From contig CP076040.1 in assembly GCA_014529675.2 (NCBI GenBank), positions 3,987,894 through 4,051,893 of the forward strand: a stretch of 64,000 nucleotides of DNA. The letters run 5' to 3'. The notes below the pieces were generated by a model. The model had not been told where the DNA came from. It made no database searches and saw nothing but the letters and a program-made list of their open reading frames with translations. The translations under genes were made by a program, and so were the position numbers. Below are positions 1-64,000 of the stretch, in pieces. How positions within the stretch are numbered: position 1 is the first letter of the stretch; every line of letters begins with the position of its first letter. This DNA is from Opitutia bacterium ISCC 52. GTDB lineage: Bacteria; Verrucomicrobiota; Verrucomicrobiia; Opitutales; UBA2995.

Positions 1-299
1 TGCCCCCAGGTTCTTAGATGAGTAAGCAGGGTTATTCGACCAGCAGGCTCACTGACCCCATTTTCACTGAGAAAAGCCTCCATATTCTCACGCGGTGATG
101 TTCGGCCTTGGCTAAAGTGATCTGAGTCACGGTAGGTGTAGATGTTGAAACGATTACGGCTCATCAACCAGAACTTAGCAGGGAGAGAATCCAACTCATC
201 CAGATCCAGCATAAACATGAATATACGGTAGCGAAAGCTATGCTTCTTCGGCCGTTTCCTCGAATGACTGATTCTACAATTATACAGACAAGACTTCAT
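1..299 (-). CDS. DUF1365 family protein (partial, runs off the left edge)
   Basis: The first 99 or so codons of a minus-strand gene are visible; the rest lies outside the window. The translation starts MKSCLYNCRISHSRKRPKK and continues through an aromatic FRYRIFMFMLDLDELDSL stretch, which is the N-terminal signature of DUF1365 (COG3496). It starts 20 bp inside the end of the upstream flavoprotein gene, so the two are translationally coupled. In many bacteria DUF1365 sits beside a COG2907 flavoprotein and a cyclopropane-fatty-acid-synthase-like enzyme, in loci linked to light or oxidative stress and to modification of unsaturated lipids. The biochemical role of DUF1365 itself is not settled. 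The family call rests on the motif and on the neighbour. Confidence 0.85.
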   Translation of the reverse strand, partial: MKSCLYNCRISHSRKRPKKHSFRYRIFMFMLDLDELDSLPAKFWLMSRNRFNIYTYRDSDHFSQGRTSPRENMEAFLSENGVSEPAGRITLLTHLRTWG

Positions 300-1566
300 G
301 TTTCTTATCCCTCATTTTGATAGACCTAACAGCACCAATAGCCGAGGTCAGCGCATCCTCGTGGAAGCCGTTTTCGAAATAACTACCCGCAAAGAGCACA
401 TTCTCTTCCAGGTTTAACTTATAAAGCTCATTTTGCGCCCGGACAGCGGCTACATTAAAAATCGGATGGGTATAGTCATCCTCCCAATGCACCTTAGATG
501 CATCCAAATCCCCTTCATAATCTACACTCACGAAATAATTCTGATTCTCGGAAACATGCTGCAGACTATTCATCCAATAATGCGTAGATGAATGGCGTAT
601 ACCACCGGATTCAGGCGAGGTCCTGAAATTCCATGAGGCCCATGCAGATTTGCTTTTCGGCATGACCGTATCATCGCTGTGAAGCACCACATGGTTTTTG
701 TTATAAACAAAGTTAGAAAGTAAACGGTTCTGCAACTCCGAAGGACCTTCCAGCATTTGAAGAGCCTGGTCCGCATGCGTTGCGATGATCACAAAATCAT
801 ACCCTTCTTCACCACCGTGCTCATCCCTTACCAATACAGTCTCGTCGGAAGCAGATGCTACACTGACAGCCGACCTATTAGTGTGCACACAATCGGGAAG
901 CGCATCCAAAATCTTTTTCTTATATTCATTACTACCACCAACAACGGTTCGCCATTCCAACTGAATCCCAATTCCCAGAAGCTGGTGATTGTCTAAAAAT
1001 CGAAGAAGAGAGAGTGCCGGATAATCCAGCATTTTACCGGGAGGCGTTGACCAGATAGCCGCAGTCATCGGCAGCAGATAGTCTTCAGCCAACGCTTCGT
1101 CGAGTGAATACAAGTCAAGAAACTCGCCCAAAGTGACTCGGATGTCCGCAGATATACTAAGAAAGTCTTTAGCAGAACTGAAGAACTTTTTGATCTGCTT
1201 GAGCAAGCTCCAATGAGCTGGGTCAAAGAGCCGTCTGGATTGGGCGAAGTAGGTCTTAAACCCAGTGCATGCATACTCAAGACCTCTGGATAAATTCTGA
1301 ACGCCAAAGGACATGGACGTTTCCATCGTATCTACCCCAAGCTCACTGAATAGCTTTACCAGATTAGGATAGGTATGCTCATTGTAGACCATGAACCCGG
1401 TATCAACCGGGACTCGAGAGGAGCTCTCATTAACATAAACCGTGTTCGTATGACCACCAGCGTAGGTGTTTTTCTCATACACCGTAAGATCGTACTGGTC
1501 TTTTAAGTACCAAGCACTCCCCATACCGGCTATACCGGATCCAATAATGGCGATCCGTTTTTTCAT
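280..1566 (-). CDS. FAD/NAD(P)-binding amine-oxidase-like protein (COG2907)
   Basis: A 428-residue flavoprotein. The N-terminus has a Rossmann dinucleotide-binding motif (GSGIAG, residues 9-14), followed by an acidic end of strand 2 (YEKN) and the GGHTNT segment typical of COG2907, a branch of the flavin-containing amine oxidase/phytoene-desaturase superfamily. There is no signal peptide, so it is probably cytoplasmic. It lies between a MerR regulator (3 bp gap) and DUF1365 (20 bp overlap), which suggests a three-gene or longer minus-strand operon. In related loci these enzymes are thought to act on fatty acyl chains or isoprenoids; the substrate cannot be read from the sequence. Length and motifs look intact. 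Confidence 0.9.
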   Translation of the reverse strand: MKKRIAIIGSGIAGMGSAWYLKDQYDLTVYEKNTYAGGHTNTVYVNESSSRVPVDTGFMVYNEHTYPNLVKLFSELGVDTMETSMSFGVQNLSRGLEYACTGFKTYFAQSRRLFDPAHWSLLKQIKKFFSSAKDFLSISADIRVTLGEFLDLYSLDEALAEDYLLPMTAAIWSTPPGKMLDYPALSLLRFLDNHQLLGIGIQLEWRTVVGGSNEYKKKILDALPDCVHTNRSAVSVASASDETVLVRDEHGGEEGYDFVIIATHADQALQMLEGPSELQNRLLSNFVYNKNHVVLHSDDTVMPKSKSAWASWNFRTSPESGGIRHSSTHYWMNSLQHVSENQNYFVSVDYEGDLDASKVHWEDDYTHPIFNVAAVRAQNELYKLNLEENVLFAGSYFENGFHEDALTSAIGAVRSIKMRDKKHEVLSV

Positions 1567-1569
1567 CCG

Positions 1570-2550
1570 CTAGAGCCCTCTTTCTTTCGGAGGCAATGGC
1601 ATTCCTTCCGCTTCACAAAGATACATGAGCGCTTCCTCTACGCGCCGTCGCGCCATCGAGACCTCGTAACCGAGATGTCTGTGCACTTCCGAATCCGCTG
1701 GAGTGTCTACCTCACAGCCATGACAATAGTCCTCGAACGCTAATAAGCTAGATACCAGCGCAGCCATGTGATTTGGACACTCACACTTCAGCTTTGGCGT
1801 GGCGTTGGCAAGGGAGATCAATTGATTTTGGGTGAAGAGTCTCTCAGCGTCCTTCTGGTGCTCTGGATTTGTCATCTCAATATCCTTAGGCACTCTTTTT
1901 TGACCCGCCGCCTTGAAAAGATATAACTCGAGCTGCTCATTAGGAACTGGCAGGCGGATAAGGAAAAATCCTTCGTCACCGAGTCTCCGCAGCTGCTCGC
2001 GGGAAAGAAAATCATAAAACAAAACAAAAGGCACATCGGGCCATCTTCCTGTCACCATTCCGACAATTCGATTCAGGCCTTCAATAGAAGGAGGCGCCTC
2101 CATAGCAATCAGATCAGGACGGTTCGAGTCACTAATATCTTCTAGGCTATTGAGATCTATTAGCTGTCTATTAATACGAGTTGACATCCGGCTAAGGCGT
2201 TCATAAGACGTATCCTCAAATACGTTAACCTGGAGGATCTTTGACGGATTAAACGTGTCACCTGAAGACACGGGACTATCAAAATCTGTCATGCGAACCC
2301 GCAGCTCTTGGACGCTCAACGTGGCTATGGCGCTGATAGAATCTCCGGCGGATGTAAGCTTGGCGAATAGAATCAGTCGCTCAAGTTGCTGTTTATTATA
2401 TTGGCGCCTACCAGTCGTAGAACGGTGTGCCGCCTGGATAAATCCACGCCTTTCCCATGTACGAATGGTATGGGGTGATATACCAGAAATCTTGGCAACA
2501 GCACCTACTTCGTAATAAACGCTGTCTATATTTGATGTATTAGAAGTCAT
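1570..2550 (-). CDS. MerR-family transcriptional regulator
   Basis: A 326-residue regulator. Residues about 12-80 form the MerR winged helix-turn-helix (VGAVAKISGISPHTIRTWER, then a wing with GRRQY). The C-terminal half is not the usual short dimerisation helix. It contains a cysteine/histidine-rich stretch (CECPNHMAALV, then CHGC), also seen in large MerR proteins. The middle part could be a flavodoxin-like fold, but I do not see the DxHxxG signature of the B12-binding light sensors (CarH/LitR) that control comparable COG2907-DUF1365 loci. It is the first gene of its operon, which suggests autoregulation from the AT-rich region upstream. The inducing signal is unknown; metal binding by the Cys cluster is possible. 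Confidence 0.85.
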   Translation of the reverse strand: MTSNTSNIDSVYYEVGAVAKISGISPHTIRTWERRGFIQAAHRSTTGRRQYNKQQLERLILFAKLTSAGDSISAIATLSVQELRVRMTDFDSPVSSGDTFNPSKILQVNVFEDTSYERLSRMSTRINRQLIDLNSLEDISDSNRPDLIAMEAPPSIEGLNRIVGMVTGRWPDVPFVLFYDFLSREQLRRLGDEGFFLIRLPVPNEQLELYLFKAAGQKRVPKDIEMTNPEHQKDAERLFTQNQLISLANATPKLKCECPNHMAALVSSLLAFEDYCHGCEVDTPADSEVHRHLGYEVSMARRRVEEALMYLCEAEGMPLPPKERGL

Positions 2551-2954
2551 AATTTTTGTATCTCTCCCAATTGATACCTCATTCGAAGTGATTTAGAACT
2601 AATTTAACGCACGTTATACTACATTTTGTTGTTCATATATTGTTCTAATATATCCATAACTATATAATAAATACTTCAATGACATATCAAAACTATGACA
2701 AAAGCTAGGTAAATTTCTATATAAGCCTATCCAAGCTATAAAATCGAAGGCCGCTCGAAGAAACCCGGAATCACTCAAAATGATTCCCAGGTTACCCTAT
2801 TAAGTACGAATTGACTAAAAAGCAGGCCTAAGCGATTCCCATAAAAATGCGCCTACGCGCAGAAATGGGGGAAATGTTCCAGTTCAAGTAAAACCCTGTA
2901 TGAAAGGCGAAGGTGGCTTATCGCCTTTCTTAAATCTGCTGGAATTAGAGTCGT
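2551..2954. other. Intergenic, about 400 bp; promoter region of the MerR operon
   Basis: No convincing coding sequence. The part next to the MerR gene (2560-2700) is strongly AT-rich and presumably holds the minus-strand promoter, but I cannot fix a -10/-35 pair. A short inverted repeat lies at 2902-2929. Confidence 0.5.
2902..2929. terminator. Hairpin, possible terminator
   Basis: GAAAGGCGA at 2902-2910 is exactly complementary to TCGCCTTTC at 2921-2929 with a 10-nt loop. It lies just downstream of the minus-strand 58-residue gene. The flank is only weakly T-rich on either strand, so a terminator role is tentative. Confidence 0.35.
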
Positions 2955-3131
2955 TTATTCGTGAGCCGCGTTTTCTTCCTCACGAAGCGTATTCAGGATA
3001 TCATCTATAACCACATCATCCTCCAATCGATGTTGAGGGAAAGGAGTGGTCTTTTTTTCCTCAGGGCGTCGGATTTTTATCTTAACCGCATTGGTCTTTT
3101 TACTGCCGTCATCATTTAGTTTATGGATCAT
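2955..3131 (-). CDS. Small charged hypothetical protein (58 aa)
   Basis: A 58-codon reading frame from ATG (3129-3131) to TAA (2955-2957). It is preceded by GAGGAAG six or seven bases upstream, a good ribosome binding site. The protein is Lys/Arg-rich at the N-terminus (KIKIRRPEEKK) and acidic at the C-terminus (LEDDVVIDDILNTLREEE), with no membrane segment or signal peptide. The split charge and the ribosome binding site suggest a real small protein, but I recognise no family. It is isolated between two promoter-like regions. Confidence 0.5.
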   Translation of the reverse strand: MIHKLNDDGSKKTNAVKIKIRRPEEKKTTPFPQHRLEDDVVIDDILNTLREEENAAHE

Positions 3132-3494
3132 AAATGCTTCCTCTTGAGCTTGGTATGATCGGAAGACGCGTTTTGTAAAATTTTAATACCCCATAAGTTA
3201 CTTAATTATAAGCAGTTATAGATTTCATTAAGATCCTTAAAGGTTGCTACTAGTGCAACAAATAGACAGGCCAAAAACCGCATTCCCTCAGCTAATAGCT
3301 CCTTCAAACTTTCCCGGAAAACAGGGTGCGTGTGCGAAGGCCTTCTTCTAAATCTTAGGCAATAACTGGAAATATCAAACAAGGGCCATACCCCAGTCGG
3401 GCAAATAGATTATAAAATTAACTAATCTATTCCGTACCATAATAGGCTCTTATGCTTTCCATATCGGCGTGAGCAATTGGCAATTCCGACCATA
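3132..3494. other. Intergenic, about 360 bp, nothing clear
   Basis: AT-rich sequence between the small protein and the end of the truncated permease. No reading frame, RNA signature or strong terminator is visible apart from a short imperfect hairpin near 3244-3262. It may be residue of the missing second half of the permease, but I could not recognise coding remains. Confidence 0.4.
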
Positions 3495-5018
3495 CTAAGT
3501 AAACCGGTCAGTATAACGAAACATTGTTAGTGAACCGTCGCAAATTTTTTTATCTCTAGCAGGTGGAACCGCCCTTGGATGGACCGGATGGAGATCTGCA
3601 TCCACTGGGTCAGCTCCTAAGGCAAGGAACAAGGTGATGTACATGGAACGACTATCAATCAGCCACTCGCTGGCCCACGGGATTTCATCAAAGCGCAAAT
3701 AGTAGAGACTGACCCAATATGCACCCTTCAGAATAGCCAAGCTTCCCAGCCCGCCCAGAAGGAAGTAGATGAAAATCTCCACATAGATCTGACGAGAGAG
3801 ACGCAACACCGATGCACCCATGGCCTTACGCATCGCAAGCTCCTGCAAACGCGAGTACCCTTTCACCAGAATCATACCCCCGACATTCAAACAGCCAATA
3901 ACCAAGACCACAAAAGCCACCCACTGAATGGATTTAAAGGCCATCTCGATCTGCCCCATATCCTGTAAGATCGCGCGGTTTATGACCACAGAGCTAAAGA
4001 CCGCACCCGTGCGTTCCTGATCATCCCGATCCTCAGGATGAACCTCCATGAAAGCCTCAAACACAGCCCTCAGGTTTTGGTTCACCTGCTCGATGGTTAT
4101 ACCCGGCTTCAGTTTTCCGATGGCATTGTGCGAATGATTGTTCCGTTGATTGGGCTTTACTTCATAGGGCTTAAACAGACGTGGGATAAATCCATCCGCC
4201 GGAGTAATCCCCAGGAAAAAGCTACGAGAAACAACGCCTATGATTTCATAGGATTGATTATCAAAAAGCAGACTCTGACCCAGCAGATTGGCATCCTCGC
4301 CCCCCAGCTCATTCCATAGAGTCTCATTTAAGACAATCACACGACCACCTGTTTTTTCTGCCTCTTCATCGGTAAAAAACCGACCCGCAATTGGACGTGC
4401 ACCCGTCGCTTTCCAAATACCGGAAGTGATGGCATCGGTTGATATCCGCCTCACTACGCCACCTAGATCCAGGTCGAACTGGTGCTGATCATCAAAGAAT
4501 CCTATATCGGAAAAAGAGGTCGCGTGTTCCTCTATAAATTTCCAATGCGGAATCGAAATATTTCCAACGCTGTCACCAGACAATTTAGTCTCCGACTTTC
4601 CAACCATAACGATACGTTCGTCGTCTACATAGTCGTAGGGCGTTGAAACCAGCTTAACGACAAAGTTGTAGGCCGTAGTGTTTGAGCCCATACAGATGGC
4701 CAACGTCACAACGATAATCGCGGCATGCAACTTATGCTTGCCAATTTGCCTGCTGGCATAGCGCATATCCTGTAACAAATCATCAAGTATGCGCACGCCC
4801 CAACTCGCCTGGCAGTCTTCCTTCAAGGACTCGACGTTGCCAAATTTCTTCAGCGCAGCCTTTCGAGCCTCCTCACGAGACATCCCCTCTTCTACCATCT
4901 CATCGTTCATGAACTCAAGATGCTGCTCCATCTCAGCATCAAATTCATCCTGCATGGTGTCCCGACGAAACAGGGCCAGGAACCAGTTCTTAATCTCTCT
5001 GAATGATCGAAAGCTCAT
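3495..5018 (-). CDS. ADOP-type ABC permease, half-length (probably truncated)
   Basis: 507 residues. Residues about 20-70 are the prefix domain of orphan permeases (QDEFDAEMEQHLEFM, EEARKAALKKFGN), followed by one transmembrane helix (about 82-105), a long MacB-like periplasmic domain, and two further helices near 373-395 and 420-442. Family members have two such permease modules and run to roughly 800 residues or more; this one stops after the first. Its last 30 residues, after FLALG, are proline/arginine-rich and do not look like a fourth helix. A +1 frame gives a different short tail (starting LTQWMQISIRSI), so a frameshift near 3610 is likely. It lies downstream of a PadR gene, the usual partner. 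Probably non-functional or a half-transporter. Confidence 0.65.
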   Translation of the reverse strand: MSFRSFREIKNWFLALFRRDTMQDEFDAEMEQHLEFMNDEMVEEGMSREEARKAALKKFGNVESLKEDCQASWGVRILDDLLQDMRYASRQIGKHKLHAAIIVVTLAICMGSNTTAYNFVVKLVSTPYDYVDDERIVMVGKSETKLSGDSVGNISIPHWKFIEEHATSFSDIGFFDDQHQFDLDLGGVVRRISTDAITSGIWKATGARPIAGRFFTDEEAEKTGGRVIVLNETLWNELGGEDANLLGQSLLFDNQSYEIIGVVSRSFFLGITPADGFIPRLFKPYEVKPNQRNNHSHNAIGKLKPGITIEQVNQNLRAVFEAFMEVHPEDRDDQERTGAVFSSVVINRAILQDMGQIEMAFKSIQWVAFVVLVIGCLNVGGMILVKGYSRLQELAMRKAMGASVLRLSRQIYVEIFIYFLLGGLGSLAILKGAYWVSLYYLRFDEIPWASEWLIDSRSMYITLFLALGADPVDADLHPVHPRAVPPARDKKICDGSLTMFRYTDRFT

Positions 5019-5033
5019 TTACACTTTTCTAGT

Positions 5034-5152
5034 TGTAGGAGCGGCTTGTTATTCTTCGCTCCGCTTGTTGAGGTGTCGTCTCTGCGCTCCTCGGTAATGC
5101 CGCGATCCCTTTGTGACTCTCTATGCAATCGCGGCATACAGCCGCTCCTACA
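5034..5152. repeat. Nested palindromic element (REP/MITE-like) between padR-like gene and permease
   Basis: Outer arms TGTAGGAGCGGCT (5034-5046) and AGCCGCTCCTACA (5140-5152) are exact reverse complements over 13 bp. Inside them TGCCGCGAT (5098-5106) pairs exactly with ATCGCGGCA (5128-5136). The whole 119-bp unit folds as two stacked hairpins and is more GC-rich than its flanks. It separates the regulator from the permease by 180 bp, whereas such pairs are normally close together. No transposase is present, so it is a non-autonomous or REP-type element. Confidence 0.7.
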
Positions 5153-5198
5153 GTTTTCAAAATACAATTCTTTGTATTTCATCTGCACAGGCCTCTTG

Positions 5199-5534
5199 TT
5201 AGGCTTTTTCGAGAACCAGGTTAACCGCCATAGATACATTCATCCAATGAGCCTTCTCTTCCTCCAACTGCTTCTCACCATCCTTGGTCAGCGCATACAT
5301 CTTGATTGGCTTCTTCGTCTCACCCGTCTGCCAGTCTGATTGAATGAAGGACTTCTTCTCCAGCCGATGGAGGGCCGGATAAAGCGACCCTTGCTGCACG
5401 GTTAACACATCGTGGCTAATCTGCTGAATACGGCGAGCGATGCCGTACCCATGAATCGGGCCGGCCGAAATTACTCGTAAAATCAATAGGTCCAAAGTCC
5501 CCAACAATACGTCTTTTTTTCCTTCTCTTGGCAT
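5199..5534 (-). CDS. PadR-family transcriptional regulator
   Basis: A 111-residue PadR protein. The winged helix covers about residues 8-85 (LLGTLDLLILRVIS, HGYGIARRIQQIS, QQGSLYPALHRLEKK), followed by a C-terminal dimerisation helix. It is the usual length of the short PadR subfamily that accompanies orphan ADOP-type permeases, and the permease lies downstream on the same strand. The start ATG (5532-5534) is three bases from a near-perfect palindrome (5537-5570), the probable operator, which leaves no room for a normal ribosome binding site. The transcript may therefore be leaderless or nearly so. Ligand unknown. Confidence 0.92.
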   Translation of the reverse strand: MPREGKKDVLLGTLDLLILRVISAGPIHGYGIARRIQQISHDVLTVQQGSLYPALHRLEKKSFIQSDWQTGETKKPIKMYALTKDGEKQLEEEKAHWMNVSMAVNLVLEKA

Positions 5535-5536
5535 AG

Positions 5537-5570
5537 TAGTAAGCTATCTATGTATTTAGACAGCTTACTA
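5537..5570. promoter_or_regulatory. 34-bp palindrome, candidate PadR operator
   Basis: TAGTAAGCT at 5537-5545 and AGCTTACTA at 5562-5570 are exact reverse complements, and the inner bases TCTA/TAGA extend the symmetry. It sits between the divergent PadR and ThuA genes and abuts the PadR start codon. PadR proteins bind such dyads as dimers and usually repress their own promoter, so autoregulation is the natural reading. Confidence 0.65.
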
Positions 5571-5646
5571 AGTCAACTACATACGTTATCCACTCTACAT
5601 AAATTTCGATTTGCCAGCTATTGTGGAGATCCACCATCCTCAAAGA

Positions 5647-6594
5647 ATGCTAAGAATCGTTACTTTTTTCACCCTACTCTTCTCATTTACCACAAGCCTT
5701 ATGGCGGCCGACAAAATCAAGGTCATGCATCTGAATGGGCAATCCAACAAGTATCACTCCTGGAAAGGCTTGGGTGATGCTATTAATCAGCATTTGGAGA
5801 GCGCCGGCATCTTTGATGTAGATGTCGTAACATCCCCTGCTGGCGGAGAAAACCTTAGCAAGTTTTCACCCAAGTTCAGTGACTACGATGTAATCGTCTT
5901 AAACTATGATGGAGACGAATGGTCCGAGAAGACCAAGAAAGCTTTTGTGAAATACGTCCGTAACGGCGGCGGCGTGGTTACGGTTCACGGAGCCAATAAC
6001 TCTTTTGCTTACTGGCCTGAGTATAATGAAATTATCGGCTTGGGTGGCTGGGGAGGACCGACGCTCTACGATCCCCCACTCTATCAAGGCGAAGCGGATA
6101 AACAAAAAAGCCGCAATGAAGATTGGGGCCCTCGCGTTTACTGGGATGGTTGTGGAGCCGTTCACGACGATCAACCCGGTAGCACCAAGCACCCGCCCAA
6201 GCACGACTTTATCATTACCAACCGGACTCCTGATCACCCCATCATGAGAGGACTCCCAGAAATGTGGCTGCAATCCCACGATGAGGTTTACTCCGACCTG
6301 CGCGGCCCTGGCAAAAACCTCACCATCCTGGCTACTGCCTACGCCGACCAGAAACTTAAGAATGCATCACCCTACAACGAACCGATGCTCTTCACCGTAT
6401 CCTACGGCAAGGGTCGCGTTTTCCAAACGACCCTCGGACATGTGGGTGCCAAGGATGATGCCACCGTGCCATCCGTCAGGAATGTCGGTTTCATAACGAC
6501 CCTTCAACGCGGCGTCGAATGGGCCGCAACTGGAGACGTAAAGCAGGCTATGCCTGAAGATTTCCCGACCGCTTACGAGGCGACTGTGCGCTAG
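5647..6594 (+). CDS. ThuA-like domain protein, secreted
   Basis: 315 residues from ATG 5647. This start gives a clear signal peptide (MLRIVTFFTLLFSFTTSLMA); a longer frame from TTG 5611 would bury it. The mature part is a ThuA-like (class I glutamine amidotransferase-like) domain, with GGGVVTVHGANN and a C-terminal GKGRVFQTTLGH segment that match the family. ThuA proteins are abundant in Verrucomicrobiota and Planctomycetota next to sugar dehydrogenases and lectin-fold proteins. Their reaction is poorly defined, with a link to trehalose and other disaccharide use. The neighbour on the opposite strand is a Gfo/Idh/MocA oxidoreductase, a common association; the two genes converge with a 14-bp gap. 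Confidence 0.88.
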   Translation: MLRIVTFFTLLFSFTTSLMAADKIKVMHLNGQSNKYHSWKGLGDAINQHLESAGIFDVDVVTSPAGGENLSKFSPKFSDYDVIVLNYDGDEWSEKTKKAFVKYVRNGGGVVTVHGANNSFAYWPEYNEIIGLGGWGGPTLYDPPLYQGEADKQKSRNEDWGPRVYWDGCGAVHDDQPGSTKHPPKHDFIITNRTPDHPIMRGLPEMWLQSHDEVYSDLRGPGKNLTILATAYADQKLKNASPYNEPMLFTVSYGKGRVFQTTLGHVGAKDDATVPSVRNVGFITTLQRGVEWAATGDVKQAMPEDFPTAYEATVR

Positions 6595-6608
6595 CTACTG
6601 GTTCTTAC

Positions 6609-7667
6609 TCAGCTTGTGGACATACCCGAAGCCTGCAATAAGGCCTCCTGGGTAATCAGGTCATGTTGATAGGTCCAATCGAGGGACTTCTCACCACGAA
6701 TCACTTTGGCCAGGTCTTCAAACTCGCCATCGTAGCGACCGTCTTTTCCAAGGGCGACTTGCTGCTCTCCCTTTTTGTAACGACCTCTCGGTTCATCGAG
6801 GTAGAGGGTTAGATTACCGGACTCCAGCTGTTGAATTTCAATAACACCTTTATCACCGGCGATCTGAAACCGACGACGGGGAAAACCAAAGGGATCCATG
6901 TGATTGATGCGAACCGTGGCGATAGTGTTCCCGAACGTAAGAACTGCCAACTGATTATCGGCCACCCCATCCGGTTGAGTTGCGCGGTTGTGAGCAGTAA
7001 CCGACTGAGGCTTCCCAAGCATATGAACAATCGAATCAATCATGTGGCCGCCCAGCTCGAACATGCCGCCGCCGGAAAATCGTCCGATGTCTCGGCGTAT
7101 TCCCTCATTGGCCAGCTTGCCCATCATACAATCGATCTCCATGATGTTGCCGAGCCAACCATCACGAACCGCCTTATACATAAATTGAAAGGCGCGGTTA
7201 TAGCGTAGCATGTAGCCCATCTGAATTATGAGTCCGGACACCTTGGCTTTCATAAGAAGGTGTTTAAACTCCGGCAATGAATCTCCACCCGGTTTATCGA
7301 GGTGAATATTTACCCCTGTATCGATGCAGCGATGAGCCGTGGCAACAAGGTCAGGTACATCCGTCTCAACGGCTACCACTTGTAAACCCGGGAAGTTTAG
7401 CAATTGCTCCTCAGTCATCCAATTGACGCCAAGGTAAGTCTTGTCGTTCGCCAGTTCACGCCTTCGAGCCACATCCGGTTCAACCACACCTACCAATTCG
7501 TAGGTTTCGGGCTGGTTGCGAATGGCTTTCATCTTACCCGATGCATGACCATGCTGAGTTCCAATTTGGCCGATCTTAATCTCTGAATTTGGATCCGCAG
7601 AATAACCTGAGATAGAAGATGCAAGTAAGGCTGCACTTGAGGAAACTATAAAGGAGCGTCGATTCAT
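6609..7667 (-). CDS. Gfo/Idh/MocA-family oxidoreductase (exported type)
   Basis: 352 residues. The N-terminus (NRRSFIVSSSAALLASS) is a twin-arginine-like signal, so the enzyme may be folded with NAD(P) and exported by Tat, as is common for this family in PVC bacteria. The Rossmann domain follows (IKIGQIGTQHGHASGK), with a DKPGG motif near residue 128 corresponding to the catalytic EKP lysine, and then the C-terminal alpha/beta domain (GGGMFELGGHMIDSIVH). Such enzymes oxidise or reduce sugar hydroxyls. The substrate is unknown; the ThuA and sulfatase context suggests a glycan-derived sugar. Confidence 0.9.
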   Translation of the reverse strand: MNRRSFIVSSSAALLASSISGYSADPNSEIKIGQIGTQHGHASGKMKAIRNQPETYELVGVVEPDVARRRELANDKTYLGVNWMTEEQLLNFPGLQVVAVETDVPDLVATAHRCIDTGVNIHLDKPGGDSLPEFKHLLMKAKVSGLIIQMGYMLRYNRAFQFMYKAVRDGWLGNIMEIDCMMGKLANEGIRRDIGRFSGGGMFELGGHMIDSIVHMLGKPQSVTAHNRATQPDGVADNQLAVLTFGNTIATVRINHMDPFGFPRRRFQIAGDKGVIEIQQLESGNLTLYLDEPRGRYKKGEQQVALGKDGRYDGEFEDLAKVIRGEKSLDWTYQHDLITQEALLQASGMSTS

Positions 7668-7777
7668 AGCGATAAACCATAGTGGAGCACATCAATCGAA
7701 CGCGCAAGCAATGAAGTCCATGTCACCTGCCAAATCCGGCTTCCAAGCGAACGCAAGAAACAGTGAAGGAACTTTAC

Positions 7778-9226
7778 CTAAGTTCCACAGAACGTCCTAT
7801 GAACCACTTCATCGGGTTCCGGCTGCTTTTCTAGATCCGCGTATTCGGGCTGTTCCTCATAGGGTGTGGCGAGTGCATCAAGCAGACGTTTAAACGGCCC
7901 ATAGTCTCCTTGATAGGCTGACTGAATCGCTTGTTCAACTCGATGGTTGCGCGGTATGAGAATAGGGTTGGAAGATTGCATGGCACCCAAATCGGGGGAG
8001 TCATTGGTAGCAGCCCTCCATTGTTTCAGCCATTCATCCAACGCCGTCGTATCAGCGAACATACCTGTCAGAATGGCCTGGTCTTCACCATTTGCGACTT
8101 GGGTAAGTTTCTGGAAAAACAAAGTGAAATCTATTTTATGTTCAGCGAGCAGACTCAGGCATTCGGTGATGACTTCAAACGGGGCATCAGGAGACAATCC
8201 CAGCTTCGCCCGTAATCGCTTGGAATAGGCATTTCCGAATCGCTCGGCATAGCTCGAGAGAACAGCTTCTGCTTGCTCAATCGCTTTATCAGAGTCTTCA
8301 GACACAAGAGGTAACAACGTCTCCGCTAGTCGGGTAAGATTCCATAACCCAATTTCAGGTTGGTTCCCCCAGGCGTAGCGGGCGCCCTGATCAATGGAGC
8401 TAAATACACACTGTGGATGAAAGGCTTCCATAAAGGCACAGGGGCCATAGTCGATGGTCTCACCTGACACGGTCATGTTGTCTGTATTCATTACCCCATG
8501 AATAAAACCCAACGACATCCAATGAGCGATCAGACTGGCCTGGGCTGATACCACAGAATCGAGCAAAGCCAAATATGGGTTGTCAGCCTCTTGGGCGGCT
8601 GGGTAGTGACGCGCAATCACATGCTCAGCCAGCAACTTAAGCGCATCCACATCGTTACGGCTATGGTAATACTGGAAAGTCCCTACGCGAATGTGACTGG
8701 CCGCGACACGCGAAAATATACCTCCGGCCATGGCGCCCTCCTCTCGCATAACTGTTTCTCCGCTTGTAACAGCGGCAAGCGCTCGTGTGGTTGGCACTCC
8801 CAGAGCTGCCATCGCTTCACTCAAGATATATTCGCGGATGACTGGCCCCAATGCCGACTTTCCATCGCCACCGCGCGAGAAAGGTGTGCGTCCCGATCCC
8901 TTGAGTTGGAGGTCGTAACGTTTCCCATTCGTGCCCATCACCTCACCCAAGAGAATCGCACGACCATCCCCAAGCTGGGGAACAAACCCACCGAACTGAT
9001 GACCTGCGTAAGCCTGTGAAATCGGTTGGGCACCTTCAGGAACTGAGTTCCCTGCCAGTACTGAAATCCCCTCTGACGATTCCAAATAATCAGCGTCTAT
9101 CGACAGTTGGGAGGCAAGCGCTCGGTTGATTAGAATTAACTCAGGCTCGGGCACTTGAGCAGGAACCTGATTGGCATAGAATCGTTCAGGTAGCTTAGCG
9201 TACGTGTTGTCGAAAGATATACTCAT
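7778..9226 (-). CDS. selO: Protein adenylyltransferase SelO (YdiU/UPF0061)
   Basis: 482 residues, the normal length. SelO is a pseudokinase that transfers AMP from ATP to protein side chains and is linked to redox stress. Recognisable segments are AYAGHQFGGFVPQLGDGRA, the phosphate-binding GSGRTPFSRGGDGK, GVPTTRALA, IHGVMNTDNM with the metal-binding Asn/Asp in DYGPCAFMEAF, and a conserved C-terminus ending in TFCGT, whose cysteine takes part in redox regulation. It stands alone, with msrB (methionine sulfoxide repair) next on the same strand, which fits an oxidative-stress theme. No defects seen. Confidence 0.96.
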   Translation of the reverse strand: MSISFDNTYAKLPERFYANQVPAQVPEPELILINRALASQLSIDADYLESSEGISVLAGNSVPEGAQPISQAYAGHQFGGFVPQLGDGRAILLGEVMGTNGKRYDLQLKGSGRTPFSRGGDGKSALGPVIREYILSEAMAALGVPTTRALAAVTSGETVMREEGAMAGGIFSRVAASHIRVGTFQYYHSRNDVDALKLLAEHVIARHYPAAQEADNPYLALLDSVVSAQASLIAHWMSLGFIHGVMNTDNMTVSGETIDYGPCAFMEAFHPQCVFSSIDQGARYAWGNQPEIGLWNLTRLAETLLPLVSEDSDKAIEQAEAVLSSYAERFGNAYSKRLRAKLGLSPDAPFEVITECLSLLAEHKIDFTLFFQKLTQVANGEDQAILTGMFADTTALDEWLKQWRAATNDSPDLGAMQSSNPILIPRNHRVEQAIQSAYQGDYGPFKRLLDALATPYEEQPEYADLEKQPEPDEVVHRTFCGT

Positions 9227-9308
9227 AGAACTATAAAATGGATGGGTGAACGGTAGACCAGCTAGAATGATAGCGGCTTAGATCTTCATAAGGATGAAGT
9301 CGTACTGC

Positions 9309-9788
9309 TCACTCGTGATCAGCACCCGTTGAGTCGCTCGCGACTTTGGTCATCGATAACGCGTTGATACAATAGCGTAGGCCGCTGGGTTCAGGACCAT
9401 CGGGAAAGACATGCCCCAAGTGAGAGTCGCAAGTATTGCAGGTGACCTCAACCCGCGTCATTCCGTGCGAATGATCCGCATGATAGGCGATCGCATTCTC
9501 TTTTACCGGCTGAGAAAAGGACGGCCACCCTGTTCCGCTATCGAACTTCCCGGAGGAATCAAACAAGGGTGTATCACAACACACACAGGAGTAGTTACCC
9601 GGTTCGAACAATTCACACATCTCCGAACTAAACGCTCTCTCGGTGCCCTTCAGCCGAGTTATCTGAAATTGTTCCGGGCTCAATTGTTCACGCCATTCTT
9701 CATCCGTTTTCTCAACAAAACGATCAGGCTCAGGATTACCATCCTGCGCAAAGTTTAGCACGTGTTTCCAAGTAAGAAGAGTGTTCAT
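9309..9788 (-). CDS. msrB: Peptide-methionine (R)-S-oxide reductase MsrB
   Basis: 159 residues from ATG 9788; an upstream in-frame start at 9842 would add 18 residues unlike the family. Two zinc-binding CxxC pairs are present (CVCC and CNTC), with SGTGWPSF, the HLGHVFPDGP motif and the catalytic cysteine in RYCIN. It reduces the R-epimer of methionine sulfoxide in proteins with thioredoxin as donor. No signal peptide, so cytosolic. It lies downstream of the sialate esterase and upstream of selO on the same strand, with gaps that do not prove co-transcription. Confidence 0.96.
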   Translation of the reverse strand: MNTLLTWKHVLNFAQDGNPEPDRFVEKTDEEWREQLSPEQFQITRLKGTERAFSSEMCELFEPGNYSCVCCDTPLFDSSGKFDSGTGWPSFSQPVKENAIAYHADHSHGMTRVEVTCNTCDSHLGHVFPDGPEPSGLRYCINALSMTKVASDSTGADHE

Positions 9789-9871
9789 AGTCCACTCAGT
9801 GTAACTTGAAGGGTAAAACCTTACAAATCGCCTATGCCTCAACCCTCAAGACGGAGAGTAAAAATCCGTTT

Positions 9872-11050
9872 CTACTTTATGTACTCAGCTAAAGCTCTTT
9901 CGGCCAAACGTTCACCGATGGGCTTTTTGTTCTTGGGGTGCAATCCGTCGCCCGGCTGATCACGGATGTCGATGTATCCAGCATTGGGTACATCACTTAC
10001 AGCTGCAGCCTGAGATTCCTGGATCACGGCCCAACCCGGACCACCTTTCGAAAAGACCGGCAACTGAACGGCAATAAAGGGAAACTCTCCCTGTCCCCAT
10101 TCCTCACGCCAACTGGTGATCATATTGGCCAGTAAAGGACGGTAGGCTTTGGAAGCCTCGACTCCTGCCTTCGAATTGCGTTCACCTTGATACCAAATCG
10201 CGCCACGTATGCCAAATCCGGCCATCGATTCGAAATGTTGAGCGTATAAGCTGCCAGGCATTCCCACAGCATAAATGCTGGCAAGCACTTGCTCTTCGCC
10301 GGATCCTGGGGCTTCTGGCTTTTTGCCAGCAAGCTTGCGTCCTTCAGCATCTACGACTTTCTTCCATTCAGCTACCGTTTGGTCATAGGCAACCCATTTT
10401 GGGGAAGGATGCTCAATGGCTGCTTTGGCGAACGGAACTCGCTCGAGTTTGTCCAAGGGAGTCCACCACTCAACAGGAGTACCTCCTAAGGCCCGAGCAA
10501 TCAAACCAACAGGAACACCCGTCTCTTTGTGAAGCTTTCGACCAAAAAAGTAGGCCACAGCGGAGAATCTGGGTACACTATCCGGTGAAGTAGGGTTCCA
10601 GCCTTTCGCGGTGTTTAATCGCACTAAAGGATGATTGGCAGCAGCGACTTCGGCCTCTCCGTTTGTAGATTTTGAGAGGGTGAACTGCATATTCGATTGC
10701 CCGGCGCAAAGCCAAACCTCGCCTACCAGCACATCCCGTATGCTCACCTTCTCAGACTCGCTCGACACGGTCATCACCCGCGGTTTCGAAGAAGCTTTCA
10801 TGGCATTTAGATTTACACGCCACTGGCCATCGGAATTAGCCTTGGATGTTCGCTTTTGATTACCAAAACGAAGATGAATCTCAGAACCAGGATCCGCCGA
10901 TCCCCAGATGGGGAGCTCCATTCCCCGCTGCAGGACCATGTGATCGCTGAAGACAGGAGCGACTGAAAGCGAGGCAGGTGACAAAGAAGGTGCAGATATA
11001 AGTGTGACAGCCATACAGAGCAGAGAAATAAAGATTGAGTTCTTAGGCAT
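9872..11050 (-). CDS. Sialate O-acetylesterase-type SGNH esterase (secreted)
   Basis: 392 residues from ATG 11050, chosen because it begins a signal peptide (MPKNSIFISLLCMAVTLIS); a longer frame from 11116 would put 22 residues in front. The SASA/SGNH esterase domain shows the nucleophile block CAGQSNM, a mid-domain GGTPVEWWTP, the WYQGERN block and the catalytic Asp-His block DGLHP near the C-terminus. It probably removes acetyl groups from sialic acid or from plant or algal glycans outside the cell. Immediately downstream is the msrB gene; upstream lies a decayed DUF4112 gene. Substrate not determinable from sequence. Confidence 0.9.
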   Translation of the reverse strand: MPKNSIFISLLCMAVTLISAPSLSPASLSVAPVFSDHMVLQRGMELPIWGSADPGSEIHLRFGNQKRTSKANSDGQWRVNLNAMKASSKPRVMTVSSESEKVSIRDVLVGEVWLCAGQSNMQFTLSKSTNGEAEVAAANHPLVRLNTAKGWNPTSPDSVPRFSAVAYFFGRKLHKETGVPVGLIARALGGTPVEWWTPLDKLERVPFAKAAIEHPSPKWVAYDQTVAEWKKVVDAEGRKLAGKKPEAPGSGEEQVLASIYAVGMPGSLYAQHFESMAGFGIRGAIWYQGERNSKAGVEASKAYRPLLANMITSWREEWGQGEFPFIAVQLPVFSKGGPGWAVIQESQAAAVSDVPNAGYIDIRDQPGDGLHPKNKKPIGERLAERALAEYIK

Positions 11051-11112
11051 TCCTAGAGCGTGATCTAAAATAGATATGCTCGGCAACAAATTATGGTCAG
11101 CGCTTAGAATCC

Positions 11113-11349
11113 TCACTCACTGGAAATGTTGATCGCCTGTTTCTTTCGAATCGCTTCTGCAAGGAGTTTTGCATTCCGCAGATTACTTTTAAATGCCACA
11201 TCGAAAACATCTCCGAAGACCGGAATGCTAACCACTGCCCAGTCGATGAGAAAGTTGATGGCCATCTTAAAAATCGTGGGAAGGTCCACCTTGGCCCTAA
11301 AAGCCTCATAAAGAAAATACAGTTGAGGTAGAAGCGTAAGCGTGTCGTC
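11113..11349 (-). pseudogene. DUF4112 protein, 5'-truncated remnant
   Basis: The translation TLTLLPQLYFLYEAFRA through IPVFGDVFDVAFKSNLRNAKLL is the C-terminal two thirds of a DUF4112 membrane protein. The family's N-terminal part, which should end in a PGVGD-like motif just before TLT, is absent. In its place the reading frame continues into antisense glycosyltransferase sequence. The break lies at 11344-11349. The gene has therefore lost its start and promoter and is presumably dead. Confidence 0.8.
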
Positions 11350-12129
11350 GAAGATGGCAGCACAGATAATACTTTTGAGGTACTGCAATCCATTCTTCCT
11401 GAAGATAAGCGCATGCATGTTGTACGCATGGCAAAAAATGCGGGCACCTACTCGGCAAAAAACCTGGTCTTAAAGCACTTTTGTCGAAGTGAGTTCTTTG
11501 CCCATCAGGATGCAGATGATTTTAGCTGGAAGCCCAGATTAGAGGAACAAATCGAGTTCATGAGGAACAATCCAGAAATCGCAGCGTGTGGCACTGGGAT
11601 CGACGAATTCTATCGAAATGAAAGCGAAAGCCCGACTATAGTCTGCGACGAAGTTGCGGAATTTAACCCGGAGGATAACTACTTCCATCGAAAAAACCTT
11701 TATACAGAACTGCTACCCAAAGGCATCTGCTTTGGTGTCTGCCTGGATGAAACAGTTAAGACCAAACTGGCCATGAATGGGTCGCTCATGTTTCGAGCAA
11801 ACGTTTTGAATGAACTTGGGGGGTTTGACGGCAGGGCGTGTTTGTCAGCGGATACAGACATGATCTGGCGTATTCTTTCCAACTACTCCGTTGCGAACCT
11901 TCAACAGGTGCTCTACTCACGCTTGTTTCACCGTGGTTCAATGACCAAGAGCAAATTATACGGCTTTGGATCTGAAAAGCGGGTGACTTACATGAAGGAT
12001 TCGAGAAACCGTCTTAGAATGGCCAAACCCTTGTATGAGCAGGGAAGAATTGAAGAGCTGACTCAAAAGCTAAAAAATGACATGTTTGTCGCCGACATCG
12101 ACTTTGAAGTATTCGATGGAGGAATTTAG
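11344..12129 (+). pseudogene. Family 2 glycosyltransferase, 5'-truncated remnant
   Basis: The open frame begins abruptly at VVEDGSTDNT, the nucleotide-sugar-binding motif that normally follows about 30 N-terminal residues (the VSVI.P.YN strand), and those are missing. It continues with KNAGTYSAKN, the metal-binding HQDADD and a normal GT-A domain (GSLMFRANVLNELGGFDG, LSADTDMIWR) to a TAG at 12129. The first downstream ATG is at 11413. The 5' end is fused back-to-back to the truncated DUF4112 gene. It was probably a surface-polysaccharide glycosyltransferase and is now inactive because the first binding strand is gone. Confidence 0.8.
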
Positions 12130-12175
12130 AACTGAGTATCTCCGACGAGCAAGATCGGATGATTGACTAGAACAG

Positions 12176-13417
12176 TTACCGCGGCGTCAAACTTAGCGGC
12201 AACGACGACAACCCACGGAAGACCAAACTCGGTTTTCTTGGCGGCAAGGAGCCCGCTATTTCTAGAGACTGGACTTTTGAAACGAGAGCTGTGATCGCGG
12301 CTGCCAATTCGATACGCGCCAAATGGGAACCTATACAGTGATGCAAGCCCACCCCAAATGCAATGTGGCTGCTGCTATCACGTGTTAGATCGATTGACTC
12401 CGTGTCCCCGGCAAAGGCTGCTTCATCGTGATTGGCAGATCCCACCAACAAGCCGACTTTTTGTCCCTGCCTCAACAAGCACCCACCCACTTCACAATCC
12501 TCTAGAATCCACCGATCAAACATCTGAAGCGGTGTATCATAGCGAAGTAGCTCCTCCACCGCGGTGGGTATGCCTTGCTCATTTTCGACTAGAAAGCGGT
12601 ATTGACCAGGATATTTTCCAAGCGCCAGCAAAGCATTACCAATTGCTTGAACAGTGGCTTCATGCCCAGCATTGAGAGTGAGGATGGCAGTCGAAATGAT
12701 TTCATCCTCGGTCAAGGTATCCCCGGCTTCCTCAACCACTAACATAGAGGAAATCAAATCATCCCCCGGGTTCCTTCTTCGCTTTTCGATGAGCTGTCTT
12801 AAAAATTCAGCAAAATCAATAGTAGCCTTCTCTGCCTTAGCCAGATCATCTGCTGAGGCACTCAAGTCATAGGGCACTACAATCAGAGAACTCCACTCTA
12901 TCAAACGAGCATGCACATCCTCCTCAATGCCCATAAGATCCGCTATCAAACTGACAGGAATTGGGGATGCAAAATCCTTAATGGCGTCGAACGGCTCGCC
13001 ATCCAGCTTTTGGTCAAGGATCGTATTGGCCAGGGAGAGTAAACCAGGCCCATAGGAATGCGACTCTCGCCGAGTAAATGCTTTGGAGACTAATCCTCTT
13101 AATCGAGTATGCACAGGTGGCTCCTGATCCATAAACGCCTCTCGCACAAATTTCACCCAGTTGGGTGCAGTTTTTGGGAAGATGCGTTCCACCAATGTTG
13201 AATCCACCTGGTCATCCTTCAACCGATGCCGGTAGTCGCGACCGAATCGTTGCCGATCCATGAAGATCGATTTGATATCTTTATGGCGTGTGAAAAACGT
13301 CAGCCGCCAATCTTCGTCATAGAAAACGGGTCGCTCAGCTCGCAACCGCAGGAAAGTCGGATAAGGGTCTTCAAGAAAGGCTGGCTCATAAGGCTGGAAT
13401 TTAGGAAACGCGTCCAC
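12176..13417 (-). CDS. Cytochrome P450
   Basis: 413 residues, the normal length for a soluble class I bacterial P450. It has the I-helix oxygen-activation motif AGHEAT (usually AGxET), the ExxR motif in EELLRYDTP, and the haem-binding loop FGVGLHHCIG with the proximal cysteine. Residues EPPVHTRLRGLVSKAF match the C-helix region that contacts haem. It needs a ferredoxin and a reductase, neither of which is adjacent. Neighbours give no pathway: a dead glycosyltransferase on one side, a coiled-coil protein on the other. Substrate unknown; fatty acid, terpene or xenobiotic hydroxylation are all possible. Confidence 0.95.
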   Translation of the reverse strand: MDAFPKFQPYEPAFLEDPYPTFLRLRAERPVFYDEDWRLTFFTRHKDIKSIFMDRQRFGRDYRHRLKDDQVDSTLVERIFPKTAPNWVKFVREAFMDQEPPVHTRLRGLVSKAFTRRESHSYGPGLLSLANTILDQKLDGEPFDAIKDFASPIPVSLIADLMGIEEDVHARLIEWSSLIVVPYDLSASADDLAKAEKATIDFAEFLRQLIEKRRRNPGDDLISSMLVVEEAGDTLTEDEIISTAILTLNAGHEATVQAIGNALLALGKYPGQYRFLVENEQGIPTAVEELLRYDTPLQMFDRWILEDCEVGGCLLRQGQKVGLLVGSANHDEAAFAGDTESIDLTRDSSSHIAFGVGLHHCIGSHLARIELAAAITALVSKVQSLEIAGSLPPRKPSLVFRGLSSLPLSLTPR

Positions 13418-13529
13418 CTGCTAAACGATTGTTACTCGGTCTATCATGTCGAGTGAGAATAATACCCATAGTTGCCTGTGAAAAAGTGTTTTCTTTTTCT
13501 TCTATTGCCGGTTTTATTGAAGCTGACCT

Positions 13530-14303
13530 ATGAGGATCGCCTTATTCATAGCCTTAATCTTTTCTGCAGCCGCTCTGGCGCTGACTGTTTACCGGGAATA
13601 TGAAGACCCGATCGTAATTTCGAAGTCGCCCAAACCAGCAGCAATAACGGAAACGACACAGGACGACGGAATCAGAGACGAGTTGCTAAAGCTTAAGCTC
13701 CGTTTGGCAGCCCTGGAAAAGGCGGTCGAAAGGAAAACACAAGAGATTGAACCTATTCCACAAATCCAGGAAGAAGTTGCCGAGCTCAGTACTTTTCAGA
13801 ATGACCTGGCGGAGTATGCGCTAAACATCGATCCGCTGAATGTCATCGGTACGCAGGAGCGCGAGATCGAGGATGCCTATAACATCCTTTTAGATGAAAC
13901 AAGATCTGCTGGCGAACGAGCCAAGCAAGCCGCATTGTTGAAAAGATACGGCATGTTTGACGAAGAAGCCGTCGCCTCGATGAGTAATCTATTTTTTAAT
14001 GCGGAAAGCGCTGGTGAAAAAGGGGCCGCTCTTTCAGCTCTGAAGGGTCATGTAACTCAAGAAATTCGGACAGGGGTCCTCGAATCACTCAGCACTGAAA
14101 TTGCAGATGGATATCAAAACGCTCGTTTTCGCTATCAAGGCATCGAAGCTCTCAAACCCCTGCTTCCTGATCCAGAAATCGAAGCCATGCTAACCGTGAT
14201 AGCCCAAAACGACCCCCTCGTAAAAGTAGCGAATATCGCCGGGAAATCCGTCGGTTTACCAGCACGACAGGAAGAAGATAAACCTAAAAAGCGTGACGGT
14301 TAG
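13530..14303 (+). CDS. Membrane-anchored coiled-coil protein, unknown function
   Basis: 257 residues. Residues 1-20 form a hydrophobic signal anchor (MRIALFIALIFSAAALALTV). Residues about 45-85 are a charged coiled coil (ELLKLKLRLAALEKAVERK). The rest is alpha-helical with two regions reminiscent of helical repeats (AGERAKQAALLKRYG and AGEKGAALSALKGH). The C-terminus is highly charged (EEDKPKKRDG). I do not recognise a family. It probably sits on the periplasmic face of the inner membrane. It stands alone, converging with the HAD gene 15 bp away. Confidence 0.75.
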   Translation: MRIALFIALIFSAAALALTVYREYEDPIVISKSPKPAAITETTQDDGIRDELLKLKLRLAALEKAVERKTQEIEPIPQIQEEVAELSTFQNDLAEYALNIDPLNVIGTQEREIEDAYNILLDETRSAGERAKQAALLKRYGMFDEEAVASMSNLFFNAESAGEKGAALSALKGHVTQEIRTGVLESLSTEIADGYQNARFRYQGIEALKPLLPDPEIEAMLTVIAQNDPLVKVANIAGKSVGLPARQEEDKPKKRDG

Positions 14304-14318
14304 TTGGAACCTTGCTCG

Positions 14319-15197
14319 TTACCAACTCGGGTTCTCAGGCAAGCAGGCCTGAAACTCTTCATTCAACTGATCCTCGTATGCTCCAGCATACTCACCGGCA
14401 AAGAATTTATCCAAGGCCTCATCGTGCAAACGTTCCCAGGAAGCTTCCTCTCCACCGGGATTGATGGGGTAGAATAAAGCGTCGTTTCCTTTTGCTGCCT
14501 TCTGATCTCCGGGTGCATCACCGATCATCAAAATCTTGTCCGAAGGATATTTATCTTTTGCTGCCATCTCGAGATGCTGGGTCTTCGTACCCATTTCCTG
14601 TCCGGCAATCATTTCTACGAAGCCACTAATGCCATGCTCCCCCCACTCACGCTCGAGTGCATCGCAAGGAGTTTGACTGATACACATCGCATCTGCCCGC
14701 TCGTTGATCTTTGCCAGTGTCTCACGAACTAATGGAAAAGGAGGCACTCCATGCACAATGTCCGCTACCTGCTCGTTGACCGCATCGGACCAAACCTTTA
14801 CCGGAGCGAGCCCTTCATTGCCACCGGCCACCTCGGCATTGAGGGTCGCATTGCCCAGCTTGGACTCACGAGCAATCCATTCATTCAAGGCATCCAAATT
14901 GGGCATCTCAATTCCACGGGCTTGCACTTGTGGACGAGCTCCAAGCAATTCGATCGCCCGCACCAGCGCAGGAAAACGATTGGCACCCCGCGTCTTGGAA
15001 TAAAGGTTTACGAACGCCCACACTTCGCGAGCAAACTTACTCCCTGCCTGCAGATTCCAGTGTTTGATAAACATGGGAGTAAAACACTCCTGATGCTTAA
15101 TCTCCATGCTGTCGAAAATGCAGCCATCGGAATCGATACCGACGAAGAATTCTTTGGCGGGTTGGAAGTCGCGAAGTTTTTGGGCGCGGTCACTCAT
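14319..15197 (-). CDS. HAD-superfamily hydrolase
   Basis: 292 residues from ATG 15197; an in-frame start four codons upstream is less likely. Motif I is DSDGCIFDS with both nucleophile aspartates, the motif II threonine lies probably in ISQTP, and motifs III/IV lie in the C-terminal part with GDAPGDQKAAKGN. A large helical cap lies between (about residues 40-175), as in phosphoglycolate-phosphatase-like enzymes. Probably cytosolic phosphatase; substrate unknown. It is divergent from the 395-residue protein at 15337. Confidence 0.85.
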   Translation of the reverse strand: MSDRAQKLRDFQPAKEFFVGIDSDGCIFDSMEIKHQECFTPMFIKHWNLQAGSKFAREVWAFVNLYSKTRGANRFPALVRAIELLGARPQVQARGIEMPNLDALNEWIARESKLGNATLNAEVAGGNEGLAPVKVWSDAVNEQVADIVHGVPPFPLVRETLAKINERADAMCISQTPCDALEREWGEHGISGFVEMIAGQEMGTKTQHLEMAAKDKYPSDKILMIGDAPGDQKAAKGNDALFYPINPGGEEASWERLHDEALDKFFAGEYAGAYEDQLNEEFQACLPENPSW

Positions 15198-15336
15198 AAT
15201 TCTATACACCGAAGTTGGGAAACGGACACCTAAGGGTCAATTCAGAACCGCCGGAGGACAGCAGATAGTAACCCCCTTCATCCAGCTTATAAAGAAAATC
15301 TTTTGACGAATAATCACCGCTTGATAAACCGAACAT

Positions 15337-16524
15337 ATGGCATGGCGTATACATACACACGTCGTTCGCGGTGAAATCGATAATCGCGAAAAAGGAAAGG
15401 TGATGGGTCGTATTTGGATCGAAGGCAGAGATGCTCCGATCGCATTAAACCTCACGGGCAATGCCTGTAAGGACTTGGCTGGTACCCTCCTCACATTTAA
15501 GAACCAGGGAGAGATTACTCCCATGCCAGGGGCGAACGATTTTTATCAGGTTCAGGAAGGTCGCATAGGCGATCTTACAGCCTCTCGAAAAGTCCGCGTA
15601 TTCGACATACCTGTCGAAGAGGCTTACAAAATGCTCAAAGAAGGTAAAAAGCCTCCGGAGCATATGAGCAATTCACTGTATCTTGAATGGTTCAGTTTGG
15701 GCAATGGCAGGGTGGTCATCGAATCCGTAGATTATAAACTCAACCTATCCGCACCTGAGTGGCAGTTGACCGACGAGGAAGATCGTCAGCGTGCAAAAGA
15801 CGCCATGGAAGGCTTCTCAGGATTCATGGGGAAGATGGAGGAGGCTCTGGAACAGGCCAAAGAAAAAGTCGACTACGAGAAGGAGGACTGGGACGAACAC
15901 GACTATGAGCGCTTTCTCAAGGAATCGGACGCATTGACCGACAAATACATGGAATTGATTGAAAAGTTTGGGGATAAGGACGACAGCCAAGAGATCATCG
16001 GCCGCGAAATGGGTTGGGAGGAAAAGGACGACGAAGATGAGGAGTCAGTTGACTGGGAAGAAGCTCAAGCTTTCATGGAAGCCGAAGAGCTAATACCGGA
16101 TCCATCGACCGAGGGTATCGATTGGATCCGAACAGACAGCGGCGATATTCGACATCCACTCCAACACCAATGCTACCAACAAGCGATTGCGCTGGATCGA
16201 GATATAAAAGACCCAGAAAAGAAGAAACAAAACGAAGAGGTGGCCAACCTGAAATTTGAATATCAAATGACCGCCGTAAAGATGGCCGGTGCCCTGAACA
16301 GTCTCGCCTATGGTCGAGGTGCCAGCTCTCCAGCCTTCACAATTGCCAGCCTAAAACGAGCACTGAGCCACTTACATAAAGCACAAGCCTTGTTAGAAAT
16401 AGCGGAAGAGCAGGTTCTACTTGCACAGGAAATTATTCAACGCGTTCGCACAGAGTTTTTCGAGATGCGGGAAGGCATTCTGAAGTTGATGGATAAATTT
16501 CGTGGTCGATCCATCAATAATTAG
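15337..16524 (+). CDS. Conserved PVC-type protein of unknown function (395 aa)
   Basis: The N-terminal 110 residues look like a small beta domain (RGEIDNREKGKVMGRIWI, LNLTGNACKDLAGTLLTF). The middle is extremely acidic (EEKDDEDEESVDWEE) with coiled-coil stretches. The C-terminus is a helical bundle (about 285-395). There is no signal peptide or membrane helix. I recall near-identical N-terminal openings in proteins of Verrucomicrobiota and Planctomycetota, where the protein is widespread but uncharacterised; this is memory, not a search. It is followed 14 bp later by the DUF1080 lipoprotein on the same strand. Confidence 0.75.
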   Translation: MAWRIHTHVVRGEIDNREKGKVMGRIWIEGRDAPIALNLTGNACKDLAGTLLTFKNQGEITPMPGANDFYQVQEGRIGDLTASRKVRVFDIPVEEAYKMLKEGKKPPEHMSNSLYLEWFSLGNGRVVIESVDYKLNLSAPEWQLTDEEDRQRAKDAMEGFSGFMGKMEEALEQAKEKVDYEKEDWDEHDYERFLKESDALTDKYMELIEKFGDKDDSQEIIGREMGWEEKDDEDEESVDWEEAQAFMEAEELIPDPSTEGIDWIRTDSGDIRHPLQHQCYQQAIALDRDIKDPEKKKQNEEVANLKFEYQMTAVKMAGALNSLAYGRGASSPAFTIASLKRALSHLHKAQALLEIAEEQVLLAQEIIQRVRTEFFEMREGILKLMDKFRGRSINN

Positions 16525-16538
16525 GGATGATTGGCTGA

Positions 16539-17297
16539 ATGAGGTTTATAAGATATAGTCTAATCGTCTTTGCCTGCCTGGGATTATCTAGCTGCAAAAA
16601 CAGTTCACAATCCGACTGGCATCCCCTCACTGAGAAAGATTTTTCTTATGTAAACACTGGAGAGGATACTTGGGCCTGGGAAAATGGTTTTCTCCATTGT
16701 ACCGTACAACCTATCGGCGTTATTCGCACGGAGAGGATGCTTACTAATTTCGAGCTGGAAGTGGAATGGATGCACAAAGAAGCAGGAGGAAATTCAGGTT
16801 TATTCATTTGGGCCAGTGAAGGCTCCATCAATCGATTGTTAAGCCCTGACAACCCGGGCCCACCTTTACCGGACGGAATCGAAATCCAGATGCTCGATCA
16901 TGGCTTCACCGAACAGGCGAAAGCGCGTGGTGAACCGACCGATTGGTTCACAACCCACGGTGATGTATTTCCAGTTCGTGCGAAGATGACGCCCTTCCCT
17001 CCCATTTCAACCATACCCAACCAAAAGCGTGTAACAAAAGATTTCGGCCATGGTGAATTTGAAATCGTAGGCCGCGAAACACCCGGTCGCAGTTTTCCAA
17101 GTAAGCACCTAAGCAAGGGTCATGGAGAATGGAACCACTACACCGTTCGGGCTGAAAACGGAGTGGTTCGCCTCTGGGTAAATGGCGAAGAAGTCTCAGT
17201 TGGATCAGACTGTGATCCATCCACTGGCTACATCTGCCTGGAGAGCGAAGGCTCACCGATTCAATTTCGCAATATGCGGATTCGCGAACTTCCTTAA
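16539..17297 (+). CDS. DUF1080 (3-keto-disaccharide hydrolase-like) lipoprotein
   Basis: 252 residues with a lipoprotein signal ending in LSSC (Cys19). The rest is a concanavalin-like jelly roll of the DUF1080 family: LTNFELEVEWMHKEAGGNSGLFI, IEIQMLDHG, GEWNHYTVRAENG and the closing SEGSPIQFRNMRIREL. Members hydrolyse 3-keto-glycosides or act as glycan-binding parts of sugar-oxidising systems, often together with Gfo/Idh/MocA and ThuA proteins like those near 5.6-7.7 kb. It is expected on the periplasmic or outer-membrane face. Start chosen by the lipobox and the 14-bp spacing to the upstream gene. Confidence 0.9.
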   Translation: MRFIRYSLIVFACLGLSSCKNSSQSDWHPLTEKDFSYVNTGEDTWAWENGFLHCTVQPIGVIRTERMLTNFELEVEWMHKEAGGNSGLFIWASEGSINRLLSPDNPGPPLPDGIEIQMLDHGFTEQAKARGEPTDWFTTHGDVFPVRAKMTPFPPISTIPNQKRVTKDFGHGEFEIVGRETPGRSFPSKHLSKGHGEWNHYTVRAENGVVRLWVNGEEVSVGSDCDPSTGYICLESEGSPIQFRNMRIRELP

Positions 17298-17300
17298 CCC

Positions 17301-18011
17301 CTACTTGATAGCCAGAAAGCCTTCGAAGGAAACGTACTTCATCACCGTCATAATATCCTCAAACCCTGCACGTTTCATCAGATCGATATTTCCTTGGGTC
17401 GAAAAGGGTTCAAGAACTCCTTTTAAGCTACGGGTCTTACCTACAATTTCATCGGAGGAATACCCCTGATCAATTTTATAGTCCGTATAAATATTCGTCA
17501 TCATATCCTGAAAACGTGCGTCTGGCCCACGGACCTTTTCAAAGAGCAACAAAGCGCCTCCCCAATTCAGGGATTCGTATATTCGGTCAAATATGAGCTG
17601 CCGATTCTTGGGCTTCATAAACTGAACGGTATAGTAGGAAATAATCAGATCGGATTTCTCTAGTTCGAGCTCGAGGATATCGGCTGTCTTGAACTTGACA
17701 TTTTTCATGTCTGCGCAGCGCGTTTCCGCTTTAGTGACCATAGGTTCCTCTACGTCTATCCCGATAATTTTAGCCTTCCGATGCTCATTACGCTTCGCAA
17801 GAGCATGCGTTAGTTTACCAGTCGAGCATCCAAGCTCATAGCATATGGAATCATCGCTGATAAAGAAGTCCGAGACTTTCAATATAAGGTCATGCCCAAC
17901 ATCATACAGTGGAACGGACTTCGAAACATGTTCATCAAAGGTATCGCAAACGTCACCTCCAAATGACCAACCAGCGTTCTTAGCTTTTATTGAGTCTCCT
18001 GTATTAGCCAT
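17301..18011 (-). CDS. Class I SAM-dependent methyltransferase (CmoA-like)
   Basis: 236 residues from ATG 18011, chosen for the strong GGAGG ribosome binding site seven to eleven bases upstream; a longer frame to 18080 overlaps the previous gene and is unlikely. Motif I is YELGCSTGKL, followed by IIGIDVE, the post-I acidic residue. SYYTVQFM and LNWGGALLLFEK resemble the CmoA (carboxy-SAM synthase) branch. Real CmoA works with CmoB on tRNA U34, but no cmoB is nearby. A remnant of another methyltransferase lies just upstream on the same strand, so a surface-glycan or small-molecule methylation locus is equally possible. Confidence 0.82.
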   Translation of the reverse strand: MANTGDSIKAKNAGWSFGGDVCDTFDEHVSKSVPLYDVGHDLILKVSDFFISDDSICYELGCSTGKLTHALAKRNEHRKAKIIGIDVEEPMVTKAETRCADMKNVKFKTADILELELEKSDLIISYYTVQFMKPKNRQLIFDRIYESLNWGGALLLFEKVRGPDARFQDMMTNIYTDYKIDQGYSSDEIVGKTRSLKGVLEPFSTQGNIDLMKRAGFEDIMTVMKYVSFEGFLAIK

Positions 18012-18028
18012 GATATGTCCTCCTGTAT

Positions 18029-18805
18029 CTATTCGTGGTTCAAAGGTTTTGTCGCCCGAATACCAATAATTACTTCGCATCGTTGGTCGACATAATCGAT
18101 TTCCTTTTTTGTCAAATCCTCTACATTCATGCCATGCAAAAAGGCAACACAGGCTATGAGATTTCCATATGGTTGTATCGTGACTGCATCTGAACCAAAA
18201 TGCTCCTCAAACATCATTCGCGAAGATTGAGCCGTCATATGCCAGAGAGTCCCCCAATCATCTACCCCAAGAAAACGTCCCACTTTTGAGGTTCCGTGAG
18301 TTGTCGCTAACACAACACCTCCTGGTTTAAGGATGCGGTACAATTACTTAACCGCTGCTCTGACATCGTAGATCATCTGCAAGGTCTGGACTATAATAAT
18401 ACAATCGAAGGAATTCGAGGGAATGTTGCTCGCGTTTGACAAATCAGCAACGATCGTTGCCTGAGGATTGCCCTCTACATAGTGCAGCACATCGGACTTG
18501 GTAACTTGATCACCGCCGAACTTCACGATATGCATATCATGCCCCACTTCCATCACTTCTCCCTGAACATCTTTGGAGTACTTAGCCAGAAAATCCTCCA
18601 TGTAATAGCGATCGATGACAGTCCCGGTATCCCAACCAAACTCATCGTCCAGAGGCTCAAAATGACGGAGATTACCGAAGCGCACTTGACCAAGCAACCA
18701 GAGCTTGTGGTGAAACATCCGGCGATACCTACGTCGAAATGGAGTGGCTATTGAGGGAGGAAAAGATCCAGAAACCCAAGAAATGAATTTTTGATAGGGA
18801 GACAT
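18029..18805 (-). pseudogene. Glycan-locus SAM methyltransferase interrupted by one in-frame TAA
   Basis: Two open stretches in the same frame meet at a single TAA (18344-18346). Before it the protein reads ...IIIVQTLQMIYDVRAAVK, after it LYRILKPGGVVLATTHG, exactly the order of an intact methyltransferase domain whose post-motif strand is LKPGG. A change of one base from CAA (Gln) would create the stop. Total length without it would be about 258 residues, normal for methyltransferases next to polysaccharide glycosyltransferases. No other damage is visible, so the mutation is recent, or the base is an assembly error. Confidence 0.8.
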
Positions 18806-18823
18806 GGGAGAATAATAACTCAA

Positions 18824-19154
18824 TCAAAAGCTGTGCATTCTGACATTACAGCTTATGAGCCTACAAAGCCTCAGAAATTACTATTTATTAACGGGTTCTG
18901 ACTCTTCTAAGTTGATTAACTGAAGCTGAACTGTGTTTTGGAAGCAATCCAGGTCCATTCAGGTTATTAGAAAGAAAGGGAGTTTTAATGTCACCTCAAG
19001 ACCCCACATCAACCACGGCGGTCGCGTAAAGAAATGGCTGTATCAATTGTTGGGATGCTAAGGTTCCAACCAATCCAAAGCTCAGGCCAGCGAACCATAA
19101 GGGTACTCGCTTCCGGAATTGACCTACCCAGTTGCTTTTTCATGCTGCTGACCC
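18824..19154. other. Intergenic, about 330 bp, nothing clear
   Basis: Lies between the divergent methyltransferase remnant and a sulfatase and presumably holds both promoters. No reading frame, structured RNA or strong repeat could be identified. Confidence 0.4.
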
Positions 19155-20714
19155 ATGAGCGAAACGAAACGCCCAAATGTTCTATGGATCACATCCGATC
19201 AACAACACTGGTTTACGATCGGCCTACAGAACCCTGAAGTAAAAACCCCGAATCTTGACCGACTCGCTAAGCACGGAACTCTTTTCAACAGAGCCTACTG
19301 TCCTAATCCGACTTGCACACCTACTCGGTCCTCCATGATTACGGGGATGTACCCAAGTCAACACGGAGCCTATTCGCTCGGCACCAAACTTCCGGAACAC
19401 CATACCACCGTGGGCGAGGTTTACTCGAAGAACGGATACAAAACAGCTCTCGTTGGCAAAGCTCACTTCCAACAGCTAGTATCGACAGAAGAATATCCCT
19501 CCAAGGAGTCCTACCCCTTGCTTCGTGACCTTGAATACTGGAAAGAGGACGATGGGCCCTTCTATGGATTCGATCATGTTGAACTCGCTCGCAACCACGC
19601 TGACGAATGCCACGCAGGACAACACTACGCCCTCTGGATGGAGGAAAAGGGATTGAAGGACTGGAAGAAACACTACCAAAACGAATGGGGCGGCAAAGAT
19701 GGGATGCCTTACTTTGATTTCAATGACCCGGACAATCGCACTTCACCACAGGAGCATACATGGACCATCCCAGAGGAGTACCACTACAATATTTGGATCG
19801 CAGAGCGTTCAAACGCCCTTCTAGAAGAGTATGCAAAGGCAGAGGAGCCTTTCTTCCTCTGGTCTAGTTTCTTCGATCCCCACCCCCCTTACCTGATCCC
19901 AGAACCCTGGGATACGATGTACGATCCGGCAGACGTTACTGTACCTCAAGTTACCCCCGGTGAACACGATAAGAATCCCGAACACTTCAGAAAAACCCAG
20001 GAAGAAAACCCTGACTTCTCGGATTGGGCTGACCCGGAAGGCGCCGAAATGCATGGGTGCAGTTCGCATTTACAAGACCGTGAATCTTTGGCCAAGGACA
20101 TTGCCATCTATTACGGCATGATCAGTTGTATGGATAAATACATCGGCCAGATCCTGGACAAACTGGATGAATTGGGATTAACCGAAAACACATTAATCCT
20201 ATTCACATCAGACCACGGTCACTTTTACGGCCATCATGGATTAAATGCTAAGGGCCCCTTTCACTACGAAGATCTGGTTAGGGTTCCGTTTATCGCCAGT
20301 TGGCCCAACCATATTCCTGAAGGAGCAGAAAGTCAGTCACTACAAAGCCTCGTAGATATGGCACCAAGCATTTTGCAGGCCTGCGGGATCGAAATACCGA
20401 GGAGTATGACAGGTGTGAATCAACTTTCCACCTGGAAGGGAGAAACGGATGCTAGAGACCATGTTCTGGTTGAAAACCGGCATCAGCCAAGCACCATTCA
20501 TGTTAAAACTTATATTAACCAACGCTATAAGCTGACTGTGTATTGGAAACATGAGTACGGCGAACTCTTCGACCTGCAAGAGGATCCCTCGGAGCTCAAC
20601 AATCTCTGGAACGATCCAAACGCAGCTGACTTGAAAGCCCGACTAACCCGAAAGCTACTCGACGCCGAACTGGGCAAGGAGCCCGTGCCCATGCCACGAG
20701 TGGCGCCTGCGTAA
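19155..20714 (+). CDS. S1-family sulfatase, no signal peptide
   Basis: 519 residues of the type I (formylglycine) sulfatase fold. The metal site starts at NVLWITSDQQ, the formylglycine motif is CTPTRSSMITG, and further family marks are VGKAHFQ, LFTSDHGHFYGHHG and a C-terminal LFDLQEDPSELNNLW. The cysteine-type motif needs an anaerobic or aerobic maturase, not seen in this window. Most sulfatases here have signal peptides; this one does not, which suggests a cytosolic enzyme acting on imported sulfated oligosaccharides or choline-like esters. It is followed by a small exported protein, an FAH enzyme and a phosphoesterase on the same strand. Confidence 0.93.
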   Translation: MSETKRPNVLWITSDQQHWFTIGLQNPEVKTPNLDRLAKHGTLFNRAYCPNPTCTPTRSSMITGMYPSQHGAYSLGTKLPEHHTTVGEVYSKNGYKTALVGKAHFQQLVSTEEYPSKESYPLLRDLEYWKEDDGPFYGFDHVELARNHADECHAGQHYALWMEEKGLKDWKKHYQNEWGGKDGMPYFDFNDPDNRTSPQEHTWTIPEEYHYNIWIAERSNALLEEYAKAEEPFFLWSSFFDPHPPYLIPEPWDTMYDPADVTVPQVTPGEHDKNPEHFRKTQEENPDFSDWADPEGAEMHGCSSHLQDRESLAKDIAIYYGMISCMDKYIGQILDKLDELGLTENTLILFTSDHGHFYGHHGLNAKGPFHYEDLVRVPFIASWPNHIPEGAESQSLQSLVDMAPSILQACGIEIPRSMTGVNQLSTWKGETDARDHVLVENRHQPSTIHVKTYINQRYKLTVYWKHEYGELFDLQEDPSELNNLWNDPNAADLKARLTRKLLDAELGKEPVPMPRVAPA

Positions 20715-20769
20715 AAGAAGTGCTGGAGTTTGGAACCAAGGGCCATCAAACTGCCTCCTAAGATTTAGT

Positions 20770-21432
20770 ATGCATCGTCGCACTTTTCTCAGAACCATCT
20801 CCTATCTGGTCACTGTAGCTCCGCTCAGTGCAAAGGTCGCCTATGGTTCAAAAGAAGGACCGCCGATGGAATCTCTCCAGTTTTTCCGCTGGGTTTCACT
20901 CGAGGGAGGTAACAAGCAACTCGGTTTCGAGGATCTCTGGGGTCCCCAATTTCGAACCCAATGCCGCTCTGCCCTCAGGCAACATTGCCAAAGTAATGCG
21001 GTAAGGGGCCAGGTATCCCTGTCTCTTGAGGGTCAGATTCCGGCCTGGAATCTGACACAATCACGACTCGAACGCGAGATGGACTGGGTCAGTTTCACAA
21101 GACAACTTCCCCCGGAAGCTCCTGGAAAAAGGCAGTATGTTCGATATCTGTTGAATCGATACGGTCACAATCTCAGCCGAATCAATCAAAGATATGGTAC
21201 ACGAGCGAAACAAGCGTCCGATTTACTCCATCACCGTTTTGTCAGAGTAAACTGGCAAAACAGAGCCATTTTTGAGGACGACCAAGTGTTTCTCCAAATC
21301 ATCCGGAAAAGGTGGACCACAGAGTTCAAAGGCCTGCAGGCAACAGCTTCAGCGCGTGGATGGCATTTGATTGAAGCATCCGGGGCAAAAATTGGCCCAG
21401 CAGACCGGCAATCTAGGTTTGCGATTATTTGA
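20770..21432 (+). CDS. Hypothetical protein with possible Tat-type N-terminus
   Basis: 220 residues, not firmly recognised. The N-terminus HRRTFLRTISYLVTVAPLS looks like a twin-arginine signal. The segment YVRYLLNRYGHNLSRINQRYGT resembles the helix of large beta-galactosidase-like hydrolases in which a chain of this kind precedes the active site (pattern YL..RYG.I..LN..YGT). The catalytic barrel itself is absent, so the protein may be a fragment or a small relative. It sits between a sulfatase and an FAH-family enzyme on the same strand and ends 24 bp before the latter. Confidence 0.6.
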   Translation: MHRRTFLRTISYLVTVAPLSAKVAYGSKEGPPMESLQFFRWVSLEGGNKQLGFEDLWGPQFRTQCRSALRQHCQSNAVRGQVSLSLEGQIPAWNLTQSRLEREMDWVSFTRQLPPEAPGKRQYVRYLLNRYGHNLSRINQRYGTRAKQASDLLHHRFVRVNWQNRAIFEDDQVFLQIIRKRWTTEFKGLQATASARGWHLIEASGAKIGPADRQSRFAII

Positions 21433-21456
21433 AGATTCGTTCAATAAACGGGGATC

Positions 21457-22293
21457 ATGAGCCCAATTAAACTCTACAAACTTCCTCAAGGTATCTACGT
21501 AGTGCGAGAGGACCTCAGTGGCTACCTCGATTCCGAATGGGACGCATTGTTTGAAGCAGAGAATATTTATAGCGTGTTGTCGGATGCGACCTTAACCGAG
21601 CGTGAGGCCGATCTTGATGAGGCTTTGGCTCCGATTGGAGCTCAGGAAGTATGGGCATCTGGTGTGACCTATTACTCGAGTCGAATGGCACGCGAGGCGG
21701 AATCTGCAGCTGCAGGTGGCGGCAATTTTTACACGCGTGTCTACGCAGCTGAGCGTCCGGAGATTTTCTTTAAGTCGACACCCAATCGAGTTTCCGGCCC
21801 CGGAGGCAAGGTCCGTATTCGTGCAGATTCCACTTGGGATGTGCCGGAGCCCGAACTGACTCTGGCGATTTCAGCAGAAGGCGACATCTTTGGCTATACG
21901 ATCGGCAATGATATGAGTTCACGAAGCATTGAGGGGGAAAACCCTCTTTACCTTCCTCAAGCCAAAACCTTCGAACAATGTGCCTCGCTGGGGCCCTGCA
22001 TCGTAGTAACTCCCGAACCCCTCAAGCCCACCACCGAAATCCGCATGATCATCAAACGTAACAGTATGGTGGCCTATTTCGGTCAGTGCAAACTGAGCGA
22101 CATGAAACGCACCTTGGAAGAACTACGGGACTACCTCGTTCGTGAACTCGAGTTTCCCAAAGGCGCTTTTCTAATGACCGGCACAGGGATCGTTCCCGAT
22201 CACGATTTTACCCTCCAGCCCAAGGACGAAATCAATATTACCATTGAGACCATCGGAACTTTGACCAATTACGTCGTTCGTAAGGACGGGTGA
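21457..22293 (+). CDS. Fumarylacetoacetate hydrolase-family enzyme (2-keto-3-deoxy-acid dehydratase-like)
   Basis: 278 residues with the FAH fold. The metal ligands lie in the DVPEPELTL segment, and GYTIGNDMSSRSIEGENPLYLPQAK is characteristic of the subgroup that includes 2-dehydro-3-deoxy-D-arabinonate dehydratases, rather than true fumarylacetoacetases. In sugar-acid pathways such enzymes convert 2-keto-3-deoxy acids to semialdehydes. The uronate operon at 24-29.5 kb lies nearby on the other strand, so a role in the same catabolism is plausible. The stop codon overlaps the GTG start of the next gene by 4 bp. Confidence 0.85.
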   Translation: MSPIKLYKLPQGIYVVREDLSGYLDSEWDALFEAENIYSVLSDATLTEREADLDEALAPIGAQEVWASGVTYYSSRMAREAESAAAGGGNFYTRVYAAERPEIFFKSTPNRVSGPGGKVRIRADSTWDVPEPELTLAISAEGDIFGYTIGNDMSSRSIEGENPLYLPQAKTFEQCASLGPCIVVTPEPLKPTTEIRMIIKRNSMVAYFGQCKLSDMKRTLEELRDYLVRELEFPKGAFLMTGTGIVPDHDFTLQPKDEINITIETIGTLTNYVVRKDG

Positions 22294-23132
22294 GACTGAG
22301 TCGAAAACAATTTGTGAGATTAGTTCTGGGCGTACCCGTTCTTGGGGTACTCGTAGTTTCCTACATGCGCTGGTTCGAGCCGCACTGGCAAGAGCTCACT
22401 AAAAAGGATCTTAAGATTCGGAAGCTGGAGCAACCCCTCAGGCTACTTCATTTGTCTGACTTTCATGTCACTTCAGAAGAAGACCTTGAGGCCATTTCAA
22501 AGGCGATAAAGCTAGGACTCGGAGAACAACCTGACCTGGCTGTGATAACCGAAGACTTTTTTACTACGACTTGGGATGATACGGAACTCTATGCAGCTTG
22601 CCTGCGAACACTCACCGACACCGTGCCCACTTTCGCCTGCGCAGGAAATCACGACGGAGGGAGCTGGGCAGCCCGAGCTTCCGGTTACGAAAATCTTTCA
22701 CAACTCGAACGACTACTAGATTCGGCCAATATCCGTTTGCTAAGAAACGAAACATCTCAGATTACTATTAAAAATCAGTCTCTAAACTTAGTGGGACTAG
22801 GAGACATCTGGTCCCGGGAGTTTAACCCTGCTACGGTTACGGAATTACAGCTGACTACAGGACCCAGCATCGTCCTTTCCCACAATCCGGACACCAAGGA
22901 GTTACTCCAGTCCTATGATTGCGACCTTATATGCTGCGGGCATACCCACGGCGGCCAGTTGGTTGTTCCTCTACTTGGATGGCGCCCTTTCTTACCGGTA
23001 AGGGACTCGAGTTTCCCAGAAGGTATCCTAAGTAGGAATGATCGTCATATCCATATCACACGAGGCGTGGGAAACCTGCAAGGACTCTGTTTCAACTGCC
23101 GACCAGAAGTGAGTATTCTCAATCTGAGCTGA
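22290..23132 (+). CDS. Membrane-anchored calcineurin-like metallophosphoesterase
   Basis: 280 residues, GTG start overlapping the preceding stop, so translationally coupled. Residues about 8-28 form a membrane anchor. The metal-binding motifs follow in order: SDFHV, the second aspartate in VITEDFF (the family usually has GD here; Glu replaces the Gly but the Asp is kept), AGNHDG, SHNPD and GHTHGGQ. It resembles YkuE-type phosphoesterases, several of which act on lipid-linked substrates. Neighbour is an FAH enzyme, which gives no obvious shared pathway. Confidence 0.88.
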   Translation: MRLSRKQFVRLVLGVPVLGVLVVSYMRWFEPHWQELTKKDLKIRKLEQPLRLLHLSDFHVTSEEDLEAISKAIKLGLGEQPDLAVITEDFFTTTWDDTELYAACLRTLTDTVPTFACAGNHDGGSWAARASGYENLSQLERLLDSANIRLLRNETSQITIKNQSLNLVGLGDIWSREFNPATVTELQLTTGPSIVLSHNPDTKELLQSYDCDLICCGHTHGGQLVVPLLGWRPFLPVRDSSFPEGILSRNDRHIHITRGVGNLQGLCFNCRPEVSILNLS

Positions 23133-23176
23133 AATAGCTTTCACTTTAGATTTCGACAGCCAAACTCCCGAATCCA

Positions 23177-24055
23177 ATGGAATTCTACCTGTGGATAGTT
23201 CTTGGCAGCTCATTTGTATATACCTTGGCAGCTTTGTGCGTGAAACGCTCCAGCATAGCCGGCGTAGATCCTTGGAAAACCACCGTTGTATGGAATGGCC
23301 TTCTCGCACTGGTGTCACTGCCTTGCTGGTTCGTCGCTGACCCTCCGGGGGATCTTCGATCATTGATTATCCCTTTGCTCATGAGCTTCGCATTTTTTCT
23401 GGGGCAATTGTTGAATGTGCTGGCCATCCAAAAAGGAGATGTATCCCTGGTAACCCCCATTTTGGGCACCAAAATCGTATTTGTCGGAGTGCTGGCAATC
23501 GTTTTTCTCGATGATGAAATTGGCATTTTAGTGTGGACCGGTGCATTACTTGCAGTTTTGGGAATATTTCTCATGCGCGGTAATACCCATAACGAACGTA
23601 AACGCTTACTCCCATCCATCATACTTGGACTTGTCAGCGCCTTGAGTTACGGTGCCTTCGATGTGGCTATGCAAAAATTTGGTTCTGATGCAGGCTATGC
23701 TCAGACTGTCTCCAGAACCTTTTTATTTACCTTCCTTTGGTCACTTCTACTGATTCCCAAATGGAAACCCTCGGAGCAGGGAATAGACATGAATACCTGG
23801 TATTGGCTGTTGGGAGGCGGCGTGCTTCAGGCCGGTCAAGCGATGGCGTTTGTTTACGTGCTTACCACCTACGGTGACGCGACACGTGTGAATGTGCTAT
23901 ATAGTTCGCGGGCTTTCTGGAGCATTTTGTTAGTTTGGGTTATTGGACACTGGTTCAGCAACATCGAGCGCCATCTAGGGAAAGCGGTCTTTTCCCGCCG
24001 CCTGGCAGGTTCCAGCTTATTAGTGGTCGCCATTATTCTGGCGACATGGAAATAA
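23177..24055 (+). CDS. EamA/DMT-family transporter
   Basis: 292 residues with about ten predicted transmembrane helices in two EamA repeats, the first ending around residue 140 (ALLAVLGIFLMRG) and the second beginning at LLPSIILGLVSALSYGAFD. The family exports or imports metabolites such as amino acids, nucleotides or sugars; no substrate can be assigned. The gene is the last of the plus-strand group 19155-24055 and converges with uxaC, 19 bp apart. Confidence 0.88.
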   Translation: MEFYLWIVLGSSFVYTLAALCVKRSSIAGVDPWKTTVVWNGLLALVSLPCWFVADPPGDLRSLIIPLLMSFAFFLGQLLNVLAIQKGDVSLVTPILGTKIVFVGVLAIVFLDDEIGILVWTGALLAVLGIFLMRGNTHNERKRLLPSIILGLVSALSYGAFDVAMQKFGSDAGYAQTVSRTFLFTFLWSLLLIPKWKPSEQGIDMNTWYWLLGGGVLQAGQAMAFVYVLTTYGDATRVNVLYSSRAFWSILLVWVIGHWFSNIERHLGKAVFSRRLAGSSLLVVAIILATWK

Positions 24056-24074
24056 GCCCCCGAGAATGTAACGC

Positions 24075-25475
24075 TTACTCGAATCCAAAGAAACGGGCAG
24101 CGTTTCCGTAACAGATATTTCGAACCATGGGTCCGACTAAGTTGAAGTCCTTGGGAATTTCCCCGTTCTCCATATCTTCGCCAAAAATGTTACACAAAAT
24201 CCTACGAAAGTATTCGTGGCGCGGATACGAAAGAAACGATCTTGAATCAGTCAACATGCCAACAAAATGAGAAATCAAGCCCATCGCGGAAAGAGCATTC
24301 ATTTGATCGACCATACCTTCCTTCTGGTCAAGGTGCCACCAGCCGGAGCCTAGCTGAATCTTCCCAGCCGTTGAGCCATCCATAAAATTCCCCAGCATGG
24401 ATGCCATGACGTAATTATCGGCATTGTTGAGATTGTAGATGATAACCTTAGGACACTCATTGGTCTGATCCAGACTATCAAGAAAGCGACTCATAGTAGT
24501 TGCCTGCGAATAATCTCCGGTAGAATCAAAACCCGTGTCAGGGCCTACTTGATTGAGAAGACGAGTATTATTACTACGCATCGCTCCCACATGGAATTGC
24601 ATCGTAAATCCTTTCTCTGCATTCCAACGCCCTACCTCTCGCATCACATAAAAAGCAAAGGCTTCTTTCTCGGAAGTGGCGGCAGCGTTTCCTCCACGAG
24701 CGTTTGCATATATACCGCTCACTTCTTCCGTGGTGGTTTCAGCAAAAAAACAACGTTCCAATCCATGGTCAGAAAGGCGCCCACCCATTTCGGCAAAGAA
24801 ATCATGACGTGACTTCAAAGCAGCGAGGAAATCTTCCAAGGAATCTAAGGAACCGCCAGCAACTGATGCCAATGCATCCACCCAAGCATTCCAGTTTTCG
24901 GGGTCATCCACGCTTAGCCCCTTGTCCGGACGGAAGGTGGGCACCACTGAGGTATCAATACCCAATTCCCCAATCGCTTTATGATGTTCAAGCGAATCCG
25001 TTGGGTCATCGGTAGTTCCGACCACTTTAACGTCGAAGTTCTTCAGAATTCCGTGAGCACTCAAATCGTCTGATTTGAGTTTCGCATTCGCTTCATCCCA
25101 GATCTCTTTGGCGGTATCTTCATTTATCAACAGATCAATGTCGAAGTAGCGCTTAAGCTCCAGATGGCTCCAATGATACAAAGGATTACGAAGCGTGTTC
25201 GGAACCGTGCGGCACCAAGCGAGATACTTTTCATAGGGATCGGCTTCACCCGTACAGTAAGGTTCTGAAACGCCGTTGCTACGCATGGCACGCCACTTGT
25301 AGTGATCCCCTTCCAACCAAATCTCAAAGAGATTCGAAAATCGACGATTGTTGGCCACGTCCTCCGGGGGCAAGTGGCAATGATAATCGCAGATGGGCTC
25401 ATCATTCGCATACTCGTTGTAGAGTGTTCGAGCGGATTCGTTTTGAAGAAGAAAGTCGTCGTTTATGAAACTCAT
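24075..25475 (-). CDS. uxaC: Glucuronate (uronate) isomerase
   Basis: 466 residues, the standard length for UxaC, an amidohydrolase-fold enzyme that converts D-glucuronate to D-fructuronate and D-galacturonate to D-tagaturonate. Signature segments are CDYHCHLPPEDVANN with the metal-binding histidines, GTTDDPTDSL, the MQFHVGAMRSNN block, and GMLTDSRSFLSYPRHEYFRR near the C-terminus. It is the last gene of a tightly spaced minus-strand operon (SDR, KdgK-like kinase and two dehydrogenases upstream; gaps of 12-22 bp). This is the firmest evidence that the locus degrades hexuronates. Confidence 0.97.
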   Translation of the reverse strand: MSFINDDFLLQNESARTLYNEYANDEPICDYHCHLPPEDVANNRRFSNLFEIWLEGDHYKWRAMRSNGVSEPYCTGEADPYEKYLAWCRTVPNTLRNPLYHWSHLELKRYFDIDLLINEDTAKEIWDEANAKLKSDDLSAHGILKNFDVKVVGTTDDPTDSLEHHKAIGELGIDTSVVPTFRPDKGLSVDDPENWNAWVDALASVAGGSLDSLEDFLAALKSRHDFFAEMGGRLSDHGLERCFFAETTTEEVSGIYANARGGNAAATSEKEAFAFYVMREVGRWNAEKGFTMQFHVGAMRSNNTRLLNQVGPDTGFDSTGDYSQATTMSRFLDSLDQTNECPKVIIYNLNNADNYVMASMLGNFMDGSTAGKIQLGSGWWHLDQKEGMVDQMNALSAMGLISHFVGMLTDSRSFLSYPRHEYFRRILCNIFGEDMENGEIPKDFNLVGPMVRNICYGNAARFFGFE

Positions 25476-25494
25476 TGTATATGGAATTTTGAAT

Positions 25495-26277
25495 TTAAAT
25501 GGTCATGGCGGCATAGCCACCATCTACAACCATCTCAGTGCCGGTAATGAAAGAACCAGCCTTGTCAGAAGCTAACAGCAGAGTGACGCCTACCAACTCA
25601 TCGGAATTGCCAAAGCGATTCATCGGAGTGTGTCCCATGATCGCTTCAACACGGTCCGGAGAAAGGATCTTCCGGTTTTGTTCGGCCGGGAAGAACCCAG
25701 GTACCAACGTATTAACTCGAATGTTTTTGGGTGCCCACTCACGAGCTAGGTTTTTCGACAAGTTATGAACCGCAGCCTTGGTTGCAGAATAGGTGAAAAC
25801 ACGCGAAAGCGGAATTAATCCAGACATGGACCCAACATTGATCACGCTGCCTCCTTCATCTCGCTCGACCAAGTATTCTCCAAACACTTGATTGGTAAGA
25901 AAGACAGCCTTCATGTTCACATCAAAGATCCAGTCGAATTCATCTTCAGGAACTTCCAAAAACGGTGTCGCTGCGTTGGTTCCAGCTCCGTTGACAAGAA
26001 TGTCAACCTTCCCGGATTTCTCCAAAACAGCATCGAGAATGGCTTTGATGCCTGCTTTAGAAGACAAGTCGCCAGCTACAAAGTAGCCTTTGCCACCCGC
26101 TTCAGCAATAAGTGCCAAACGTGCGTCAGCTTTTTCCTGGCTACGTCCCACCAGGACAACTTCTGCACCTGCCTGGGCAAGTCCTTCAGCCATGGCTCCG
26201 CAAAGTTCGCCGGTTCCGCCAATCACAACGGCCACTTTGCCGTCCAATCCAAAAAGAGAATTTAAGTAATTACTCAT
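25495..26277 (-). CDS. SDR oxidoreductase, candidate fructuronate/mannonate oxidoreductase
   Basis: 260 residues of a classical short-chain dehydrogenase. The glycine-rich NAD(P) site reads GGTGELCG, the structural NAG motif appears as NGAGTN, and the catalytic residues are Ser (GSMSG) and YSATK. The position directly between uxaC and the sugar kinase makes reduction of D-fructuronate to D-mannonate the likely role. That step is performed by SDR proteins in some bacteria that lack the classical UxuB. The exact substrate is an inference from context. ATG 26277; 12 bp from the kinase gene. Confidence 0.85.
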
Positions 26278-26289
26278 AGTGTGTATTTA

Positions 26290-27387
26290 TTATCTGACTA
26301 CGCGTGCTCCGCCGCCGCCCATAATCTTTTCTACTTCAGCCACCGTAGCCATAGAGGTATCCCCCGGAGTCGTCATGGCAAGAGCACCATGCGCAGCGCC
26401 GTAGTTCACAGCCTTGCCAGGATCTCCAGTGCTCAGGAAACCGTAAATCAACCCGGAAGCAAAACTGTCACCACCACCCACACGATCCATGATTTCAAGG
26501 GCTGGGTAGGAGTTCGACTCATAAAATTCACCATCGTGCCAACAAATAGCGCCCCAGTCATTAACGGTAGCGGTTTTTACAGCCCGTAAGGTTGTAGCCG
26601 TTGCCTGAAAATTAGGAAACTCTGAGACAGCCGTCTCGATCATCTTTTTAAAGCTATCGATTTCGATATGGGAAATGTTTTCATCCACGCCTTCTACTTC
26701 GAAGCCGAGACAAGCAGTGAAATCTTCTTCGTTGCCAATCATCACATCCACATACTGAGCAATCTCACGATTCACACTCTGCGCTTTTTCGTGACCACCA
26801 ATGCTCTTCCAAAGAGAGGGACGGTAATTCAGATCGTAAGAAACAATGGTTCCGTGCTTCTTGGCTGCTTTAACCGATTCAATAACTACCTCAGGTGTAG
26901 TCGCTGAGAGAGCGGCATAAATTCCTCCGGTGTGGAACCAACGAACACCTTCTTCACCAAATAGTTTTTCCCAGTCAATGTCACCGGGCTTGATTTGACT
27001 GGCTGCAGTAAGTCCACGATCTGGGACACCTACGGCTCCACGAATACCGAATCCGCGCTCAGTGAAATTCAATCCATTGCGAACTTCGCGACCGAGTCCA
27101 TCATAGGGGACCCATTGAACCCAAGAGGTATCAACACCTCCTTGAAGAATAAAGTCTTCGATCGAATGCCCCACTTCGTTATCTGCAAATGCAGTTACGA
27201 CTCCGGCACGCAGGCCGAAGCATTTCCGACCACCACGGGCGACATTGTATTCTCCGCCACCTTCCCAGGCTTGAAAGCTACGGGCAGTACGAATTCTACC
27301 TTCGCCAGGATCAAGACGAAGCATAATTTCGCCCAGGGATACGATGTCATATTTGCAGGACTCTGCTGATTTTATTTCGATACTCAT
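26290..27387 (-). CDS. kdgK: PfkB-family sugar kinase, probable 2-dehydro-3-deoxygluconokinase
   Basis: 365 residues of the ribokinase/PfkB fold. The N-terminal substrate site is LGEIMLRLDP with GGEYNVARG, and the C-terminal anion-hole motif is DRVGGGDSFASGLIYG with the catalytic Asp. Length and the WFHTGGIYAALS segment resemble KdgK proteins, which phosphorylate 2-keto-3-deoxygluconate to KDPG. The operon context (uxaC, SDR) fits: fructuronate to mannonate to KDG to KDPG. Mannonate dehydratase and KDPG aldolase are not in the window. Assignment to KdgK rather than another PfkB kinase depends mainly on context. Confidence 0.85.
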   Translation of the reverse strand: MSIEIKSAESCKYDIVSLGEIMLRLDPGEGRIRTARSFQAWEGGGEYNVARGGRKCFGLRAGVVTAFADNEVGHSIEDFILQGGVDTSWVQWVPYDGLGREVRNGLNFTERGFGIRGAVGVPDRGLTAASQIKPGDIDWEKLFGEEGVRWFHTGGIYAALSATTPEVVIESVKAAKKHGTIVSYDLNYRPSLWKSIGGHEKAQSVNREIAQYVDVMIGNEEDFTACLGFEVEGVDENISHIEIDSFKKMIETAVSEFPNFQATATTLRAVKTATVNDWGAICWHDGEFYESNSYPALEIMDRVGGGDSFASGLIYGFLSTGDPGKAVNYGAAHGALAMTTPGDTSMATVAEVEKIMGGGGARVVR

Positions 27388-27408
27388 AATTCTATAATCA
27401 GTTAAAGG

Positions 27409-28506
27409 TTATTTAGATGCTGGAAATTGGGAGCGATCCCACATTGGGGCACCACACTCAGTTGCGATTTCATCAAAGGCATCCAGCTCTGCCGTTGAAA
27501 ATAAAAGTCCGTTATTCTTCTCCGATCGAGCAGCAGCTCCAGCTTCAATCTGGCCCGGCAACAAACAATTCTCATTACCATGCCCAAGAATGTCGTCGAT
27601 GACAGCTTTGATGTTTTCGGATTGGTTGCGACCTTTGGCGAATGCACCCCCACTGATCGCGTCGAGATGAATGACCTGAAAGTAAAAGCATGGAGTTCTT
27701 TTCTCCTCTGGATCCGATAATTTTTTACTTCGAATCGTCGGGAGTGATCCTCCGATTAAACCACCCACCAATTCGTTGATTAAACTGAGCCCATACCCCT
27801 TGTGAGCACCAAACGGCAACAATGCTTCTGCTTCGTTCGCATCCGTTGTAGCATTTCCGTCTCTGTCCACCGCTGCATTGGGTGGCAATGGAACTCCTTC
27901 GCGCTTGAGCTGCTGCACTCGCCCCATGGCAACCACGGAGGTGGCCCAGTCGATGACAATCGGAAAGCCAACTGAATCCGTCGTAGGAAATCCCCAACTG
28001 TGAGGATTGGTTCCAAGAGTAGGAAATTTTCCCATGAAGGGCACGACTTCCGCCAACGCGGCGGTGCAATTGGTATAAGCAATGTAACCCCGCTTTGCAG
28101 CATCCATCACATAGCCTCCACCCCACAGGTAATGAAAGGCGTTATCCACGCTAACCTGTCCAATGCCATACTCATCTGCCAGCTCGATACAGCGATCAAG
28201 TGCGTCATAGGCAGTTGCCTGCCCCAACTTTCGATTCGCATTCCAGACTTCAGAAGCGGCAAATCTTGAAGGTAGTTTTTCAATGTTGGCAGCAGGTAAA
28301 CAACCATCCGCCTCAGAGCCAAAAAGGTGATCCAAATGAAGGGCTTTGAGGGCATTGTGCGTACGAATACCATGCCAGGAAGCATAAGAGGAAAAGCGCG
28401 CAGCAGCAGCAGATTCTTCAACCGTAAACCCACGATGCTGGTATGCTTTTTCCACTAACTCATTATGAGTAGCAGTTGGAACAATATAAAAATCTTCGGT
28501 GCTCAT
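27409..28506 (-). CDS. Malate/L-lactate dehydrogenase (Ldh_2/YlbC) family oxidoreductase
   Basis: 365 residues of the Ldh_2 fold (distinct from classical lactate dehydrogenases). Family marks are SSYASWHGIRTHN (family usually SHG), the central NCTAALAEV (family NS/T), LGTNPHSWGFPT, and FGAHKGYGLSLINELV. Members reduce 2-keto acids, diketogulonate, ureidoglycolate-type or imino substrates with NAD(P)H. Within a uronate operon a keto-sugar-acid reductase or oxidase is the likely role. It lies 21 bp upstream of the kinase and 22 bp downstream of a D-2-hydroxyacid dehydrogenase. Confidence 0.9.
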   Translation of the reverse strand: MSTEDFYIVPTATHNELVEKAYQHRGFTVEESAAAARFSSYASWHGIRTHNALKALHLDHLFGSEADGCLPAANIEKLPSRFAASEVWNANRKLGQATAYDALDRCIELADEYGIGQVSVDNAFHYLWGGGYVMDAAKRGYIAYTNCTAALAEVVPFMGKFPTLGTNPHSWGFPTTDSVGFPIVIDWATSVVAMGRVQQLKREGVPLPPNAAVDRDGNATTDANEAEALLPFGAHKGYGLSLINELVGGLIGGSLPTIRSKKLSDPEEKRTPCFYFQVIHLDAISGGAFAKGRNQSENIKAVIDDILGHGNENCLLPGQIEAGAAARSEKNNGLLFSTAELDAFDEIATECGAPMWDRSQFPASK

Positions 28507-28528
28507 CTCTAAGTGAAAGTTCGGAATA

Positions 28529-29503
28529 TCAATCAGCAGGCCAAGGAGCTTTGTTTGCCTGAGCTTCGGGAGGGTTTCCCTGAAAAAAGTGCAGCAGGTT
28601 TCTTACAGCCATACTCGCTTGCCGCTGAACAGACTCGTGGGTGCGGGATCCGATATGAGGTGAAACGATACAATTTTTGGCCGATAAAAGAACATGATCT
28701 TCCGGGGGTGGCTCAACTTCGAGCACATCGGTTCCATAGCCGCGAACTTTTCCAGAATTTAATGCATTAGCCATCGCTTCGGAATCAACGAGCTCACCCC
28801 GAGCACAATTGAGCAACACGACTCCATCTTGCATCGAAGCAATGCTGTCTTCGTTAACCATAGAGTGTGTCTCTTCAGTAAGATTGGTATGCAGCGAGAG
28901 AACATGGGCCGCCTCAAAAACATCAGCAATACTGTCGCAGCGTTCAATCCCCTGCTCTTCAGCAAAGGATTCGGGCCAGTAAATATCATAAGCAATAACA
29001 GGCATACCAAACGCTTTGGCTCGAAGCGCCACTTCTCGTCCAATCCGACCCAGACCGATAATCCCTATCGTTTTGCCCATTATCTCATTTCCGGTCAGTC
29101 GAGTCCACTCGCCTGCACGGGTGTGATTTACTTCCTCAACAAGGTTACGGAAAATGGCTAGCAGAAGTCCAAATGTATGTTCAGCAACGGTGGTGTGGTT
29201 TACACCCGGACAAAAGGTAAGCGGGATTCCAACTTTGTCGGTGTAATCTACATCAATTTTGTCCAATCCGATCCCATACTTGGATATAATTTTAAGCCGC
29301 GGAAGGGCCTTATCGATGACCGCCGCAGTGATCGCATCGTCACCGCAAATCATCCCGTCTACTTCTCCAACAAGCTCTAACATTTGCTCCTCGGTCAGTG
29401 GACCGCGCTCACGCACGATCTCAAAGTCAGATTGTGCAAGCAATTCATGATGGATTCCCGGTGTATCCTGGAATGATGTAGTCGTTAGCAAAATCCGTGT
29501 CAT
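28529..29503 (-). CDS. D-2-hydroxyacid dehydrogenase (phosphoglycerate dehydrogenase-like)
   Basis: 324 residues from ATG 29503; an in-frame upstream start at 29551 adds 16 residues that do not look like the family. The NAD-binding motif is GLGRIG with the downstream acidic YDIYWPE, the substrate-binding arginine lies in NCARGELVD, the glutamate in LEVEPPP and the catalytic histidine in SPHIGSRT. First gene of the uxaC operon, so its promoter should lie in 29503-29570. It probably oxidises or reduces a sugar-derived 2-hydroxy/2-keto acid; a serine-biosynthesis role is less likely given the short length and operon. Confidence 0.9.
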   Translation of the reverse strand: MTRILLTTTSFQDTPGIHHELLAQSDFEIVRERGPLTEEQMLELVGEVDGMICGDDAITAAVIDKALPRLKIISKYGIGLDKIDVDYTDKVGIPLTFCPGVNHTTVAEHTFGLLLAIFRNLVEEVNHTRAGEWTRLTGNEIMGKTIGIIGLGRIGREVALRAKAFGMPVIAYDIYWPESFAEEQGIERCDSIADVFEAAHVLSLHTNLTEETHSMVNEDSIASMQDGVVLLNCARGELVDSEAMANALNSGKVRGYGTDVLEVEPPPEDHVLLSAKNCIVSPHIGSRTHESVQRQASMAVRNLLHFFQGNPPEAQANKAPWPAD

Positions 29504-29570
29504 AGCAGAAGCGACCCAGAATCTAACACGTGTTGGTTTCTGTCCAGCCAAATCGAATCAGAAGTAAAAA

Positions 29571-29774
29571 TCCCCAAGGTTGTCCCAGATTTTGGTATCT
29601 ATCATGATGATCACAGGCTTCGCGATCATTGCAGTATTAACAGGCATCGTTACCTCTGAGCTACACCGCGAATTGGATCACGTAAGGATGGACACCCGCG
29701 TATGCGAAGGTTGCGGACACGAAGGACACGACAGAAAAGCCCTACACTGCAAAATGTGCGGTCATCATCTGTAA
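29571..29774 (+). pseudogene. Potassium/ion channel, C-terminal remnant
   Basis: The open frame reads SPRLSQILVSIMMITGFAII, then AVLTGIVTSEL, and ends with a small zinc-ribbon-like tail with two CxxC pairs (CEGCGHEGHD and CKMCGHHL). This is the final pore-lining helix plus the C-terminal tail found at the end of many bacterial voltage-gated-type K+ channels, where the text before it should be the selectivity filter (GYGD) and five further helices. None of that is upstream: a TAA lies six codons before SQIL, and the next upstream gene runs the other way. The only in-frame start is TTG 29580. Confidence 0.75.
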
Positions 29775-29783
29775 ATCGCTCAC

Positions 29784-30563
29784 CTACCCTGGAATGGGCC
29801 AGACCTCTCCTGCCATAAATCCACCATCAACAAAAATGTTCTGGCCGGTCACATAATTGGAAGCTGCTGAGGCCAGGAAAACCGTAGTGCCCACGAGATC
29901 CTCGGGAGATCCCAAGCGCTCCATCGGCACCCGATTCTTTCCCCACTCCTGCATCGTAGGGTCGGACCATAATTTTGCAGTCAGGGGTGTTTCAATAAAG
30001 CCAGGACAAATAGTATTCACCTGGATATTGTGTTTACCGAGTTCAACTGCATGGGCTTTGCCCAGTTGACCAACGGCACCCTTGGTAGACGTATAAACAG
30101 AAACCTGACTAAGAGAGATCCCGGTGTTGATAGATCCGATATGAATGATCTTTCCTCGCTTACGAGAAATCATCTCTTTGGCTGCAAGCTGAGTCAGAAA
30201 ATACAGCCCTTTCTGGTTCACAGCTACAATCTCATCGTAGTGCTCTTCAGTCACCTCAGTAAAAGGCTCACGGATGTTCATGCCAGCATTGTTCACCAGA
30301 ATATCGAGCTGACCGTAGGCTTTCAAAGTTGCCTCCACTCCGCCCTGAATCGAATCAAGATCTTTCATGTCCATCTCGTAAGCAATCGCTTCGCCACCAG
30401 AATCATTGATTGAGGCAACGGCCTCATCTAATTGCGCCCGCGTTCTGGCCGCACAAACGACTTTCGCCCCGTGCGCAGCGAGACCTTCCACAATTCCGCG
30501 ACCAATTCCACGACCCGCTCCCGTTACAAGAGCCACTTTACCATCAAGAGAAAACAGAGACAT
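29784..30563 (-). CDS. SDR-family sugar/gluconate dehydrogenase
   Basis: 259 residues from ATG 30563 (a TTG five codons upstream is also open). Classical SDR: GAGRGIGRG nucleotide site, NNAGMN, GSINTGISLSQVSVYTSTK with the catalytic Ser, Tyr and Lys, and VNTICPGFIETPLT. Sequence style is that of gluconate 5-dehydrogenase or glucose 1-dehydrogenase relatives. It faces the same way as the uxaC operon but is separated from it by the channel remnant, so it could be a separate transcript feeding the same sugar-acid pathway. tmRNA lies 100 bp upstream on the same strand. Confidence 0.88.
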   Translation of the reverse strand: MSLFSLDGKVALVTGAGRGIGRGIVEGLAAHGAKVVCAARTRAQLDEAVASINDSGGEAIAYEMDMKDLDSIQGGVEATLKAYGQLDILVNNAGMNIREPFTEVTEEHYDEIVAVNQKGLYFLTQLAAKEMISRKRGKIIHIGSINTGISLSQVSVYTSTKGAVGQLGKAHAVELGKHNIQVNTICPGFIETPLTAKLWSDPTMQEWGKNRVPMERLGSPEDLVGTTVFLASAASNYVTGQNIFVDGGFMAGEVWPIPG

Positions 30564-30665
30564 ACCCTTAACTGACAAGGAACCAAGGTCATTTGCAAGA
30601 GCTAGGTTGCTTAGGCAATATTTTGACAGGAATTACGTTTTATTTACGTAAGTCATTGATTATAT

Positions 30666-31023
<358 letters not shown>

Positions 31024-31175
31024 ATAAAAATCCCTAAGGATCAATGAAGTCTTGGCTGAGAACTTCAAAGAACAAAAAAGTTGCTACAAAATGCTCCGAT
31101 TTAGCCGGAAATCAAGCGATTAGTGTTAAATCCCTCATCCATTGATAAAGGATGTATAAGTGAATCTTAACTCTT

Positions 31176-31418
31176 TCAGTTAAAATCCAAAAAGGTCTGT
31201 TTCAAGTGGTGCTCTTTGGGAGGCTCGGGTTGGTAGAAGGGCTCGATGTGCACTGGCTTTACTTCGACGGGTTTTGCGGGGATCCATTTTCTAGGTCCCT
31301 GGCGTTTCTTGGCCCTTCTCCGTTTTGCACTGTGTTGGCCCACTTCTCTACAGGCCTCGGAGTAAGTCAGACCCTTTTCTGACATCAACCGGTATACCTT
31401 ATGTAGGAAAGGACCCAT
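31176..31418 (-). CDS. Small basic hypothetical protein (80 aa)
   Basis: 80 codons, ATG 31418 to TAA 31176. The centre is strongly basic (AKRRRAKKRQGPRKW) and the first third has a helical segment LMSEKGLTYSEACREVG, reminiscent of short DNA- or RNA-binding helices. The C-terminal half is proline-rich. There is no good ribosome binding site before ATG 31418, and an internal ATG at 31385 is an alternative. It lies upstream of tmRNA on the same strand. Not assigned to a family. Confidence 0.55.
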   Translation of the reverse strand: MGPFLHKVYRLMSEKGLTYSEACREVGQHSAKRRRAKKRQGPRKWIPAKPVEVKPVHIEPFYQPEPPKEHHLKQTFLDFN

Positions 31419-31651
31419 AGTTTTAGTGAATTGCGGTTCTTCAATTTTTCAAACGACGGAGGTCGAATGTTAATAACTAATTATGACGTCCGAGAACGGC
31501 AATTGTTCCACAAATTGCTTTCTTTCAATCATTTAGTATGATAATGTAGTTGAAATCCTTTCAAACGGAACTGACGCCTTAACTTACCTGTCTCAACCTT
31601 TTCCCGTTACCAACACCAGCGCAGAATACGCTTGGGATAACCCGTACTACC

Positions 31652-32347
31652 ATGAAAACCAAACATTTCCTTCGTTGTATATTCGTTCTTGTACTAACCC
31701 CATTCTGGGCCCAAGGTGCTGCCTTCCTCAAATTCGACGGTGTCGATGGTGAATCCAAGGATAAAGACCACAAAGGCTGGATCGACATCGAATCCATATC
31801 CTAGCGAGATGACGGTCATAAAGATTGGATTGTCATCGAATCGTTTAGCCAAGTGGTTCACCGCGACATCGCTACCCGAAACGTAAGGGCAAAACGGGAT
31901 ACCACTCCAGGTCAGGGCACGGGGAAGAGGGATGCCGCCTCGGGACAAGCAACTGGCAGGCGTGATGCAGCCTCGGGCCTTGCCACTGGTAAACGTGACG
32001 CTGCCTCAGGACGACCAACGGGTCGCAGGGATGCCGCTTCTGGCATGGCAACGGGCAAACGCCAACACAAACCCGTCAGGGTGACCAAGGGAATTGACAA
32101 AGCGACTCCCCTACTCGCAAAGGCTCTCAGCAGTGGCAATTCAATGGGCAATGTGACCATCCAACGGACACATGAAGGAAAGTCCGAAACAATCACACTC
32201 ATAAACGCCACCGTGGCAGAGGTGCAGAAAAGTGGAAATACCGAACATGTCACTTTTAATTATCAGCAGCTTCGCCAGGTGCCCAATTCCAGTGTCCGAG
32301 GTTGGAACCCAAAAGACAAAAGAGCCATCCAAGGTACCGCTAAATAA
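31652..32347 (+). pseudogene. Exported Hcp-like protein with 33-bp repeats and an internal TAG
   Basis: Frame from ATG 31652: signal peptide (about residues 1-23), then AAFLKFDGVDGESKDKDHKG and WIDIES, the opening of the Hcp/COG3157 fold. A TAG at 31802-31804 interrupts codon 51. After it a second, diverged copy of the same 16-codon block follows (GHKDWIVIESFSQ), in which CAA (Gln) stands where the first copy has TAG. Then come five 11-residue repeats and an Hcp-like C-terminal half (KPVRVTKGIDKATPLLAKAL, VTIQRTHEG, ITLINATVAEV). Re-initiation at GTG 31853 would give 164 residues without signal peptide. Either a pseudogene or an odd recoded gene. Confidence 0.7.
31892..32056 (+). repeat. Five tandem 33-bp repeats encoding (K/R)RDAASGxxTG
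   Basis: Units start at 31892, 31925, 31958, 31991 and 32024. They encode KRDTTPGQGTG, KRDAASGQATG, RRDAASGLATG, KRDAASGRPTG and RRDAASGMATG. An even more diverged copy may precede (HRDIATRNVRA). DNA identity between units is lower than protein identity, with many changes at third codon positions, so the array has been under protein-level selection. Confidence 0.9.
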
Positions 32348-32386
32348 AAGGCGGATAGAACCACTCAGATCTATTTAGTTACTTAC

Positions 32387-32424
32387 AAAAAAGCCGAAGC
32401 GGAATCACCTGCTTCGGCTTTTTT
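32387..32424. terminator. Strong bidirectional Rho-independent terminator
   Basis: AAAAAAGCCGAAGC (32387-32400) and GCTTCGGCTTTTTT (32411-32424) are exact reverse complements around a 10-nt loop, with an A-run on one side and T-run on the other. It lies between the convergent Hcp-like gene and the thioredoxin gene and serves both. Confidence 0.92.
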
Positions 32425-32444
32425 CGAAATGGAAATTACTCTAC

Positions 32445-33371
32445 TCAAAGATTCACACCCAGGGAGGCCAAAGTCTTCGTCAATTCGGGATCCATTGGAT
32501 GTCCGTTGTATAAAACCTGTCCATCCGGAGTAAGGAGGATCATACGAGGAATTGAGTTAATAGCCAATGCTCTGGAAAAGGGACTCGACTCAGGTTCGAT
32601 AAGCCAGGGCATATCCATACCATGTTTCTCCTGCACTTCACGCGCATGGCGTAATTGGTCTGAGCGATCGGTATTCATACCAGCTACAAAGACGCCTTGA
32701 GCTGGCAGCGTATCCGCCTTCTTTTTCAACTCGGGCATGAGCTGGATACAAGGACCACACCAACTAGCCCAAAAATCTAATAAAATAGCCTTCTGACCTT
32801 GGGAAGCCTTTGCCAGGGTAGTCATAGAACCATCCACAGACAGAATTTCCAAATCCATAGGAATCCGGAGATTTTTCATGGCCTCTTTCTGAGCAGTTTT
32901 CTCGTGATGGTCCTGAACCAAACGAGCCATACCGAACATATTACTGACCTCGGGACTTTTCCAAAAGCCTTCTTTGGTATGACGTTCGAAGCCTTCCATA
33001 TCGCCAGCTTCATTGGCTCTAAGTGCCTTCAAATTTTCGATCAACCCATGGACTTGATTGCGTGTGGAGAAGAAGCCTCCTTGGCCAACAACAAACTCAT
33101 CGGCACTCGCCTCCATTTCAGGAATGAGAGCTAAGACAGCCTGCAAATCGCTGCTCCCCAATAGGTTTAACACTTTACTTTCCAGCAACACAGAAGCTTT
33201 TACACCTGCAGCTTCCGCCGAATTGTATGCCGCATCAAAATCTGCCTCTTGATCGACGGCTGCTGCGCGAAGTGCCTCAAGTGGACTCGCTACAGTCTCG
33301 GTCTGTTCATCCTGGGCGGTAAGAAAAATGGGGCTTACCAAGATAGCAATTAATACTAAAATATTCTTCAT
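32445..33371 (-). CDS. TlpA-like thioredoxin-fold protein (exported)
   Basis: 308 residues: signal peptide (MKNILVLIAILVSPIFLTAQ), an N-terminal helical domain of about 150 residues (LEALRAAAVDQEADFDAAYNSA and onwards), then a thioredoxin domain with WASWCGPC and the cis-proline in SIPRMILL. AhpC/TSA-TlpA proteins reduce or exchange disulfides in the periplasm, often in cytochrome maturation or oxidative stress. The helical N-terminal extension is common in PVC bacteria. It ends in front of a shared terminator. Confidence 0.9.
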   Translation of the reverse strand: MKNILVLIAILVSPIFLTAQDEQTETVASPLEALRAAAVDQEADFDAAYNSAEAAGVKASVLLESKVLNLLGSSDLQAVLALIPEMEASADEFVVGQGGFFSTRNQVHGLIENLKALRANEAGDMEGFERHTKEGFWKSPEVSNMFGMARLVQDHHEKTAQKEAMKNLRIPMDLEILSVDGSMTTLAKASQGQKAILLDFWASWCGPCIQLMPELKKKADTLPAQGVFVAGMNTDRSDQLRHAREVQEKHGMDMPWLIEPESSPFSRALAINSIPRMILLTPDGQVLYNGHPMDPELTKTLASLGVNL

Positions 33372-33525
33372 AATGCGGGTAGTTACTTTATGGGAGGCAA
33401 TTGCCGCCCGATTGTTCCCGCCTTCTTCCCCCCTATTTTAATCAAAGTCAATAATAGGCTGGCATCGGTATTATTGGCCAACTTAGATATTCACCCTCCT
33501 CTAATCCCTATTTCACTTCAAAAAT

Positions 33526-34395
33526 ATGAGCAAAGAAACCATCGCTTTCATTGGAACCGGAGTCATGGGTCGCAGCATGGCTGGACACCTTCTCAACGCC
33601 GGGTATCCGCTAAATGTATACAACCGCACAAAGTCTAAAACAGACGAGCTCGTTGCAGCAGGAGCGACCTGGTGCGATACTCCAAGTGCCGCCTCCGCAG
33701 GTGCAGATATAATAATCACTATCGTTGGTTTTCCGAAGGATGTGGAAGAAGTTTATCTCGGCGATGACGGGATTCTTGCCAATGCGAAGTCAGGCTCATT
33801 GTTCATTGATATGACCACCTCTAGTCCGGCCCTCGCCAAAAAAATTGCTGAGACCGCTGAAGGAAAAGGCATTGGCTCGCTAGATGCTCCCGTATCAGGT
33901 GGAGACCTGGGGGCAAAAGAAGCACGCCTCTCCATTATGGTTGGTGGTAGCCAGGCAGATTTTGACCGAGCGCTCCCAGCATTTGAAATCATGGGGAAGA
34001 ATATTCAGCTCCAAGGCCCTGCTGGATCCGGGCAATACACGAAGATGGTGAACCAAATCGCTATTGCAGCTGGAATGTTGGGAATCACAGAAGCCATGGC
34101 CTATGCCAAGAAATCAGGCCTCGATCCTTTTCATGTTCTAAAAAGTATTGAAACGGGTGCTGCTGGAAGCTGGTCATTGAGTAATCTTTCCCCTCGCGCC
34201 CTTAAAGGCGATTTCGCTCCCGGGTTTTTTGTGAAGCACTTTATCAAGGATATGCGAATCGCCATCGAGTCGGCCGACGAAATGGGCCTGGAGTTGCCAG
34301 GATTGAAGTTGGCCAAGTCTCTCTATGACAAATTAGCTGCTCAAGGCGGAGAAGACAATGGGACGCAGGCGCTGTTGAAGCTGTATAGCGAGTAG
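33526..34395 (+). CDS. NAD(P)-dependent beta-hydroxyacid dehydrogenase (GarR/3-hydroxyisobutyrate type)
   Basis: 289 residues. The nucleotide site is IGTGVMGRSMAGHL, the substrate motif DAPVSGG, and the catalytic lysine lies in GQYTKMVNQI. These enzymes reduce tartronate semialdehyde, succinic semialdehyde or glyoxylate, or oxidise 3-hydroxyisobutyrate. In sugar-acid degrading bacteria the tartronate semialdehyde reductase role (GarR) is common, which would fit the uronate operon about 4 kb away, but the gene is separate. No defects seen. Confidence 0.9.
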   Translation: MSKETIAFIGTGVMGRSMAGHLLNAGYPLNVYNRTKSKTDELVAAGATWCDTPSAASAGADIIITIVGFPKDVEEVYLGDDGILANAKSGSLFIDMTTSSPALAKKIAETAEGKGIGSLDAPVSGGDLGAKEARLSIMVGGSQADFDRALPAFEIMGKNIQLQGPAGSGQYTKMVNQIAIAAGMLGITEAMAYAKKSGLDPFHVLKSIETGAAGSWSLSNLSPRALKGDFAPGFFVKHFIKDMRIAIESADEMGLELPGLKLAKSLYDKLAAQGGEDNGTQALLKLYSE

Positions 34396-34673
34396 CAAGG
34401 CGGTTCGACAGATGGTCGTAAGCCTTGATGAAAAAACTCTCTTGCGACCGTCATAAAAGTCACCGAATCCCCCAGATTGTTGTTTACGACCATCTTCGGG
34501 CTAACATGCCGCGTGTTGTTTCGGTCTGATTCTCATCCGATCTGTTATTCTGCGCTTCGCTTGTAGATGTGGCACTTCGTTTGGTAGTCGTCGTTTCACT
34601 CCTCGGAACTCATTCTTCAATCGGTCACGCACCAATGTGCGCTTCCTCATTCCTCATTTGTCAAGCATGACAT

Positions 34674-34739
34674 CTTAACTCAGTGGACCACCTTGCTAAA
34701 AGTCGCGGGACGGTCCGGCAGGTGGTCGGCGGAGTTAAG
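34674..34739. repeat. Nested palindrome (REP/MITE-like)
   Basis: CTTAACTC (34674-34681) pairs with GAGTTAAG (34732-34739), and inside it GACCACCT (34686-34693) pairs with AGGTGGTC (34720-34727). The 66-bp unit has the same two-storey architecture as the element at 5034-5152, though a different sequence. Confidence 0.6.
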
Positions 34740-34828
34740 AAAGCAAACTACCTTAACCTTCGCGTTCTCCATGGTGTCACCCGTGCTTCGCGTGAAGCTA
34801 TGCAGGGCAGGCTAACCATGGCTACAAC

Positions 34829-34849
34829 GGGCGCCTCGGCGATGCGCCC
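34829..34849. repeat. GC-rich hairpin
   Basis: GGGCGC and GCGCCC flank a nine-base loop; CCTAC follows. It lies 10 bp from the stop codon of the sulfatase remnant and could be part of a dispersed repeat. Confidence 0.4.
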
Positions 34850-34858
34850 CTACCTTAT

Positions 34859-35155
34859 CTAGAGCGGGCGTGTAACTGCGTTTTCCGGAATCCACTTTTC
34901 GCGGTCACGCTTCCGTTTGATTTCCCAAGCTTGTTTGGCAAGTCGAGTGTGTTCTTCTGCTCGGTGATCGAGTGGCCAGTTCGGATCTGGGCGATGAGCC
35001 TCTTGAAAAATAGCCAGTGCTTTATCTACCAAATCCCCACGAGAACCAGATAGATCATTGGACTCGGCTGCATCCAGGGAGAGGTCATAAATTTCCACGG
35101 GTCGATCGATCCCATTCCGGACTGCTTTCCATTGGTCCCACCGAGCGGCTTGCAC
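34859..35155 (-). pseudogene. S1 sulfatase, C-terminal remnant
   Basis: 98 codons from GTG 35155. The protein begins at [14 protein letters not shown] and continues with IEIYDLS-type text ([17 protein letters not shown]), the C-terminal strand of S1 sulfatases in which the product line reads W K . . . . and then the ELYDL...E.N.L block. The catalytic core (about 400 residues) is missing, and an in-frame TAA lies three codons upstream, so this is a leftover. A palindrome at 35162-35201 sits exactly at the breakpoint. Confidence 0.75.
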
Positions 35156-35161
35156 TGGCCG

Positions 35162-35201
35162 TTAGGCATAAGAAAAGACGGACTCAAATGAGTCCGCCTA
35201 A
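35162..35201. repeat. Imperfect palindrome at the sulfatase break
   Basis: GGACTC-AAAT-GAGTCC (35180-35195) is a perfect hairpin, and TTAGGC (35162-35167) pairs with GCCTAA (35196-35201). The arms are asymmetrically spaced. Short elements of this shape are typical of REP or MITE sequences. Confidence 0.55.
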
Positions 35202-35225
35202 GTAAAGTATAGATTACACTAACAG

Positions 35226-36116
35226 CTATTTTTGCTCTCCCATATGCAACAAGGGCAGTGGGTTTGGACTCTGGCCATCCATAAAATAGATTTTAGCCGC
35301 AGGGTCTTCGGCAATCTTCTTCAGTGCTTCCAGAGATTGTAATTGGATATAAGTTTGATTGCCTGCAACAGCATCGTTGAGCTTTCCGATCTCGTAAGCA
35401 CGCGCATCAGCCAGAACTTTAACTTTTTCAGCTTCCTGCTCAGCAGCCTGTCGGTCAGCGATTGCTCCTTCAACTTTTTGCTGCATCTCCGTTTTATAAC
35501 GCTCCAACTCAGCTTTTTCCTTCTCCACCTCTTGCTCTCGCTCCTTTTTGGACTCAATCGCTTTCATAATAAATGGCGGCAAAGTTATAGTCCGTATGAG
35601 CACTTCATCGATCAGCAGCCCCTTTTCTTCCAAGCCGCTTTTCAGATCCTCTAGAATCTGCACTTGCAATTGGTTCTGCGTTTCCTCCAGGAAAAAGTCC
35701 TCCGCACGGGCAATACTCTTACCGGCCTCCCGCAGCGTGGACCGCAGAGAGGGTATCAATTGTACCGTTACTAACCGATTCTTATCCCCATATCTAGCCA
35801 AGGTATTTGGAGTTTCAGCGGCATTCACTCGGAACTTTACACTGACATCCATTTGAGTTTGCAACTGATCCTGAGAAGGCACACTAGCGGTCTCCGTAAT
35901 GGTATCCGAGCGAATATCGAAATCATACCACTGATACAGTGGATTAACCGGAATGTGTATTCCCGAATCGTAAGGCTGCTGTACAACTTTACCAAACAAG
36001 GTTGCCACGGATACGTGCCCAGGCGAAACCGTTTTGAAAAAACGCGAGCCAAATGCCAGGATGACAATAGCTACAATGGCTACCACTATGATAGAAAAAA
36101 GTCCTTTGTTGTTCAT
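35226..36116 (-). CDS. SPFH/Band 7 (prohibitin/HflC-like) protein
   Basis: 296 residues. An N-terminal membrane anchor (about residues 7-24), the SPFH domain (SPGHVSVATLFGKV, DIRSDTITETASVPSQD, FRVNAAETP), then a long coiled coil (REQEVEKEKAELERYKTEMQ, about residues 190-240), ending with a short QSLEALKKIAEDPAAKIYF motif typical of prohibitins. Such proteins form large rings around membrane proteases or flotillin-like domains. HflK is not adjacent. Sequence looks intact. Downstream on the same strand is the sulfatase remnant. Confidence 0.9.
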   Translation of the reverse strand: MNNKGLFSIIVVAIVAIVILAFGSRFFKTVSPGHVSVATLFGKVVQQPYDSGIHIPVNPLYQWYDFDIRSDTITETASVPSQDQLQTQMDVSVKFRVNAAETPNTLARYGDKNRLVTVQLIPSLRSTLREAGKSIARAEDFFLEETQNQLQVQILEDLKSGLEEKGLLIDEVLIRTITLPPFIMKAIESKKEREQEVEKEKAELERYKTEMQQKVEGAIADRQAAEQEAEKVKVLADARAYEIGKLNDAVAGNQTYIQLQSLEALKKIAEDPAAKIYFMDGQSPNPLPLLHMGEQK

Positions 36117-36232
36117 ATAAATTTATTGATTAATTTGCACATGGTAGGTGACGACGCCCGTCACGCAACTTAAACCCACATTAAAGAAACCGCTCAGATT
36201 CCTGAATATTCAATCTGACAGGCTCAGACCAT

Positions 36233-36876
36233 TTAATCACTGAAAATGGGTAACTTCAGTATCACACGAGTGCCGTCTCCGGGCTGTTCAGTGATGAAAA
36301 TGGATCCGCCGTACAAGCGACATAGACTGTCCACAACGGATAACCCCAATCCAAGACCCTGCTGCTCCTGCTCTTCTCGATTTAATTGAATGAAAGGACC
36401 TAATTTCGAGATTTGATCATTACTCATTCCCTGCCCTCGATCAGCCACAGACAGCACATAGGAGTCTGAATCTATCACTGTGTTGATACTGACACGGGAG
36501 GCGGAGTGGGAAATTTTAAGGCATTTTCGACCAGCTGGTAGACCATGTATTCCAAATCGTCACCTTCCAGTGCCAAACCAACAGGTTGAATAAAGCGATC
36601 AACGTCGTTCTTTCTTTCCGGAAACTGATTATAAAGACGCCCTAGCACCCGATCCATGTCCACGACCTCAAAATGACAATGCGTATCGCGGTACTTGTCC
36701 GGTATTTTATCCTGACCCAGGTCGATTTGCAATTCAAGATAGCGCACATAATTAACGACCGTTTGAAGCATACGCTCTCCCGACTCCAAAATCAGGCTGC
36801 TGAAAGAATGCCCAATTGTCGGACAAGCTTCACAGTATCCTCCTGGATTTGAGCCCACAGGATAAACAGGTCTCAT
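36233..36876 (-). pseudogene. Histidine kinase remnant, truncated and frameshifted
   Basis: The first part (to 36475) has SSLILESGERMLQTVVNYVRYLELQID and VENALKF, the N box of a histidine kinase ATPase domain; the second part (36233-36478) has SVADRGQGM, GLGLGLSVVD and GGSIFITEQPGDGT, the G1/G2 boxes. They are in different frames, so a one-base shift lies near 36480, between ENALKF and DRGQG. No dimerisation domain with the phosphoacceptor histidine is recognisable, and the frame has no sensor domain. A dead kinase. Confidence 0.75.
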
Positions 36877-36939
36877 TTTCCAAGACCCATTGAGATGTGA
36901 CAGCTGGAGGGGAAGCGATCATTGCATGTACGATAGAGT

Positions 36940-37944
36940 TTAACGGAATCGCTCTACAAAACCGACCTTACGCTGCACTTTGGATAAAATCTTATAAGCC
37001 TTCTTTTGGGCAGTCTCAGCGCCAGCTTTTAAAACACCATCTAGATAGCCTTTGTCCTTTTCTACTTCTTCAAACTTTTCCCGGATAGGTCGAAGTCCTT
37101 CTACAACCACTTCGCCAACAGCCTTTTTAAAATCGCCATATCCTTTCCCGACAAACTCGGCTTCATGCTCTTCAATAGATTTACCAGAGAATCCGCTCAT
37201 AATAGAAAGCAAATTCGTGACCCCCGCTTTTTCAGGTCCCGATTTGACTTGGCTACCTGAATCGGTCACCGCGCGGGCAATTTTCTTTCGGATCACATCA
37301 GGTTCATCGGTGAGCAAGATATAAGCCCCCTGATTATCGTCCGACTTGGACATTTTCCTGGTCGGGTCTTGCAGAGAAAGCACTCGGGCTCCCGTAGTCC
37401 CAATCTTAGGCTCGGGGATCTTGAACGTTTTTGAATAAGTATGATTGAAACGCTCAGCTACATTCCTCGTTAGTTCAAGGTGTTGTTTCTGGTCTTCACC
37501 TACAGGCACAATGTCTGCATTGTAGAGCAAGATATCCGCCGCCATCAGTACGGGGTAAAAAAATAAGCCTGAATTAATGGGAGCCCCTTTGGCCGTTTTG
37601 TCTTTAAACTGCGTCATGCGCTGTAACTCACCGATGGGAGTCAAGCATCCGAGTACCCACGCGAGTTCGGTATGACCAACCACATGTGACTGAATGAAGA
37701 GCGTGCACTTTTCCGGATCCAACCCACAGGCAATATATTGGGCGACTAAGGAGCGTGTACGTTTCCGGAGATCAGCGGGCTGATAGGGTACCGTAATCGC
37801 ATGCATATCAACCAACGGGAAAAGGCAATCGTGGTCGTCCAAAAGGGACACCCAATTCTTGAGAGCACCCAAGTAGTTTCCAATGGTCAGAATGCCAGTC
37901 GGTTGTGCGGCGGTCAGGACAGTTTTTCGATCAGTGTCGCTCAT
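36940..37944 (-). CDS. trpS: Tryptophanyl-tRNA synthetase
   Basis: 334 residues, the standard length. The class I HIGH-like signature is TGILTIGNYLGAL, the KMSKS motif appears exactly (RKMSKSDDN), and GEDQKQHLELTRNVA binds tryptophan/ATP. Essential enzyme that charges tRNA-Trp. It lies downstream of rny on the same strand, a 85-bp gap. No defects, in contrast to the histidine kinase remnant next to it. Confidence 0.97.
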   Translation of the reverse strand: MSDTDRKTVLTAAQPTGILTIGNYLGALKNWVSLLDDHDCLFPLVDMHAITVPYQPADLRKRTRSLVAQYIACGLDPEKCTLFIQSHVVGHTELAWVLGCLTPIGELQRMTQFKDKTAKGAPINSGLFFYPVLMAADILLYNADIVPVGEDQKQHLELTRNVAERFNHTYSKTFKIPEPKIGTTGARVLSLQDPTRKMSKSDDNQGAYILLTDEPDVIRKKIARAVTDSGSQVKSGPEKAGVTNLLSIMSGFSGKSIEEHEAEFVGKGYGDFKKAVGEVVVEGLRPIREKFEEVEKDKGYLDGVLKAGAETAQKKAYKILSKVQRKVGFVERFR

Positions 37945-38029
37945 AAATTTACAAACGAGTTAGCTAGGCAGAGAACTTTTCACGATTCAACTATTAAGCC
38001 ACCGATCATTCATTGAAGATTTTCAGCTT

Positions 38030-39556
38030 CTAGGTTGCCGTCTCGGTAAACCGCTGTTCGCGAATAACCGTAACTTTGATCGTGCTTGGATATTGTAGTT
38101 CTTCCTCAATGCGATTGCGAATCTTTCGGGCAATTCGCTGGGCATCCAGCTCTTCAACCTTGTCAGGTTCAACCATCACTCGAATTTCGCGCCCCGCTTG
38201 AATGGCATAGACCTCGGTCACACCATCCATATCCCGAGCAATACTTTCCAATCGCTCCAAACGTTTCACGTAGGCATCCAGGGATTCTACTCGGGCACCC
38301 GGTCTGGTAGCGGATACAGAATCAGCGATCATGAGGAGTGGCGCATACAAACTCGTAGGATCTACTTCCTTGTGGTGCGCTTCAACGGCGTTAGCGACCG
38401 CTTCATTTTCTCCATAATCTCGGAGCATCTTGGCTCCCATGGTGGCATGACTCCCCTCATACTCATGCTCAACGGCCTTTCCAATGTCGTGGAGCAACCC
38501 AGCACGTTTTGCCAGGTTAGGGTCGAGCCCCATTTCGGAAGCAAGCATAGAGCAAATATATGCACACTCAATCGAGTGCTCTAGTGTATTCTGATTAAAC
38601 GAATAGCGATATTTCAACTTACCCAATAAACTGAGTATATCATCGGGAATGCCAGTCAGGTTCAATGTCTGAACCGCTGACTCACCATATTGGTAGACAA
38701 GGTTCTCAATCTCTTTTTGCCCACTCTGGATCGATTCCTCAATACTCGCGGGATGTATTCGCCCATCCTTGACTAAAATCTCTAGCGCAACGCGCGCAGC
38801 TTCACGGCGGACAGGGTCAAAACAAGAGATCAAGACACTCCCAGGCAGCTCATCAATCATCAAGGTGACTCCAGTAAGAGCCTCGAAAGCTTTTATATTG
38901 CGCCCTTCCTTGCCAATAATTCGGCCTTTCATTTCATCATTGGGAAGCTCAACCGTAGACGCTGAATTACTTGCATCCGGCTTGCTGGCTATGCGTTGCA
39001 TCGTGGTCAGAATGATTTGCTTAGCTTCGCGTTGCACCTCTTGTTCCGATGCCGATAATAGCTCTTTGCGCAAATCCTGGAGCTCAAGCTCGCACTCGCG
39101 CCTTATTTCCTCCTCCAATTGATCCCGCAGCTCCGCGGTGTCCAAATTACTTAAGTCCTCCAGTTTTTGGCGGTACTCGGAGGCGGCTGCTTTCATCACA
39201 TCCGACTCGGATTCAAACGTAGATTCACGTTTGCTTAGCGATGCTTTCAGGGATTCCAGATCTGCCCCTGCCCGCTTCAAAGAAGCTTCTTGAGCTTCAA
39301 GTGCATGCTCCCGTTCAGTAAGCCCAGACTTCAGACGTTCAATGTCCTGTTCCAGGTCTTGTCGTTGTTTTCTTATTTCCAGGTAAGCTTCGGCCAACTG
39401 CTGTTTGCGGTCAACCAACGCTTCTTTGTGCGCAATTTCAATGATTCGGGAAGCTTCAGCCCGGACTTTTGCTCGGTATCGAACAGTAAAGATCCATGAT
39501 GCCAATATTCCCAACGCCACACCCAGTACACCAAAAGTTAGCGTGTTCGGGTCCAT
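38030..39556 (-). CDS. rny: Ribonuclease Y
   Basis: 508 residues, the normal length. An N-terminal membrane helix (about residues 6-24), a long coiled coil (30-190) with many Glu/Lys heptads, a KH RNA-binding domain (GRIIGKEGRNIKAFEALTG), and an HD domain (RAGLLHDIGKAVEHEYEGSH) with the metal-binding His-Asp pair. Membrane-bound endoribonuclease that starts mRNA decay. An RNase E/G homologue lies at 41118, so the organism has both decay systems. Confidence 0.97.
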   Translation of the reverse strand: MDPNTLTFGVLGVALGILASWIFTVRYRAKVRAEASRIIEIAHKEALVDRKQQLAEAYLEIRKQRQDLEQDIERLKSGLTEREHALEAQEASLKRAGADLESLKASLSKRESTFESESDVMKAAASEYRQKLEDLSNLDTAELRDQLEEEIRRECELELQDLRKELLSASEQEVQREAKQIILTTMQRIASKPDASNSASTVELPNDEMKGRIIGKEGRNIKAFEALTGVTLMIDELPGSVLISCFDPVRREAARVALEILVKDGRIHPASIEESIQSGQKEIENLVYQYGESAVQTLNLTGIPDDILSLLGKLKYRYSFNQNTLEHSIECAYICSMLASEMGLDPNLAKRAGLLHDIGKAVEHEYEGSHATMGAKMLRDYGENEAVANAVEAHHKEVDPTSLYAPLLMIADSVSATRPGARVESLDAYVKRLERLESIARDMDGVTEVYAIQAGREIRVMVEPDKVEELDAQRIARKIRNRIEEELQYPSTIKVTVIREQRFTETAT

Positions 39557-39711
39557 AATTCAATTTCAGTTTCAATTTCAAAGAGGCTAAAAACCTGAAT
39601 CATCAATGGGTTAGGTCAATTGAAAACATCGATTTTAGGATTCCCTATATCTGATCGATACTGGTAAAACTCTACCCGTATTCGCTCAATGGGCTAAATT
39701 CAGGATAAATC

Positions 39712-41028
39712 GTGCTGAATCGTGCCAGTTACCGCTTCACCCGACCTTATCGTGCGTCTGTTCCTTTGATTTCAGATATTCTACAGTCTATTCTACGTCC
39801 CAGCCGTCGAGCTGGAGCTACTCAAACGACTGGTTTGAATCGTGAAGATCATGCGCGCTGGGATTGGGTTAGCCCCATTTGCATCCTCATTCTAGCCATT
39901 AGCGGTGTATTTTTCATCTACAGTGCACAACTCAACTCCATCTATTCGAATTGGACCGAACAGATTATTTGGATTTTCCTAGGAGCGTTTGTCTACCTGT
40001 TCGTCTCATTCATCGATTACGATATCTACATGAAATACGGCCACTGGCTGTATATTCTTACCCTCATTCTACTCGTTGCAGTCCTTATCCCCGGGATCGG
40101 GCTCAAGATAGATGGAGCAAGGCGATGGCTCGATCTGGGACTACTCAATTATCAGCCATCCGAATTAGCGAAAATTTCGGTAATGCTCATCGTCTCCAGT
40201 ATCTTGGCTCGATCGGAAATCGGCAAGATCACTGAATCCTTGACCGCCTTGGTAAAAGTTGCCTTGGTTGTCCTCTTCCCAATGGTGGTCATTCTGGCAC
40301 AACCGGATTTGGGAACTTCACTCGTTCTTATCCCCATGGTACTTGGTCTGTTATACGTTTCCAACCTCTCAATGCGGTTTTTCACAACCGTGTTTCTAGG
40401 CTGTGTTTTCGTAATCGGAGCTGTAACCTGGGATGTGAACCGTTACGCTAACTTTCTCGAAGAAAATAACTACACTCCAACAAACCACAACCGTGCTTAT
40501 GAGGAGCATTCTTACCTGCCTTACCTGAGGGATTACCAACGGAATCGGATTCTTACCTTTCTGATGCCGGAAAAAGTAGATCCCAAAGGAAGTGGCTGGA
40601 ACCTGAATCAATCATTGATATCAGTAGGTTCCGGTGGTCTCACAGGCAAAGGATGGACCGAAGGCACCCAGGCAAAATTGGGGTATTTACCGCGCTCCGT
40701 AGCGCACAATGATTTTATCTTCTCCGTTCTCGCGGAGGAGAAAGGGTTTTTAGGCAGTCTTACTGTTCTCAGCCTCACAGGTATCCTCTTACTTAATGGC
40801 GTGCGAATCGCCAGCAAAGCAAGAGACCGATTTGGTATGTTTCTCGCCGTAGGCGTGACCATTATTTTTGCGATTCATGCCTTAGTAAATATCGGAATGA
40901 CCATTGGAATGATGCCGATCACAGGACTGCCACTCCCATTCTTAAGTTATGGAGGCTCCTTCCTCCTGAGCTGCTGCATTTTGCAAGGCATTGTTCAATC
41001 TGTTTACCGACACCGAAAAGCTTTCTAG
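39712..41028 (+). CDS. rodA: Rod shape-determining protein RodA (SEDS glycosyltransferase)
   Basis: 438 residues from GTG 39712. Ten or so membrane helices; SEDS marks are GARRWLDLGLLNYQPSELAKIS, the catalytic-aspartate loop region ILAQPDLGTS, a periplasmic loop with the QSLISVGSGGLTGKGW block, and GLPLPFLSYGGS near the C-terminus. RodA polymerises peptidoglycan glycan strands in the elongasome with a class B PBP. An N-terminal extension of about 55 residues precedes the first helix. No mre genes or PBP2 in the window. Confidence 0.95.
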   Translation: MLNRASYRFTRPYRASVPLISDILQSILRPSRRAGATQTTGLNREDHARWDWVSPICILILAISGVFFIYSAQLNSIYSNWTEQIIWIFLGAFVYLFVSFIDYDIYMKYGHWLYILTLILLVAVLIPGIGLKIDGARRWLDLGLLNYQPSELAKISVMLIVSSILARSEIGKITESLTALVKVALVVLFPMVVILAQPDLGTSLVLIPMVLGLLYVSNLSMRFFTTVFLGCVFVIGAVTWDVNRYANFLEENNYTPTNHNRAYEEHSYLPYLRDYQRNRILTFLMPEKVDPKGSGWNLNQSLISVGSGGLTGKGWTEGTQAKLGYLPRSVAHNDFIFSVLAEEKGFLGSLTVLSLTGILLLNGVRIASKARDRFGMFLAVGVTIIFAIHALVNIGMTIGMMPITGLPLPFLSYGGSFLLSCCILQGIVQSVYRHRKAF

Positions 41029-41117
41029 CCCAATGGATCCGTTATTACATAAAGAACAACTTTGCTCAGCTCAGCCAGGGGTGAACCCAGCCTCCACCGA
41101 TAGGCAAATAATACATC

Positions 41118-42875
41118 ATGAGCGAAAAAAAATCACACAAGCGTTCGAACATTTCGGAAGCCAAATTAGACAAGAAACTGAGGAAACCACCGGAAGAACA
41201 GACTCCGGAACCCCTTCCTTCTGGTGAAATAAAAAAACAAGCGAAGAAACGCGCTAAAAAAGGCCGTCCGCTGATCAAGCGGGTTATCAACGCGATTAAA
41301 AAGGAAAATCCTGTTTACCGGGAAGTCATCATCAATTCCGAACCACTTGAAACCCGAGTGGCGGTTTTGGAGGATGGAGTCATTGAACGATTCGAAGTTG
41401 AACGAGTCGGAGAAGATCGCCTTGTAGGAGGCGTTTTCAAAGGCAAGATCCAGAATTTGGAGCCAGGACTGAAAGCTGCCTTTGTTGATATTGGGCAACC
41501 CAAGAATGCGTTTCTCCATTACTGGGATATTGTTCCAGCGGCCAATGACAATAGTATCGAAGTTGTCCGCCGTAATACCAAGGAGCCGAATAAGAAAAAG
41601 AAGAAGATCGATCTACGAGACATTCCTAGCCTCTACCCGATCGGCACGGATATCGTTGTTCAGATCACCAAGGGACAGATCGGGACCAAAGGTCCCAGAA
41701 CGACTACCAACATAGCCCTACCAGGCCGCTTTCTAGTATTGATGCCTTTCAACGATCAATGCGGTATCTCACGCAAGATCGAGGATAACAAGGAGCGCGC
41801 ACGCCTCCGCAAAGTTATCAAGTCACTCACCATTCCCGACGGCATGGGAATCATCATCCGCACAGCGGGTGAAGGGAAAAAGCTACGCTACTTCATCCGA
41901 GATCTGCACATCCTACTCAAAACGTGGGAAACCATGGAAACGCAGATCAATACCGAAAAGGGAACCGCCTGCCTCTACCGCGAACCGGATCTGGTTGAAC
42001 GCACCTGTCGCGATTTTCTCACCGAAGAAGTAGATCGAGTGATAATCGATAATCCCAAAGACTGGGAGCGAATGCGAACCGCGATCGCGCAGATCTCGAA
42101 ACGTTCGATGAGCAAGATCCATCAATTCAAAGATTCGATCCCCATTTACGAGCGCTTCAACATCGAGCGCCAGATTGAACAGACATTTCAGCGGCGTGTT
42201 CCACTCCCTTCGGGTGGAGAAATCGTTATCGAAGAAACGGAAGCCTTGGTCGCGGTCGACGTGAATACCGGTTCTCACAGAAATAAGGACGGCAAGGACA
42301 AGAACTACATATTACAGGTAAATCTTGAGTCCGCTTCTGAGGTCGCACGGCAAATTCGCCTGAGAAATATTGGCGGACTGATCATCATCGATTTCATCGA
42401 TATGAAGAACCGTCGCGATCGACAGGCGGTCTACAATCGCATGCGACGCGAGATGGAAGATGATAAGGCGAAAAACCATATCCTTCCGATTTCCCAGCTC
42501 GGCATCATGCAGATGACCAGGCAGCGCCAGGAAGTGAGTATCGGCACAGGACTCTATACCGGCTGCCCATACTGTAACGGCCGTGGTATCGTAAAATCGC
42601 CTCGAACGATCAGTGTCGAAATCCAACGTCAGATCACATCTATTCTAAGACGCTTGAAGCCAAAGCTTCAGGCAAACGGACAAGCTGATGATGGCCTGAC
42701 GATTCGAGTCATGCTCAATCCAACCGTTTTGGAACGCCTCCGCAGTGAAGATGAATCACTCCTCGTAGATATCGAAAGGCTCTATGACGTGAAGCTTTCA
42801 TTCAGAGCGGATGTATCTTACCACATGGAGAACTTCCGGCTCGTCAACGCAGTGACTGGCGAAGAGCTCCAGTAA
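41118..42875 (+). CDS. rng: Ribonuclease E/G family endoribonuclease
   Basis: 585 residues. A basic N-terminal tail of about 55 residues is followed by the S1 domain ([22 protein letters not shown] and NAFLHYWD), the RNase H-like and DNase-like parts with catalytic Asp in VAVDVNTGS and [11 protein letters not shown], and a zinc-link-like [10 protein letters not shown]. No long RNase E-type scaffold follows, so RNase G is the better label. It processes rRNA and mRNA 5' ends. It starts 89 bp after rodA and ends before a strong terminator. Confidence 0.95.
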
Positions 42876-42897
42876 TCCGGATTCACATATTTATGCA

Positions 42898-42925
42898 AAG
42901 GCCTCCGATCATTCGGGGGCCTTTT
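42898..42925. terminator. Rho-independent terminator
   Basis: AAAGGCCTCCGA pairs with TCGGGGGCCTTT around a 4-nt TCAT loop (one G-T pair), followed by T-rich sequence. It lies between the convergent RNase gene and the IMPase-like gene and overlaps the last two bases of the latter. Confidence 0.85.
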
Positions 42926-43943
42926 ATTTTCCGAAGTGCTCTAAATATATCTGCTTAAAGGCCGGTCTTAAGTTCCCCGCCAATTTCTCATTCGCGTAGG
43001 CAACCCAAGCGATGGGCGTGACCGTATCCAAAGGTCCCTGCACTTCCCCGCCAAGCGGATCTTCGTAAATGCATCCAGCTTCCGTAAGCAACAAGCCGGC
43101 AGCTGCATCGTAAGGATGACAGGTCAGAGAATGCCCCAAGCCTAAGGATCCCAGCACAGCGGGACGGATATCACCAAAAAAACGGTAATGCCCCACGAGC
43201 ATCTCATACATCTGCCCACCCGTACTAATGTACTGATCATCAAAAATTACCGGAGACGCATCCTTACCATAATGATCCAATGCTTGCCAAAGCTCCCTCT
43301 CGATCTGTGCGGTTAATTCCTTTCCTTCAGGAAAAAACTTAACGAGGGCTGCGAATCCGTGACTGACAGTATCGGCTGCAGAAGGCCGGATCTGAACTGC
43401 TTGATTCGCACCCGATTCTAAATTCTGCCGAACCGCTACAATCCCTTCTCGTCCACAACCAAGGAATCCACTCACTTGATCAGCGTATGATTGCTTCGTT
43501 GTTGGAAGCTCGGTCAACATGGCCACTTCAATATCTGATAACTGATTATCATCAAACTTCTGTGGAGCCAGCCCAGCAATCACCCAGGCCGATCTTTTAT
43601 CGTACATCAGCTCACGCGTACCATCGATAGGGTCGATGATTACTTTATACAGCGTATCAGATAGTTGAGTACCTTTTGGAAAAATGACTGGGGCGTGATC
43701 TTCCAAGCCCTCGGCCACAACCTCTACGGGACTATCTGCTGGCCAATGCTCTTCAATCCAATGAAGCAAAGCTTCTTCGCTGAAACGATCGATGGCATAA
43801 ATGGTATCTGACTCAGAGACGGAACTTACCGATGACAGCTCGGAAGCGCTGAGACCTGTTCGCTGCTCAATCACGAATGACTGAACGGCGGATCCCAATT
43901 CGCACAGTAGGCTCCTTAGCCTCTCTTTTCCCTCTGATTTCAT
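42924..43943 (-). CDS. Inositol monophosphatase-family enzyme
   Basis: 339 residues. The metal-binding motifs are EGLEDH (motif 1 Glu), IDPIDGTREL (DPxDGT) and a C-terminal HPYDAAAG in place of the usual WD.AAG. The family includes inositol monophosphatases, fructose-1,6-bisphosphatases and PAP/PAPS phosphatases. An N-terminal helical part is longer than in SuhB. Which substrate is uncertain; a role in sulfate or glycan metabolism is possible given the sulfated-glycan genes elsewhere. Ends at the terminator shared with the RNase gene. Confidence 0.85.
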   Translation of the reverse strand: MKSEGKERLRSLLCELGSAVQSFVIEQRTGLSASELSSVSSVSESDTIYAIDRFSEEALLHWIEEHWPADSPVEVVAEGLEDHAPVIFPKGTQLSDTLYKVIIDPIDGTRELMYDKRSAWVIAGLAPQKFDDNQLSDIEVAMLTELPTTKQSYADQVSGFLGCGREGIVAVRQNLESGANQAVQIRPSAADTVSHGFAALVKFFPEGKELTAQIERELWQALDHYGKDASPVIFDDQYISTGGQMYEMLVGHYRFFGDIRPAVLGSLGLGHSLTCHPYDAAAGLLLTEAGCIYEDPLGGEVQGPLDTVTPIAWVAYANEKLAGNLRPAFKQIYLEHFGK

Positions 43944-44011
43944 CGTGTTAATTCAAAGGACTAAATGCGTAGAGATTGATGCAGGCCAGTCTTATGACAG
44001 ACAGCCAAAAT

Positions 44012-44296
44012 TCAGAAGATATTCAATTCAGGGATTGGAACGACAAACTTGCCTCCCCATTCCCGGATATGGCTCATCTGCTCGGAAATTTCTTCTTTGA
44101 GATTCCAGGGTAAAATAAACACATAGTCGGGTTTGGTTTCCGCAATTTTGTCGGGACTAAATACCGGAATGCACATGCCTGGTGTAAGCTTTCCAGCTTT
44201 GGCCGGACTCCGGTCCACGGTGTAAGCCATGTCTTCGGTTCGAATGCCACAGTAGTTGAGCATCGTGTTTCCCATTTTGAAGTACTCATTTCTCAT
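44012..44296 (-). pseudogene. C-methyltransferase (Methyltransf_14) C-terminal remnant
   Basis: The frame from ATG 44296 reads MGNTMLNYCGIRTEDMAYTVD, then LTPGMCIPVFSPDKI, then PDYVFILPWNLKEEI and ends WGGKFVVPIPEL. This is the conserved C-terminal substrate-binding part of NDP-hexose C-methyltransferases. The zinc-binding N-terminus and the SAM domain (about 300 residues) are missing. The remnant overlaps the end of the glycosyltransferase gene by about 10 bp, so the truncation point lies at that junction. It would once have tailored a deoxysugar of a surface glycan. Confidence 0.8.
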
Positions 44297-45230
44297 GGGT
44301 TGATTCAGTCTTGGGAGATTTAAAAAACAGACGAAGCGCATTCTTTATATCCAGCCAATATTGCTTGCGACCACTTAAGCGCTGGCGCCTTGTCAATGAA
44401 TACCAGAGACAGAACATTCGATCGGACCAGGGAATGGGTATCGTAAATATACTCCGAACGTTCTCCCAGGTCATTTTCCAGTAGGGAAATCGAATTTTAT
44501 CTCCGATGTCTACGGGCCGCCAGATCTTGTCGTAAGCGTAAAATTGTTGCCCGGAATCTTTCCATGAACTTTGTTCGTGGTAGCGACGCTCAAATAAATA
44601 TTCGGGGTGCAAATAGAACTTTCCATAGAGTGCCAACTGACCTTCGAGCGTCGTGTCCGAACAAATCCACTGCGCCATTTTACACGTCTTTCGAAGCACA
44701 TCCGATCGAATGACACCGTATACTTGTAATGTAGAATGCGTTCCAAATACAGCATCACGAAACCGAAGATGTGGACGGTCAGATTCATGCTCCATCTCAG
44801 GCTCCTCATACCGATGGTATAAACTCCCATCGCCCTTTATTGCGTCGTTGTTGGGCCAACAACAAACATAGTCAGGGCGTTCCTCCAATGCTTCAACGCA
44901 AGCCTCTAAGAAGCGTGGTCGGATGCGGTCATCGTAGGCCGCCCAATTGAAATACTTTCCACGGGACAAATCGAAGGTGTTGTTAAAATTCCAAGGCCCA
45001 CCGCGATTTTCTTCATACCGTATATAGCGAATGCGTGAGTCCTTTTTGGCATACTCCTCACAAATAGATTGGGTCGCATCCGTACTCGCATTGTCAGATA
45101 TCACTACCTCGAAATCTGTGAATGTCTGGTTGAGAATCGAATCCAGGGACTCTCTCAGATACTTTTCCCCATTGTACAGAGGCAATCCAACAGATACCAT
45201 TGGATCGGAAGTGGAGGATGAATCAGACAT
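44286..45230 (-). CDS. Family 2 glycosyltransferase
   Basis: 314 residues with the GT-A fold: VSVGLPLYNGEKYLRESLDS, VISDNAST at the nucleotide-binding loop, NFNNTFDLSRGKYFNWAAYDD with the metal-binding DD, and a C-terminal aromatic region (RFLEACVEALEERPDYVCCW). Membrane helices are absent, so it acts at the inner face of the membrane on a lipid-linked or protein acceptor. It precedes a C-methyltransferase remnant on the same strand, so it likely belonged to a larger capsule or O-antigen locus of which most is lost. AT-rich sequence upstream (45290-45330) probably holds the promoter. Confidence 0.9.
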   Translation of the reverse strand: MSDSSSTSDPMVSVGLPLYNGEKYLRESLDSILNQTFTDFEVVISDNASTDATQSICEEYAKKDSRIRYIRYEENRGGPWNFNNTFDLSRGKYFNWAAYDDRIRPRFLEACVEALEERPDYVCCWPNNDAIKGDGSLYHRYEEPEMEHESDRPHLRFRDAVFGTHSTLQVYGVIRSDVLRKTCKMAQWICSDTTLEGQLALYGKFYLHPEYLFERRYHEQSSWKDSGQQFYAYDKIWRPVDIGDKIRFPYWKMTWENVRSIFTIPIPWSDRMFCLWYSLTRRQRLSGRKQYWLDIKNALRLFFKSPKTESTHEK

Positions 45231-45355
45231 TAGCTATTAAGATGGGATAAAGGGGGAAATCCAGAGGACATCTGCATTCCGAACAAAATTTTGAATTGGT
45301 TAGCCTATATTTTAATATATTTTTGTAATCTGAAACGACCATCAAGGGCACTAAG

Positions 45356-46963
45356 TCAGTCGGAAAGAGTGGTATTGGTATTATAGAGCTCAGCACTCTT
45401 CTCAGGAAAATCCAAAGTGTAGTGCAATCCACGGCTCTCCTTTCGATTCAAAGCACAGCGGACAACCAGATCACTCACCAAAGCTAGATTGCGCAGCTCC
45501 AGCAGCTGAGGCTCTACTTTGAAGTTCCAATAATAATCGTTAATTTCATTGGAGAGTAATTCGATACGCTTCTTGGCACGCTGCAGTCGTTTAGTGGTTC
45601 GCACGATACCCACATAATCCCACATCGCTTTACGCAGTTCGTCCCAGTTGTGCGTAATGACCACGCGTTCGTCCGGGTCGCTCATTTCGCCATCAATCCA
45701 ATCCGGCAGATCAGGTGTGCTCATCTCCGTATCTCCCAAGAATTGATTCACGGCATCAGCTCCATTGTGAGCCATAACCAGCGCTTCCAGGAGTGAGTTA
45801 CTCGCCAGACGGTTCGCCCCATGCAATCCGGTACAGGCTACCTCACCACAGGCATAAAGCCCTGGCAACCCGGTTTCCGCATTCAGATTTGTCACAACGC
45901 CACCGCATAGATAATGAGCTGCGGGAACCACCGGTATCCAATCTTTGGATATGTTTATCCCCTGATCTAAGCAGGCGTTAAAAATGGAAGGAAACCGTTC
46001 TTTGAGATAGGCCTCATCCTTTGCCGTAATATCCAACCACAGGTGAGTTGAACCGCTCTTCTTCATTTCCTCGTCAATAGCCCGAGCGACAATATCCCGC
46101 GGAGCCAGCTCCGCCCGCTCATCGTATTCGTCCATGAATCGTTCGCCTTCGAGATTTCGAAGAAGCGCACCTTCTCCCCGAACCGCTTCGCTGATTAGAA
46201 ATCGTTTAGGAGATTCACTATAAAGGGTCGTCGGATGAAATTGGATAAACTCCATGTTCTGAACCGGCACGCCGGCGCGATAGGCCATGGCAATTCCATC
46301 GCCGGTCGCAATGGAGGGGTTAGTGGTAAAGGGGTAAACATGCCCTGCCCCACCCGATGCCAGAAGCACGGCATTTGCAGCCAGCGTTCTTATGCCACCT
46401 GTCAAAACATCGAGCACATACACTCCGAGAACTCGATCTTCCGAAATATCCGCATCCTCTGCAACCTGGTGCAGCTTCTTTGCAGTAATCAGATCAATCA
46501 CAAACCCATGTTCAAAAGTGGTGATATTCGGATGTAAATTTACCGAGCTGACCAAAGCCGTTTCGATGGCCTTTCCAGTCATGTCAGCTACATGAAGAAT
46601 CCTTCGCTCGGAATGCCCGCCTTCCTTTCCCAGGGAATAGGACTCCGCATTCTCCCGGCTAAACTCGAGTCCGATTTCAATGAGCTCCTGTACGCACTTG
46701 GGCCCTTCTTCAATGATCCTTCGAACGACCGACTCATCACAAAGCCCATCTCCCGCGATTAGCGTGTCCTTCACATGGAGATCGAAATCGTCGGTGGCGG
46801 ACGTCACGACTGCAATACCACCCTGTGCGTAGTTGGTGTTCGATTCGGCCTGATGCTTTTTTGTGACGATGGCCACCTTATGACCAGACTCGGCGGACTT
46901 TAATGCAAAGCTCAATCCCGCAATGCCACTACCTATAACCAAGATGTCAAAACGCTCAGCCAT
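45356..46963 (-). CDS. nadB: L-aspartate oxidase
   Basis: 535 residues, normal length. FAD site GSGIAGLSFALKSA, the NTNYAQGGIAV catalytic-loop block, the ASGGAGHVYPFTTNP block and HGANRLASNSLLEALV near the C-terminus are those of NadB. It oxidises L-aspartate to iminoaspartate, the first step of NAD synthesis with NadA. The lysine/arginine-rich C-terminal helical domain is complete. It lies downstream of panC on the same strand with a 45-bp gap, so one cofactor-related transcript is likely. Confidence 0.97.
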   Translation of the reverse strand: MAERFDILVIGSGIAGLSFALKSAESGHKVAIVTKKHQAESNTNYAQGGIAVVTSATDDFDLHVKDTLIAGDGLCDESVVRRIIEEGPKCVQELIEIGLEFSRENAESYSLGKEGGHSERRILHVADMTGKAIETALVSSVNLHPNITTFEHGFVIDLITAKKLHQVAEDADISEDRVLGVYVLDVLTGGIRTLAANAVLLASGGAGHVYPFTTNPSIATGDGIAMAYRAGVPVQNMEFIQFHPTTLYSESPKRFLISEAVRGEGALLRNLEGERFMDEYDERAELAPRDIVARAIDEEMKKSGSTHLWLDITAKDEAYLKERFPSIFNACLDQGINISKDWIPVVPAAHYLCGGVVTNLNAETGLPGLYACGEVACTGLHGANRLASNSLLEALVMAHNGADAVNQFLGDTEMSTPDLPDWIDGEMSDPDERVVITHNWDELRKAMWDYVGIVRTTKRLQRAKKRIELLSNEINDYYWNFKVEPQLLELRNLALVSDLVVRCALNRKESRGLHYTLDFPEKSAELYNTNTTLSD

Positions 46964-47008
46964 CTGCTCGGGGGAAAAAGTGATAAGAGAAAGCTATCGG
47001 ACCAGGCA

Positions 47009-47851
47009 TTATAGGATAACATTATCAATCATGCGCACCTCATCGACCCAAACGGCGGTTGCAATGAAGGTCTCTCCCGGAATGACTTCTCGCACAGGTG
47101 CCATGGTATCACGATGCACGATGGCGACATAGATGATGCGAATGCGTCTTCGCCGGCTAAGAATATGAATCACCTCAGCTGATATTCGATCGGGATTGTG
47201 GATGCCATTTTCTACCATCGATTTCCCTGCGGCCAACGCTTCATAGACACCTGCGGCATCTATAGCCTGTTGAGGAGAAAACCATTCGTTTCGCGCATCA
47301 ACGGCCAGACCTGATTCTTCACGTACGGTAGGGTATACTTCGATTCGAGTTTCAAAGTGAAGGTCTCGGATCATCCGCCGGATACCAGCTACCTTCTGGG
47401 CATCTTTTTGCCCAAAGAAGATGACATCGGGCCGAAATAAATTCAAATACTTGGCGATGACTGTGAGCACGCCAGGAAAATAATGAGCCCGTGATTGCCC
47501 ACATAGATCATAGGTCACTTGGTCTTCCCCAATGAAGGTTGAGTAGTCATTGGGAAAAAGCTCTTCGGTTTGCGGACAGTAAACCCAATCCACGCCCAGT
47601 TCCTTACACACTTCCAGATCGGCCTGTTTGTGTCGCGGATAACGCTCGTATTTCTCGTGAAGGCTAAATTCCTTGGGGTTTACAAAGATGCAAACGACCA
47701 GGGTATCCAACTCAGTTCGGGCAGTTTCGATCAATCGCCTGTGTCCTGCATGCAAAGCACCCCCTGTCGAAACGAGACCTAGCGTTTTGCCGGGAACTCG
47801 GATTTGATCCTTCAGTTTTGAAAGCTCAGCAATTGATGAGAAGGTTTCCAT
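47009..47851 (-). CDS. panC: Pantothenate synthetase
   Basis: 280 residues from ATG 47851; an in-frame start at 47899 adds 16 unlikely residues. The HIGH-like signature is STGGALHAGHRRLI, followed by VSIFVNP-type text (CIFVNPKEFS), VTYDLCGQSRAHYFPGVLTV, FFGQKDAQKVAGIRRMI. The SSRN motif that binds ATP in most PanC reads DARNEWFSP here, a notable change. It condenses pantoate and beta-alanine. Ends before nadB; upstream lies the Mla-like lipoprotein gene, 62 bp away. Confidence 0.93.
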   Translation of the reverse strand: METFSSIAELSKLKDQIRVPGKTLGLVSTGGALHAGHRRLIETARTELDTLVVCIFVNPKEFSLHEKYERYPRHKQADLEVCKELGVDWVYCPQTEELFPNDYSTFIGEDQVTYDLCGQSRAHYFPGVLTVIAKYLNLFRPDVIFFGQKDAQKVAGIRRMIRDLHFETRIEVYPTVREESGLAVDARNEWFSPQQAIDAAGVYEALAAGKSMVENGIHNPDRISAEVIHILSRRRRIRIIYVAIVHRDTMAPVREVIPGETFIATAVWVDEVRMIDNVIL

Positions 47852-47913
47852 GACTTGAATGTGTTTCAGTGAATACCGCAGACTGAAAAATTGCACCAAA
47901 ATTCATCGCAGAC

Positions 47914-48546
47914 TCATTGACCGACGACTACTTCTAAATCTTTGGCGATGAGACGTCCTAGATCAGCAAGGCCTTTGGAGAGGCCTCTAGCCAAGCGGGA
48001 GTAATCACCTTTCTTCCAAGCAAGCTGGCTGCCCGTGTAGTGTCCTTGCTTGGCAATCGTTGCATCACGAGTGGATTGAATCGTCCAGGTCGCCTCTAAA
48101 AGCAATTCGGCACTGGGAGACTCCTGCCCCTCGAAGGATTCAATATTCAAACGAACGACCCACTCCGGATTCGAGTGGTCTGGCCATGGCAGACTATGCA
48201 CTTCCATCCCCATCGACGCTTGCCTTTCAATATTCATACTGAGCAATCGCTGCAGACTGTCAGAAGGTCGCTCCGCCCAGAGATGCCTGGCCGTGTAGCG
48301 GAGTTCATTATCGCCTGTTCTCACTACAATCTCACGTCGATCGAGGTAGCTTGGAACTTCAATGCCATCCAAACCTACAATGATCGGTTCGACCGACTGC
48401 TCACTTTGGATAGGAGATACATCCACCGGTTCCAAGGTGTAGTATAAAGCCGGTTGAGTGTCCCCTTCGCCGAGGCTGAGACACCCGCTGTTGAAGAGTA
48501 GCAATAGGCCGCTAAGCTGAGAAATAAAAATGACGGATAGCTTCAT
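47914..48546 (-). CDS. ABC-type transport auxiliary lipoprotein (PqiC/DUF330-like)
   Basis: 210 residues with a lipoprotein signal; Cys22 in FNSGC. The mature part is the LplT-like PqiC/YmbA domain (YYTLEPVDV, VGLDGIEVPSYLDRREIVVR, WAERPSDSLQRLLSMNI). It anchors or couples MCE-protein tunnels to the outer membrane in phospholipid transport systems. It is the fourth gene of an operon with MlaD-, MlaF- and MlaE-like genes upstream (17-85 bp gaps), which supports the role strongly. Confidence 0.9.
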   Translation of the reverse strand: MKLSVIFISQLSGLLLLFNSGCLSLGEGDTQPALYYTLEPVDVSPIQSEQSVEPIIVGLDGIEVPSYLDRREIVVRTGDNELRYTARHLWAERPSDSLQRLLSMNIERQASMGMEVHSLPWPDHSNPEWVVRLNIESFEGQESPSAELLLEATWTIQSTRDATIAKQGHYTGSQLAWKKGDYSRLARGLSKGLADLGRLIAKDLEVVVGQ

Positions 48547-48563
48547 GGATAAGTAGGCTCAAA

Positions 48564-49577
48564 TTAGTCGACGGATGATTGCCGCCCAGTTAGCAAAGCG
48601 CTGGGGTTTCGCTCCAGATAGTGGATCAAACTCCTCATGGATTCTGCGGCTTCGGACAAGTTGACGAGGGCATCGTCGAGATTGGTGCGCACGCTGGACT
48701 GAGGCCTCACCATGACGTGAAGGGAAGTTGTCGTCATCTCAAGACTCTCCAAGGTCTTCGTTAATTGCTGAAGCGCATTCTGTAATTCGCCGGCCGTGGG
48801 CTCGATCGTCGAACGCAATTCTCCCGCAAGTCCTTTATATTGCGCTAAAGTGCCCTCCAACTCCTGAATCAACAGTGGGATTTCTGGCATCTCCGCCAGT
48901 TTCTGGAAGGAGACCGCAGTCGTCTGCAAGGTCTCGGATAAACTCCCTAGGTCGGCGCCTTGAACCTCGGTATTCACATTTTCCAGGAGTTCAATCAGCC
49001 TTAAGGATATACCTTGGAAATCTACGGTACTGAAACGTTTGATGAAATCAGAGACGTTGTCGGAGATCTCGGCCAAGGCTCCCTTGAAATTGGGAATCTC
49101 ATACAAATCAGAAAACTGGCTATAGTATTCAGCTCGATACTGATCGGGGTCCACAATATCCAGCTCCACATACATCAAGCCTGTGATCAAACTCGCGGTG
49201 GCCAGACGCGCTCGCAGTCCATCATCGATGTAGCTACGCAAATCATCCGGATCCGTTAAATCAATCAGATCTCCAAACGTTTCCTTAAATCGCTTAGCCT
49301 CCACTTCGTAAATGACGGGAATACGGCTGGATACTCCTTCCCCGTCCGTTTCTCCTAAGAAAATCTTAAGCTCCGTCACCTGGCCGATCTTTACGCCGCG
49401 AAATTTTACCGCGGCACCGATCTCCAATCCACTGACCGTTTCGTCAAAATAAGTTACGAAGCTATAACTGGATCGGCCAAATGCAGCCTGTCCAAGAAAG
49501 ATGAGGCCTACGACTGTAAACGCCAAGGCCCCCAGTACAAAGATTCCTACAACAGTGGCATTCGGTTTCGCACTCAT
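48564..49577 (-). CDS. mlaD: MlaD-family MCE-domain protein
   Basis: 337 residues. One membrane helix (about 8-30), a single MCE domain (SYSFVTYFDETVSGLEIGAAVKFRGVKIGQV, about 37-150), and a helical C-terminal tail with coiled coil. It binds phospholipid in the periplasm as a hexameric ring. The long C-terminal part (about 150 residues) is typical of PqiB/YebT-like or Verrucomicrobial MlaD rather than the 180-residue E. coli protein. Between the ATPase gene and the auxiliary lipoprotein. Confidence 0.92.
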   Translation of the reverse strand: MSAKPNATVVGIFVLGALAFTVVGLIFLGQAAFGRSSYSFVTYFDETVSGLEIGAAVKFRGVKIGQVTELKIFLGETDGEGVSSRIPVIYEVEAKRFKETFGDLIDLTDPDDLRSYIDDGLRARLATASLITGLMYVELDIVDPDQYRAEYYSQFSDLYEIPNFKGALAEISDNVSDFIKRFSTVDFQGISLRLIELLENVNTEVQGADLGSLSETLQTTAVSFQKLAEMPEIPLLIQELEGTLAQYKGLAGELRSTIEPTAGELQNALQQLTKTLESLEMTTTSLHVMVRPQSSVRTNLDDALVNLSEAAESMRSLIHYLERNPSALLTGRQSSVD

Positions 49578-49662
49578 GGTATTCGGAGGGAGGGATTATA
49601 GGACCTGTCAGCAAAGTGCAACTCTGGTTCCCTGAAGATTAAACTGGTTGGTATGTTATCCG

Positions 49663-50436
49663 TCATAAATTAGAAGTGGAAAAGCGGCCGCCCTTACGAC
49701 TGAGAAATTCAGTTACCACTGGGTTGTCAGATTCTTCGAGTAAAGTTTTGGGATTACCTTGAGCGATGATGGTCTTCTTTTGCGGACTCAGCATCACCGC
49801 TTTGTCGGCGATGGCAAAAATACTGTCCAGCTCATGGGTCACTACAACCACCGTGGTATTAAATATATCACGAAGGCTCAGTATGAGATCATCCAGACGC
49901 TTGGAGCTCACGGGATCCAGGCCCGAGGATGGCTCGTCAAAAAACAAGACTTCAGGATCCAAGGCCATAGCTCGAGCCAGGCCTGCCCGTTTTCTCATAC
50001 CTCCACTCAGCTCGGCTGGGTAAAACTTCTGGAATCCTTTAAGGCCTACCTGACTCAGCTTCATATCGACGATCTCACGAATCTGTCGACGTTTCAGGTT
50101 GGTGTATTCTTCAAGCGGAAAGGAGACATTCTCCTCCAGGGTCATTGAACTCCACAACGCACCCCCCTGGTAAAGCACGCCAAATTTCCGCAACAGAACT
50201 TTTTTCTCACGTTCCGAGCTAGCCGCAAAATCCTTGCCGCTGTAGAGCACCTGCCCGTCGGCAGGATCGCGCAAGCCAATCATATGTTTGAGCAAAGTAC
50301 TCTTACCACAACCTGAACGCCCAATGATCACCAGAATTTCCCCCCGGTTTACTTTGAAGGAGACATCTTCCAACACCAGGTAATCACCATAGGCACAAAC
50401 CAGGTCTTTCACTTCGATATGTGGAATATCAGACAT
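49663..50436 (-). CDS. mlaF: MlaF-family ABC transporter ATPase
   Basis: 257 residues from ATG 50436; a frame to 50580 adds 48 unrelated residues. Walker A GRSGCGKSTLLKH, Q-loop LYQGGALWSSMTLEENV, ABC signature LSGGMRKRAGLARAMA, Walker B VLFFDEPSSGLDP, H-loop VVVTHE. Ends with the family tail seen in Mla ATPases. With the MlaE-like permease, starting 6 bp upstream, it powers phospholipid transport between membranes. Confidence 0.96.
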   Translation of the reverse strand: MSDIPHIEVKDLVCAYGDYLVLEDVSFKVNRGEILVIIGRSGCGKSTLLKHMIGLRDPADGQVLYSGKDFAASSEREKKVLLRKFGVLYQGGALWSSMTLEENVSFPLEEYTNLKRRQIREIVDMKLSQVGLKGFQKFYPAELSGGMRKRAGLARAMALDPEVLFFDEPSSGLDPVSSKRLDDLILSLRDIFNTTVVVVTHELDSIFAIADKAVMLSPQKKTIIAQGNPKTLLEESDNPVVTEFLSRKGGRFSTSNL

Positions 50437-50441
50437 GGCCG

Positions 50442-51584
50442 CTAAATCTTGTAGATGCTGTAAATCACAGCGAATAGGGAGTTGAAGATGATAATCAGCA
50501 ACAGTGAGGTTACCACGGCTGAAGTAGTGGCACGCCCCACTCCCGTTGAACTGGTATCGCAATTCATACCACGCAAGCACCCAGCGTATGCGATGATCAT
50601 GCCAAACGCTGAGGATTTTAGTAAGCCCGAACCGATATCGGTGGCAGTGATATTTAAAAAGATTTCCTGAATGTAAGTCTGAATAGGCATGTTTAGCTTA
50701 ATCAGAGTCACGAGCATCCCACCTATAATTCCCAAGGCATTGGAGTAGATCACCATCAAGGGCGTCATAACGGACAACCCGATCACTCGAGGAAGCACCA
50801 GATAATCCACCGGTGGTACCCCCATCGTTTGAAGGGCATCTATTTCTTCAGCCACCTTCATGGATCCTATGGTGGAAGCGAACGCCGCGCCTGTTCGGCC
50901 AGCCAAGACGATCCCGGTCATAATCGGCCCCATCTCTCGCACCATTGCCAGGCCAACAAACGCCGGTGTATAATATTCAGACCCAAATTCCTCCAAGAGA
51001 TCAGCCGCCTGAAAAGCCAAAGTCACTCCAATCAAAAAGCTGATCAACCCCACAATGGGTAGCGCCATCGGACCGGTATCCTGCATCGCCCGGAAACAAT
51101 CCACCCATCGCATTCGGGCTCGTCCGACAAGCAGTCGAAAAAAGGAAATTACGATCTCTCCCAAAAAAGAGGCAATAGCACGACAGTCTGCCAAATATTG
51201 AATAGTGCCTTGACCCACTTCCTCCGCAAAGCCGGGCTCCCCTTCCGGATCCTTCGCTTCGGTGCGAGAATCCACAGCACTCTGGGTCTGCAGCATCAAA
51301 CGCCCCAACCCATCGGGCAAGCAGTCGCAATTAAAACCAACCGACCGTTTATTGGCCCAATCACGAGCCTGGTTCAAAAATACCAGCAAGGAAGAATCCC
51401 AGTCCTCCAGGTTTTTCGTCTCTAGCAGGATCTCGTTGATGTCATCACGCAGGTCACCGCGCTTAACAAAGGCGTCAAAGGCGGGTGCCTTCCGATCGAG
51501 AACCCAGACGCCCATCAAACGAATGACAAGAGTGTCACCAGTCTCCTCCAGCTGTACCTGGCTGGCATACGGATAGTTGGACAT
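50442..51584 (-). CDS. mlaE: MlaE-family ABC permease with N-terminal STAS domain
   Basis: 380 residues. Residues 1-110 form a STAS-like domain (TGDTLVIRLMGVWVLDRKAP, WDSSLLVFLNQA), so the MlaB function is fused. The permease follows with GLISFLIGVTLAFQAADLLEEFG, EMGPIMTGIVLAGRTGAAFASTIGSMKV, EEIDALQTMGVPPVDYLVLPRV, and a GVGRATTSAVV loop, the hallmarks of MlaE. Five or six membrane helices. First gene of the lipid transport operon that continues with mlaF, mlaD, the lipoprotein, panC and nadB. Confidence 0.94.
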   Translation of the reverse strand: MSNYPYASQVQLEETGDTLVIRLMGVWVLDRKAPAFDAFVKRGDLRDDINEILLETKNLEDWDSSLLVFLNQARDWANKRSVGFNCDCLPDGLGRLMLQTQSAVDSRTEAKDPEGEPGFAEEVGQGTIQYLADCRAIASFLGEIVISFFRLLVGRARMRWVDCFRAMQDTGPMALPIVGLISFLIGVTLAFQAADLLEEFGSEYYTPAFVGLAMVREMGPIMTGIVLAGRTGAAFASTIGSMKVAEEIDALQTMGVPPVDYLVLPRVIGLSVMTPLMVIYSNALGIIGGMLVTLIKLNMPIQTYIQEIFLNITATDIGSGLLKSSAFGMIIAYAGCLRGMNCDTSSTGVGRATTSAVVTSLLLIIIFNSLFAVIYSIYKI

Positions 51585-51929
51585 GAAAGCGGATAAGGAT
51601 AAGTTGCAGATCCACTGCCTAAACAGTTAACTCAATCGTTTCAAAAAATCTAGATGTGATGAAAAACAAGGCGCAGTTCGCAATCTTGCGACGGAGCGTA
51701 GATCCCTACGTGACCAAGCAGATTTCAGACTGCAACACAGTTGTTCGCACATGTTGATTTTACCTGACTAAAGTTGCTTTGGTGGTCCCTACCATTCTGA
51801 GGTTCCCCCAAATCAATATTTAATTTCATAACGAACTCTTGTTTAAAAACTAAATACTTAACTTTTGCCAGGGATTGAAGCGTTTGAGTTGATTTATTGG
51901 ATGCAATAGGCAAACACTCCTGACCTGTA
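51585..51929. other. Intergenic, 345 bp, divergent promoters and a repeat
   Basis: Separates the mla operon (minus) from a HAD gene (plus). Holds the repeat at 51668-51736 and AT-rich sequence thereafter. A 62-codon minus-strand frame (51725-51913) overlaps it but has no ribosome binding site or recognisable features. Confidence 0.45.
51668..51736. repeat. Dispersed-repeat-like sequence with internal CGTAG/CTACG dyad
   Basis: The segment contains GCGACGGAGCGTAG, an intervening ATCC, then CTACGTGACC, with GCAGTT on the left and ACTGC on the right. This resembles a 60-80-bp intergenic repeat type that I recall from other bacterial genomes, though I cannot verify copies here; only one is visible in the window. 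Confidence 0.4.
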
Positions 51930-52589
51930 ATGCAAAGCCTATTATTCGATCTCGACGGAACCCTCCTAGACCACTTTACCTGCCTCGCCCGCTGCTACGA
52001 ACACGTGCTCGGCGAACTCGACCAACCCATCCCGTCGCGCGAAGAAATAAAGCGGGCCGTTGGAGGCTCGGTAGAATTAACCATGGCCAACTTCGTCCCA
52101 GGAGACATGCACCAGGAAGCCTGCGCCCGCTGGAAGGCTCATTTAGAAACGATTCTTTGCGAAGATGCCTATCTCATGCCTGGGGCGTTACCCCTCATTC
52201 AGACCCTGCACGCTCAGGGCAAACAGCTCGCGGTTTTCACTAATAAAGTGGGTCGGCTGTCCCGCACACTCTGCGATCACCTGCAAATTTCTCAATACAT
52301 GGACGGCGTATTTGGCGCGGACGATACTCCCTACCGGAAACCCAACAAAGAATTTTCGGAGTATGTTCTGGAGAAACTCGGAGCCGATCCGGACACCACG
52401 GCCCTTATCGGTGACAGCCCTTTCGATATTCAGGCAGCCCATGTCGTCGGCATACCCGCCTATTGTGTCGCTACCGGCACACACAGCATCGAAGAACTGG
52501 AAGAAGCCAGGGTCGACGGCGCCTTTCCCGACCTTCCAGCCCTGGGAAAAACGCTCTTTGGCTTGGACCTCCTCCCTGAACTGGCCTAA
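51930..52589 (+). CDS. HAD-family phosphatase (phosphoglycolate phosphatase-like)
   Basis: 219 residues. Motif I DLDGTLLDH, motif II FTNK, motif III lysine in RKPNKEF, motif IV GDSPFDIQAA. The helical cap (about 15-80) is like Gph/PpaX. Converts phosphoglycolate or a pyrophosphate-type substrate; exact one unknown. Followed by a helicase gene 54 bp downstream on the same strand. Confidence 0.92.
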   Translation: MQSLLFDLDGTLLDHFTCLARCYEHVLGELDQPIPSREEIKRAVGGSVELTMANFVPGDMHQEACARWKAHLETILCEDAYLMPGALPLIQTLHAQGKQLAVFTNKVGRLSRTLCDHLQISQYMDGVFGADDTPYRKPNKEFSEYVLEKLGADPDTTALIGDSPFDIQAAHVVGIPAYCVATGTHSIEELEEARVDGAFPDLPALGKTLFGLDLLPELA

Positions 52590-52643
52590 CTCAGGTTCTT
52601 TATCTTACTCTCATTCTAACTTCTCCCTCCTAACTTCTAGTTT

Positions 52644-54812
52644 ATGCCCGAAACCATCCGCGGAGTCCTCGAAAGGATCATGTTCTCCAATGAGGAGAAT
52701 CATTTCCTGATCGGCGACCTGCGTCCCGAGGACAAGAAGGCAACCATCACCGTCACCGGTGCTATGCCTGGGGTTCAGTGCGGAGAGACCTTAGAGGTCA
52801 CGGGTGACTGGGTCGTAAATCCGAAATACGGTACACAGTTTAAGGTCACACACGTTAAATCTACCCTCCCCTCCACCGTTCATGGAATACGTAAGTATCT
52901 AGGCAGTGGCCTGGTACCGGGTATCGGGAAAGTTTACGCCAACAAAATCGTGGACCACTTTGGCGCTGAGACCCTGACCATCATTTCAGAGGAAAGCGCT
53001 CGCCTACGAGAGGTTGCCGGCATCGGTGCCGGTCGCGCCAAGTCGATCAAGGCCGCCTGGGAAGAACAGGCCGCCATTCGTGAGGTCATGTTATTTCTAC
53101 AAACCTACGGAGTGACAGCCGCTCGTTGTGTCCGCCTGGTAAAACAATACGGCAATGAGGCCAAAACCGTCCTGGAGAACGAACCCTATCGAGTCGCGCG
53201 GGAGATCGACGGCATCGGCTTTAAGACGGCTGACCAGATTGCGCTCAATCTCGGATTCGGCAACGACAGTCCCAAACGGCTGGACGCTGGACTCCTGTTT
53301 AGCCTCCAAGAGTTGGAAAGCGATGGGCACACTTGCGTTCCAAGGCGCCTCTGGGTAGAACACGCCACCCAACTACTCGATACGGAAGAGGCCAATATTG
53401 AGGCACGGGTCAGCCATCTCGTAGAAAGCAAAGAAGTCATTTCAGTCGATGAAGAACATCGTATTCAGCTACCCAATTCCCACCGCGCAGAAACGACCAT
53501 CGCTCAGGTAATCAGTCGTTCGTTGAAAGCGAACTCGGGTCTACCACCCATCAAAGTGGATGCCGCTATCGAATGGGCTCAAGACAAAGCTAGTTTCGGT
53601 TTTGCCGACGAACAAACACAGGCAATCAGGACCGGACTGAATGAAAAAGTTTCAATCATCACAGGTGGCCCTGGGACCGGGAAGACCACCATCTTGCGCG
53701 CCTTGGTCCAAATCATACGGGCCAAAAAGGTAGACATCATTCTGGCAGCCCCGACAGGCAGAGCAGCTCAGCGCATGTCACAAGCCACTGGCGGATTTGC
53801 CCAGACCATTCACCGGCTGCTCAAGTTTGAACCCCACAAAGGCAACTTTGCTCACAACGAATCGAATCCACTTAAGGCTGGTTTTGTTATCGTAGATGAG
53901 TCGAGCATGCTCGACGTCCGACTGGCCGCTGCCCTGCTTCGAGCTATCCCTCAAGCGGCCCACATAATTTTGGTAGGGGATGTAAACCAGCTGCCATCCG
54001 TCGGGGCCGGCAACGTGCTTAAGGATCTGATCGAGTCCGATGCGGTACCCACTACACGACTACAAAAGATTTTTCGGCAAAACGAAGAGAGCTCCATCAT
54101 TACCACCGCCTACAATGTGCTGAACGGATCCAAGGGCACACCTTATCTACTCGATAGCACGGCCGAGCTAGGGGTGCAGTACGATCTGCAATTTATCAAG
54201 GCACCCGAAGCTGACGACTGCCTGAAAGCCATCGAATACCTCTGCAAACAATTCATTCCAAACAAACTGCGAAGAAACCCGCTTCGCGACACCCAAGTGC
54301 TAGCGCCCATGCATCGAGGTGTCGCAGGTATCAGCAATTTAAATACAAGTCTCCAGAAGACACTCAACACTCACAAGAACGGTTTCACTTTCGGCGCCTA
54401 CAAATACTGTATCGGTGACAAGATTATCCAGAACCGCAACAATTACGACCTCAACATTTACAACGGCGACATCGGCACCATCGAAAGCATCGACTACGAG
54501 AACTCCACCCTTCAGGTGCAATTCGATTCCGACCAAGTAGAGATGACCCGTTCCGACCTACTCGACGTCAGCCTCGCCTACGCCATCAGCGTCCACAAAT
54601 CCCAAGGCTCCGAATACCCCATCGTCATCATACCCTTGGTTAAAGGGCATTTCATGATGCTCCAACGCAACCTCCTCTACACCGCCCTTACTCGCGGCAA
54701 ACAAAAGATCTTTATCGTCGGCGACCCCGTCGCCTACTTCATGGCCGTCAAAAACGCAGACCCCGCCAAACGCTTTACCGACCTCACTGAGAAGCTGCTG
54801 GAATCGATGTAG
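52644..54812 (+). CDS. recD2: RecD2-type DNA helicase (RecD/TraA family)
   Basis: 722 residues. An N-terminal OB-like part (GVLERIMFSNEENHFLIGDL), tandem helix-hairpin-helix elements (VAGIGAGRAKSI), helicase Walker A GGPGTGKTT, motif II DESSMLD, QLPSVGAGNVL, and the C-terminal UvrD-like DVSLAYAISVHKSQGSEYP with motif VI TALTRGKQ. RecD2 is a 5'-3' helicase active in DNA repair and replication restart in bacteria without RecBC. Length is normal and no defects appear. Confidence 0.95.
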   Translation: MPETIRGVLERIMFSNEENHFLIGDLRPEDKKATITVTGAMPGVQCGETLEVTGDWVVNPKYGTQFKVTHVKSTLPSTVHGIRKYLGSGLVPGIGKVYANKIVDHFGAETLTIISEESARLREVAGIGAGRAKSIKAAWEEQAAIREVMLFLQTYGVTAARCVRLVKQYGNEAKTVLENEPYRVAREIDGIGFKTADQIALNLGFGNDSPKRLDAGLLFSLQELESDGHTCVPRRLWVEHATQLLDTEEANIEARVSHLVESKEVISVDEEHRIQLPNSHRAETTIAQVISRSLKANSGLPPIKVDAAIEWAQDKASFGFADEQTQAIRTGLNEKVSIITGGPGTGKTTILRALVQIIRAKKVDIILAAPTGRAAQRMSQATGGFAQTIHRLLKFEPHKGNFAHNESNPLKAGFVIVDESSMLDVRLAAALLRAIPQAAHIILVGDVNQLPSVGAGNVLKDLIESDAVPTTRLQKIFRQNEESSIITTAYNVLNGSKGTPYLLDSTAELGVQYDLQFIKAPEADDCLKAIEYLCKQFIPNKLRRNPLRDTQVLAPMHRGVAGISNLNTSLQKTLNTHKNGFTFGAYKYCIGDKIIQNRNNYDLNIYNGDIGTIESIDYENSTLQVQFDSDQVEMTRSDLLDVSLAYAISVHKSQGSEYPIVIIPLVKGHFMMLQRNLLYTALTRGKQKIFIVGDPVAYFMAVKNADPAKRFTDLTEKLLESM

Positions 54813-54852
54813 ACTCGACTAACAAGCGATCATCATAGATGCTTCTGTAGTC

Positions 54853-55194
54853 ATGACAGACAAGCGAATCAGTAAATGGGCCCCAGAAAAGCTACTGAAA
54901 ACGGTTACCATCACTCTGATGTTTATTATAGCCGGCCCTGAAGTCTGGGTAGCCGTTGAATTTGTAACACTCATCGAACTTGTCGGGGTAATGACCTTTT
55001 GGACATCGATATGGGTAGGATTTAAGATGATGCCCATCTATAAACTATTCGATTCATGCATCCGCCTGCTGATGAAACTAGATCCTTACTTTTTTATCCC
55101 CGACAAAAACACGATTAGGCAAATGCCAAGCATGTTGGTGCATGCAGTTCCTTTCGCCGCAAGCTTTCTGATTCTTATGATGTGTGCTCCATAA
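54853..55194 (+). CDS. Small membrane protein, unknown function
   Basis: 113 residues with three probable membrane helices: about 16-37 (VTITLMFIIAGPEVWVAVEF), 38-58 (TLIELVGVMTFWTSIWVG), and 92-111 (LVHAVPFAASFLILMMC). A soluble loop lies between. No family recognised. It starts 40 bp after recD2 and may be co-transcribed with it. Confidence 0.6.
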   Translation: MTDKRISKWAPEKLLKTVTITLMFIIAGPEVWVAVEFVTLIELVGVMTFWTSIWVGFKMMPIYKLFDSCIRLLMKLDPYFFIPDKNTIRQMPSMLVHAVPFAASFLILMMCAP

Positions 55195-55236
55195 GCTTTT
55201 AATCTGTTGATCCCCCTCACTCCTTGATAATATAGC

Positions 55237-55634
55237 ATGGAAGCATTAAAAAAACCTCAAGCTAGTCTCACTATTCCTCGGAGGTCTAGTAGGTGGATTT
55301 GGCTTTCTTTTCGTTGGCCTGAAGTCACCGAAAACAATTGACGAGTTGAAGACCTTTGAAAAGCAGCTTTCGACTATTTACATCAGCTTCGCAAATTTCG
55401 ATCGGGATGTACGAGATTCAAAAGCTTAAAGAGGGGGAAGAAAAAACCTGGCGGTATACATCACTTGATTCCTGTCGCATCCACATTCCCGATTCGAACG
55501 CGAAGTTCTTAAAACTTCACCTTATTGGAAAGAATCTAGAGACATTAGCTATTCTGGGAATGCCAAGAAAGATCGATATCGAGGAGCTCTCTCTTCATCT
55601 CAGAACAAGCGATGTGCAACTAAAAGTAGACTGA
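55237..55634 (+). pseudogene. Membrane-anchored hypothetical protein with two frameshifts
   Basis: From ATG 55237 the frame breaks in a run of seven A (55248-55254). Shortening that run by one A gives MEALKNLKLVSLFLGGLVGG followed by FGFLFVGLKSPKTIDELKTFEKQ, a plausible membrane anchor plus helix. That frame stops at TAA near 55425, where a second one-base shift leads into KLKEGEEKTWRYTSLDSCRI and on to the TGA at 55634. Together they would make a protein of about 130 residues. Two shifts in one short gene suggest decay, though a homopolymer sequencing error could explain the first. Confidence 0.65.
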
Positions 55635-55635
55635 T

Positions 55636-57186
55636 TCAATTCCAGGACTCGGCGATGACTTTTTGGAGATCGGGAAATGGTTCGTCGCTGTCAGCGTATT
55701 GTTCTTTGAGCCGCTTGAGCTCGTGTTTCAGCTCTTTTGTGACGGATTGATATCTGGACTGCCCATAGACGTTGTTCACTTCCTCGGGATCGTTCTTTAA
55801 GTCATAAAGCTCCCAGCCGGCCGGTGTTTGCTCATGGTCCGCACCGGTTGCTCCAAGCCCAAGTCCGTAATAAAAGATCAATTTGAAACGATCGGTGCGG
55901 ACTCCGAAGTGGCCGGGAATATGGTGGCCCCTCAAGTGCATCCAATAGCGGTAATAAACCGACTCACGCCAACCCGCAGGAGCCTTACCTGTCTCAAGGA
56001 TTTTGAAGAAGCTTTCACCCTGCATTGCGTTGGGAATGGGTAGCCCGACAAACTCAAGCAAAGTGGGAGCGAAATCGATATTGGCACACAGTACGTCTGT
56101 GGAACTTCCTGCTTGAATGCGACCAGGAAGTCGAGCGATGAACGGCATCCGAAAAGCCTCCTCGAAAATCCATCGCTTATCAAAGTAATCATGCTCCCCC
56201 AAGAACATGCCTTGGTCGGAAGTATAAACGACCAGAGTGTTTTCGGTGAGTCCCTGCTCGTCCAAATAATCGAGCACCCGCCCCACATTCTCATCCACTG
56301 CCTTCACACAACGCAGGTAGTCCTTGAGGTACTTTTGGTAAGCAGCCTTCGTTTGCTCCTTCTCCGACAAGCCTGTCATGTCGATCTGCGTGGTTGGCCA
56401 ACGATCGGAGCTGACATCGTCGATCATGTTTCGGCGATCAGCCAGGCGATGCGAAATGGATGTCCCGTAGTTACGGCTCGCCTCGGAACGGTGACTATAG
56501 TCTTCCCACAGGCTATCGGGTTCCGGAATTTCGACGTCTTCCAGAAATCTCAAATGCCGCTTGGCTGGCTCCCACTTTCCATGAGGAGCTTTGTGATGCA
56601 GAAAGAGCGCAAAGGGTTTGTTCGCTGGCCGCTCGTCCAACCACTCCATTGCATAATCAGTGACTAGGTCGGTGTAGTAGCCATGGACTTTTTTGCCGCT
56701 TCCCCTGGTTTGGTATGGAGTTCCGATTTCGATAAAAGTAGGGTCATGATACTTCCCCTGACCTAGGCCCACCTTCCAATAATCAAATCCAAAGGGTTCC
56801 GTCTTTAAATGCCACTTGCCAATCAGTGCAGTTTCATAACCTCCGTTTTGTAAGAGCTCGGCCACATTGACCGCATCGGGAGGAATAGGATCAGCAAGTG
56901 TTTTGACTCCATTGATGTGACCGTATTGACCAGTTAGAATGCTTGCGCGGCTGGGCGTGCAGATCGCATTGACACAGTAGGTGCGATCCATCCGCATTCC
57001 CTCTTTTGCCAATCGATCAATATGGGGTGTTTTAAAAACAGAGGTCAGATGACTCCCATAAGCACTGATGGCATTGGTCGCATGATCATCCGACATGATG
57101 TACACGATATTGAGTGGTTGCGACTGAACCGCAGCGGCCAAGCCGAGCCATGTCGCACAAAGTAGAAGGAGCGTTTTATAATTCAT
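55636..57186 (-). CDS. S1-family sulfatase (secreted)
   Basis: 516 residues from ATG 57186, chosen for the signal peptide (MNYKTLLLLCATWLGLAAA); an upstream in-frame start at 57234 would place 16 residues before it. Metal site NIVYIMSDDHATNAISAYG, formylglycine motif CTPSRASILTG, GKWHLK, TSDQGMFLGEHDYFDKR and the LYDLKNDPEEVNNV block near the C-terminus. Family S1 enzyme probably desulfating an extracellular algal or animal glycan. The stop is 2 bp from the decayed small membrane gene. Confidence 0.95.
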   Translation of the reverse strand: MNYKTLLLLCATWLGLAAAVQSQPLNIVYIMSDDHATNAISAYGSHLTSVFKTPHIDRLAKEGMRMDRTYCVNAICTPSRASILTGQYGHINGVKTLADPIPPDAVNVAELLQNGGYETALIGKWHLKTEPFGFDYWKVGLGQGKYHDPTFIEIGTPYQTRGSGKKVHGYYTDLVTDYAMEWLDERPANKPFALFLHHKAPHGKWEPAKRHLRFLEDVEIPEPDSLWEDYSHRSEASRNYGTSISHRLADRRNMIDDVSSDRWPTTQIDMTGLSEKEQTKAAYQKYLKDYLRCVKAVDENVGRVLDYLDEQGLTENTLVVYTSDQGMFLGEHDYFDKRWIFEEAFRMPFIARLPGRIQAGSSTDVLCANIDFAPTLLEFVGLPIPNAMQGESFFKILETGKAPAGWRESVYYRYWMHLRGHHIPGHFGVRTDRFKLIFYYGLGLGATGADHEQTPAGWELYDLKNDPEEVNNVYGQSRYQSVTKELKHELKRLKEQYADSDEPFPDLQKVIAESWN

Positions 57187-57289
57187 AGGGTGCCTCTCAG
57201 TAAGCCTGCATAGAATGAACAATAGCAACTGCAAACCGGCTTGCTCGTTGGTCCATCCTCCCCCAGCCTACTTCTCTCATCTCAACTCT

Positions 57290-57889
57290 ATGCAATTTTC
57301 TAACCAACAAATCGTCGAGCGACTCCTGTCTGTCATTGAGAACGACATTGTGCCTCTGACCCGGGACGGAGTATCCAAAGGAAACAAGATCTTTGGTGGC
57401 GCCATATTGCTGAAGAAAGATCTCTCGCTTGTTCTGGCTGGCACCAACAACGAGACTGCCAATCCGCTCTATCATGGAGAGATCCACACGATGGAGCTGC
57501 TCTATCAAATGCCGAAAGAAGAGCGCCCGGATCCGAAAGATTGTATTTTCTTTGCTACTCATGAGCCCTGCACGCTGTGCCTGTCGGCCATCACTTGGGG
57601 AGGCTATGACAATTTCTACTACCTCTTCAGTCACGAGGATTCACGGGATGATTTCCACATCGGTCATGATCTACGAATTCTCAAAGAAGTCTTCCGTCTA
57701 GATCCAGGTGGCTACGCTCGCCAAAACGATTACTGGACGGCCTACCGCATCGCGAACCTGATTGCTGATTTCGGAGAAACGCAACAAGATGGCTTCAACC
57801 AACGCATCGAAGGCTTGAAGAAAACCTATGCGGATCTTTCGGATGTATATCAGGCCAGAAAGGAAGACTCCGATATCCCTTTGAAATAA
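57290..57889 (+). CDS. Cytidine/deoxycytidylate deaminase-like protein
   Basis: 199 residues from ATG 57290 (a longer in-frame start at 57215 gives an unlikely proline-rich tail). The zinc motifs are HGEIHTMEL (His and catalytic Glu) and THEPCTLC (PCxxC), as in nucleoside and guanine deaminases. The C-terminal part (about 130-199) is a helical extension not present in the short families. Probable substrate a nucleobase or nucleoside derivative. It is divergent from the sulfatase and 21 bp ahead of the VOC remnant. Confidence 0.85.
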   Translation: MQFSNQQIVERLLSVIENDIVPLTRDGVSKGNKIFGGAILLKKDLSLVLAGTNNETANPLYHGEIHTMELLYQMPKEERPDPKDCIFFATHEPCTLCLSAITWGGYDNFYYLFSHEDSRDDFHIGHDLRILKEVFRLDPGGYARQNDYWTAYRIANLIADFGETQQDGFNQRIEGLKKTYADLSDVYQARKEDSDIPLK

Positions 57890-57910
57890 AATACCCAATC
57901 ATAGCGACTC

Positions 57911-58290
57911 ATGGCAAAAGCACTCGGTATCGGCGGCATATTTTTCAAAACAGAAGACCCGGCAGGATTGGCAGCCTGGTATCGCAAGTGGTTATCCTTT
58001 CCTGGAAGCGACGGCGACTATGTACCCTTCCCTCCTTCAGGCATTCCGGAGGGAGGATTTACGCTCTGGTCTCCCTTTGCGAAAGACAGTGAGTACTTTG
58101 GTATTCCCGATCAGACCTTTATGATCAACATCATGGTCGACGATCTGGATGAGGCGCTTAAACAAGTAGTCGAAGGCGGTGCACAAGCGGAAGAGAAAAC
58201 GGAGGACTATCCTTACGGGAGATTCGGATGGTTTATCGATCCAGCTGGAAATCGTTCGAACTCTGGCAGGCACCCACTTCTAACGAATAA
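57911..58290 (+). pseudogene. VOC/glyoxalase-fold protein with a 3'-end frameshift
   Basis: A typical single-domain VOC protein: GIGGIFFKTEDPAGLAAWY, FMINIMVDDLDEALKQV, YPYGRFGWFIDPAGNR. Members end ...GNR(I/V)ELWQ.P.... Here after GNR the frame reads SNSGRHP, but shifting by one base gives ELWQAPTSNE and a TAA at 58288-58290, exactly the family ending. A one-base deletion near 58256 is the simplest explanation. In the current frame the ribosome reads on into the lipoprotein gene, producing an apparent 379-residue fusion. Confidence 0.85.
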
Positions 58291-58291
58291 G

Positions 58292-59050
58292 ATGCGCAGA
58301 ACCATTCAGAACCACTTGCAACGACTCTCCCTGAGTCTGGTTTTGGGGTTCACCCTACTAGGGTTCGCTTGCTCAAAAAAGCCTACCTCGGTGACAGAGC
58401 TGTTTCCTGAAGTAGCATACGATGAACGCGCGCAGGCTAAGCAGTTCGCAATCAAAGCGACTGGCTCCAACCCGATGATCGACGATCTGGAAGACGGCGA
58501 CCTCAACGGAATCAAAGCCGACGGTCGCAATTGGAGCTGGGCTCAATTCGACGACATGACCGATGGCATCCAGTATCTCACCATCGACCAGGAAAAGGAA
58601 GGTTCACGCCAAGGAAGCGTTCTCTATGTCAAAGGTGGCGGCTGGCAAAAGACAGGAGCAGGCGTCAGCGCCAATCTTGTCTACAAAACAACTCCCCGCA
58701 AGTATGGCTACTATGACGCCTCGGTTTTCTCAGGCATAGAGTTTTGGATCAAAGCCAAAGGCTTAAAACAACTCACCGTCTCAATTGGCACTCCGAAAAC
58801 GACCTCTATCGATGATGGCGGAATTCGCCTCAACTCACCAACCGGTCATTTTGTACACCTCGTCTCCGCATCTGGAGAATGGGCTCAAGTTCGAATTCCA
58901 TTTAGCGATTTTCGATTAAGTAACGGCAAGCAAACCTTGGCGTCAGATCCAAGCAGAATCAAAGGCATCCACTTTGGATTCAACACCACTACCGATTACG
59001 AGGCTTGGATTGATGACATCTCATTCTTCAAAGAAACAGGTAAAGATTAA
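58292..59050 (+). CDS. Lipoprotein with CBM11/CIA30-like jelly-roll domain
   Basis: 252 residues from ATG 58292, one base after the corrected VOC stop. Signal sequence with a cysteine at residue 27 (LGFACSKK), then a galactose-binding jelly roll: MIDDLEDGDLNGIKADGRNW, FSGIEFWIKAKG, WAQVRIPFSDFRL and a closing AWIDDISFF. This is the pattern of CBM11/CIA30-type domains, which bind glycans or act as chaperones. Located next to sulfatases and other exported lectin-fold proteins. It is in frame with the broken VOC gene, so annotation pipelines may fuse them. Confidence 0.85.
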   Translation: MRRTIQNHLQRLSLSLVLGFTLLGFACSKKPTSVTELFPEVAYDERAQAKQFAIKATGSNPMIDDLEDGDLNGIKADGRNWSWAQFDDMTDGIQYLTIDQEKEGSRQGSVLYVKGGGWQKTGAGVSANLVYKTTPRKYGYYDASVFSGIEFWIKAKGLKQLTVSIGTPKTTSIDDGGIRLNSPTGHFVHLVSASGEWAQVRIPFSDFRLSNGKQTLASDPSRIKGIHFGFNTTTDYEAWIDDISFFKETGKD

Positions 59051-59130
59051 GTCGTCCAAGAGATAAAACTGGGGCTTCAAGACGCATCGCAATCAGCCTT
59101 GCAAATGCTTTTAGCAAAGAGATGAATTAA

Positions 59131-59457
59131 TATTCAGACTTCATCCGACATCTATATTCTAACCCAGAAACCATTTCTGAAGATCCCAATTTACGGTTTC
59201 ATAGCCAACCTTGCTACCATTGGCTGACCATAGATGATAAACTCAACATCGATTTCGTCGGACGCTTTGAGCAACTTCAATCTGACTATGAAATCATTTG
59301 TGGAAAACTCGGCCTTCCAAAGTCGATGCTCCCAGTCATTAGAAAACGAGACAGGGCGCCCTACTCTAGTTTCTACAACGAAGAGACGCAACAGATCGTA
59401 GCAGATCGCAACCGAGTGGATATTGAACAATTCTCCTATGAATTTGAACACGATTAA
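59131..59457 (+). pseudogene. Sulfotransferase, C-terminal remnant
   Basis: The open frame (stop upstream at 59128) reads DFIRHLYSNPETISEDPNLR, then LNIDFVGRFEQLQSDY, CGKLGLPKSMLPVI and ends AYSSFYNEET..IVADRNRVDIEQFSYEFEHD, a classic C-terminal half of carbohydrate sulfotransferases (family 2 type; VGRFE is the 3' phosphate-binding-end landmark). The N-terminal PAPS-binding loop, about 120 residues, is missing and there is no start codon at the break. It lies 16 bp upstream of the fucosyltransferase-like gene, so a sulfated surface glycan locus is implied. Confidence 0.75.
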
Positions 59458-59472
59458 CCGTTGAAGGAAACT

Positions 59473-60531
59473 ATGCCTATCCATTGGCTTCAAAATACCC
59501 TCAAGGCACGCCCCATTACCAGGAGGCTTTACTGCGCATTGCGAGACTGGAAGTTTAAAGTCTCCGACAGTCTTAAACTCAAAAAACTCGAGCGCCAATT
59601 CAGAGGTCACGAACTTCTGGTCGTAAAGTCCAGAGACTGCGGTTTCTTTTCCAATTTTTTTCAGGCAGTGGGAGGCATCCACCTCGCCCGGAAGAACAAT
59701 CAACGGGTTGTGTTTCAGTTTGACAATGGACCTTACTTAGATCCGGAACGGCCTGAGGAGTCGTGGTGGTCCTACTATTTTCAACCCTCCAATCCCTCCA
59801 CCTGGATTACAAACTTAGATAGCAGCTCTGAACAATCGGTTTATATAGTCGATGAAAAGGAGGACCTCAATCAAATGTCCAGAATGGGAGCCCGTTTTGA
59901 AAGACATGCGGCTCATCAAATCTTATCCGAATTCGTTCTCCAAAAAGCAGTGGCCGACGCAGTCCAGGCATTTAAGGAAACCCACCTTAGGAACCACTTT
60001 ACAATCGGCCTTCATTACCGAGGAACGGACAAAGTCGAAGATGGATTGGAAGCCAACCGAGTGGGCTACAGTATGATTGATGAAACCCTCAATGCCATAT
60101 CCGCTCAGGATATACCCTTTCGTCTATTTGTGGCTACCGATGAAGATCCCTTGATTCACCACTTGGATGGCAGAGAAACCTTCGAACTAGTCTACACCAA
60201 CAGCCTGAGAAGCAGTAGCAACGAACCAGTCCATCTCAGCGCAAACCGACGATCCAAATATCAGCTTGGTTTCGATGCGTTGCTCGACGCCCTCTTACTC
60301 TCGCAGTGCGATTTCCTGCTCCGCACGGAGTCCAATTTATCCAAGTCCTGTAGGTTTTTCAACCCCACTCAGGAAAACATCAACCTGTCTACAGAATTCG
60401 CCTATTCGACTCCCGACTGGACCAAGCCAAAGACCCCAAACATAAAACGCATTCTCGGAAAAGTCGTCTCTGCCTATCAGCGCAAACAAGCTTTATCTAA
60501 AGAAGGAGTCGCGGGATCAGACTCTACTTAA
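59473..60531 (+). CDS. O-fucosyltransferase-like (NodZ/GT23-type) glycosyltransferase
   Basis: 352 residues from ATG 59473, preceded by AAGGAAA, a good ribosome binding site; an in-frame TTG at 59461 is less likely. The signature is IGLHYRGTDKVE, the HxRxxD-type GDP-fucose-binding block of the NodZ/FUT8/O-FucT superfamily, and YQLGFDALLDALLLSQCDFLLRTESNLS is the second conserved block. The protein is soluble with a basic C-terminus. It probably attaches fucose to a surface glycan or protein. Placed next to a sulfotransferase remnant. It overlaps the end of the opposing lectin-fold gene by 8 bp. Confidence 0.82.
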   Translation: MPIHWLQNTLKARPITRRLYCALRDWKFKVSDSLKLKKLERQFRGHELLVVKSRDCGFFSNFFQAVGGIHLARKNNQRVVFQFDNGPYLDPERPEESWWSYYFQPSNPSTWITNLDSSSEQSVYIVDEKEDLNQMSRMGARFERHAAHQILSEFVLQKAVADAVQAFKETHLRNHFTIGLHYRGTDKVEDGLEANRVGYSMIDETLNAISAQDIPFRLFVATDEDPLIHHLDGRETFELVYTNSLRSSSNEPVHLSANRRSKYQLGFDALLDALLLSQCDFLLRTESNLSKSCRFFNPTQENINLSTEFAYSTPDWTKPKTPNIKRILGKVVSAYQRKQALSKEGVAGSDST

Positions 60532-61297
60532 AAAACACTTGCTTGCTGGTGTTCGAATCCGGTGCCCAAATCTTGATATTGTCCACATGCCCGATGTCAT
60601 CGAAGGACCCAAAACCAATGAAGCCCTCCTCGAATGGCACGTCATCGGCGATCATGATAGGCGTCAGCATGTCCTCAAAGTATAGAGCGACCGTGCCCTT
60701 TTCTACATCCCGAACCAGGCGGATCTTCTTCCACTCCTCTATCCCCCAATCGACTCCGATCGTGCGAAAGTCAGTAATGGGTGTACGAGGTGATTCATTC
60801 ACGACAAAGACATTGTGAGCATTGTTATCACCATGCTTGGCAACATGGATGTACATGTAGTGAGCCGGATCTTGGAATCCGAAGAAAAAACAATGATCTC
60901 GATGCGCATACCCCGGGGCCTCATCGGCATTTTCATATTCTTTCATGTACTCCTTGATCGGAGTTCCCTTGACCCCACTTTGCTGAATATCCACCTCCAT
61001 GACAAAACTTCCGAAAGTCTTTCCTTTGATGAGCGCGATATTGTACGGTGAGCGGTGCGGGGGTTCATACTCGCTCTTCCCTTCGAGCGAGAGCACCTGG
61101 CTGCCTTGCACTTTTTCCAAGGCCCAAGCAGATGAATCTGTGATCATGAATTCCTTGAAAGACGACTTTTTGTCGAAGGACTGCTCATACTGAAGCGTAT
61201 ACCCTGCTGGCAAATCCGCAGGCTTGGCCATTGAGAGACTCAACAATGTGAAAAAAAGAGCTATAGAGGCAAGAAGTCGAATAATGGATATCTTCAT
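60524..61297 (-). CDS. Secreted concanavalin-like (DUF1080-type) protein
   Basis: 257 residues. Signal peptide (MKISIIRLLASIALFFTLLSLSMA), then a jelly-roll of the LamG/DUF1080 type: GSFVMEVDIQQSG, HRDHCFFFGFQD, PAHYMYIHVAKHGDN, NVFVVNESP, and KKIRLVRDVEKGTVALYFED. Sugar-binding or 3-keto-disaccharide hydrolase-like activity is likely, with secreted location. Stands between an opposite-strand fucosyltransferase and a similar lectin-fold gene at 61369 which diverges from it. Substrate unknown. Confidence 0.82.
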   Translation of the reverse strand: MKISIIRLLASIALFFTLLSLSMAKPADLPAGYTLQYEQSFDKKSSFKEFMITDSSAWALEKVQGSQVLSLEGKSEYEPPHRSPYNIALIKGKTFGSFVMEVDIQQSGVKGTPIKEYMKEYENADEAPGYAHRDHCFFFGFQDPAHYMYIHVAKHGDNNAHNVFVVNESPRTPITDFRTIGVDWGIEEWKKIRLVRDVEKGTVALYFEDMLTPIMIADDVPFEEGFIGFGSFDDIGHVDNIKIWAPDSNTSKQVFFK

Positions 61298-61368
61298 AAC
61301 AATAGAGTTCGAAGCCTAGGAATCAGATTCGAACATTGGCAATCGATTAACCGAATGCTTGCCAGAAT

Positions 61369-62079
61369 ATGAAACAAAAGCGACAAACAGCTATGCCTTT
61401 CTCTTTAAACCTAAGAACAATCCTGACCTGTTTGCTGATTTCGTCGATGAGTAGCCTGGCTGGATCACCAGCAAAAAAGGGAAAGTTGATTCTATCGAAC
61501 CCCTTTGAAGGATCCCTGGAACGTCACGAGACCGTTGAGCTGAGCAACGGTTGGTCCCGGCGCGTTAGCTTCGGCATTTGGAACTTAGAGAAGGATGGCT
61601 CATTGACGGTGGAAAATGTTCCAGAACATGGCCATGGCCCAGTCCTCACTTTTATTGCCCCTATTCACGATATTATTATTGAGTGTGAATTCCAGATACC
61701 GGAGACTCCAGAAAAAGACCGACACTTTCGCATCTTCATCGACGAAGATGGCTACCGGGGACACAACATTCAATCCACGGCCAATGTCAGCTCCGTCTTT
61801 CGACCTGTAGGATTAACCTTACAACATCTTCGCAAGAATGATGACAAGGGTACACTGACAGATGCCGATTTCGGACCATTGAATTTAGACCTTCAACCAA
61901 ACACATGGTACAAAATGCGACTGGAAGTCATGGGAGACCAGGCGAGAACCAACGTCGCTGGCAAGACAATCACAGCAACCCATCCTAACCTCACCGTTGT
62001 GAAAAATAAAATTGGGTTGAATCCCGGCATGGCTGGTGGCCGAATTCGTAACTTCAAAGCTTGGTCCGTAAAAAACTAG
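61369..62079 (+). CDS. Secreted lectin-fold (DUF1080-like) protein
   Basis: 236 residues. The first 30 residues include a signal peptide after a basic start (RTILTCLLISSMSSLAGS). A jelly-roll follows: LSNGWSRRVSFGIWNLEKDGSLTVENV, DIIIECEFQIPETPEKDRHFRIFI, NTWYKMRLEVMGDQARTNVAGK and GRIRNFKAWSVKN at the end. It resembles the protein encoded at 60524 in design but not closely in sequence. The stop lies 17 bp before the next sulfatase, so co-transcription is probable. Confidence 0.8.
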   Translation: MKQKRQTAMPFSLNLRTILTCLLISSMSSLAGSPAKKGKLILSNPFEGSLERHETVELSNGWSRRVSFGIWNLEKDGSLTVENVPEHGHGPVLTFIAPIHDIIIECEFQIPETPEKDRHFRIFIDEDGYRGHNIQSTANVSSVFRPVGLTLQHLRKNDDKGTLTDADFGPLNLDLQPNTWYKMRLEVMGDQARTNVAGKTITATHPNLTVVKNKIGLNPGMAGGRIRNFKAWSVKN

Positions 62080-62096
62080 GACATAGATACTTTCAT

Positions 62097-63626
62097 ATGA
62101 GGAAATTGAGACATCGACTATTACTAATTGCCCATTGTTTGATTGCCGCAACTGGTATCCATGGGGCAGAACAACCCAACGTAATACTCATAGTAGCCGA
62201 CGACATCGGCTTTGCTGACTTGGGCAGCTATGGATCTGAAATCCAAACTCCTAACCTCGACAAACTCGCCTACGGAGGGCTGCGATTCACAAATTTCTAC
62301 AATATGTCCAAGTGTGAGACGACTCGCAGTGCACTCCACACGGGTCGCTTTTTGGAGGGGAAGAATATCCAAAACGCAGTCCCATTTTCCACGCTCATGG
62401 CGGACGCCGGCTATTACACCGCTATGGTCGGGAAGGAGCACTTTCGGACTTGGGTGCCTGCTCGCTGTTTTGCTGTTAATGCCTTCGAAGACTCATTCGT
62501 TTTCTGGAAGATTAATTCCTTCTTTGTTCGGCCTGAAACCGGAAAGTTCGAGTATCCGTTCAGACTAAACGGTATTCCCATTGCCCCTGAAGATATGGAT
62601 GTTCGTCAACAGCCGCTCTTCAAAACCGATGTCATGACTAACTACGCTTTGAGTTTCATCGATAAAGCTTACGACCAAAAGAAACCGTTCCTTTTATATC
62701 TACCCTACCACGTTGCTCACTATCCACTACAGGCACGCCCAGAAGACATCGCCAAATACCGAGGCAAGTATAAGGTTGGTTGGGACCAAATTCGCGAACA
62801 ACGATTTCAACGCCAAAAGGAACTCGGAGTTATTCCCCCAGATGCAACGCTCAGCCCGCCAGAAGGAAACATTAACAAGTTTCGCGGACCCTACCGGGAC
62901 AATATCTACAAGTACCGTCCCTGGGACACGCTCGACGAAGCAGAACAGGACGAGCTCGACTTGGAACAAGCCGTTTTTGCTGCCATGATCGATCGCATGG
63001 ACCAAAACATAGGTCGCATTCTTGATAAACTGGATGACCTCAAACAACGGGACAATACACTCATCATGTTCTTCACCGACAATGGTTCCTGTCCCTATGA
63101 TTCAAATGCCGATTTTAGCATCCCTCCGGGTCCGGCCGAAGGCTATCGCACGTTGTCCGCCGCGTGGGCCCTGGTTGGCGACACGCCCTTTCGTTATTAT
63201 AAACAATACGGCCACGAAGGTGGAGCCCACACTCACTTCATCGCCAATTGGCCTGACACCATTGAACCCGGACTCAACCATAACGTCGCCCATCTGACTG
63301 ACATTTATCCTACAATGCTGGAGCTCGCCGGTACCGAATACCCGGACTCATTCGAAGACAACCCTACTCCAATACTCGATGGAGAATCGTTGATACCTCT
63401 TTTCCAAGGAGAATCCAGGGAGGAACCTGACATCATCATTTCCGGCTTTGGTGACCTATTTCGAATGGTTCGCGTAGGCGATTGGAAGATCGTCAAAGCT
63501 AATGGAGAGGCCTGGGAACTTTATAACCTGAAGGACGATCCCACAGAGTTAAATAACCTGGCCGCCACACAACCTGCAAAGCTCTTGGAACTCGTTAAGG
63601 CCTACGAAGACTACAGGGAGAAGTAA
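62097..63626 (+). CDS. S1-family sulfatase with atypical CETTR motif (secreted)
   Basis: 509 residues from ATG 62097, which starts the signal peptide (MRKLRHRLLLIAHCLIAATGIHG); a frame start at 62061 overlaps the previous gene. Metal site NVILIVADDIGFADLGSYG, the formylglycine site is CETTRSALHTGR, so the usual Pro/Ala after the first residue is Thr. VGKEHFR, FFTDNGSCPYDSN and ELYNLKDDPTELNNLAAT complete the fold. The C-x-P/A-x-R rule for formylglycine formation is broken, so activation by the normal maturase is uncertain. Probably co-transcribed with the lectin-fold gene upstream. Confidence 0.9.
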   Translation: MRKLRHRLLLIAHCLIAATGIHGAEQPNVILIVADDIGFADLGSYGSEIQTPNLDKLAYGGLRFTNFYNMSKCETTRSALHTGRFLEGKNIQNAVPFSTLMADAGYYTAMVGKEHFRTWVPARCFAVNAFEDSFVFWKINSFFVRPETGKFEYPFRLNGIPIAPEDMDVRQQPLFKTDVMTNYALSFIDKAYDQKKPFLLYLPYHVAHYPLQARPEDIAKYRGKYKVGWDQIREQRFQRQKELGVIPPDATLSPPEGNINKFRGPYRDNIYKYRPWDTLDEAEQDELDLEQAVFAAMIDRMDQNIGRILDKLDDLKQRDNTLIMFFTDNGSCPYDSNADFSIPPGPAEGYRTLSAAWALVGDTPFRYYKQYGHEGGAHTHFIANWPDTIEPGLNHNVAHLTDIYPTMLELAGTEYPDSFEDNPTPILDGESLIPLFQGESREEPDIIISGFGDLFRMVRVGDWKIVKANGEAWELYNLKDDPTELNNLAATQPAKLLELVKAYEDYREK

Positions 63627-63667
63627 TCTCGGCTTACCAAACTTCCCCGACCAAGGAGTGGATTCCC

Positions 63668-64000
63668 TTACCGCGAACGATTATTCGAAATCAGCTGTAA
63701 ACCTTCCAACTCAAGCTGAGTTGCCTTGTCCGGGTTTTTAGAAGCGAGATCGTTCGTTTCACCAAGATCATCCTTGAGATTGAACAATGCCCAGGGCCGT
63801 TCGAAGCGTTTTCCACTCGGTTTCTCACGGCCACCTGATCCGTTACCAAGGATCAGTTTCCAGTCTCCATCGCGTATAGCGAACATGGCTCCTCCAGAAT
63901 GATGAATCACCGGAGCCCGCTTGAATTGTTTATCGTTCCCCAGCATCAGTGGAAGAAAGCTAAAACTATCCTGGGCCGCTTCTTTGGGATCGGGCAGTTC
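63668..64000 (-). CDS. S1-family sulfatase, C-terminal part (runs off the right edge)
   Basis: 111 codons to the edge; the gene continues beyond it. The text LPDPKEAAQDSFSFLPLMLG, then RAPVIHHSGGAMFAIRDGDW, KLILGNGSGGR and LFNLKDDLGETNDLA is the final third of an S1 sulfatase. The upstream part including the formylglycine motif is outside the window. It converges with the sulfatase at 62097, 41 bp away. ATG 63946 is an internal methionine, not the start. Confidence 0.88.
   Translation of the reverse strand, partial: ELPDPKEAAQDSFSFLPLMLGNDKQFKRAPVIHHSGGAMFAIRDGDWKLILGNGSGGREKPSGKRFERPWALFNLKDDLGETNDLASKNPDKATQLELEGLQLISNNRSR

What the first reader, a model, noticed from the sequence alone, without database searches (positions are those of the whole stretch)
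31652..32347. Exported Hcp-like protein with five 33-bp repeats, an internal duplication and a TAG stop
The gene has a signal peptide and an Hcp-type sequence, unlike the cytosolic T6SS Hcp tube protein. Its N-terminal block KDKDHKGWIDIES is duplicated as GHKDWIVIES, and the TAG sits at the position of the Gln of the second copy. The RDAASGxxTG repeats vary at the DNA level while conserving the peptide, so selection acted on the protein until recently. No other T6SS gene is present. This could be a secreted, repeat-expanded Hcp relative with a separate function.
Basis: partly seen in the sequence, partly recalled or inferred. Interest (0 to 1): 0.65.

Follow-up and report, generated by a model that had tools for sequence, protein, structure and literature searches.

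The report
Broken exported Hcp-like gene, repeat-lengthened loop
A gene for an exported protein built like the ring subunit of a bacterial injection machine, with one loop lengthened by tandem repeats, is interrupted by a stop codon in this genome, although intact copies exist in sister species that show it was long kept by selection.

Summary
Window 31652-32347 (+) encodes an Hcp (TssD)-fold protein with an N-terminal signal sequence, a duplicated HKGW strand, five 33-bp repeats and an in-frame TAG at 31802-31804 (codon 51). Pfam T6SS_HCP scores 83.9 bits (cut-off 23.5); the model of an intact orthologue matches solved Hcp structures (Z about 16). The repeats lie in Hcp's loop L2,3, which stacks rings in T6SS; the last repeat is the ordinary loop, the others are added copies. 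Three T6SS/hub markers (TssK, TssC, GPD/VgrG) are absent from the genome. Same-genus orthologues sit at the same locus: two intact with about 3 and 6 repeats, one with a different stop (TGA), one a remnant. So duplication and repeats are ancestral and the stop is not. dN/dS is about 0.1 on both sides of the TAG: recent inactivation (or a base error), not recoding (TAG ends 18 of 45 long window ORFs). Hcp-like genes, mostly exported, occur in 26 of 223 genomes of the order, so this is a variant of a known kind. Unexplained: the repeat peptide also occurs in exported proteins without an Hcp domain in several phyla, including six tandem copies in an RHS protein.

The parts
31652..31717 (+). signal sequence MKTKHFLRCIFVLVLTPFWAQG
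   Evidence: inspection and hydropathy; the same feature in three same-genus orthologues and the paralogue
31718..31801 (+). first part of the Hcp core (strands 1-2), ending in the first HKGW block (31766-31801)
   Evidence: PF05638 profile positions 1-26; strands in the model of the G001 orthologue
31802..31804 (+). in-frame TAG, codon 51
   Evidence: orthologues have sense codons here
31814..31849 (+). second HKGW block (GHKDWIVIESFS)
   Evidence: alignment A1; conserved in G001, G002 and G005
31853..31882 (+). VVHRDIATRN word (VVHRDVAARN in G005)
   Evidence: sequence; similar word VIHRDLAARN in L029
31895..32059 (+). five 33-bp repeats, expansion of Hcp loop L2,3
   Evidence: model loop between strands 2 and 3 with low pLDDT
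32060..32344 (+). KRQHKP plus the rest of the Hcp barrel
   Evidence: PF05638 positions 33-126; fold match
32294..32344 (+). C-terminal VRGWNPKDKRAIQGTAK, similar to baseplate hub (GPD/VgrG) proteins
32345..32347 (+). TAA stop
32387..32424 (.). intrinsic terminator hairpin between this gene and the TlpA-like gene
   Evidence: -24.2 kcal/mol, z -6.2
32445..33371 (-). TlpA-like thioredoxin, conserved neighbour (context)
   Evidence: Pfam; synteny
31176..31418 (-). ORF of 80 aa, neighbour in G002 and G005, interrupted by a stop in G005 (context)
30666..31023 (-). tmRNA gene (context)

Best explanation
This is a recently inactivated copy of a genus-specific, exported Hcp-fold protein in a verrucomicrobial (Opitutales-type) genome without the T6SS markers tested. 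In the intact orthologues the protein is probably sent across the inner membrane by Sec and folds as an Hcp barrel, likely a ring. The L2,3 loop, which in T6SS Hcp contacts the next ring, has been lengthened by tandem duplication of its own 11-residue segment and probably projects as a flexible, basic, repeat-bearing arm for self-association or ligand contact outside the cytoplasm. In this genome a nonsense codon after 50 residues removes nearly all of the mature protein. Shown: Hcp homology, signal sequence by inspection, loop position of the repeats, ancestral duplication, selection on both sides of the stop, absence of three T6SS/hub markers. Inferred: ring formation, location, function of the arm, recency of the loss.
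For: Pfam T6SS_HCP 83.9 bits. AlphaFold model of the intact G001 orthologue: Hcp core pLDDT about 90; Foldseek best hit Hcp 7fcf E 4.7e-7; VIA Z about 16 to several Hcps; repeats between strand 2 (48-51) and strand 3 (148-153). Loop L2,3 mediates ring stacking in B. pseudomallei Hcp1 (PMC4650826). Only the last repeat aligns with the single loop copy of T6SS Hcps (RDPQSGQPTGQRVHKPVVITK of Hcp3; matches start at residues 122-133). Orthologues at the same locus: G005 77%, G001 59%, G002 55%, G003 remnant. dN/dS 0.10 overall, 0.12 for the mature part before the TAG, 0.083 after it. TAG ends 18 of 45 long window ORFs. TssK, TssC and GPD/VgrG absent.
Against: No reads are available, so the TAG could be a consensus error; strong constraint right up to the present fits an error as well as recent loss. 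Ring formation and export are untested. The full model has mean pLDDT 64 and pTM 0.50; only the core is reliable. Only three T6SS/hub components were searched.
Confidence: 0.72

Rival explanations
1. The TAG is a base-calling or assembly error and the gene is an ordinary intact member of the genus family.
For: Everything downstream is conserved in frame with dN/dS 0.083 and no indel against G005 over 231 codons.
Against: Another same-genus orthologue carries its own, different stop and has lost its normal stop, and a third is a remnant, so loss at this locus is a recurrent trend. The first repeat has also degenerated in G000.
Confidence: 0.2
2. Programmed readthrough or stop-codon recoding: a short exported peptide plus a full-length form.
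For: Frame and selection continue after the TAG.
Against: No stop at this position in any orthologue; TAG is an ordinary terminator here (18 of 45 long ORFs).
Confidence: 0.03
3. The intact protein is not a ring protein. Hcp parts were reused as peptide modules of an exported binding or display protein, and the repeats are the functional part.
For: The repeat peptide occurs in exported proteins with no PF05638 hit (L034, L035, L036) and in FG-GAP and RHS proteins; the C-terminus resembles a baseplate-hub motif.
Against: The full Hcp core is predicted with good confidence in this family.
Confidence: 0.2

Closest known systems
T6SS tube protein Hcp/TssD (PF05638; e.g. P. aeruginosa Hcp3, 3he1)
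   Same: barrel fold, N-terminal GWIDIES strand, RDxxSGxxTGxRxHKPxxxTKxxDKA loop-strand-helix
   Different: signal sequence, no T6SS markers in the genome, L2,3 loop expanded to about 3-6 repeats, hub-like C-terminal word, interrupted here
Exported orphan Hcp-like proteins of the same class (e.g. L024 Pelagicoccus, L020, L084, L013)
   Same: signal sequence, Hcp core, in L020, L024 and L084 also the RDAASGxxTGKRQHKP-type loop
   Different: no tandem 11-residue array and no HKGW duplication; several end in DYNSSRSNK tails
Phage and contractile-injection tail tube proteins (gp19, Pvc1)
   Same: related fold (VIA Z about 9-10)
   Different: not exported, part of a tail operon

Membership tests
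Hcp/TssD (PF05638) | profile match above gathering cut-off | tested here: met
   83.9 bits against 23.5
Hcp/TssD (PF05638) | Hcp barrel fold | tested here: met
   intact orthologue: VIA Z about 16, Foldseek E 4.7e-7
T6SS tube protein TssD (TIGR03344) | score above NCBIfam cut-off | tested here: not met
   56.5 bits against 58.9, just below
T6SS tube protein TssD | T6SS sheath, baseplate and spike genes in the genome | tested here: not met
   TssK, TssC and Phage_GPD/VgrG absent; other components not searched
T6SS tube protein TssD | cytosolic, no signal peptide | tested here: not met
   N-terminal signal-like sequence in all intact orthologues; hydropathy only, SignalP not available
T6SS tube protein TssD | hexameric rings that stack through loop L2,3 | not testable with these tools
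   needs purified protein
Functional gene in this genome | uninterrupted reading frame | tested here: not met
   TAG at codon 51

The most novel reading that the evidence does not exclude
The peptide RDAASGxxTGKRQHKP, the loop of Hcp, is a transferable and tandemly amplifiable peptide module of exported proteins. It was amplified independently in an exported Hcp-like protein (33-bp unit, this genus) and in an RHS protein (48-bp unit, L085), and is spread through unrelated exported proteins of several phyla together with other fixed words from contractile-injection proteins. That would suggest a common binding partner outside the cytoplasm.
Probability: 0.3. Interest if true: 0.65.

Novelty: new variant of a known kind. 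Interest (0 to 1): 0.42.

Why it matters
Hcp is known as a T6SS tube and effector carrier. A lineage that exports Hcp-fold proteins without the T6SS markers tested, and lengthens precisely the ring-stacking loop by tandem duplication, suggests that the fold has been put to another use. It offers a simple test of what that loop does. The occurrence of the same loop peptide in other exported proteins, including RHS, was not found in the open papers searched and could point to a shared ligand.

Tried and rejected
Recoding of TAG: rejected. A DNA-level mobile repeat such as the NCBIfam 'KRQAASG repeat spurious translation' model: scored below cut-off (17.5-20.6 against 30), and third-base identity at identical residues of the word across loci is 0.29, near random, so conservation is at the peptide level. 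Phage origin: no near relative in phages or viral contigs, only distant Hcp-like matches. The 24-aa C-terminal word gave no match in phages and one weak one in plasmids. Literature on exported or repeat-expanded Hcp: nothing found under the terms used. Tandem pattern in a phylum sample: only this genome of 387, but the pattern is strict (it missed the RHS array of L085) and other genus members were not in the sample. The terminator scan missed the terminator, which folding shows.

Full report
What is there. The frame 31652-32347 (+) encodes a signal sequence, the first Hcp strands, a second copy of the HKGW strand block, a VVHRDIATRN word, five 33-bp repeats and the rest of an Hcp barrel, ending at TAA 32345-32347. 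It is cut by TAG at 31802-31804, codon 51. Pfam T6SS_HCP matches at 83.9 bits (cut-off 23.5) when the stop is read as X. The piece before the TAG and the ORF after it each match alone. TIGR03344 is just missed (56.5 against 58.9 bits).

Relatives. Of the 53 genomes searched (this one included), five others match: four of the same genus and one more distant. In G005 (77%) the codon that is TAG here is a sense codon, but a TGA lies in repeat 4 and the normal stop is lost. In G001 (59%) and G002 (55%) the frame is intact, with about 6 and 3 repeats. In G003 only the C-terminal part remains. G004, a fragmented assembly, has no detected copy. The gene lies next to the same TlpA-like and dehydrogenase genes in G001, G002, G003 and G005, so these are orthologues by position. 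The HKGW duplication is present in all that can be read. Duplication and repeats are therefore ancestral to these orthologues; each stop is private to its genome.

Selection. Between G000 and G005 dN/dS is 0.10 overall, 0.12 in the mature part before the TAG and 0.083 after it. Differences by codon position are 36, 23 and 115. Flanking genes have dS about 0.6. In the repeats pS is 0.80 against 0.48 in the C-terminal part, which fits turnover of repeat units (inference). Among polarised changes 21 fall on G000 and 11 on G005, a difference too small to be conclusive. The stop must be recent, or an error. TAG is an ordinary stop here, ending 18 of 45 long ORFs in the window, so recoding is not supported.

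Structure. AlphaFold on the intact G001 orthologue gives an Hcp core with block pLDDT mostly 83-92 and a disordered repeat stretch. Foldseek and VIA-align place it with solved Hcps (E 4.7e-7; Z about 16) and, lower, with phage and injection-system tube proteins. The repeats sit between strands 2 and 3, the loop L2,3. In B. pseudomallei Hcp1 this loop contacts the next ring, and mutants in it failed to stack (PMC4650826); E. coli Hcps of different function differ in it (PMC5874247). T6SS Hcps align only with the last repeat, so the array is an expansion of the native loop.

Context. TssK, TssC and GPD/VgrG are absent from the genome. Hcp-like proteins are common in the order: 26 of 223 genomes have a PF05638 match, and most of the ORFs read carry a signal-like N-terminus, often in tandem pairs. 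This genome has a second, intact one without repeats. A terminator hairpin lies at 32387-32424 and a tmRNA gene upstream.

The repeat peptide elsewhere. A scan of genome contigs found RDAASGMATGKRQHKP-like words in Bacteroidota, Alpha- and Gammaproteobacteria, Acidobacteria, Ignavibacteriota, Hydrogenedentota and UBP7 as well as Verrucomicrobiota. Across 21 words the mean amino-acid identity is 0.86 and third-base identity at identical residues 0.29. The search selected for the peptide, so the first number is biased upward. Some carriers have an Hcp domain. Others do not: L034, L035 and L036 have no PF05638 match, and L032 is an FG-GAP protein. L085 is an RHS protein with six tandem SPRDAASGLATGRRQH units that differ synonymously. 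Other words are shared too. The window protein's C-terminus resembles baseplate hub proteins (15 of 24 identical; GPD domain). This is not explained. Two readings are open: conserved pieces of much-diverged tube-fold relatives, or a transferable peptide module.

Verdict. How the intact protein works (exported ring with a repeat-bearing arm) is inferred from fold and loop position, not shown. The most novel reading, a transferable loop peptide, is open.

Noticed in passing
L085 (G488), RHS protein: Six tandem 16-residue copies of SPRDAASGLATGRRQH with synonymous differences, inside an RHS-repeat protein: apparently a second, independent amplification of the Hcp loop peptide.
   Followed up: partly
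L013, L015, L020, L024, L084: C-terminal DYNSSRSNK / NHNTTRSN tails shared by exported Hcp-like proteins, also found inside proteins of L019 and L030.
   Followed up: partly
window 31853-31882; L029; L013, L014, L015, L031: Words resembling tyrosine-kinase motifs (HRDxAxRN; RWMAPES) in exported Hcp-like and related proteins; possibly coincidence.
   Followed up: no
L019, UBP7 contig, 1-6669: A 2223-residue open frame that mixes Hcp, gp19 tail-tube and weak PAAR-like matches with several RDAASG words.
   Followed up: partly
L112 (G003 C53), L077 (G001 C119): Other Hcp-like loci of the genus also contain in-frame stops, suggesting frequent birth and loss of these genes.
   Followed up: partly
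window 30666-31023 (-): tmRNA gene with tag ANDEALPMAA, close upstream of the Hcp-like gene.
   Followed up: no
window 31176-31418 (-): Basic 80-aa ORF with no Pfam match, conserved (68-69%) next to the Hcp-like gene in G002 and G005; a stop interrupts it in G005.
   Followed up: partly
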